This document shows, piece by piece, positions 1 through 32,052 of a stretch of DNA of 32,052 nt. Source of the stretch: Deltaproteobacteria bacterium. GTDB lineage: Bacteria > UBA10199 > SBBF01. Both the position numbers and the translations under genes were made by a program. Position 1 is the stretch's first letter, and every line of letters begins with the position of its first letter. The notes under the pieces were generated by a model, which saw only the letters and a program-made list of their open reading frames with translations, made no database searches and was not told the origin of the DNA. The stretch covers positions 1-32,052 of the forward strand of contig JACPFC010000050.1 of assembly GCA_016183175.1 (NCBI GenBank), written 5' to 3'.

Positions 1-735
1 AAAATCGAAAATTCTTTCGAAATTTCCGGAAATCATCCACGGATTCACGACTCGCGAGCTGGGGGCCGATGATACCCGGATTGCGGATGAGTTGAAGATT
101 CCGGTATCTTCTATTGTAACGGTCAAACAGGTGCATTCAAATCAGGTTCTTTTTTTGTCGGACCGATCGGACAGATCCATTGAAGCCGACGCAATCATCA
201 CCAATCAAAAAGAAATTTTCATCGCCATCCGCACCGCCGACTGCGTTCCCATCCTGGTTTATGATCCGGAACACCGGGCGGTCGGTGCGATTCACGCCGG
301 CTGGCGGGGGCTTGTGAGCGGCGTGATTGAAAACGCCGTTTGCGAGATGGCGGTCCATTTTGGAACAAAACCACCAAAACTTCTGGCCGCTTTGGGTCCC
401 GCCCTCTGTCCCGGCTGTTTCGCGGTCCGGAGGTAGCGGAGGCATTTCGAAAGAGATTCGGCGATCGGCTAGAGCCTGTTAGCGATCCGTCGAAGGCGGA
501 GAGCGTTACAGGCTCTTGTACCCGGAGGGTGTTGACAATCACGGCGGGAAACGGCGATCGGAGTTTTGTCGATTTGCGAAAGGGGTGCGAAGTGGCGTTG
601 AGCGACAGCGGCTTGAACGAAAAGAATCTTGAATTTCTCCCCTACTGCACCGCCTGTCATCGCGATCTTTTTTATTCCTTTAGAAAAGGGGACACCGACA
701 AACGCCAACTGGCGTTTATCGGGGTTCGTTTATAG
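1..735 (+). pseudogene. pgeF: PgeF/YfiH-type peptidoglycan editing factor (laccase-domain), frameshifted, 5' end outside window
   Basis: The frame starting at position 2 is open from the left edge to a stop at 434-436. It encodes the family landmarks QVHS, TADCVPI, IHAGWRG and GPALCPGCF; in this family these supply the His/Cys/His metal site. The C-terminal half continues in the next frame from about 424 to the stop at 733-735 (GPEVAEAFRKRFGDRLEP, then FVDLRKG, then YCTACHRDLFYSFRKG). Restoring a duplicated GGTC near 424-427 would join the frames as FAV-GPEV, so a 4-base collapse is the simplest explanation. The C-terminal half also carries an extra in-frame palindromic insert (471-516). Members of the family act on peptidoglycan precursors and were earlier called polyphenol oxidase or laccase-like. 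The gene is either a real pseudogene or an assembly error. Its stop touches the stop of the convergent lipoprotein gene. Confidence 0.85.
471..516. repeat. palindromic element inserted in frame in pgeF
   Basis: The 9-bp arms AGAGCCTGT (471-479) and ACAGGCTCT (508-516) are perfect inverted repeats. They enclose a second short pair, TCCG (486-489) and CGGA (497-500). The translation across it (VSDPSKAESVTGSC) falls where PgeF proteins normally run straight from the GDRLEP region to the VDL segment, so it reads as an extra segment. It resembles small palindromic units that bacteria sometimes carry inside genes. Confidence 0.6.
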
Positions 736-2259
736 TGGGTCAGGCGGCGTTGGCGCCGTAAAACTCATCTCGTCGATATCCAGAAGATCATTTGTCGTCA
801 CGCAGGCGACGCCGTCGCAGAACAGGGCCCCATTCGAATCGCAACTGTTGGTCGGGGCGTAGGCGATATTCAACTGGTCGGAAACGGAGACATACACGCC
901 GTCCTCCAGCGTGACGCACTGTCGTTGCACAAGGTCTTGAATCGTCTTGCCGTTAAAAGGGCCCGAACCGGGGCCGGTCCAGTTGCAGATCATCCCGTCG
1001 GTGTCGCCGACCGTATCCTCCGCGGCGTCGGGTCCAAAGCCGACGTAGCCGCACCCTCCGGGGGCTCCGTCGGTGCCGCCGGTAGCCAAGATGGAGGCCT
1101 TAGCGACCCGCGTATGGCCATCGCAACGCCCGGCCTGCCAAGCCCAGGTCATCTTTCCAAAGCCGGTTTCCGGGTCGGTATTCATGACGGAGTTGACAAA
1201 GGTGTCTCCCCATCCGTTGGGATTTATGGCCACGGTTCCGGCGCAGTCGTTGCCCGCCGTGGCGTATTTATTTGTGGGATCGACCTCGCCATTTGCATCA
1301 AAAACGTCCGCATCATCCGCCTCGCCGCAAAACATCGCGTGTTTAAAGCGGACCTTCAGCGAACTGGCCGATTCTTTCGCGTAGAGGACCGACGCGGCCG
1401 CCGTTCTCGTTCCCGCCCCGCAGTTGGCCATCGCGCCGAAATTATCGCTGGTGACCCGGTGTTGCAGGAGCCCTTCAAAGGTCGAATTCGTGGCGTCAAG
1501 CGGGGCATGGGTCAGGCTCATGGCCGTTTCGAATGTGTCCCCCTCGGGGCTTTCAACGGTCCCCGAAATGGATGTCTTATAGGTGCCGGCGGCAACAAGT
1601 TGCAGGGTAACCGAATCGGGTGTTATGGGAGCCCGATCCGGAAGGGCCGCGGTGTACTCGTCGGTGAGATCGACACTTTCCCCCACGGTGGCGGGGAGTG
1701 CAATGCCGTTCTGGTTTGCCACGCAGAGGATCGATGCGGTCACCCACTGGGCAAAATCGGTCCGCCTCTCGGCCGCCTCGAAGGAGTTATTCACCTTGGT
1801 CGCGATGCAGGCCTCATCACCCTCGTATTCCTCCATGATGCCCAGATCGCCGCCGGGGAGAGTCACCGGCAACCCTCCTCCATCGGGATGGGTTCCTGTC
1901 AACGCAAGAGGAGGACCATAGCATTCCGGCCTCGTTTCCTCCCCCTTCAGTTCCCCTGAAAAATTAAAGCATCCATCAGGGGTATCGGCCTCGAGGATTT
2001 CAGCGATGACCTCCTTTTTTTCCTCGTGGGTCACTGGTGGCGTAAATGCCTCCTGTTTTTTAAGGGCGCTCCCCCCGGAACTGGTGGCGAACGGAGAGGC
2101 AAGGGCAAGGTCGGTTGGATAGGCATCACCCAAGGTATTTGTTATTTCATCACCATCATCACCACCGCCGTCGCTTCCTCCTCCTCCTGACGAACCCCCG
2201 CAGGCGGACAAGAGGAAAAAAAAGACCGATGAATAAACAAGAATTTTCGAGTGATTCAT
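730..2259 (-). CDS. Secreted lipoprotein of unknown function, 509 aa
   Basis: The N-terminus is a lipoprotein signal: a short basic start, the hydrophobic run ILVYSSVFFFLL, and lipobox LSAC with the acylated Cys at residue 20. A Gly/Ser/Asp-rich flexible linker follows (GGSSGGGGSDGGGDDGD). The mature part is acidic, Cys-rich and mostly polar, with no transmembrane segment, so it should be tethered to the outer membrane or the periplasmic face. I do not recognise a domain. The start is well supported by a strong ribosome site (AAGGAGG about 7 bases before the ATG). A sigma54-like promoter lies upstream at 2324-2340. It is the most downstream of three consecutive lipoprotein genes on this strand. 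Confidence 0.8.
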   Translation of the reverse strand: MNHSKILVYSSVFFFLLSACGGSSGGGGSDGGGDDGDEITNTLGDAYPTDLALASPFATSSGGSALKKQEAFTPPVTHEEKKEVIAEILEADTPDGCFNFSGELKGEETRPECYGPPLALTGTHPDGGGLPVTLPGGDLGIMEEYEGDEACIATKVNNSFEAAERRTDFAQWVTASILCVANQNGIALPATVGESVDLTDEYTAALPDRAPITPDSVTLQLVAAGTYKTSISGTVESPEGDTFETAMSLTHAPLDATNSTFEGLLQHRVTSDNFGAMANCGAGTRTAAASVLYAKESASSLKVRFKHAMFCGEADDADVFDANGEVDPTNKYATAGNDCAGTVAINPNGWGDTFVNSVMNTDPETGFGKMTWAWQAGRCDGHTRVAKASILATGGTDGAPGGCGYVGFGPDAAEDTVGDTDGMICNWTGPGSGPFNGKTIQDLVQRQCVTLEDGVYVSVSDQLNIAYAPTNSCDSNGALFCDGVACVTTNDLLDIDEMSFTAPTPPDPL

Positions 2260-2323
2260 GACTGATGCCTCCTTATATTAAATTATTATTACAAAAATTA
2301 AGTTATTGTACCTCGAAAAAAGG

Positions 2324-2340
2324 TGCAAAATCGAGGCCAA
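2324..2340 (-). promoter_or_regulatory. Possible sigma54 -24/-12 promoter of the 509-aa lipoprotein gene
   Basis: On the minus strand this reads TTGGCCTCGATTTTGCA. The GG of the -24 box and the GC of the -12 box are 12 bases apart, as required, and the -12 part (TTTGCA) is ideal. The -24 part is TGGCCT rather than TGGCAC, so it is weaker than the site at 4938-4954. It lies about 65-80 bases upstream of the ATG at 2259. Confidence 0.5.
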
Positions 2341-2466
2341 AATAAGACTGCGGAGCGTTTTTTAAATTTCGTTAAATATCAGTTTGTTATGTCATTCAAA
2401 AAGGGAGAAAAGGGGGTCAAACCAGCCAGAGATTTCAATCAAATTGAGAAAAATTATCAAAATGAG

Positions 2467-3798
2467 TCAAAAAATAGTGGCGGTTTCGTCGCCGGTATTA
2501 ATGACGATGACCGTTGCCGTCCCCCCCACGTCGCCAATGGCGATTTCGGTGGGGGAAAGGCCAACCTCCTCCGTGGATGTGACCGTATCATCGGTGAGCG
2601 AAATCACCGAAACGGTCCGGCCGGCGTTGTTGACGACATAGGCTGTAAGCCCCGTTTCGTTCACGGCAACACCCCGCGGATCATCGCCGACATCAATGGA
2701 GACTGCCGAGCCATCGGTCAGTGAAATTCTCAAGGCCAAGTCGGTGGACGAATCGGTCACAAAGGCCTCGGCGCCGATCGAAAAGACAAAAATCCCGCCG
2801 GGTGAGGTGATGTCGAGCGGAAAGGCGCCATCTTGCGTGATGGAAGGGACTATTTCGTCGATGATGTGCGTGGTGAGGAGAAAAGAAGAATCGGGCATCA
2901 AACTTACCACCCCTGCCATGTCGTCCGTCCCGTCAAAATCGGAGGCAACGAAAAGGGCCGACTCCTGTGCGGTGCCCCCTTCAGTCGCGGAATCGCCGAT
3001 GGCCGTTGCCGAGTCGGATGCGAGATCGAAAAAGGACAAGGCCGGCGTCGGGTCGGTGTGGGCGATGAGCACATAGTCGCCGGAAGGTCCGGCAGAGAGA
3101 TCGGAGGAATCGATAATGCCGGTGGTTGATACAACCGAACCGCCGCCGGAAAGCGTGATGTGAATCGCGGTGACGTTTTCGGTATCGAGGATAATGGAAT
3201 CGCCCGTTGTCGGATCGGTGGCGATCCGGGAGGCGCCGGAGGCGCCGGGCAAATCGATCGTGGACTCATAGGACATATCGGACAAATCAATGAGGTGGAT
3301 GAATCCATCGACGCCGTCGTTGGCGACAACAAGGGCGGTGCCGGTGTTCGGATCGATGCCCACATCCTGGATGTTCGATGTTGCCGGAAGGGAAGGGGTG
3401 TTTGCGGGGACGGTCACATCAGCCGACGCCCCGGCGCCATCGACCGTATAGGTCACTTCGAGTCGATCGCCAACCGCCCCCTCGATTTCTTCCTGAAACG
3501 ATCCGTCGGCGTTGGAGGTGATGGTGTGCGTCGCATGGGCATGGGCGCTGGGAATCAGCCAGTCGAGCCAAAGATTCGTTACGGCCGAGGGGTTGGTGAT
3601 GGTCACAGTAGTTCCGCCGTCGGTAAAGCCGGCCTCGGCGGTTACGCGGATAAGTCCGTCACTGTCGGGGCTGGAGGCCGAGAGATGCGAAACCGGCGCC
3701 GGGATTTCAGTGGAAGGGGACTCCCCGCCCCCCGAACCGCAGGAGGTGGTTAAAAGCAAAAACGTTCCGAGGATAATTTTTAAAAAAAGTGTTTTCAT
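2467..3798 (-). CDS. Secreted lipoprotein with YVTN-type beta-propeller repeats
   Basis: From the ATG at 3798 the protein begins MKTLFLKIILGTFLLLTTSC, a clear lipoprotein signal with the lipid-bearing Cys at residue 20. An Ig-like or carboxypeptidase-regulatory-like segment seems to follow (SADGSFQEEIEGAVGDRLEVTY). The C-terminal two thirds has repeated blades such as ATDPTTGDSIILD, VAVNETGLTAYVVNNAGRTVSVISL and IGDVGGTATVIVINTGDETATIF, typical of YVTN/lactonase-like propellers. Such proteins are usually cell-surface binding or adhesion factors; substrate and role here are unknown. Earlier in-frame starts exist (GTG at 3819, ATG at 3810), but a TATAAT overlaps them (3809-3814), which favours 3798 with an almost absent leader. 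No strong ribosome site is visible. Confidence 0.75.
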   Translation of the reverse strand: MKTLFLKIILGTFLLLTTSCGSGGGESPSTEIPAPVSHLSASSPDSDGLIRVTAEAGFTDGGTTVTITNPSAVTNLWLDWLIPSAHAHATHTITSNADGSFQEEIEGAVGDRLEVTYTVDGAGASADVTVPANTPSLPATSNIQDVGIDPNTGTALVVANDGVDGFIHLIDLSDMSYESTIDLPGASGASRIATDPTTGDSIILDTENVTAIHITLSGGGSVVSTTGIIDSSDLSAGPSGDYVLIAHTDPTPALSFFDLASDSATAIGDSATEGGTAQESALFVASDFDGTDDMAGVVSLMPDSSFLLTTHIIDEIVPSITQDGAFPLDITSPGGIFVFSIGAEAFVTDSSTDLALRISLTDGSAVSIDVGDDPRGVAVNETGLTAYVVNNAGRTVSVISLTDDTVTSTEEVGLSPTEIAIGDVGGTATVIVINTGDETATIF

Positions 3799-3808
3799 TT
3801 TTTTTCTC

Positions 3809-3836
3809 ATTATATGCACTATGCGGTAATTTCAAA
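3809..3836 (-). promoter_or_regulatory. Sigma70-type promoter of the propeller lipoprotein gene
   Basis: On the minus strand TTTGAA (3836-3831) is followed after 16 bases by TATAAT (3814-3809). Transcription would begin about 4-6 bases before the ATG at 3798, giving a nearly leaderless message. It lies just after the terminator of the upstream gene, so the propeller gene seems to be a separate transcription unit. Confidence 0.55.
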
Positions 3837-3840
3837 GGAG

Positions 3841-3867
3841 AAAAGGGGGCGGGATTATCCCGCCCCC
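3841..3867 (-). terminator. Rho-independent terminator of the papain-like lipoprotein gene
   Basis: A perfect 10-bp stem (GGGGGCGGGA at 3845-3854, TCCCGCCCCC at 3858-3867) has a 3-base loop and is followed on the minus strand by TTTT (3844-3841). It sits 14 bases after the stop codon of the gene at 3881-4891. Confidence 0.85.
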
Positions 3868-3880
3868 TTATCTTTCACGT

Positions 3881-4891
3881 TTAGAATCCAAGGGCCTGTG
3901 CAATCCCTTCGAAGAACCCGCATTCGCAGACATAGCTGACCCACACCTCCGTGGAGTCGGCGGGCCACAGTTCGTTCCCTTCGTCGTCGTGGAACTGGGT
4001 CCCGTCCAGCGAATGATCGAAATCGCCATCGTTGCCGCCGCTCACCGTTCCTTCGTTTCCCCACGAGTTGGTCGTGGCGGTCTCGGCATCGGCATCAACG
4101 TCGGTGACTGTTTCCACATGGCCGTTCGAATAGGTGTCGTCGCTGTTTCTCTTCCAGAAGTAGAGTTTGATGTCACACTCCTCGTCACTCTTTTCCTCCA
4201 TCTCGGCGTAATCTTCCGCCGAGCCGTCGAACTTCTTGTTATGGACGCAGTAGCCGAGGTCTTCATAGTAGGACGACTGGCCGGTCATCTCGGAACCGCC
4301 GGTGTCATTCTGGCCGATCCCTTCGGCGATGTCGTTCCATTCATCCCGGGTCACCTCGCTGTCCGCGTCGGTGATCCCCAGAATACGGTTGCACATGGCG
4401 GTGGCCCAGGTGCCGCATCCGCCGGTCGCTGAACCGACCCAGCTTTCATCCATCTCCGGAAGCGAATCGGTTCCCGCGCCGACGGGGAGGGCGCAACCAT
4501 ATTCATTCGGCTGATCGTTCTCCGCCATGAAATCCGCCACCTCGTCGATGGCGACAAGGGGGGGGATGTCGTCCCCTTCCCAGTCGATGGGGTAATGGCG
4601 GGCGGGGTCAAACGCCTTGATGAAGCCCCAGGCCATTTCCATCAGGGCATACATGGAGGGGAACTCTTCGGGATTGACGAAATCGCCGTTGTCCGAAACG
4701 AACAGATATTCATCGTTCGCGGAAAAACTGGCGACATCATCAGCCGATGATGTGCCGGTGGAATCCTCTCCTGTTGTCGAACCATCATCGGTGGGTTCGA
4801 GGCTCAAGCCTGCGCAACCCGATGACCCAATGACGGCTAAACAGAAGATGGGGACTAACAATGCTTTTTTGATTAATGAGTTTGTCTTCAT
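3881..4891 (-). CDS. Secreted lipoprotein with papain-like Cys/His/Asn arrangement
   Basis: The ATG at 4891 is preceded by a good ribosome site (AAAGGAG, 6 bases), giving 336 aa. The signal peptide ends in lipobox SSGC (Cys26), followed by a Thr/Ser/Asp-rich linker. The mature protein shows GGCGTWATAMC (Cys159), NGHVETVTDV (His258) and TTNSWGNEGTV (Asn275). The order Cys-His-Asn, the His-to-Asn spacing of 17 and the NSWG motif match the catalytic layout of clan CA cysteine peptidases such as papain. The whole family is not recognised, so peptidase activity is an inference; a bacterial C39-like or CHAP-like fold is an alternative. The product should be membrane-anchored outside the cytoplasm. 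It has a sigma54-like promoter (4938-4954), a clear terminator, and is divergent from the sigma54-activator gene. Confidence 0.75.
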   Translation of the reverse strand: MKTNSLIKKALLVPIFCLAVIGSSGCAGLSLEPTDDGSTTGEDSTGTSSADDVASFSANDEYLFVSDNGDFVNPEEFPSMYALMEMAWGFIKAFDPARHYPIDWEGDDIPPLVAIDEVADFMAENDQPNEYGCALPVGAGTDSLPEMDESWVGSATGGCGTWATAMCNRILGITDADSEVTRDEWNDIAEGIGQNDTGGSEMTGQSSYYEDLGYCVHNKKFDGSAEDYAEMEEKSDEECDIKLYFWKRNSDDTYSNGHVETVTDVDADAETATTNSWGNEGTVSGGNDGDFDHSLDGTQFHDDEGNELWPADSTEVWVSYVCECGFFEGIAQALGF

Positions 4892-4937
4892 GACTTTCTC
4901 CTTTGGTTGTTGTTTGTGGACCCATGCCCAAGATAAA

Positions 4938-4954
4938 TGCACAAAGCGTGCCAA
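4938..4954 (-). promoter_or_regulatory. Sigma54 -24/-12 promoter of the papain-like lipoprotein gene
   Basis: The minus strand reads TTGGCACGCTTTGTGCA. The -24 box TTGGCACG is a perfect consensus, and the -12 box GTGCA differs from TTGCA by one base. GG and GC are exactly 12 bases apart. Transcription would start near 4927, leaving a leader of about 36 bases that contains the AAAGGAG ribosome site. A sigma54 activator gene begins about 90 bases away on the other strand. Confidence 0.75.
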
Positions 4955-4997
4955 GTTTATTTTATGCTGTAATTTCAGTCAGTTAAAAAATAGGCAC

Positions 4998-5026
4998 TTG
5001 CTTTTTATTAAAATTAGATCTAAAAT
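4998..5026 (+). promoter_or_regulatory. Sigma70-type promoter of the kinase/activator gene
   Basis: TTGCTT (4998-5003) and TAAAAT (5021-5026) are separated by 17 bases. Transcription from here would begin close to 5033, about 8 bases before the ATG at 5041. No ribosome site is seen, so the message would be nearly leaderless. Confidence 0.55.
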
Positions 5027-5040
5027 TAAGACTATAAAAT

Positions 5041-8000
5041 ATGCATATTATAAAAATTTTAGATTATGAATTAAGACGATCATTAGGCAAAGGGGCCTTT
5101 TCCGAGGTCTTTTTGGGGGAAAAAGGGGATAAGCGCGTTGCTGTTAAATTGATGAAACCGCCGGAAGGGATTTCCGCCGATCTCGTTCTTTCCTCGCTCC
5201 GTTACGAATTTTGGGTTCTTAAAGATCTGGCCCATCCAAACATCGTTCACCTGGAGGATTTTGGCGCTCTGCCAGACGGCCGGATTTTTTTGATCGAGGA
5301 ATTTCTCGACGGGGTTCCGCTGGATGTTTTTTGTCCGGGGCGCCCCTTTTCCGAATACGAACCTGTTTTCATCGGAATTTTAAAGGGGCTTTGCGAGCTG
5401 GATCGCTGGCGGATCATCCACGGCGACATCAAGCCGGCGAATATTCTGGTGGATGAGAGAGGCACAGCAAAAATCCTCGATTTCGGTCTGGCAAGGCCGG
5501 TCCCGGTTCAAACGGATGCGGCATCTCCTGTTGACCCCGAGCGAGCGAAGCGAGTCGAAGGGGTCAAGCCGCCGTCTCTCTACGGTGGCACCCCCAGCAC
5601 GATGGCGCCGGAGGTGATTCTTCGCCGGTCCTGCGATCATCGCGCCGATCTTTACAGTCTGGGTGTTGCCTTTTACACCGTACTTGCCGGAAAAAATCCT
5701 TTTCTCGGAAAAGACAGCAACGAGACCGTCAACACCCACCTCCACCGGACGCCTGAACTGATCGGTCTTTTAAGAAACGATGTGCCTCCTGTCTGGGCCG
5801 ACCTCGTTCACCAAATGCTGGCCAAAAATCCCGCCGACCGGCCCGCCTCGGCGTTTAAGGCCTTAAGCCTTGTCCAAAAGTCCGCCTTTGTATTGACACA
5901 AACCGCCTTTGTCGGACGGGAAGCGCAATTAAAAGAGACAGTGGGCAAAATCGAAGAGTCTCTCAAAAGAGAAGAAAAAACGGCGCTGGTGGTGAAAGGA
6001 AAAGAGGGGATCGGCGTCAGCCGGTTCCTGCGCGAGGTCTTTTATCGACTGATCGCCTTAAGCCCCGCCCGTCGTCATCAGATCTTTCTCGTGGACAGCG
6101 ATAACTCCCCCCAAGGGGGAGTTATGCTCTATCTGATCGATCGCCAAAAAGCGCCTGCCGGTTATGAAACCATCGAAATCACCCTCGGATCTTTGACGCG
6201 GGAGGAGGTGAAAAAGTGGGGGGAGGTGGCTTTGAATCTTTCCGAAATTCCGGAAACATTCCTTGAAAAAGTTTATCGACTCACAGAGGGGCACCCCGCC
6301 TCGGTATGGAACCTCCTCTGCCTCCTTTCGGAAAAAAATCTTCTGGCCGATGTAACGGGGCAGGTGACCAGGGCAACTCTGTCCCTCATCGATTGGACTG
6401 CCGTCCTCCCGGAAAAAATCTCCTCGGACGGCATCGAGGAGACCTTCGAATGGGTGGCAGGGGAACTTGAAAGAAAGGTGAGGCAAAGAAAGGCCCCCGC
6501 AACCGATCCCCTCTGGGAAAAACTGGCCCGGTTGGCCGAGGCGGCTTGCCGCGTGGCGGCCTGCCGGGCCGAAAAGGAGGGGGAGAAGAGGCTCGAAAAA
6601 CGGGGGCGCCTTTTGGCCTTAAAAGGGGAGTCTGCCATCGATGAAGGAGAATTCGACCGCGCCCATGAGGCCTTAAGCTCCGCGCTGGAGATTTTTCGAA
6701 ACGATCCCGCGCACGCGGTGGATGAAATCCGCATCCGGAATTTTTTGGCCTACCTTCTTTTAAGACAGGGAAAGGCAAAGGAGGCTGTCGCCTCGTTTGA
6801 GGAGTCTCTTCGTAAAATGAAGAGCGGGCTGTCTGTCAAAGAGGCGTCGCTCATCACCAACCTCGATCTCGGCCTGGCCTGTCTTCAGGCGGGCGAATAT
6901 CAAAAAGCGGTCGAACGCCTCTCGGACGAACTGAAAACAGCTTCTCCGGAAAAGGAAACCGGCATCTATTATAATATGGCCCAGTCGTATGCCGGACTGA
7001 ATGACACCTCCAACGCGGAAAAGTATTTTCGTCTCTCGATCGGTCAGGCCCGAACGAGGGGCGATCCGGCCTTTATTTTGAGAGGCCTGAACGGACTGGG
7101 GAATCTCCTCCGCAATACCGACCGGTGGGAAGAGGCCAAAATCCATTACGGCGAGGCCCTCGAAGTGGCGCTGGCTATCGGCGATTACACCTCCTCCGCC
7201 GCCATCTGCCAGAACCGGGGCGTTCTGGCTTCCAAACATGATTTAAACGACCCGGCTATCCACGACCTGGAAGACTCGCTTGAATTTGCCGCCAAAATAC
7301 CGGCGCACTACGCCTTCGAAAAAAATCTGGTCTGCCGGTCTTACGTGGAGCTGGGTGAAATTTACGGCAAGCGCCGCGAATGGGAGAGGGCCCGCGATTA
7401 TCTGAATCGCGCCGGACACATGGCGGAGGAGGACGCGGATATCAAAAATTTCCGTTTCTGGGTCCTTTTGGCCCGTTGCCGTGCCGGACAGGGGATGAAG
7501 GATGAGACGGCCTATGCGCGGGACCTTTCCAAACTCAACTACTATGCCGACGATCCGGTGAAAAAAGAGGCGCTTGAAGAACTGAAAAAAAGGTACAAAT
7601 CCGACATCGGCGATCAGACCCGAAAAGAAGCGATCATTGTCGGCCCGTCCGGTTCCCAGGCGGAACTCGAAGCCATCCTGAAAATCAACCGCGATCTGGC
7701 CGGCGATATGCCTTTGGACGAACTTCTGCGCCGGATTTTGGGGCATGCCCTTTCACTCTCCGGGGCGGAACTGGGGGTGATTTTACGGAAGAACGACAAG
7801 GGAGAACTTTGTCCCGCCTTAAGCCTGAATGCCGAACTCGATTCGGCGTTGGCCGAGGTATCGCAATCGGTCGCGAATAAGGCGCTCGAATCGGGGCGGA
7901 CGGTCATAAGCGTGGATGCCTCGCGGGACGTTTTGTTCAGCCAGTCCGAATCGGTTGCGGTGCTTCGCCTGAAATCGATCCTCGGCTCACCCATCGTCTT

Positions 8001-9432
8001 TCGCGGAAAGATACTGGGGGTTCTCTATCTGTCTCACACCGTGAGGGTGGGGGCCTTCGACGAAAAAATCGTCCGGACCATCGATGCCTTTGCCGATCAG
8101 GCGGGGCTGGCGCTGACGAATCATGAACTGCTGGAATTCCATCGGCGCGCCAATGAAAAACTCAAGGCCGACCTGGATCTGTCGCAGTTCGATCTTCAGC
8201 GGGCGCGCGAGCGGATCCGAAGCCTCCCGGACGAAATGCAATTTGTTTTGACCGGCGGGCCGATTCTGACCCGGTCGCCGGTGATCAGAGAACTGCTCAA
8301 ATCGCTGGACCGGCTGGCGGAATCGGTCCTGCCGGTTATCATTGCCGGGGAAACTGGGACCGGCAAGGAACTGCTCGCCCGTTACCTCCACGAATCGTCT
8401 CCGCGCAAACAAAAACCGTTTGTGGCCATTAATTGCGGGGCGCTTCCGGCAAATCTGATCGAGAGCGAACTGTTTGGCCATGTGAAAGGGGCCTTCACGG
8501 GGGCGGACAGGGACAAGGTGGGGTTGATCGAGACAGCCAATGGCGGGACGTTGTTCCTCGACGAAATCGCCGATCTGCCGCTTGATCTTCAGGTCAGACT
8601 TCTGCGTGTTTTGCAGGAGCGGGAGGTCCTGCGCATCGGCGATCGATCGGGGCGGCCGGTGGATATCCGGGTTGTTTCCGCCTCGCACAGAAATTTGCGT
8701 GAGGCGATGGAGGCAAAAAAATTCCGCGAGGATCTCTATTATCGTCTGGCGGGGTTTGAGGCGACCCTCCCCGCGCTTCGCGACCGGCCGGAGGACATTC
8801 CCCTTTTGGCCGAACATTTTTTAAAGGAATACCGCCGGGAGACGAAGCGCAAAAAACCGGAGCGGATCGGCGGCCGGCTCATGAAAACGCTGGAAGATTA
8901 CGCCTGGCCGGGGAATGTCAGGGAATTGAAGAATTTCATCGCCTCTTCGGCAGTGCTTTGCGAAAGAACGGTTCTTAATGCCGATTCGATTCCGAAATAT
9001 TTACACGATCGACTCCAGAAACCCCCTCTCCCTGGAGGGGAGAGGTCCGCCACACGGACGTGCGGCGGAGGGGTGAGGGTGGCATCTGGCTCTCCAATGA
9101 TCGGCTGGTACCGCCCCGGCCTCTCTTGGGCCGACCACGAACGTCTTGTCTTTGCCAGCGCACTGGCGGCTCTTGACTTCGATGTCCCGCGCGCCGCCTT
9201 GAGTCTGGGCATCAGTGTAGCCACCGCCTATAAATGGATGCGCGAAAACCGTTTTCGCGAGACGGCCGACGAAGGACAAAAAAAAGTTCTCATGTATATG
9301 GAAGGAACGCGCCTTGTCCAAATTCGCAAAAATGTTTTTTCCCAAATCGCCAAAAAATATCCACGTCAGCCCTATAAAGCCGCGCGGGAACTAAACGTGG
9401 CGCCGATGACGTTTTATAAGTGGACAAAATAA
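5041..9432 (+). CDS. Ser/Thr kinase - TPR - GAF - sigma54 activator (AAA+) - Fis HTH fusion regulator, 1463 aa
   Basis: Domains in order: protein kinase (about 8-275) with GKGAFSEVF, Lys36, HGDIKPAN (Asp129, Asn134), DFG (147-149) and APE (189-191). The catalytic loop has HGD instead of HRD. A STAND/AAA_16-like segment starts near FVGRE (290) with a degenerate P-loop, [11 protein letters not shown], in which Val replaces the usual Lys. TPR-like helices follow (about 520-840), then a GAF domain (about 871-1030). The sigma54-interacting AAA+ domain (about 1070-1310) has Walker A GETGTGKE (1103-1110), GAFTGA (1150-1155) and Walker [10 protein letters not shown] Fis-type HTH lies at 1367-1402, and a second HTH-like segment ends the protein ([15 protein letters not shown]). 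It should sense a signal, phosphorylate targets and drive sigma54 promoters. Two short palindromic DNA elements interrupt it in frame. Such fusions are known in myxobacteria-like bacteria. Confidence 0.9.
5531..5567. repeat. palindromic element in frame inside the kinase activation loop
   Basis: Arms TTGACCCC (5531-5538) and GGGGTCAA (5560-5567) flank GAGCGAGCGAAGCGAGTCGAA. The segment encodes [13 protein letters not shown] between the DFG and APE motifs. The GAGCGAAGCGAGTCGAAGG string has the look of a dispersed palindromic unit seen in many environmental genomes. Confidence 0.7.
9022..9081. repeat. composite palindromic element in frame in the activator linker
   Basis: CCCTCTCCC pairs with GGGGAGAGG, then TCCGCC pairs with GGCGGA, and a GGTGAGGG tail follows. 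It is translated as [21 protein letters not shown] (residues about 1328-1347), a low-complexity linker between the AAA+ domain and the Fis HTH. This is the typical look of an intergenic-style repeat unit that landed in a tolerant linker. Confidence 0.65.
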
Positions 9433-9436
9433 TCCC

Positions 9437-9826
9437 TTACTTGAGTAAAATCACTTCAAAAGGCTTCACTTGGGCAATATGTCTGAAATGTTTGTCATGC
9501 GTCACGAGCGTTTTTTGATTCTCGAGGACGCACTGGGCGATGTACAGATCGGTCAGGGGAGGGGTAAAACCCCTGCGCCCTGTATTGAAGGCAAGCTCGG
9601 CCACCGATTCCCACTTTGTCGAGAGCTGTAGGAAAACGGAAAACCCGTCTTTCAATTTTAAAAAATCCTTGCGCGTTTTTGCGCCCCGCAGAAGTTCGGC
9701 CACGATCAGGTCAACGAGACAGACCTGATTTTTTTCAATGAGGGGAAGGACGCGTTCCAGCACGGCGGGATTTTTTCGCTCAATTTCAATCCAGACGGAT
9801 GAATCGAGCACGTATTTATCTTTCAT
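9437..9826 (-). CDS. vapC: PIN-domain toxin of VapC type
   Basis: 129 aa with the four acidic residues of PIN ribonucleases in the expected order: LDSSVW (Asp8), VAELLRG (Glu44), LTDLYIAQ (Asp93) and VTHDKHF (Asp111). These chelate the Mg2+ that cuts RNA, usually tRNA or rRNA. The start overlaps the end of the upstream antitoxin gene by 11 bases, which is typical of VapBC translational coupling. The 3' end faces the regulator gene, with only 4 bases between the two stops. Confidence 0.9.
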   Translation of the reverse strand: MKDKYVLDSSVWIEIERKNPAVLERVLPLIEKNQVCLVDLIVAELLRGAKTRKDFLKLKDGFSVFLQLSTKWESVAELAFNTGRRGFTPPLTDLYIAQCVLENQKTLVTHDKHFRHIAQVKPFEVILLK

Positions 9827-10022
9827 GACGCCTTAAGCGGAGCGGATTAAAGCTTTTTTTGAAGGAGACGGAATCCAAAACGCGGGTGATTCGCCGCTGG
9901 CGGGCGTCCCTTAAAAAATAAACCAGGGCCTTTTGAACCGCTTTCTGGCCGGTTTTTTCGCCGGTGAATTTTTTGACCTCAGCGACCGCCGTGGAGGGGA
10001 GTTTGATATTCGCCGTGGGCAC
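9816..10022 (-). CDS. vapB: VapB-type antitoxin
   Basis: A 68-aa basic protein that precedes and overlaps vapC. It begins MPTANIKLPSTAVAEVKKFTGEKTGQKAVQKALVYFLRD, which reads as a short beta strand plus two helices of the ribbon-helix-helix or VapB_antitoxin_2 kind. The C-terminal arginine-rich tail probably clamps the toxin. The start is GTG at 10022, with no clear ribosome site. A promoter with an inverted-repeat operator lies directly upstream. Confidence 0.8.
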   Translation of the reverse strand: MPTANIKLPSTAVAEVKKFTGEKTGQKAVQKALVYFLRDARQRRITRVLDSVSFKKSFNPLRLRRHER

Positions 10023-10029
10023 GATTTAA

Positions 10030-10072
10030 AAAGTACCGCAATCAGGTGTAATTTGTCAACGTAATTTTACAC
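10030..10072 (-). promoter_or_regulatory. vapBC promoter and likely operator
   Basis: On the minus strand TTGACA (10059-10054) and TACTTT (10035-10030) are 18 bases apart. The inverted pair GTGTAA (10046-10051) and TTACAC (10067-10072) surrounds the -35 box, a suitable place for VapB autorepression. Confidence 0.55.
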
Positions 10073-10081
10073 AACATTGGT

Positions 10082-10336
10082 GTGGTAATCGGCTCTTGGC
10101 TTACGGGCCGTCGTGACCGAAGTCAGCGGCGTCTTGCTTTCGTCGAAGCACAACTCAAAAACTTTTACTCCCCTATGCTGGGATTACGAAACGAAATTCG
10201 AATGCGTGGTGAATTGCGAGAGCGAATTCGCGGAGCGGCAACCACTGTCTGGAGGGACCTTTGCCAAGACCGCCAAATTAGCACCGAAGCTCTTGATAAA
10301 CCGGATGCGCCCGTGAGACCGAGTTCACGAAACTAA
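10082..10336 (+). pseudogene. Fragment of a hypothetical membrane-associated protein
   Basis: The readable stretch WLTGRRDRSQRRLAFVEAQLKNFYSPMLGLRNEIRMRGELRERIRGAATTVWRDLC resembles the segment after the N-terminal membrane helix of a family of short hypothetical proteins with a conserved QLxxFYSP motif. Here it lacks a proper start, a ribosome site and most of the membrane helix. It ends soon after in low-complexity residues. It lies directly against the vapBC promoter and is followed by another broken gene, so I read it as debris. Function unknown. Confidence 0.5.
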
Positions 10337-10406
10337 CACGTCATTGACGAATGTGTTGAGCTTCGTCTCGAAAGGCGCGACGGGTTGGCGAAGGTTGTGA
10401 CCATAG

Positions 10407-10696
10407 ATGCTGTCAACGATCCAGCCCGGATCGAGCGGCAGTCCGGTGTTAAACAAAAAGGGCGAAGTGGTTGGCGTGGTCTCGATGAAGCTCTCCGACA
10501 TGGCAATGGCGGAGGCAACAGGGCAGTTGGGCCAGAACGTCAATTTCGCTGTCAATGGCCAGACCCTGAAGTCGTTCCTCGATACCCATCAGGTGTCTTA
10601 TCGCAACGGCGGCGGATTTTTCTCGCGGAACAAGGGCACGGCCGATCTGGCGGACGAGGCGCGCCAGTGGACGCTGGGGTTAAGTGCTGGAAGTAG
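10407..10696 (+). pseudogene. C-terminal fragment of a trypsin-like serine protease
   Basis: The frame encodes IQPGSSGSPVLNKKGEVVGVVSMKL and then GQNVNFAVNGQTLKSFLDTH. This is the serine-nucleophile end of an S1C/DegP-like trypsin fold (GSSGSPV). The His and Asp of the triad are missing because the N-terminal part is absent. Near 10675 the frame appears to slip: the reading frame one base over ends VKCWK at 10696, whereas the original frame runs on to 10730 with unrelated residues. I expect a KCWK-like end in the parent protein, from memory only. This is a dead remnant, unlike the intact trypsin-like gene at 28051-29559. Confidence 0.65.
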
Positions 10697-10706
10697 TGAA
10701 ATACCG

Positions 10707-11129
10707 TTACGCGGCAAGATTAAGGTTTAACGTGGGGTAAATATGTCGAAGCCTGATAAGGGTTTTCCACTGCGGGTTCGCGGTCTTCGAATGCTCCAGC
10801 TTTTGATAGCTGTAGAGAGGAACTCCGAGCTTTTTTGCGACTGTCTTCTGGGTCCATTTATGTTTTAAGCGCTCAACCCGCAAGAGTGCCGCCAAGGCAA
10901 TCTGGGGATCGGCTTCTATTTCGATTGTATTTCTTCCTTGAAGTCCCCGTTTGGGCAGGTTGAATATCACTTTTGAATCCACCGGTTCATCGAGGTACAG
11001 ATCGAGCGCCTCCTTGAGGTTCCCGGTCAGTTCATCGAGGCTTTGGCCCTGACTCACGCATCCCTTTAACTCGACACACTCTCCCCAATAGCCCCTTTTC
11101 TCCTTATGGATTTTAAAATGGTATTTCAT
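10707..11129 (-). CDS. hicB: HicB-type antitoxin with C-terminal HTH
   Basis: 140 aa. The N-terminal half has the HicB partial-RNase-H-like fold (MKYHFKIHKEKRGYWGECVELKGCVSQGQSLDELTGNLKEALDLYL). The C-terminal half carries an XRE-like HTH (WTQKTVAKKLGVPLYSYQKLEHSK) that should bind the operator at 11334-11353. It overlaps the end of hicA by 4 bases (ATGA), so the two are translated together, toxin gene first. Confidence 0.92.
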   Translation of the reverse strand: MKYHFKIHKEKRGYWGECVELKGCVSQGQSLDELTGNLKEALDLYLDEPVDSKVIFNLPKRGLQGRNTIEIEADPQIALAALLRVERLKHKWTQKTVAKKLGVPLYSYQKLEHSKTANPQWKTLIRLRHIYPTLNLNLAA

Positions 11130-11317
11130 TGTTTCCCTTTCCCGATTCCAAGCCTTTTCAAGAGCTTTCTCTCCAGCCCCTTTTTGAGCTCCGAATGCAG
11201 AGGTATCGTCTCCCTTTCATTTCCTTTGCCCATCTGGACATGGCTCCCTTTTTGCCGCAGAAGGGTCCATCCATGCCGTTCGTACAGCCGCATCATCTCC
11301 TTTCCGCTCAAGGACAT
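11126..11317 (-). CDS. hicA: HicA-type mRNA interferase toxin
   Basis: 63 aa when started at the ATG at 11317, which has a G-rich ribosome site (GTGGGGG) a few bases upstream; a TTG at 11323 is an alternative. It shows the HicA double-stranded-RNA-binding-like fold with the catalytic His in GSHVQM, preceded by SGKEMMRLYERHGWTLLRQK. HicA cleaves mRNA when HicB is depleted. The gene directly follows a perfect palindrome placed between the promoter boxes. Confidence 0.9.
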   Translation of the reverse strand: MSLSGKEMMRLYERHGWTLLRQKGSHVQMGKGNERETIPLHSELKKGLERKLLKRLGIGKGKQ

Positions 11318-11330
11318 CCGCAACCCCCAC

Positions 11331-11358
11331 TATATACCAACTATAGTTGGTATTTCAA
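11331..11358 (-). promoter_or_regulatory. hicAB promoter with 20-bp perfect palindromic operator
   Basis: The half sites ATACCAACTA and TAGTTGGTAT (11334-11353) form an uninterrupted 20-bp palindrome. On the minus strand it fills the spacer between TTGAAA (11358-11353) and a TATATA/TATAGT -10 region (11336-11329), so bound HicB would block RNA polymerase. Confidence 0.8.
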
Positions 11359-11364
11359 TAACAT

Positions 11365-12789
11365 TTATTCCGACACAATCCCCCCCACAACCAGTTCGGG
11401 AATTCTAATCGTCGGGATGGCGTCGGCCACCGGCGCCCCCTGGTTGTCCTTGCCGCAGGTGCCGATGGAAAAACCGAGATCGTTTCCCACCCTGTCGATG
11501 ATCTTCAAAACCTCCGGCCCGTTTCCGGTGAGGGTCGCCCCCCGAACCGGCTCGCCGATTTTTCCATGCTCAATCCGGTAACCCTCGCTTACCTCAAACA
11601 TGAAGTCGCCGTTCACCGTGTTCACCTGCCCGCCCCCCATCATTTTTACGAAAAGTCCTTTGTCAACGGAACGGATGATCGCATCGGGATCGTCTTTGCC
11701 GGGCGCGATCATCGTGTTGGTCATCCGAACGATCGGTTTGTGCTCATACGATTCGCGCCGCCCGTGGCCGTTTGAGACAGCAGGGCCCCCGCCAATGGCG
11801 GGGCCACCGGCCTTTGAGTTCATCTTCATGGCGGTTAAGCGGTCGTACATATAAGTTTTTAAGACGCCGTTTTCCACCAGTACCGCCTTTTGCGCCGGTG
11901 TCCCTTCGTCGTCAAAGGCATACGATCCACGCCTGGCGGGATATGTCGGATCATCCCAGACGGTCACCTTGGGAGATCCAATAGTCCGGCCGATTTTTCC
12001 CTCATAGACCGACATCCCTTCACAAACGAGATCCCCCTCCAAGCCGTGACCGACCGCCTCATGCACCATCGTCCCTCCCGCCTCGGACGAAATCACCACC
12101 GGCATGGCGCCCCCGGCGGCGCGGGCCGCGGTTAGATTAATGAGGGCGCGATGAACCGCCTTTCGGACGGTGTTTTCAACATCCGGTCCAGTGAAAACCT
12201 CGTAGCCGATATGACCGCCGATGGCATGATAGCCGGTGTGATAGCTTTTTCCATCAGAGGCGGTCACCGACACCCCCAGTACCGTCAATGTCGTTGACAT
12301 ATCGACCAGATCGTTCTCCGAATTGGCGATTTCCACATGACGAGTCGTATCCGAATAACGGACGGAGACCTGGACAATCCGTTTATCCAGCGACCAGGCT
12401 AACCCTTCAGCCTTTCGGATCATCAACACCTTGTCCGCCGTCGAGACGGTTGCGGGATCTGTTTGAATGGGGAAATGAAGCAGGGGATTTTTCTTTTTCA
12501 GATCGATGTCACGGCCAAACCGCCCCCCCTTCATCGAACCGGCGATCTCCGAGGCGAGGTTCAAAAGAGAGGAGGGGGTCAGTTCATTGGTGAATCCGTA
12601 AGCAGTCCTCAAGTCGGCAATCAGCCGCAGTCCCGCCCCGTTGTCCACTCCCGAAATGACGCTCTCGATTTTTTTGTCTTCACAAAGAATTTTTGTGGAG
12701 CGGGTCTTTTCGGCGTAGATTTCGGCAAATTCCCCCCCCTTCGAGAGAAGTTTTTTGAGAATTTCCGGGGACGGCAGTCGTTCGAGCAT
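11365..12789 (-). CDS. tldD: TldD-family metalloprotease
   Basis: 474 aa, full length for TldD. The HExxxH zinc motif is present in TMVHEAVGHGLEGD, followed by the family segments YAFDDEGTPAQKAVLVENG and the C-terminal GNGPEVLKIIDRVGNDLG. TldD pairs with TldE (PmbA) as a zinc protease that cleaves peptides such as microcin B17 precursor and CcdA; no tldE is present in this window. The gene is divergent from mtnP, with about 70 bases between. Confidence 0.95.
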   Translation of the reverse strand: MLERLPSPEILKKLLSKGGEFAEIYAEKTRSTKILCEDKKIESVISGVDNGAGLRLIADLRTAYGFTNELTPSSLLNLASEIAGSMKGGRFGRDIDLKKKNPLLHFPIQTDPATVSTADKVLMIRKAEGLAWSLDKRIVQVSVRYSDTTRHVEIANSENDLVDMSTTLTVLGVSVTASDGKSYHTGYHAIGGHIGYEVFTGPDVENTVRKAVHRALINLTAARAAGGAMPVVISSEAGGTMVHEAVGHGLEGDLVCEGMSVYEGKIGRTIGSPKVTVWDDPTYPARRGSYAFDDEGTPAQKAVLVENGVLKTYMYDRLTAMKMNSKAGGPAIGGGPAVSNGHGRRESYEHKPIVRMTNTMIAPGKDDPDAIIRSVDKGLFVKMMGGGQVNTVNGDFMFEVSEGYRIEHGKIGEPVRGATLTGNGPEVLKIIDRVGNDLGFSIGTCGKDNQGAPVADAIPTIRIPELVVGGIVSE

Positions 12790-12858
12790 GGGGGTAATCT
12801 AGATAAGAAGAAAAAACATTGCAAATGAAATGGCAATTATTTATGAGAAGTCCCCTTG

Positions 12859-13722
12859 ATGACAACGGAAGCGTCCATCGGCATTATCGGCGGGAGCGGG
12901 CTTTATTCGATGGCCGATTTTCGGCTGAAAAAAAAGATTTCCCTCAAAACCCCGTTTGGGAAACCATCCGACTCTTTCCTTCTGGGTGAACTCGAGGGGA
13001 AAGAGGCGATCTTTCTGGCCCGACACGGCGTCGGCCACCGCCACACCCCTTCCGAGGTAAACTTCCGCGCCAACATCTGGGGAATGAAAAAACTTGGCGT
13101 CGGGGCGATTCTCTCCGTTTCGGCGGTGGGGTCGCTTAAAAAAGAGATCGAGCCGGGGCATATGGTGGTGATCGACCAGTTTTTCGACCGGACGCGCGGG
13201 CGCCCTTCCACTTTTTTTGAAAGAGGAATTGTGGCGCATGTCAGTTTTGCAAATCCGGTCTGCGAAAGTCTGCGGCGGCAGTTGATTGCCGCCTCCCGAG
13301 CCTCCGGCGTGGTCATGCACGAAAGGGGAACCTATGTCTGCATGGAAGGGCCGATGTTTTCCACCAAAGCGGAATCGCATTTCTACCGGAGCTGTGGCGC
13401 CGATGTGATCGGCATGACCAACCTCACCGAGGCAAAACTTGCGCGCGAGGCGGAAATCTGCTACGCCACACTGGCCCTTTCCACCGACTACGACTGTTGG
13501 CACGAAAGCCGGGAGCCGGTCACGGCCGACGAGGTGATCGCCGTGCTGAATCAAAATGCGCTGACGGCGCAAAAGATCCTCAAACGGACCGTAGGCCGCC
13601 TTGAAAAGACCGAAGGGTGCGCCTGTCGGAATGCCCTTCGGCACGCGATTGTCACCGACTTAAAAAAAATCCCGCCGGCGACAAAGGCCCGTTTGAAATT
13701 GATTATCGGGAGGTATTTATAA
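12859..13722 (+). CDS. mtnP: S-methyl-5'-thioadenosine phosphorylase
   Basis: 287 aa starting at ATG 12859 (a TTG lies one codon earlier). It begins with the phosphate-binding IGIIGGSGLYSM and contains LARHGVGHRHTPSEVNFRANIWGMKKLGV, SAVGSL, GTYVCMEGPMFSTKAES and GMTNLTEAKLAREAEICYATLALSTDYDCW, all diagnostic of the MTAP/purine nucleoside phosphorylase family. It splits methylthioadenosine to adenine and methylthioribose-1-phosphate in methionine and polyamine salvage. Its stop overlaps the start of the next gene by one base (TAATG), so the two should be coupled. Confidence 0.95.
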   Translation: MTTEASIGIIGGSGLYSMADFRLKKKISLKTPFGKPSDSFLLGELEGKEAIFLARHGVGHRHTPSEVNFRANIWGMKKLGVGAILSVSAVGSLKKEIEPGHMVVIDQFFDRTRGRPSTFFERGIVAHVSFANPVCESLRRQLIAASRASGVVMHERGTYVCMEGPMFSTKAESHFYRSCGADVIGMTNLTEAKLAREAEICYATLALSTDYDCWHESREPVTADEVIAVLNQNALTAQKILKRTVGRLEKTEGCACRNALRHAIVTDLKKIPPATKARLKLIIGRYL

Positions 13723-14636
13723 TGTCTATATTGGTCACCGGCTCTGTCGCTCTCGACACGGTTACAACCCCTTTCGGCACGATCAACGAAGGGTTGGGAG
13801 GTTCGGCCGTTCATTTTGCCGTTTCGGCTTCTTATTACACCGACGTCCATCTGGTGGCGGTGGTGGGGGAGGATTTTCCGGACGAGCATTTGAGGTTTTT
13901 AAGATCAAAAAAAATCGACATCGAGGGGATTGAAAGGGCCCCCGGGAAGACGTTCCGCTGGACCGGAAAGTACGACTACGATTTGAACAACGCCCAAACA
14001 CTCAAAACCGACCTGAATGTCTTTGAAAAATTCACCCCCAAAATTCCCTTGGCCTGGCGCAACATCGAATATGTCTTTCTGGCCAATATCGACCCCGATC
14101 TCCAAAGGCAGGTGATTGAACAGGTCAATAAACCGAAGGTCATCGCCTGCGACACGATGAATTTCTGGATTCAGGGGAAGCGCGATTCGCTCATCAGGAC
14201 CATCGGGAAGGTCGATATCCTGACCATCAACGAAGGGGAGGCGCGGCTTTTGGCGGGGGAGTCGAATCTCGTCCGTGCCGCCCGAAAAATCCACGTCCTG
14301 GGGCCGAAGATTATCGTCATCAAACAGGGGGAATATGGCGCCCTGCTCCTTCACGATGAACATGTCTTTTCGGCGCCGGCCCTGCCGCTTGAGGATATCA
14401 AAGACCCCACCGGTGCAGGGGACAGCTTTGCCGGCGGTTTTATGGGCTATCTGGCGAAGACGGGGGATCTTTCACTGCCGGGTTTGAGAAAGGCGGTGAT
14501 TGTGGGGAGTACGATGGCGTCGTTTAATGTGGAGGCCTTCAGTTGCGACCGTTTGCGGAGGTTGACAATGGATGAGATCCGCCACCGGTACAAGTTGTTC
14601 AAGCAGATGTCGCATTTTGACGAAATTGAGCTATGA
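13722..14636 (+). CDS. PfkB-family sugar/nucleoside kinase
   Basis: 304 aa. The start is ATG 13722, overlapping the mtnP stop. It has the PfkB N-terminal GSVALDTVTTPFG...GGSAVHFAVSAS, the middle ILTINEGEARLL and the C-terminal signature DPTGAGDSFAGGFMGYLA with the catalytic Asp. PfkB members phosphorylate sugars or nucleosides with ATP. Coupling to mtnP suggests a nucleoside or ribose substrate from the methylthioadenosine salvage route, but that is inferred from context only. Confidence 0.9.
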   Translation: MSILVTGSVALDTVTTPFGTINEGLGGSAVHFAVSASYYTDVHLVAVVGEDFPDEHLRFLRSKKIDIEGIERAPGKTFRWTGKYDYDLNNAQTLKTDLNVFEKFTPKIPLAWRNIEYVFLANIDPDLQRQVIEQVNKPKVIACDTMNFWIQGKRDSLIRTIGKVDILTINEGEARLLAGESNLVRAARKIHVLGPKIIVIKQGEYGALLLHDEHVFSAPALPLEDIKDPTGAGDSFAGGFMGYLAKTGDLSLPGLRKAVIVGSTMASFNVEAFSCDRLRRLTMDEIRHRYKLFKQMSHFDEIEL

Positions 14637-14649
14637 TGATAACCGTTCG

Positions 14650-14774
14650 CAAACAAAGAAAAGTCCCTTTGTCTTCGCAATTTTCGTAAGCCGCTTAAGA
14701 GGTGGATTGTCTTGTCGGCGGATGTGGCTGGCGGGAACGAAAATTGCTTCGCCAAAAGGACTTCTCTTTGTTTG
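14650..14774. repeat. Imperfect 38-bp inverted repeat, MITE-like element
   Basis: The left arm 14650-14687 (CAAACAAAGA at its outer end) and right arm 14737-14774 (TCTTTGTTTG at its outer end) are complementary at 32 of 38 positions, with about 50 bases between them. The loop includes CCGCTTAAGAGGTGGATT and GGCTGGCGGGAAC, which resemble the core of the element at 25534-25699. The right end abuts the recO start (14778), so recO lacks a standard leader. Confidence 0.75.
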
Positions 14775-14777
14775 TAT

Positions 14778-15614
14778 ATGCTTCATAAAACCACCGCCAT
14801 TATTCTTAAAAAAATTCCCTATTCCGAATCGGATCTGATTGTCTGGTGGCTGACCACGGAGGGGAAAAAACAGAAGGGGTTCGCCCCCGCGGGGAGGATC
14901 TCGCGAAAGCGGTTTGCCGGCGCACTCGACCTTTTCAACCGGGTGGAGCTCGTCTATTCCGAACGAAAAGGGGATGAGCTTTTTTTTCTCAAAAGCGCGG
15001 CTCTGGATAAAGGGATGGAAGGGGTCAGGGACGATCTCTCCAAATTCGCGGTTGCCTGCTATTTTGCCGAGATGATTCTGGAGTTTTTGCAGGAACGGCA
15101 GGCGCTTCCGGATGTCTACCGCATGTTCGATCGTTTCCTTCAGGCCATCGACGGGGCCGGGGCGCTTTCGACTCCTCTTATCCCGCTGATGGAACACCAA
15201 TTGCTGACCCTTTTCGGCTTTCAGCCTTCGCTTTCGGCCTGCGGCCTCTGCCGGCGGAAAATTTCGCCCGATCTTCAGTATTTTTTCGATGGCCGGCAGG
15301 GGAGCGTTGTCTGCTCACGCTGTTCCGAAAATTTGTCCGTTCCGGGCCCTGGAAGGGCTCCCAGCCCTGGGAGGGCTCCCAGCCCGGGGAGGGCGCCCAC
15401 CGATTCGCACCCTTTAAGCTATGAGGCCATCTCCGGTCTTCTCGCCTCCGTCGAACATGACCCCTCGAAATGGCTCTCCAAAGGGTGGGAGCCCTCCCAG
15501 GGCTGGAAGACCGATCATGTCGCCCAGACGCGCCGGGCCTTTGAATATTTCATCCAATACACGGCGGGAAAACCGTTCAAGTCACTCCGGTTTCTCTCAC
15601 AGATTCTTTCATGA
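14778..15614 (+). CDS. recO: DNA repair protein RecO
   Basis: 278 aa from ATG 14778 (MLHKTTAIILKKIPYSESDLIVWWLTTEGKKQKGFAPAGRIS), the OB-fold start of RecO. A zinc-finger pattern CGLC...CSRC lies near the middle, and the C-terminus ends TRRAFEYFIQYTAGKPFKSLRFL. RecO loads RecA on SSB-coated single strands with RecR in the RecFOR pathway. Between the zinc finger and the C-terminus there is an inserted 18-bp repeat (GRAPSPGRAPSPGRAP), and an inverted copy lies further on (15487-15506). The insert is in a likely flexible region, so the protein may still work. A hairpin element directly precedes the start, and no good ribosome site is seen. Confidence 0.9.
   Translation: MLHKTTAIILKKIPYSESDLIVWWLTTEGKKQKGFAPAGRISRKRFAGALDLFNRVELVYSERKGDELFFLKSAALDKGMEGVRDDLSKFAVACYFAEMILEFLQERQALPDVYRMFDRFLQAIDGAGALSTPLIPLMEHQLLTLFGFQPSLSACGLCRRKISPDLQYFFDGRQGSVVCSRCSENLSVPGPGRAPSPGRAPSPGRAPTDSHPLSYEAISGLLASVEHDPSKWLSKGWEPSQGWKTDHVAQTRRAFEYFIQYTAGKPFKSLRFLSQILS
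15344..15399. repeat. Three in-frame 18-bp tandem repeats in recO
   Basis: Three near-copies of GCCCTGGGAGGGCTCCCA encode GRAPSPGRAPSPGRAP. Each unit is itself near-palindromic. An inverted 20-bp copy (15487-15506) is the exact reverse complement of 15361-15380. Confidence 0.8.
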
Positions 15615-15705
15615 AATCCCTCCATGACGCGCCGCGTAGAGGCCGATGTGCGGAGACCACAAAAAATTTGACAGCCCATTAAAATGCGTTTAAGTGAGTC
15701 CATTC

Positions 15706-16605
15706 ATGCGACGTCTATTCATCATCCCTTTTCTCTTTCTCCTTCCTTCCTGCACCCCCAAACAGATCGCCTCCGACATCACCGCCCAGATTTTCAAGGG
15801 GGGGGCGCCGGCGTTTGAGATGGAATCGGACGTGGAGCTTGCCGAAAACACCGGTCTGACGATGATCAAGATGCTGGAGGCATTCCAGTACGACAACCCC
15901 AAAAACAAAACGTATCTGGTCCTGTTGTCCCGTTCTTACGCCAACTACACATTCGGTTTTCTGGAGTGGAACATGCTCAAGTACAAGGGGGTGGACGAGG
16001 CGAAGAGGGCGCAAAGCGAGGAACGGGCCAAAGCGTTTTACCTCAAGGGAAAGGATTTCGGCCTCCGCGTCTTGAACCGGAACGGCGCGTTCGAGAGCGC
16101 CCTGACCAGGGACCTCGATACCTTTAAAAAATCGCTCCGCTCCTTCGGACGCGGTTCGATTCCCGCCCTTTTCTGGACCGCCTTCAACTGGGGGAGCTGG
16201 ATCAACCTGAACAAGGATTCGCCCGCGGCGATCGCCGAGTTTCCCAAAGTGGAAGCCATCATGCAACGGGTGTTGGATCTCGATGAAAACTATTTCTACG
16301 CCGGGCCGCATCTCTTTTTCGGTTTTTCGTTCGGATCGCGTCCCGCCATGTTCGGCGGGAACCCCGAAAAATCCAAAGGGCATTTCGAGAAAGCGGCCAT
16401 CGCCTATAAAAGGAAATTTCTTTTGAGCCTGGTGACGTATGCGCAATCCTATGCCGTGCAGAACCAGGACAAGGCGCTGTTCGAAAGTTTGCTGAATGAA
16501 GTGCTGGCCACACCGGCGGACAGTTTGCCGGAACAACGTCTGGCCAACGAACTGGCCAAGTTGAGGGCGCGGTGGTTTTTGGACCATTCGGCGACAATGT
16601 TTTAG
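15706..16605 (+). CDS. tatT: TRAP transporter TatT-component lipoprotein
   Basis: 299 aa from ATG 15706 (the GTG at 15694 is less likely). The signal MRRLFIIPFLFLLPSC has a lipobox with the lipidated Cys at residue 16. The mature part is helical with TPR-like repeats and carries family landmarks: GLTMIKMLEAFQYDNPKNKTYLVLLSRSYANYTFGFLEW, YAGPHLFFGFSFGSRPAMFGGNPEKSKGHFEKA, and the C-terminal FLSLVTYAQ. TatT proteins pair with a DctP solute receptor in TPAT systems. The gene begins the tatT-dctP-dctQ-dctM set. A weak TTGACA (15668-15673) lies upstream, but its -10 partner is poor. Confidence 0.9.
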   Translation: MRRLFIIPFLFLLPSCTPKQIASDITAQIFKGGAPAFEMESDVELAENTGLTMIKMLEAFQYDNPKNKTYLVLLSRSYANYTFGFLEWNMLKYKGVDEAKRAQSEERAKAFYLKGKDFGLRVLNRNGAFESALTRDLDTFKKSLRSFGRGSIPALFWTAFNWGSWINLNKDSPAAIAEFPKVEAIMQRVLDLDENYFYAGPHLFFGFSFGSRPAMFGGNPEKSKGHFEKAAIAYKRKFLLSLVTYAQSYAVQNQDKALFESLLNEVLATPADSLPEQRLANELAKLRARWFLDHSATMF

Positions 16606-16675
16606 TTTGAGGGACATGGTGAACTGTGTTGAACCATGTTCGAATTGTTCATTCAAAACCAAAAGGGAGAAAACC

Positions 16676-17698
16676 ATGAAATCAGGAATGAGATCGCTCA
16701 TGTTGTCTTTGATTTTGACAGTTTTCGTCGCCGGCCAGGCGCTGGCGCAGGGGGCGGCGCCGGCGACCGGCGCGGCCAAGGTGTTGAAAATCGCCACGCT
16801 GGCCCCCGACGGCACCACCCTTGCCAAAGGGCTAAACGCCATGAAAGAGGAGGTGCTGGCCAAAACAGGGGGGAGGGTCGATTTTCAGATCTATTTCGGC
16901 GGCCAGGCCGGGGATGAAAAGGATGTCGTCCGGAAGATGCGGATCGGGCAGATGCAGGGGGGGGCGCTGACCGGCGTCGGCCTCGGGATGATTGAGCCCG
17001 AAATCCGCGTCCTTGAACTGCCGTTTCTCTTCAAGAGCTATGCGCAGGCCGACGCGGTCTATGGCAGTATGCGGAAGTACTTTGAAGACAAATTCCTTCA
17101 AAAAGGGTTTGTCCTTTTGGGATGGGCCGAGGTCGGATTTGTCAAAATCTTCTCCAACAAGCCGGTCACCAAAAAGGCCGATCTGACCGGTTTAAAGATG
17201 TGGATGTGGGAGGGGGACCCGTTGGCGCAGGCAATGTATGAGTCGCTGAAGGTGGTGCCGGTTCCGCTGGCGATCACCGATGTGCTCACTTCACTCCAGA
17301 CCGGCCTGATCGATGGGGCCTATGCCCCCGAACTGGGGGCGATCGCCTTCCAGTGGCACACGAAGGTGAAATATCTGACCGACGTCAACCTCGTGGATGG
17401 CACCGGCGGCATCGTGGTGGCGAAGGGGGAATGGGACAAGCTGACCCCCGATGAACAAAAAGTCGTCAAAGAGGTCATCAGCAATCAGGCAACCCAGTTG
17501 ATCTCCAAGACGCGCGCCGACAATCAAAGCTCGCTGTCGGTTTTGCAATCGTCCGGGATTCAGGTTGTCCAGCTGACTCCCGAGGCGCTAAGCGAGCTCG
17601 AAGGGATCAGCAAGGAGGTCCAGCAGAAATTAGTCGGGAAATTGTACCCGCAGGAGTTGCTGGACAAGATCAATGGGCTGATCGCGGCGGCGCCGTGA
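16676..17698 (+). CDS. dctP: TRAP transporter solute-binding protein DctP
   Basis: 340 aa. The start at 16676 is supported by AGGGAG 9 bases upstream. The Sec signal peptide ends near QALAQG. It then shows the DctP fold: VLKIATLAPDGTTLAKGLNAMKEEVLAKTGGRVDFQIYFGGQAGDEKDVVRKMRIGQMQGG, LPFLF, GWAEVGFVKIFSNKPV, ADLTGLKMWMWEGDPLAQAMYESLKVVPVPL and LQTGLIDGAY. The substrate, usually a carboxylic or amino acid, cannot be read from sequence. It acts in the periplasm with the TatT lipoprotein just upstream and hands solute to DctQM. Confidence 0.95.
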   Translation: MKSGMRSLMLSLILTVFVAGQALAQGAAPATGAAKVLKIATLAPDGTTLAKGLNAMKEEVLAKTGGRVDFQIYFGGQAGDEKDVVRKMRIGQMQGGALTGVGLGMIEPEIRVLELPFLFKSYAQADAVYGSMRKYFEDKFLQKGFVLLGWAEVGFVKIFSNKPVTKKADLTGLKMWMWEGDPLAQAMYESLKVVPVPLAITDVLTSLQTGLIDGAYAPELGAIAFQWHTKVKYLTDVNLVDGTGGIVVAKGEWDKLTPDEQKVVKEVISNQATQLISKTRADNQSSLSVLQSSGIQVVQLTPEALSELEGISKEVQQKLVGKLYPQELLDKINGLIAAAP

Positions 17699-17705
17699 TA
17701 AGACC

Positions 17706-17798
17706 GTGCCCGGGTTCCCGAGTGCCTGTGTGCCAGAGTTTACAGATCTTGGACGCGGGCACACGGGCACACGGGCACACGGGCACTCGGGCACTCAC
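17706..17798. repeat. GC-rich tandem and inverted repeat between dctP and dctQ
   Basis: The right side contains five 8-bp units: GGGCACAC three times, then GGGCACTC twice (about 17757-17796). The left side (17706-17735, GAGTGCCTGTGTGCC) is a near-perfect inverted copy of GGCACACGGGCACTC. Together they can form a hairpin directly before the dctQ start, with no ribosome site between. Confidence 0.75.
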
Positions 17799-17801
17799 GT
17801 A

Positions 17802-18365
17802 ATGCTCAACCCTCTTAATTGGCTTTTCGGCCTCAACAAACTTCTGGTGAAAATCGAGACCTTTCTTCTCGGCCTCACCCTTATTGTTCTTCTTTTCTTC
17901 GCCTCCCTGCAGGTGGTCTTAAGGAATTTTTTCGATTCCGGGATCAACTGGGGGGATGTTTTCGCCCGTCATCTGGTTCTATGGATTGCCTTTTTCGGCG
18001 CTACCCTTTCGACGCGGGAGGGGAGGCATATCTCCATTGACGCCCTGGCAAAGGTACTGCCGGCCAGGGCCAAGCCGATTGTGGATCTGTTCATCCGCTT
18101 TTTTTGTATTGTCGTCTGCTTTCTTCTGGCCAAGGCGGCCTGGAAGTTCATGATGGACGAAAAAGGGGCGGAAACGATTCTCTTTGCCAAAGTCCCCACC
18201 TGGTATTTCATCACCATCATGCCGGCCGGTTTTGCCGTCATCACCTACGCCTATTTTGTCCAGATTGTCGAGGTTCTCTGGAAATTCGGCGGCGGAGGGA
18301 AGGCGATCGCGAAGGCGAAGGAACATCAGGAGATGGAAATTTCGGTAAAAATCAAATTGAAATGA
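17802..18365 (+). CDS. dctQ: TRAP transporter small membrane subunit DctQ
   Basis: 187 aa from ATG 17802. There are four hydrophobic spans, and the family signature is FLLGLTLIVLLFFASLQVVLRNFFDSGINWGDVFARHLVLWIAFFGATLSTREGRHISIDALAKVLP. The subunit forms the membrane translocon with DctM. No good Shine-Dalgarno precedes the ATG because the repeat at 17706-17798 runs up to it. The stop overlaps the dctM ATG (ATGA). Confidence 0.92.
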   Translation: MLNPLNWLFGLNKLLVKIETFLLGLTLIVLLFFASLQVVLRNFFDSGINWGDVFARHLVLWIAFFGATLSTREGRHISIDALAKVLPARAKPIVDLFIRFFCIVVCFLLAKAAWKFMMDEKGAETILFAKVPTWYFITIMPAGFAVITYAYFVQIVEVLWKFGGGGKAIAKAKEHQEMEISVKIKLK

Positions 18366-19699
18366 AAATCCCCCCCATCCCCCCCTTTGTCAAAGGGGGG
18401 CAGGGGGGATTTGAATTGATCAACTCGATGAGCACAACCCTCGCCCTCATTTCCTTCGCCCTCCTCGGCGCCCCGCTGTTTGTCATCTTCGGCGCGATTG
18501 CCCTCTATTCCTTTTTCCACGCCGATATCGACACCTCGGCCATCATGATCGAGTTCTACCGGATGGCCTCGGCGCCGACGCTTGTCACCATCCCGCTCTT
18601 TACCTTTGCCGGCTATCTGATGGCCGAGAGCGGAACGCCGAAGCGGCTGGTGAACGTGGCGCAGGCGGTTCTTGGCTGGCTCCCCGGCGGACTCGCAATT
18701 GTCACCATTTTTTCCTGCGCCTTTTTCACCGCTTTTACCGGCGCCAGCGGCGTTACCATCATCGCGCTCGGCGGCCTGATGTATCCCATTCTGATGCGGG
18801 AGAAATACGAGGACAAATTTTCGATGGGCTTGGTGACCTCCTGCGGGAGCCTTGGGCTTCTTTTTCCGCCGAGCCTCCCGCTCATCCTGTACGGCCTCAT
18901 CGCCAATGTGAACATCGACAAGCTTTTTCTGGCGGGCATCTTTCCCGGAATGGTTCTTGTCACCGCCCTTTCCCTCTATGGCGTTTACTTCGGGTCAAAG
19001 AAGGGGGTTCATCGCGTTCCGTTTGTCTGGAAAAACGTTTTCAAATCGCTGAAAGAGGCCGCCTGGGAGGCCCCGCTTCCATTTCTCATTCTCGGCGGCA
19101 TCTATGGCGGATTCATCACCGCCAGCGAGGCGGCGTCGGTAACCGCCTTCTATGTTTTGGTTGTCGAGGTCTTCATCTACCGCGATCTCAAGCTTTTCAG
19201 GGATGTCCCCCGCATCATCCGCGAATCGATGCTTTTGGTCGGCGGGATTCTCATCATCCTCGGCGTGGCGATGGGGATGACGAACTACCTGGTCGATGCC
19301 CGCGTTCCGATGCGGCTTTTCGAATGGGTAAGCCAGTACATCAGCAGTAAGTTGATGTTCCTTGTCCTGCTGAACATTTTCCTTCTGATCGTCGGCTGTC
19401 TCATGGATATTTTTTCGGCAACCATCGTCGTCGTGCCGCTCATCACGCCGATCGCCTACAAGTACGGCGTGAATCCGGTGCATCTCGGCATCATTTTCCT
19501 CACCAATCTGGAGATCGGCTATCTGACGCCGCCGGTGGGGTTGAATCTCTTCATCTCTTCTTTCCGCTTTGGCCGGTCGATCCTCGAACTCTACCGGATC
19601 GCCATTCCGTATCTGATTATCCTTCTCATCTGCCTTGTCATCATCACCTATATCCCCTGGCTCTCCACCTTTTTGGTGGGGGCGCTGAATGTGAAGTGA
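18362..19699 (+). CDS. dctM: TRAP transporter large permease DctM
   Basis: The ATG at 18362 overlaps the dctQ stop and gives 445 aa. The in-frame ATG at 18428 gives 423 aa, closer to the usual DctM length. The 22 extra residues (KIPPIPPFVKGGQGGFELINS) come from a palindromic repeat element. The permease shows about a dozen transmembrane segments and the landmarks FTAFTGASGVTIIALGGLMYPIL, LLFPPSLPLILYG, GGFITASEAASVTAFY and LTPPVGLNLFI. Sodium- or proton-driven symport with DctPQ is expected. The gene lies 11 bases from the convergent relE stop. Confidence 0.95.
   Translation: MKIPPIPPFVKGGQGGFELINSMSTTLALISFALLGAPLFVIFGAIALYSFFHADIDTSAIMIEFYRMASAPTLVTIPLFTFAGYLMAESGTPKRLVNVAQAVLGWLPGGLAIVTIFSCAFFTAFTGASGVTIIALGGLMYPILMREKYEDKFSMGLVTSCGSLGLLFPPSLPLILYGLIANVNIDKLFLAGIFPGMVLVTALSLYGVYFGSKKGVHRVPFVWKNVFKSLKEAAWEAPLPFLILGGIYGGFITASEAASVTAFYVLVVEVFIYRDLKLFRDVPRIIRESMLLVGGILIILGVAMGMTNYLVDARVPMRLFEWVSQYISSKLMFLVLLNIFLLIVGCLMDIFSATIVVVPLITPIAYKYGVNPVHLGIIFLTNLEIGYLTPPVGLNLFISSFRFGRSILELYRIAIPYLIILLICLVIITYIPWLSTFLVGALNVK
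18366..18411. repeat. palindromic element at the dctQ-dctM junction
   Basis: C-rich runs (CCCCCCATCCCCCCC-TTTG) face G-rich runs (CAAAGGGGGGCAGGGGGG) around a TTTGTCAAAG centre, with AATC/GATT ends. This family-like unit, familiar from other environmental genomes, is read in frame if dctM starts at 18362. Confidence 0.75.
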
Positions 19700-19710
19700 G
19701 TCTCAATTAT

Positions 19711-20007
19711 TCACCATTCCACGCCCAGTCTGTTGATCATCTCTTCATACACTTCCGCGTCCCGCCTGATTCCAACTTTAATCACTTTAACCAGAACCTG
19801 TTCGTGAACGATCGAATAAATGACGCGGTAATCATCCACCCGGAGACGCCAATACCCCTTGAGTTCACCGGAAAGGGGATGGCCATAAGCCTGCGGATCG
19901 GTCGAAAGTTTTTTCCGAACAGCCTTGATGATTCTCTGCCGGGCGGAGAGGTCTATTTTTTTGAAGTCTTCCTTGAAAATCAGGGGGTGGATCAGAACAG
20001 ACCACAT
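19711..20007 (-). CDS. RelE/ParE-superfamily toxin
   Basis: 98 aa with the RelE fold pattern: VLIHPLIFKEDFKKIDLSARQRIIKAVRKKLSTDPQAYGHPLSGELKGYWRLRVDDYRVIYSIVHEQVLVKVIKVG. The GYWRLRVDDYRVIY stretch is typical of RelE-type mRNA interferases. The gene starts 13 bases after its partner antitoxin ends, on the same strand. Whether it cuts mRNA (RelE) or poisons gyrase (ParE) cannot be told. Confidence 0.9.
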   Translation of the reverse strand: MWSVLIHPLIFKEDFKKIDLSARQRIIKAVRKKLSTDPQAYGHPLSGELKGYWRLRVDDYRVIYSIVHEQVLVKVIKVGIRRDAEVYEEMINRLGVEW

Positions 20008-20020
20008 GCTTTTTTAAAGG

Positions 20021-20308
20021 TCAGGCGCGGAGGCCGACCTTGCGCTCGGCTTCATCCAGGGGGAGATAGTCTTTGATGTCGGTGTTTTTATCCCGTTCCC
20101 GCGCGATATAGCCCAAAACCCTGTCTTCCACCCGTTGGTAGAGCTGTTCCATCCGTTCGTATTGCTCCAAAGGGACCAAGACAGCCACGGGCCGGTGGCG
20201 TTTACCCACGTAAATCTTCGATTGCTTTGCGAGTTTGAGAAGTTTGTCCAACCGGGTTCTCAATTCGGAAGCGCCTACCAGGATGGACGATTCCTGAAAA
20301 TGGATCAT
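20021..20308 (-). CDS. Phd/YefM-type antitoxin
   Basis: 95 aa upstream of the RelE-like toxin. It shows SSILVGASELRTRLDKLLKLAKQSKIYVGKRHRPVAVLVPLEQYERMEQLYQ, the Phd/YefM fold that dimerises on the operator. The tail from about 60 onward should wrap the toxin. The start at ATG 20308 fits a promoter (TTGACA at 20345-20340, TAGACT at 20322-20317, 17-base spacer). Confidence 0.88.
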   Translation of the reverse strand: MIHFQESSILVGASELRTRLDKLLKLAKQSKIYVGKRHRPVAVLVPLEQYERMEQLYQRVEDRVLGYIARERDKNTDIKDYLPLDEAERKVGLRA

Positions 20309-20316
20309 TATTGTAA

Positions 20317-20371
20317 AGTCTAAGTTTTTTATTTTAAAATGTCAAATAGAATATCAAATTAAATATCAAAT
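20317..20371 (-). promoter_or_regulatory. Promoter of the antitoxin-toxin pair with 12-bp periodic repeats
   Basis: On the minus strand TTGACA (20345-20340) and TAGACT (20322-20317) are 17 bases apart. Upstream, TCAAAT occurs three times at exactly 12-base steps (20342-20347, 20354-20359, 20366-20371), the first overlapping the -35 box. Such spacing places sites on roughly the same DNA face and could be antitoxin binding sites. Confidence 0.55.
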
Positions 20372-20468
20372 AAAGACTCATGTCATGACTCGCCGCATCA
20401 TTTGATAATAATTATAACAAATTAATAACACGCAACTTTTAGCCATTCCCGCCGATAAAACCGGTATT

Positions 20469-21530
20469 ATGGGAGAGTCGCAATATCCAAAATATCTCTG
20501 TATCGACAACCGTTGTATGGATATTCCTGAACATTATCAATCAGTTGTTCAGTCATATAACCATGTCGATGATCCCTACCTCTGCTATGGTGAATACGGT
20601 GGGGATGATTGTGAGGTTAAAGTTGGACAAAGAGTCGCGTCTGTTAAAGCTGATCCCAGAAACGACCAGGAAAGCATGCATCTATTAAAAGAGATTAGCG
20701 GATGGGTGACCACAAGCAAGCAGAGGAAATTGTTAAAGCCCTATATCGTTCAGTTATGGCGGGATACGGGTAACCCCTATACACGGCTTTGTACTCATCA
20801 AAGAATATGTCCCCGCGATACGCCACAGCCGGATCGATACCCTTATTACAATGAATGGGCTGAAAAAATGTCCGAATTTTACGGAATTGCTCCGCCACTA
20901 TTCTCCTATCGTACTGTTGTTGCATATGTGCCTTGGCTTGCGCCGGGGGAGGAACCCATTGGTGGGTTTATGTCTAATGGGGATGGCATTCCCGAAATTG
21001 TGGTGTTTCCTGGTGCAATCTTTGCTTTTGGTATTCGGAGTATTCGGAATCTCCAACAATCCGAGTTAGGCAATGAAAAAGAAAAAACTGACCCGACCGG
21101 CATTCACGAACTGGCACATGCCTATCTTTCGGCAAGGGGCGGTTCGAGGTATGTTCCTTCATGGCTGAAGGAACTTTTAGCGTACAGTCTGGCAGATCCG
21201 GAATTCAAACTCGAACCGTCACGGGAATTCTACGAAATTTTATCCACTTTGCCAATAAAACAAGTCTTGGGAATAGATCAACAAACCAATAATAGTATTG
21301 ATGCCCGTGACGTAGCTTTCATGATGCGGGATTTGTTGCTGGAAGCTGATTCCGCCGGCATAAAAAAAATTGGCCACGAGATTTTTGGCGCTAATTTTGA
21401 AAATATGAGTGAAGAAGAGAGAAAGAGATTTTGGCTTTCTGTGTTGAAAAACAAACTGAACATAACGGCTGAACAACTTGTCGCATTTGTGAAGAAAAGA
21501 ATACAGGAGGAGTTGTCAACAAAAGGCTGA
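20469..21530 (+). CDS. Putative zinc metallopeptidase-like protein (gluzincin-type HExxH)
   Basis: 353 aa with GIHELAHAYLSARGGSRYVPSWLKELLAYSL. HELAH (213-217) is followed 18 residues later by Glu235 in WLKELLAY, matching the HExxH-E layout of gluzincin metallopeptidases. I do not recognise the family. There is no signal peptide and no good ribosome site, so the true 5' end could be missing. Many Cys residues lie in the N-terminal third (LCIDNRC, YLCY, DDC, RLC, RIC). The gene is AT-richer than its neighbours and lies between two toxin-antitoxin pairs, which suggests transfer. After the stop the frame stays open for 44 further codons (see 21531-21665). Confidence 0.6.
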   Translation: MGESQYPKYLCIDNRCMDIPEHYQSVVQSYNHVDDPYLCYGEYGGDDCEVKVGQRVASVKADPRNDQESMHLLKEISGWVTTSKQRKLLKPYIVQLWRDTGNPYTRLCTHQRICPRDTPQPDRYPYYNEWAEKMSEFYGIAPPLFSYRTVVAYVPWLAPGEEPIGGFMSNGDGIPEIVVFPGAIFAFGIRSIRNLQQSELGNEKEKTDPTGIHELAHAYLSARGGSRYVPSWLKELLAYSLADPEFKLEPSREFYEILSTLPIKQVLGIDQQTNNSIDARDVAFMMRDLLLEADSAGIKKIGHEIFGANFENMSEEERKRFWLSVLKNKLNITAEQLVAFVKKRIQEELSTKG

Positions 21531-21665
21531 CTTTTAGCTGTAGACGCCCTTCACGAATCCCATCAGGCGTGGCTGGAATATGACCGTACGGGAATGGCAA
21601 ATGAATTTCGGAACCGCCTGCTTGATGTTTCTTCTCCTTCGCTGGTCACCGTAGCCGGGGCATAA
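21531..21665 (+). other. 44-codon in-frame open stretch after the metallopeptidase-like gene
   Basis: Directly after the TGA at 21528-21530 the same frame reads LLAVDALHESHQAWLEYDRTGMANEFRNRLLDV and on to a TAA at 21663-21665. It looks like real protein, but it may be a remnant of a neighbouring gene, a C-terminal part cut off by a nonsense change, or a readthrough extension. I cannot name it. Confidence 0.45.
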
Positions 21666-21670
21666 ACCAA

Positions 21671-21699
21671 TTGACAATATAAACCGGCAAGATGATAAT
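21671..21699 (+). promoter_or_regulatory. hicBA promoter
   Basis: TTGACA (21671-21676) and GATAAT (21694-21699) are 17 bases apart. An AAGGGGA ribosome site follows, before the ATG at 21720. Confidence 0.7.
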
Positions 21700-21719
21700 T
21701 TTCAATTAAGGGGACTATT

Positions 21720-21944
21720 ATGAAGCAATTAAAAGTCATCATTGAAAAGCACCCCGATGGTTATGTGGCTTATCCTCTTGGCCTCAAGGGAGTGGTGGTC
21801 GGCGAGGGGGATACGTATGAAGAAGCCCTGTCCGATGTGAAGTCGGCCATTCGATTTCATATTGAGACCTTTGGATCTGATGCCGTTGAGGACGATTCGC
21901 CCGTGCTGGAAGCGTTTATTGCCGAGGCCGGAGCCGGCGCCTGA
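21720..21944 (+). CDS. hicB: HicB-like antitoxin
   Basis: 74 aa, beginning MKQLKVIIEKHPDGYVAYPLGLKGVVVGEGDTYEEALSDVKSAIRFHIETFG, a compact HicB fold without the HTH found in the other hicB in this window. It precedes and overlaps hicA by one base (TGATG), so the order is antitoxin first. The ribosome site AAGGGGA is about 6 bases before the ATG. The promoter at 21671 fits. Confidence 0.88.
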   Translation: MKQLKVIIEKHPDGYVAYPLGLKGVVVGEGDTYEEALSDVKSAIRFHIETFGSDAVEDDSPVLEAFIAEAGAGA

Positions 21945-22183
21945 TGCCGAAATTTCCTGTCGATGCCCCAAAAGCCAAAGTCATAAAAACATTTCAATTG
22001 CTCGGTTTTCGTTCCATGCGCGAAGGGGAGCATATCTCCATGGTGCGGATGAATCCTGATGGCACCAGGACCCCGCTGACGATGCCAGGTCACCCGCGCA
22101 TTAAATCTTCCACTCTGCGGTCCATTTGCACTCAATCGGGGATCAAACGGGAGGATTTTCTGAAGGCGTATGAACAGTCGTAG
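21944..22183 (+). CDS. hicA: HicA-like toxin
   Basis: 79 aa: MPKFPVDAPKAKVIKTFQLLGFRSMREGEHISMVRMNPDGTRTPLTMPGHPRIKSSTLRSICTQSGIKREDFLKAY. This is the HicA/YcfA fold, with EGEHISM in the usual place of the catalytic His. The stop is immediately followed by the stop of the convergent pseudopilin gene (TAG CTA). It should be neutralised by the overlapping antitoxin gene. Confidence 0.88.
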   Translation: MPKFPVDAPKAKVIKTFQLLGFRSMREGEHISMVRMNPDGTRTPLTMPGHPRIKSSTLRSICTQSGIKREDFLKAYEQS

Positions 22184-22612
22184 CTACTCAATCCGCGTTG
22201 CGGTAAACGAACCGAGGGCGGGGTCGTAAACGATCTTGAAATCCTTCTTTTCCCTGTAATCTTCCGGTTTAGCCGTATTTCCGTTCCGGGAAAAATAGTA
22301 TTCCGTCGGCGAGCCTTTAAACCACAAGTTGTTCTCCAGCGGTTTTTCCATCACGGCGCCGAAACAGGCCAGGCAGGGAGAATTAACGGGATTCTCGTCG
22401 AGCGCCGGGGGATAGGCGTCGATATTGTCCAAAAGCCGACGGTAATGCCAGCCCGCAATCCCCGCCTGAACGACGGCCACGACCCTTTTCATTTTCTTCT
22501 CGCTGTGGAAGTTGCGCAGGACAAAAAACTGCGGGATGGCGGCAAAACAGAGAAGGAAAATGATCGCCATTACCATCGTAAATTCGCCGAGGGTGAATCC
22601 TTTCGAATTCAT
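22184..22612 (-). CDS. Type IV pilin-like (prepilin) protein
   Basis: 142 aa. The prepilin N-terminus is MNSKGFTLGEFTMVMAIIFLLCFAAIPQFF: a Gly cleavage site, Phe+1, Glu+5 and a 20-residue hydrophobic helix. The family norm is FTLIEL; here it is FTLGEF. The C-terminal head has a Cys pair (CLACFG) and a YYFSRNGN segment. It is likely a minor pilin or pseudopilin for a type II secretion or pilus system; no assembly genes are in the window, so it stands alone. No ribosome site is apparent. Stop codons of this gene and hicA are back to back. Confidence 0.8.
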   Translation of the reverse strand: MNSKGFTLGEFTMVMAIIFLLCFAAIPQFFVLRNFHSEKKMKRVVAVVQAGIAGWHYRRLLDNIDAYPPALDENPVNSPCLACFGAVMEKPLENNLWFKGSPTEYYFSRNGNTAKPEDYREKKDFKIVYDPALGSFTATRIE

Positions 22613-22709
22613 TGGGCGCGATTTTAGGCAATTAACCGCCTTAACGCAAGTTCATTGACATATCATGGAGGCATTTGTTACATCCATTCCCTTCCAAGGA
22701 GGCATCATC

Positions 22710-23885
22710 ATGAAAGAAACAGTCATCGTCAGCGGGGCGCGAACGCCGGTTGCGAGTTTTCAGGGGGCCCTCGCATCTCTCACCGCCCCTCAACTGGGGG
22801 CCATTGCCATTAAAGAGGCGGTTAAAAGAGCGGGAATAAAACCTGAACAGGTCGAGGAGGCGATCATGGGGTGTGTGTTGACCGCCGCCGTGGGACAGTC
22901 GCCGGCCCGACAGGCCCTTCTGGGAGCGGGTCTTCCCAAGGAGACTTCTGCATTGACCATCGGAAAGGTCTGCGGTTCGGGGCTTAAAAGCGTCATGCTG
23001 GCCGATCAGATTATTCGCGCCGGAGATGAAGAGATCATCGTGGCTGGCGGAATGGAGAGCATGAGCAACTCCCCCTATGCGCTCCCGGAGGCGCGCAACG
23101 GTTACCGGATGGGACACGGAAAAATTGTCGATACGATGATTCACGACGGCCTCTGGGACCCGTACAACAATATCCACATGGGAAACTGCGCCGAACTGTG
23201 CGCCAAAGAATACAAGATCACGCGCGAAATGCAGGACGAATTCGCCTCCGAAAGCTACCGCCGGGCGCAAAAGGCGATTAAAGAAGGCCGATTCAAGGAT
23301 GAAATCGTCCCCGTGCCGGTCCCGCAAAAGAAGGGGGATCCGGTTCTTGTCGATACGGACGAAGAACCGGGCCGTGGCAATGTCGAAAAATTAAAATCCC
23401 TTCGCCCCGCCTTTGAAAAAGAGGGGACGGTGACGGCCGGAAACGCATCGAGCCTCAACGATGGAGCGGCGGCGGTTGTCGTCATGTCGGCGGAGAAGGC
23501 CAAATCACTGGGGCTCAAACCGCTGGCCCGGATTGTGGCCCATGCGCAGGCAAGCCGGGAGCCGGAGTGGTTCACCATCGCCCCGGCAACAGCGATGGAA
23601 AAAGTCTTGAAAAAGGCCGGTCTCAAAGCGGCCGACATCGATTTATGGGAGGTGAACGAGGCCTTCGCGGTGGTGGCCATCGCCAATAATCAAAAGATCG
23701 GCATCCCGGCGGACAAGGTAAACGTCAACGGCGGCGCGGTGGCCATGGGGCATCCTATCGGCGCCTCAGGGGCAAGAATTCTTGTGACCCTCCTCCATGA
23801 GATGCAAAAGAGAAACGTGAGGCGGGGTCTGGCGTCGCTATGCATCGGCGGAGGAGAGGGAGTGGCGATGGTTGTGGAAAGATAA
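22710..23885 (+). CDS. Acetyl-CoA C-acetyltransferase (thiolase)
   Basis: 391 aa from ATG 22710, with AAGGAGG 8 bases upstream. The nucleophile Cys88 sits in GKVCGSGLKS, His348 in AMGHPIGASGAR and Cys378 in SLCIGGGEG, the full thiolase set. The N-terminus MKETVIVSGARTPVASFQGALASL is that of the biosynthetic/degradative class II enzymes. It joins or cleaves acetyl-CoA and acetoacetyl-CoA (or longer ketoacyl-CoA) and starts the C4 acyl-CoA module. TTGACA at 22655-22660 with a poor -10 may be the promoter. Confidence 0.95.
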   Translation: MKETVIVSGARTPVASFQGALASLTAPQLGAIAIKEAVKRAGIKPEQVEEAIMGCVLTAAVGQSPARQALLGAGLPKETSALTIGKVCGSGLKSVMLADQIIRAGDEEIIVAGGMESMSNSPYALPEARNGYRMGHGKIVDTMIHDGLWDPYNNIHMGNCAELCAKEYKITREMQDEFASESYRRAQKAIKEGRFKDEIVPVPVPQKKGDPVLVDTDEEPGRGNVEKLKSLRPAFEKEGTVTAGNASSLNDGAAAVVVMSAEKAKSLGLKPLARIVAHAQASREPEWFTIAPATAMEKVLKKAGLKAADIDLWEVNEAFAVVAIANNQKIGIPADKVNVNGGAVAMGHPIGASGARILVTLLHEMQKRNVRRGLASLCIGGGEGVAMVVER

Positions 23886-23891
23886 TGTAAA

Positions 23892-24740
23892 ATGAACATT
23901 ACCAAGATTGGAATTGTCGGGGCGGGGATCATCGGCGCCGGAATCGCCGAGACGGCGGCGCGCGAGGGGCTGGAGGTCATTCTTGTCGATATCGTCAAGT
24001 CTCCACTCGAAAAGGCGGTCGATTACATCCGGCGGGGACTTAAGAAGGCCATCGAGCGAAAGGAAATTCCGGAGAAAGACCTCGATCCGATTATTAGCCG
24101 CGTCCAACTGGCGTTGGACATTCAGGCATTGGCCAAAATGGATTTTGTGATCGAGGCGGTCACCGAGGACGAGCGGGTCAAGATCGATCTCTTCTCGAAA
24201 CTTCACACAATCTGTCCGGCCCAGGCCGTTTTCGCCTCCTCCACCTCGTCGCTTTCCATCACCAAACTGGCCCGGGCCTCAAAGCGGCCACAGCAGGTGG
24301 TTGGTATGCACTTTATGAATCCGGTGCCGGTGATGAAACTGGTGGAAATTGTCCGGGGGGTTCAGACGGCGCCCGAAACTATCCAGACGGCAAAGGGTCT
24401 TGCGCAACAAATGCGAAAAGAGACGGTTTTGGCGCACGATTTCCCGGGCTTCATGGTCAACCGGGTGATTGCCCCGATGATCAACGAGGCGATTTATGCC
24501 CTCTTTGAAGGGGTGGGAAAAGCCGAGGATATCGATCGCGCCCTAAAACTGGGGGCCAACCACCCAATGGGGCCGCTCCAACTGGCGGACCTCCTCGGCC
24601 TCGATCTGGTCTTGAGTTCTCTAAAGTCGTTGCAAAAGGAGTTAGGCAATCCAAAGTTTTCTCCCTGTCCCCTGCTCGTCAAATATGTCGAGGCAGGGTA
24701 TTTGGGCCGGAAAACAGGAAAGGGGTTTTATGAATATTAA
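23892..24740 (+). CDS. 3-hydroxyacyl-CoA (3-hydroxybutyryl-CoA) dehydrogenase
   Basis: 282 aa, the size of the short-chain Hbd type. The NAD motif [20 protein letters not shown] is at the N-terminus. The landmarks [35 protein letters not shown] and FVNR-type [13 protein letters not shown] are present, and it ends GFYEY. It interconverts acetoacetyl-CoA and 3-hydroxybutyryl-CoA. It is 6 bases after the thiolase and overlaps the enoyl-CoA hydratase by 11 bases. Confidence 0.93.
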
Positions 24741-25527
24741 TTTCGAAACCATTCAATTCGCCGTCAAAGACGGCATCTGCACCATCACGATCAACCGCCC
24801 CAAGGCGCTCAACGCGCTGAATGAACTGGTACTCACGGAGCTGACAAAGGCCTTTCGCGATATCAGGCGGGAAGGTGGTGGCGATGGCATCCAGGGAGTC
24901 ATTCTGACAGGGGCAGGGGACAAGGCCTTTGTCGCCGGCGCCGATATCTCTTCAATGCCGCAGATGACCGTTTTGCAGGCCGAGTATTTTGTGGAACTGG
25001 GGCACCGGTGCATGCGGGCCGTCGAGACCTGCCGGGTTCCGGTCATCGCCGCCGTCAACGGGTTTGCCCTTGGAGGTGGTTTGGAACTCGCGTTATCCTG
25101 CGATTTTATTTATGCCGCCTCCTCGGCCAAACTCGGTTTGCCGGAAGTTAATCTCGGAATTTTTCCAGGCTTTGGAGGCACCCAGCGTCTCGCCCGCTTG
25201 ATCGGCAGGAACAGGGCCAAAGAGTTGATCTTCACCGCCCGTATTCTTTCGGCCCAGGAGGCCTTTGACATCGGCATCATCAACAAGGTCTGCGAACCGG
25301 CCCAGCTGATTGACGAGACGACAAAGACCCTCCAGACCATCATGAAAAAGGGGCCGATCGGAGTCCACCTCGCCAAGAAGGTGATCAACGAGGGGACCGA
25401 TCTTCCGCTGGAATCCGGTTTAAAACTGGAAGAGATGACCTTCCCGATGATTTTTGGAACGGAAGATAAAACGGAAGGGGTGAGGGCGTTTCTGGAAAAA
25501 CGGGAGGCGAAATTTGCGGGAAAATAA
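24730..25527 (+). CDS. Enoyl-CoA hydratase (crotonase)
   Basis: 265 aa starting at ATG 24730, inside the end of the previous gene. It has the crotonase pattern: [29 protein letters not shown] (oxyanion hole), [14 protein letters not shown] with one catalytic Glu, and [25 protein letters not shown] with the other. It hydrates crotonyl-CoA or works in reverse. An imperfect hairpin element separates it from the acyl-CoA dehydrogenase downstream. Confidence 0.93.
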
Positions 25528-25533
25528 AAATAG

Positions 25534-25699
25534 CAATTCAGTCTCGGTGTCTGCTTTCGGTTTTGTCGGGACTCGCGGTTTATTTAATCGCCACTTGAGC
25601 TGTTGATTCTCGCTTAGTTTGTTCCGGTTGGCGATGAACATTAAGGTTGCGCTCAAACACGCCGACAAAACTCGAAAGACATCCACCGAAACCGAATTG
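25534..25699. repeat. Imperfect 36-38-bp inverted repeat, MITE-like element
   Basis: The left arm 25534-25569 (CAATTC outer end) and right arm 25662-25699 (GAATTG outer end) pair along nearly their full length, with a few mismatches and two single-base bulges. About 92 bases lie between them. The centre includes CCACTTGAGCTGTTGATT and GGTTGGCGATGAAC, which align with the loop of the element at 14650-14774. Confidence 0.75.
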
Positions 25700-25710
25700 C
25701 CACAAATAAA

Positions 25711-26853
25711 ATGCAATTTGAATTAAACGAAACCCAAAAAATGATCCAACAGATGGCGCGGGATTTTGCCAGAGAGGAGTTGGCCCCCGCCGCCGCCGAG
25801 CTGGATGAAAAGGCGGAGTTTCCAAGCCGTCACCTCAAAAAGATGGCCGAACTCGGTTTCATGGGGATGATGATTCCTTCGGTGTGGGGGGGTTCGGGGC
25901 TCGATACCGTCAGTTACGTACTTGCCCTGGAGGAAATTTCTGCCGCCTGCGCCTCCACGGGCGTCACCATGTCGGTGAACAATTCCCTCTATTGCGGCCC
26001 TGTCAATAAATTCGGCACGGATGAACAGAAGAAGAGATATCTCACTCCCTTCGCTCGCGGTGAAAAACTGGGAGCCTATTGCCTTTCCGAACCGGGAACC
26101 GGATCGGATGCCGCGAATCAGCAGACAACGGCGGTGCTTAAGGGGGATAAATATATTTTGAACGGGACGAAAAACTTCATCACCAACGGCCCGAATGCCG
26201 ATGCGATGATTGTTTTTGCGATGACCGACAAGGCGAAACGGCACAAGGGGATCTCGGCGTTTATCGTTGAAAAAGGTTTCAACGGTTTTTCTGTCGGAAA
26301 AATTGAAAAGAAGCTCGGCATCCGTGCTTCCTCCACCTGCAGTATCGTCTTGCAGGATTGCGAAGTCCCCAAAGAGAACATTCTCGGCAAAGAGGGAGAG
26401 GGTTTTTCCATCGCGATGAACACGCTCGATTATGGGCGAATCGGCATTGCCACACAGGCGCTCGGCATCTCACGAGCCGCCTTCGAAGCGGCGGCAAAAT
26501 ACGCCAAAATCCGTGAAGCTTTTGGTCAGGCAATCGCGAGTTTTCAGGCCATTCAATGGATGATTGCCGACATGTCCACCCGGATTGCCGCCAGCCGCCT
26601 GTTGGTCCATCGGGCCGCCTGGATGAAAGATCAAGGCAAGCCTTGCACGCTGGAGGCGGCGCAGGCAAAACTTTATTCCTCCGAAACATCCAATTTTGTC
26701 ACCAACAAGGCGGTGCAGATTCACGGAGGCTACGGCTACTGCCGCGAATATCCGGTGGAGCGTTATCTGCGCGATGCGCGGATTACGGAGATTTACGAGG
26801 GGACATCGGAAATTCAGCGGTTGGTGATTGCGAGGAATCTCTTGAAGGACTAG
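25711..26853 (+). CDS. Acyl-CoA dehydrogenase (short-chain, butyryl-CoA-type)
   Basis: 380 aa. It has the ACAD signatures YCLSEPGTGSDAANQQTTAVLKGDKYILNGTKNFITNG and QIHGGYGYCREYPVERYLRDARITEIYEGTSEIQRLVIARN. The Glu of YEGTSE is the base of the short-chain class. FAD-dependent; it oxidises butyryl-CoA or runs in reverse with an electron-transfer flavoprotein, which is not in the window. With the three genes upstream it completes a C4 acyl-CoA cycle. The hairpin element lies directly before it, and no good ribosome site is seen. Confidence 0.95.
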   Translation: MQFELNETQKMIQQMARDFAREELAPAAAELDEKAEFPSRHLKKMAELGFMGMMIPSVWGGSGLDTVSYVLALEEISAACASTGVTMSVNNSLYCGPVNKFGTDEQKKRYLTPFARGEKLGAYCLSEPGTGSDAANQQTTAVLKGDKYILNGTKNFITNGPNADAMIVFAMTDKAKRHKGISAFIVEKGFNGFSVGKIEKKLGIRASSTCSIVLQDCEVPKENILGKEGEGFSIAMNTLDYGRIGIATQALGISRAAFEAAAKYAKIREAFGQAIASFQAIQWMIADMSTRIAASRLLVHRAAWMKDQGKPCTLEAAQAKLYSSETSNFVTNKAVQIHGGYGYCREYPVERYLRDARITEIYEGTSEIQRLVIARNLLKD

Positions 26854-26947
26854 AAATTTCCGGCGCGCCTGCTCTCTTTATCATTTTTCATCGTCCACAT
26901 GCCCCATATTCCATTACAAATTTGTATTATTCTATTAATATATTGAT

Positions 26948-27912
26948 ATGATTGAACAATATTTCTTGCATAACCGGTTCTGGAAAAATCTGGATGAGTA
27001 TTTTCAAAACGATCCTCATCTTCTTGCACTGAGGGGGCTGAAACATGTCCACCCCCTTTCTTGGTGGCAGGAAATCGATTGGGAAAAGCCGGGAATCTAC
27101 CTTTTGGCCGGCGGGCGGTAGATTGGGCAGACCACCTCCCTCAAACTTTTGATTCGCGAAAAACTCCTTGAAAAATCCTTCAAACCCGAAAACGTCTTTT
27201 AGCTTTTGCAGATTATCTCCACTGCGGGGGACATCTTAAGGCCATTAACGACTGGCATCAGAAGGGAGACGTCGTTCCGGCGACCTATACGGTTTTTGAA
27301 CAGTGGATTCGGGGTGATTTTGAGAAGAGAGGGAAATCGGTTCGGGAATTGATGGGTGTCTTGAAAATGATTGTAGAAACCCTCGGTTCCCAGGTGACCT
27401 ATTCATCGCTCACCCAAAGGATGGGTGAAATCAGCAAACCGACGTTTATCGACTATTGCGACCTGCTGGAAAGACAGGATATCCTGTTCAACCTGCAGGC
27501 CTACGATCAAAACAAAAGAATCGGCTTCCCCAAAAAGGCGCGCAAATTTCATTTTTGGGATCCCTTCATTCTCGAAACCATCCAGCGGTGGCTGACGCGG
27601 GAGAGGTTTCTGACGGGGCTCTCTTTGGAGCCGCAGAAGGTCGAATCGGCCATCGCGGCGCATTTTAAAAAAGAGGGGGACACGTATTATCTGAAGGGGA
27701 CGGGTGAAGTGGATGTTGTTGCACTCAAAGATGGAAAGCCCGTTTACATCGAGGTCAAATGGACCAAACAATTGCGATCAAGTGATTTGACGGAGCTTAA
27801 AAAACAGAGGCCGGCGGTCATTCTCACAAAAGAAGCCGAAGGACACATCGACGATATACCGGCCCTTCCGGTTGCCCGGTTTTTGTTGAATGCAGGCCCG
27901 CCGCTTATCTGA
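26948..27912 (+). pseudogene. Broken AAA ATPase of the ATPase/DUF4143 type
   Basis: From ATG 26948 the frame reads MIEQYFLHNRFWKNLDEYFQNDPHLLALRGLKHVHPLSWWQEIDWEKPGIYLLAGGR, then a stop at the expected Gln of the P-loop. It continues IGQTTSLKLLIREKLLEKSF, where GGRQIGKTTS is expected, and meets a second stop after NVF. From about 27237 the C-terminal half runs in another frame (KAINDWHQKGDVVPATYTVFEQWIRGDF to 27912), with a DUF4143-like and endonuclease-like part (GTGEVDVVALKDGKPVYIEVKW). The Walker B region is missing. Two stops, a frameshift and a deletion make it dead. Confidence 0.85.
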
Positions 27913-27971
27913 AAAATAGTTTGGGTCGGTGCCAAAAAACTAAGTCAATCAGCCCTTTTTTGACAGTGGGA

Positions 27972-28045
27972 CCAATTTAATCGGCGATTGCTGCGATACG
28001 ACGCCAAGGCGATTCAGCAAATGACAATGCCGGATTTTCAATTGG
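27972..28045. repeat. Possible imperfect inverted repeat downstream of the trypsin-like gene
   Basis: CCAATTTAATCGGCGATTGCTG (27972-27993) pairs loosely with the segment 28015-28045 that ends GGATTTTCAATTGG, with several gaps. It lies between the dead ATPase gene and the trypsin-like gene. One frame through it also reads LLRYDAKAIQQMTMPDFQLER, so it could instead be gene debris. Confidence 0.35.
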
Positions 28046-28050
28046 AGCGA

Positions 28051-29559
28051 TTAGGTCGCACCGATTAGAATTTGGTGGTCCGAAGCGAGCTTAAGGATTG
28101 CTTGATGGATCCTTAAGGAAGTTTCGTTGGGTAGTTCCCGTTCCATGCTGGCCTGAAAGGCGACGATACTCGCATTCGGAATGATCAGGTAATCATATTC
28201 ATTGTCTGAGTGATGGCTTTTGTCTGAGACCCTGCCAAAGGGATGGTCGGCGACATATTGGAGGAAATGCGGTTCTATCAGTTTGGCAACCCGGTCTCTT
28301 TCCTTTTGCGGCCAGTTCTGGCCCTTTTGGACGGCCCGGATTTCCTCGAGGACCTGTCTTAAATCGGGATCATGGATGGCGTCGGGATGAAGACTCGCCG
28401 CCTTCGTCGCATAGGAATTGGGGTACCTGCCAGTCTCTATCCCGAAGGCTTGGCCCTGTTCGTTAATGACGGGGCTACCGCTATACCCACCAAAACTATC
28501 TTGCCGAAGACACAGCTCCGATACGGAAGGGGCCTCTCTTTCCCTGCCGGCTGTCCTATTGAGGAACTCCCACAGCGGCTCTTCCTCCTTCTCCCCTCCT
28601 TCGCGGCAGTAAGAAGCGGCACCTAAGAAGATTCCCCAGGTGTAAGACGGACCCGACGTCCAATCCCTCGTCTTGGGCTGGCCGATAGTCATTGTCGGCG
28701 CACCTGGCTGGGGCAGGTCTTCGGCCAACTTCAGTCGCCGGATTTCCTCCAATTTTTCCCGGTCATCGGGGTCAGCGAAGTAAGGGACTGCTAGGATGGC
28801 CAAGTCAGCTTCTTTGTCCACTGCAATGACGTGGTAGGGGCTAAAGGCGGTGGGAACCATAGCGAGAAGGGCGCGGCCCCAGGTTCGAGGATATAAAGGC
28901 TTCGCCCGAGGGTCTTTTCCTACATAATTAATGCCCATGCGATAAAAAACAGGATCATCGTGCCTATCCAGTACGACGTGGGCAGCTGTGATGACATAAT
29001 TGTCTGCGACCAAAACCCCCGTAGCCCCATTGACCCACACCACAGATTCGCTCTTTTTTTGCCAGTGCCGGCTGATTGTTCTATAGTCGAAATGCACACC
29101 GATCGGATATTTGAAACCATGTCTCTTGTATTCAACGTAGGAAAATTCCCCCTCAACTGCGACGCCAGACTCGACGTCTTCTTCATAGGTCCTGGTGTAC
29201 CGGCCCAGAAGCTTCTCCGCCTGGACGCCGTCAGGACCCTTGCCTACTTTGAAAAGCGACCTGAGTTGTTTCCGGTCCCATTCAAGCAGTGAAATCATTC
29301 GGCGCCAGTCCTTCAGCGGCAAGCTTGAGAGGAAACGATTTTGGGGCTCCCCATAATAGATATCACCTTCTTCCAAAACCAGAGGATCACCGCTGATGCT
29401 CAACAATTTCTCGAATGCAATTGGATCAACCTGCCTCGCCTGAAGTTGTTCCGGCGTGAGTGTGCCGGAGGCATAGTCACCCCTTTTAAAACCAATTTTG
29501 TCCAAAAAAGCGGTGACAATCCATCTGTTCGTGTCGATCCGATAGACCTTGTCTGACAT
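28051..29559 (-). CDS. Cytoplasmic trypsin-like serine protease with unknown N-terminal domain
   Basis: 502 aa from ATG 29559 (GGAG just upstream; an ATG at 29571 is possible). The trypsin triad is visible: VITAAHVV (His194), ADLAILAV (Asp252) and GGYSGSPV (Ser360). No signal peptide is present, which is unusual for this fold. The first 160 residues form an unrecognised domain (QARQVDPIAFEKLLSISGDPLVLEEGDIYY...). The C-terminal 100 residues are helical. Trypsin-fold proteins of this kind are known from bacterial conflict and effector systems. The gene is divergent from the abiE operon, 237 bases apart, suggesting a shared defence role. Confidence 0.8.
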   Translation of the reverse strand: MSDKVYRIDTNRWIVTAFLDKIGFKRGDYASGTLTPEQLQARQVDPIAFEKLLSISGDPLVLEEGDIYYGEPQNRFLSSLPLKDWRRMISLLEWDRKQLRSLFKVGKGPDGVQAEKLLGRYTRTYEEDVESGVAVEGEFSYVEYKRHGFKYPIGVHFDYRTISRHWQKKSESVVWVNGATGVLVADNYVITAAHVVLDRHDDPVFYRMGINYVGKDPRAKPLYPRTWGRALLAMVPTAFSPYHVIAVDKEADLAILAVPYFADPDDREKLEEIRRLKLAEDLPQPGAPTMTIGQPKTRDWTSGPSYTWGIFLGAASYCREGGEKEEEPLWEFLNRTAGREREAPSVSELCLRQDSFGGYSGSPVINEQGQAFGIETGRYPNSYATKAASLHPDAIHDPDLRQVLEEIRAVQKGQNWPQKERDRVAKLIEPHFLQYVADHPFGRVSDKSHHSDNEYDYLIIPNASIVAFQASMERELPNETSLRIHQAILKLASDHQILIGAT

Positions 29560-29750
29560 AAGATGCTCCATGGAAATACCTGATTCCCGAAATAGGTGCT
29601 GACATTATTATCGGCAAAAAAACAAATAAGTTGCGTGTGGTTAGAGTTTTTTTGGAGAAATTTCAAGCAGTGTAAATTGTTGTTTTATATTAATAGGTTA
29701 GCTAATTATGAAAAATGGAAAAAAATATGATAAAAAAAATTCCTCGCTTC

Positions 29751-29780
29751 TGTCACAAAAATAGAGTAGTTTTTGTGACA
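29751..29780 (+). promoter_or_regulatory. Inverted-repeat operator of the abiE operon
   Basis: TGTCACAAAAA (29751-29761) and TTTTTGTGACA (29770-29780) are perfect 11-bp inverted repeats separated by 8 bases, ending 16 bases before the ATG. AbiEi antitoxins are known to bind inverted repeats upstream of their own operon. Confidence 0.75.
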
Positions 29781-29796
29781 AAATAAGGGGTGGTTT

Positions 29797-30405
29797 ATGG
29801 CGCAACAGATTATTCATATTATCAGAAATCGCATCTCCCGCAAGGGAAGGGGTTGGTGCCTGACGCCGGCTCACTTTAAGGACTTGGGGCATGAGGAGGC
29901 TGTCAGGCAGGCTTTGTCACGACTGGAAAGAGACGGTGTTATCAAGCGCGTGGTCCGGGGCCTTTATGAATACCCGCGCCGACACGAAACATTGGGCGCT
30001 TTGCCCCCCTCACCTGACAAGATCGCCGAGGCCATCGCCCGGAGGGACAATATCCGTGTGCAACCGGCGGGGGCCTATGCGGTCAATTTATTGGGGCTTT
30101 CTGAACAGGTACCGGGACGAGTGGTGTTTGTCACCGATGGGGCATCCAAAAAGATCAAAATTGGCAAGATGGAGATCCGGTTGAGGAGAACAACGGTCAA
30201 AAACATGGCCATGGCCGGAACAGGCTTGGGATTGATGATTCAGGCGTTGAAACACATCGGAAGAAATCGTCTGGATGCGGATATGAAGAAAAAAATCAGG
30301 GGCCATCTCAAAAAAGTTGATGCCAAAACGATGGTTAAAGGTTCGCAAGTCGCGCCGGTGTGGATTCGTCATGTGTTGGATGAATTGAAGAAGGGGATCC
30401 GGTGA
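29797..30405 (+). CDS. abiEi: AbiEi-type antitoxin (DUF6088 family)
   Basis: 202 aa. The N-terminal winged-helix segment is IIRNRISRKGRGWCLTPAHFKDLGHEEAVRQALSRLERDGVIKRVVRGLYEYPR; the DUF6088-like body follows, with AIARRDNIRVQPAGAYAVNLLGLSEQVPGRVVFVTDGASKKIKIG. The ribosome site AAGGGG is 7 bases before the ATG. The stop overlaps the GTG start of the toxin gene by 4 bases. The gene likely represses itself through the operator at 29751-29780 and counteracts AbiEii. Confidence 0.88.
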   Translation: MAQQIIHIIRNRISRKGRGWCLTPAHFKDLGHEEAVRQALSRLERDGVIKRVVRGLYEYPRRHETLGALPPSPDKIAEAIARRDNIRVQPAGAYAVNLLGLSEQVPGRVVFVTDGASKKIKIGKMEIRLRRTTVKNMAMAGTGLGLMIQALKHIGRNRLDADMKKKIRGHLKKVDAKTMVKGSQVAPVWIRHVLDELKKGIR

Positions 30406-31421
30406 ACAGGATACTTCCAATAAATTCCAAGGAGAGAGGGGCCTATTTTGAAACGGCTGCGGCACGCATGGGGGTGCCTGCCCAGATCATCGAAAAGGAT
30501 TTTTGGGTGGTTTGGGTGCTTGGCCGTCTGTTTGATCAAACAGCCATCAAGCCGCACTTGACCTTCAAGGGAGGCACCTCTCTTGCCAAGGTGTTCGGCC
30601 TCATCAAACGTTTCTCCGAAGATATTGACTTGTCGATTGAGAAATCCTTTTTTGGTCTTGCAGATAGTCAATCTCCCGAACAAGCACCCAGTCGGAAGAA
30701 AAGACAAGAAAGATTGGATAAATTATCCAGGGAGTGTGCCCAATGCGTGCGGGGCCCCATGCTGACCGGGCTCAAAAAAGATTTCTCCCAACACCTGTTA
30801 TCGGCGTCTGATTGGAAACTGATTCCTGATAAAGGCGATCCGACGGGACAAACATTGCTCTTTGAATATCCGACCGACTTTCCAAAAAAAGCCGGTTATG
30901 TTCGTTCTGCCGTGAAAATTGAGATGGGCGCCCGCTCCGAGCACTGGCCGGTCAGTCAGAAAAAAATTCAAAGCTATTTGAAAGAAGCCCTCGAAGAAAA
31001 CATCGATGAGCCGGAGGTGATCGTCAGGGTCCTGAACGTGGAAAGGACATTTTGGGAAAAGGCGACCATCCTTCACCAGTATGCCCATATTCCAAGGGAC
31101 AAAATGTTCCCCTTAAGGCTCTCACGTCATTACTATGATTTTTACTGCCTGATTCATTCGACGGCAAAGGATGGCGCCATGAAGGAACAAAATCTGTTGG
31201 CGAGAGTTGCCCGCCACAAGGAAATTTATTTTCCCTCTGCCTGGGCCGATTATGCATCGGCAAAAAAGGGGAGTTTGAAACTCATCCCTCAGGAACATTT
31301 TCTGCGTGCATTGCGGCAGGACTATCAGTTGATGCGTGACATGTTTTTTGAAGAACCACCGGCCTGGGATGATGTGGTCAAATCCATTGGGGCGTTTGAA
31401 AGGGAATTCAATCACGAGTAG
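30402..31421 (+). CDS. abiEii: AbiEii-type nucleotidyltransferase toxin
   Basis: 339 aa with GTG start at 30402. The nucleotidyltransferase motif is [31 protein letters not shown] (57-60) and the DxD at 74-76. [14 protein letters not shown] and [15 protein letters not shown] are further family landmarks. AbiEii proteins block translation, in part by adding nucleotides to tRNA, and give phage resistance with the paired AbiEi. The stop codon lies in the first hairpin of the repeat at 31417-31481. Confidence 0.92.
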
Positions 31422-31481
31422 CACTGCGCTACTATACCCTTCGGGTACTGTTTCACCGTAGAAAAATCTTGGATTTTCTAC
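31417..31481. repeat. Three successive short hairpins after abiEii
   Basis: AGTAGC/GCTACT (31417-31422, 31428-31433), TACCC/GGGTA (31435-31439, 31443-31447) and GTAGAAAAATC/GATTTTCTAC (31458-31468, 31472-31481) follow one another within 65 bases. No T-run follows, so this is not a plain terminator; a compact repeat element is more likely. It includes the abiEii stop. Confidence 0.7.
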
Positions 31482-31528
31482 TGGTTACTGATAATTCGTG
31501 GGCGGCGATAGCGGATTGGAGTATTTTT

Positions 31529-32052
31529 ATGCCAGGCAAAAGAAAATCGTCCAAAAAATCCCCCGAACGCCAAAAAGAATTCACCACCATCTCCTCCGAA
31601 CCGATAGAACCTCTCTACACCCCCAAACAGATCAAGGGTCTTTCGTATCCGAAAGATTTGGGATCGCCCGGCGAATATCCCTTCACCCGCGGCGTCTATC
31701 CCACCATGTATCGAGGCCGTCTCTGGACGATGCGCCAGTTTGCCGGCTTCGGCACGCCCGAGGATACCAATGCCCGTTTCAAATATCTGCTGGCGCACGG
31801 TCAGACGGGACTTTCCACCGCTTTTCACTTTCCCACGCTGATGGGTTACGACTCCGATTCTCCCCGGGCGCGGGGCGAAGTAGGGGTCTGCGGCGTCGCG
31901 GTCGATTCGCTTCGAGACATGGAGGTCCTGTTTGACGGCATTCCGCTCGACGTTGTTACTGTCTCCATGACCATCAATGGTCCCGCAATGATCATGCTCG
32001 CCTTTTATCTGACCAATGCCGAGAAGAGGGGATTCGATTGGAGAAAACTCGG
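31529..32052 (+). CDS. Methylmalonyl-CoA mutase large subunit, N-terminal part (runs off the window)
   Basis: The frame from ATG 31529 (GGAG about 7 bases upstream) stays open to the right edge, about 174 codons. It contains [104 protein letters not shown], the substrate-binding part of the coenzyme B12-dependent mutase. It turns methylmalonyl-CoA into succinyl-CoA. The C-terminal part of the gene lies outside the window. The closely related isobutyryl-CoA or ethylmalonyl-CoA mutases cannot be excluded. Confidence 0.95.

Follow-up and report, generated by a model that had tools for sequence, protein, structure and literature searches.

A large imperfect hairpin lies directly before recO in the stretch of DNA analyzed here (the window, 32,052 nucleotides from a draft genome of a Deltaproteobacteria bacterium, G000), and it raises the question of what kind of element it represents and whether it is kin to another hairpin about 11 kb downstream. 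The original prediction was that the two belong to one dispersed family, on account of similar strings in their loops, and that this family is either MITE-like or a structured RNA. We consider it likely that the hairpins at 14650-14774 (A) and 25530-25703 (B) stand for two families of non-autonomous, MITE-like mobile elements, i.e., long imperfect hairpins that carry no gene and would be mobilized in trans.

The two hairpins and their families

Hairpin A occupies the gap between a gene for a PfkB-family sugar kinase and recO, and its arms are separated by a spacer of 49 nt (Table 1). The predicted RNA fold of a 165-nt stretch containing it reaches -60.4 kcal/mol, compared with -38.8 ± 4.1 for shuffled sequences (z -5.28), and none of 200 shuffles folded as well. 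Hairpin B, first placed at 25534-25699, is found between the genes for an enoyl-CoA hydratase and an acyl-CoA dehydrogenase; it folds at -63.7, compared with -44.9 ± 4.25 for shuffles (z -4.42). Both hairpins thus stand as proposed. Another imperfect inverted repeat, with 26-nt arms that are 85% complementary, is seen at 17714-17794 of the window, in the gap after a gene for a DctP-type solute-binding protein.

Table 1. Coordinates of the element features in the window.
Feature	Position	Strand	Remarks
Probable degenerate left-terminal motif ATAAC (RTAAC) of the family A copy	14639..14643	+	RTAAC is enriched outside A arms
Family A hairpin, left arm	14650..14687	+	Length 38 nt; pairs with 14737-14774 at 84% complementarity; the genome has 27 strong copies
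Family A conserved core (GCCGCTT...GGCTGGCGGGAA)	14688..14736	+	Alignment A2, 37 copies
Family A hairpin, right arm	14737..14774	+	Complementary to left arm; recO start codon next, at 14778
Family B copy, left target-site duplication AAATAAAA	25522..25529	+	8/8 match with 25704-25711
Family B element, 174 bp, ends ATAGC...GCCAC	25530..25703	+	Family consensus GTAAC...GTTAC
Right target-site duplication AAATAAAA	25704..25711	+	Final position supplies the A of the start codon for acyl-CoA dehydrogenase

Both hairpins proved to be copies of dispersed families. A BLAST search with hairpin A retrieved about 24 copies, 77-91% identical, from the window's own 2.35-Mb draft genome. The genome-wide covariance search that had been suggested as a check, here with a model built from 37 family A copies and not from the two window copies, returned 27 strong and 3 weak matches in the same genome, and about 27-29 in a genome of a sister genus (G002). 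In the alignment of the 37 copies (A2) an AAGCCG block is invariant and a GGCGGGAA block nearly so. When family A was sought by DNA in 39 other relatives, G002 was the only one to contain it, with no match in the remaining 38; a degenerate pattern of the A core likewise had no match in viral contigs or in a collection of genomes from 84,980 species, from which near records may be left out. Family B has 20 full-length and about seven partial copies in the window genome, i.e., about 27 places, and is nearly limited to it. G002 holds a minimal copy (L077), in which the core is almost absent (L077:1500-1603), and a divergent one (L151). A third G002 match lies on contig G002:C146 (L088), which shares 99.8% identity with a contig of G000 along 3168 bp; this G002 contig is probably misbinned, since the true orthologue (L150) is 85% identical. 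At three further loci (L055:1501-1766, L056 and L058), B arms surround a different, GC-rich palindromic interior. Across the two families the copies are 75-91% identical, with E values down to 1e-44, and the elements measure 125-174 bp, with no gene within. For a protein encoded in the window, the best matches among named relatives come from Deltaproteobacteria MAGs and reach 81% identity.

The proposed kinship of the two hairpins did not survive comparison at the level of the families. Local alignment of the loops of the two window copies gives a score of 20, compared with 14.2 ± 2.7 by chance, which is borderline (p about 0.05). The consensus cores of A and B show no detectable homology (p = 0.76), and copies compared one against another average 15.6, with 15.5 for shuffles. 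We therefore treat A and B as two families and not as one, and have dropped a kinship of cores that had seemed convincing by eye. What they do have in common is the layout, with long arms around a short conserved core, and a tendency to a terminal RTAAC/GTTAY motif. Family B ends in GTAAC...GTTAC. In family A, the 30 nt next to an arm on its outer side contain RTAAC in 24 of 78 flanks, compared with 3 of 78 further out, and GTAACAG in 11, compared with none further out. It may be that the two families share a mobilizer.

Mobility and target sites

To compare individual sites, we looked for the genes flanking the G000 copies in about 0.87 Mb of G002, which makes up some 46% of its genome. Orthologous sites in G002 are empty for three family A copies, namely those at recO (L001/L087), L005/L175 and L019/L099, and for one family B copy (L039/L150). 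From these empty sites in the sister genome, both families are mobile. At recO, G002 has CTATGATAGTAACGCACAAAACC uninterrupted and without the element. Therefore, in G000 the insertion has split the first recO codons, and the present start is the ATG just past the hairpin. Further into recO (15346-15512), GC-rich direct and inverted repeats encode PSPGRAP repeats, where the match with the orthologue in G002 shows a gap.

Target duplications, which had been proposed as a further check, were found for family B and not, as a rule, for family A. Across 19 B copies, the 8-mers just outside GTAAC/GTTAC agree at 3.8 of 8 positions, compared with 2.1 by chance (z 5.6), and the 8-bp offset scores highest of all offsets scanned. 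The match is 8/8 in the window copy and in L044, and 7/8 in L043 and L035. In the window copy, the left duplication includes the stop codon of the upstream gene, and the flanks, when joined, give GGGAAAATAAAATG. Read as GCGGGAAAATAAAATG, this is a close stop-start junction resembling that of an insert-free homologue (L188, 68% identical). The position of this copy was suggestive of a preference for insertion between ribosome-binding site and start codon, which we do not claim; Shine-Dalgarno-like motifs precede 6 of 25 element-adjacent starts, compared with a baseline of 129 of 362, and are not clearly rarer. For family A there is no significant duplication overall, and none is clear at the window copy; one A copy (L089) has a perfect 8-bp duplication, ACACCGTT. 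The lack of a general duplication could be expected if most A copies are old or have eroded ends.

Most copies of both families are tightly intergenic, often with less than 15 bp left on either side. The genes around them run in the same direction as the element in 21 cases and in the opposite direction in 18, and are convergent in 15 and divergent in 8. Six of about 70 copies fall within called open frames, two or more of them at gene starts. This placement suits insertions tolerated mainly in spacers and not a polar regulatory element; a cis-regulatory role with fixed polarity was dismissed because orientation is random. One promoter-proximal site holds a B copy in G000 (L040:1500-1672) and an element with an A core and unique arms in G002 (L089:12867-12988); the two families have thus used one position. 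Within the A core at L146:8164-8350 there is a 111-bp double-hairpin element with AAT at both junctions, and an overlapping contig (L183:3930-3976) is without the insert; by this comparison, another palindromic element landed within an A copy. REP-like palindromes (GGATCCCCGC..) are present at L127:5741-5834 and at about 2460-2500 of L186, in spacers that are occupied by A or B elements in G000.

IS66 elements have GTAA ends and 8-bp repeats, which suggested IS66 as the helper. However, the IS66 transposase (PF03050) is absent from G000, G001 and G002, and this candidate was dismissed. Transposases of IS256 and IS1595 are absent from G000 and G002; DDE_Tnp_1 is absent from G000, and its single instance in G002 lacks matching ends. 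The window genome has no intact Y1 (RAYT) transposase, only a 70-codon Y1 fragment scoring 28 bits. That is, among the five transposase families searched in this draft assembly, no autonomous partner with the same ends was found.

Arm covariation and core turnover

The arms covary strongly. Double substitutions are seen in 15 of 36 arm pairs in family A and 17 of 36 in family B, where 94.7% of the cells of the consensus structure are paired; none of 500 shuffles reaches the observed covariation scores, and shifted pairings score far worse. Among the mismatches in the arms, however, A-C is about as frequent as G-U, the ratio of G-U to A-C being 15:13 for A and 11:21 for B. Six A sites are common to both genera. 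At shared sites both arms have often been altered together (L017/L099, L021/L092, L023/L091 and L024/L092), e.g., from AAAAGGGG to AAAGCGAG in both arms of L017/L099. The cores at shared sites are no closer to each other than to random copies, with a mean identity of 0.81 both within and between genomes and ranks from 4 to 37 of 41; they are often inverted or replaced, and at 3 of the 6 sites they are inverted. In L089, L166, L168, L171 and the B copy L151, the outer arms are wholly different yet still complementary. In both genera, two A loci, L024:1498-1631 and L023:1503-1636 (orthologues L092 and L091), have the element in frame between a start codon and a segment resembling a signal peptide, with the core inverted between the genera.

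Taken together, the joint change of arms without G-U bias, the turnover of cores and the differing outer arms point to a turnover of arms at the level of DNA rather than to selection on RNA. DNA-level correction is favored because selection on one RNA strand would favor G-U intermediates, and RNA-level selection on the arms was dismissed for want of a G-U excess. The core may fold as RNA or as single-stranded DNA. The changes at shared sites could alternatively reflect variant copies that inserted independently at the same place. A bolder proposal, which we put forward with considerable doubt, is that the hairpin would be kept by continually rewriting one arm at the DNA level with the other as template, so that termini drift, the core flips, and what persists is the fold and not the terminal sequence.

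Explanations, known systems and significance

The alternative half of the original prediction, structured RNA, would make A and B host-functional RNAs, or modules for mRNA processing, stability or termination, kept by selection on the folded transcript and dispersed only secondarily. The double substitutions, the stable folds and the six sites shared by two genera agree with this, as does the excess of G-U over A-C in the core helices (104:2 and 53:3), although part of that excess follows from the selection of these helices by energy. Yet the arms show no preference for G-U over A-C, orientation relative to genes is random, orthologous sites are empty, and cores at shared sites resemble each other no more than random copies do, half of them being inverted. 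Neither hairpin matches Rfam at the gathering score, and a relaxed search gave no credible weak match, only a spurious plant miRNA far below the cut-off. We hold this explanation to be improbable, and least suited to the arms. A folded single strand could instead be what moves, read by an HUH/Y1-type or other hairpin-reading enzyme as in REPs or attC, in which case only fold and core would matter and the arm sequence would be free. Such movement would account for conserved cores inside variable yet complementary outer arms (L089, L092, L166, L168 and the B copy L151) and for REP-like palindromes in the same spacers of relatives (L127, L186). The 8-bp target duplications of B tell against it, no Y1 enzyme being known to leave them, and so do the lone Y1 fragment and the lack of cassette arrays; its probability appears lower still. 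Chance inverted repeats with randomly similar loops, for which one could cite the borderline similarity of the window copies, are refuted already by about 27 copies of each family and by fold z scores of -5.3 and -4.4, leaving a negligible probability.

The MITE-like half of the prediction, including the absence of an obvious transposase, is what we retain. Judging from the genomes compared, the elements are short, contain no transposase gene, have terminal inverted repeats, are dispersed in mostly intergenic copies and leave orthologous sites empty. Counting against this reading are the lack of an autonomous partner among the transposase families searched, the absence of a significant duplication in family A as a whole, and the wholly different outer arms of some copies, which would be unexpected if a transposase has to recognize these ends. 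In the MITE-like reading, a cut-and-paste (DDE-type) transposase, lost or unassembled here, would have acted on GTAAC...GTTAC ends with 8-bp staggered cuts, and insertions would have survived mainly in the short, dispensable stretches between genes. The arms might then have been kept complementary by DNA-level correction across the hairpin, with one arm converted to match the other or copied by template switching, and the core could be inverted when the arms recombine.

ERIC sequences are intergenic imperfect palindromes with no known transposase. Set beside them by description, A and B are alike in size class, intergenic location, imperfect palindromy and lack of a known transposase, and differ in host group and in B's 8-bp duplications. 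A review (PMC10969869) covers ERIC copy numbers and also QMITE2-type prokaryotic MITEs, which have 7-9-bp direct repeats and are mainly intergenic. Prokaryotic MITEs such as QMITE2 of Coxiella burnetii share with A and B their short length, intergenic location, structured core and terminal inverted repeats of tens of bp; by description, A and B differ in that no parent IS was found, outer arms vary around a conserved core, and the core can be inverted at shared sites. Many Rickettsia palindromic elements are read in frame with genes (PMC10969869), as A is with the gene starts at L023 and L024 in both genera, whereas most A and B copies are intergenic and the window A copy has an in-frame stop codon. 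REPs and REPINs with RAYT (PMC3116915, PMC3733652) are also dispersed intergenic hairpins without a transposase of their own; A and B are much longer, B has 8-bp duplications, and the genome has no intact Y1 transposase. Bacterial stem-loop sequence families, including bcr1 (PMC2267715), are likewise dispersed intergenic families with a common predicted fold, and differ, by description, in their hosts and in the arm covariation of A and B without G-U bias.

In the literature and databases searched, we found no earlier description of either family; the MITE-like kind to which they would belong is well known. A and B are thus ordinary in kind, and it is the turnover of their arms that is unusual. 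They add two abundant families of mobile elements for a little-studied, uncultured lineage, in which some spacers between tightly packed genes hold different palindromic elements in different relatives. If the rewriting of arms is true, covariation in bacterial hairpin repeats would be no proof of RNA function, and the count of G-U against A-C mismatches would provide a simple test to separate DNA-level from RNA-level causes.
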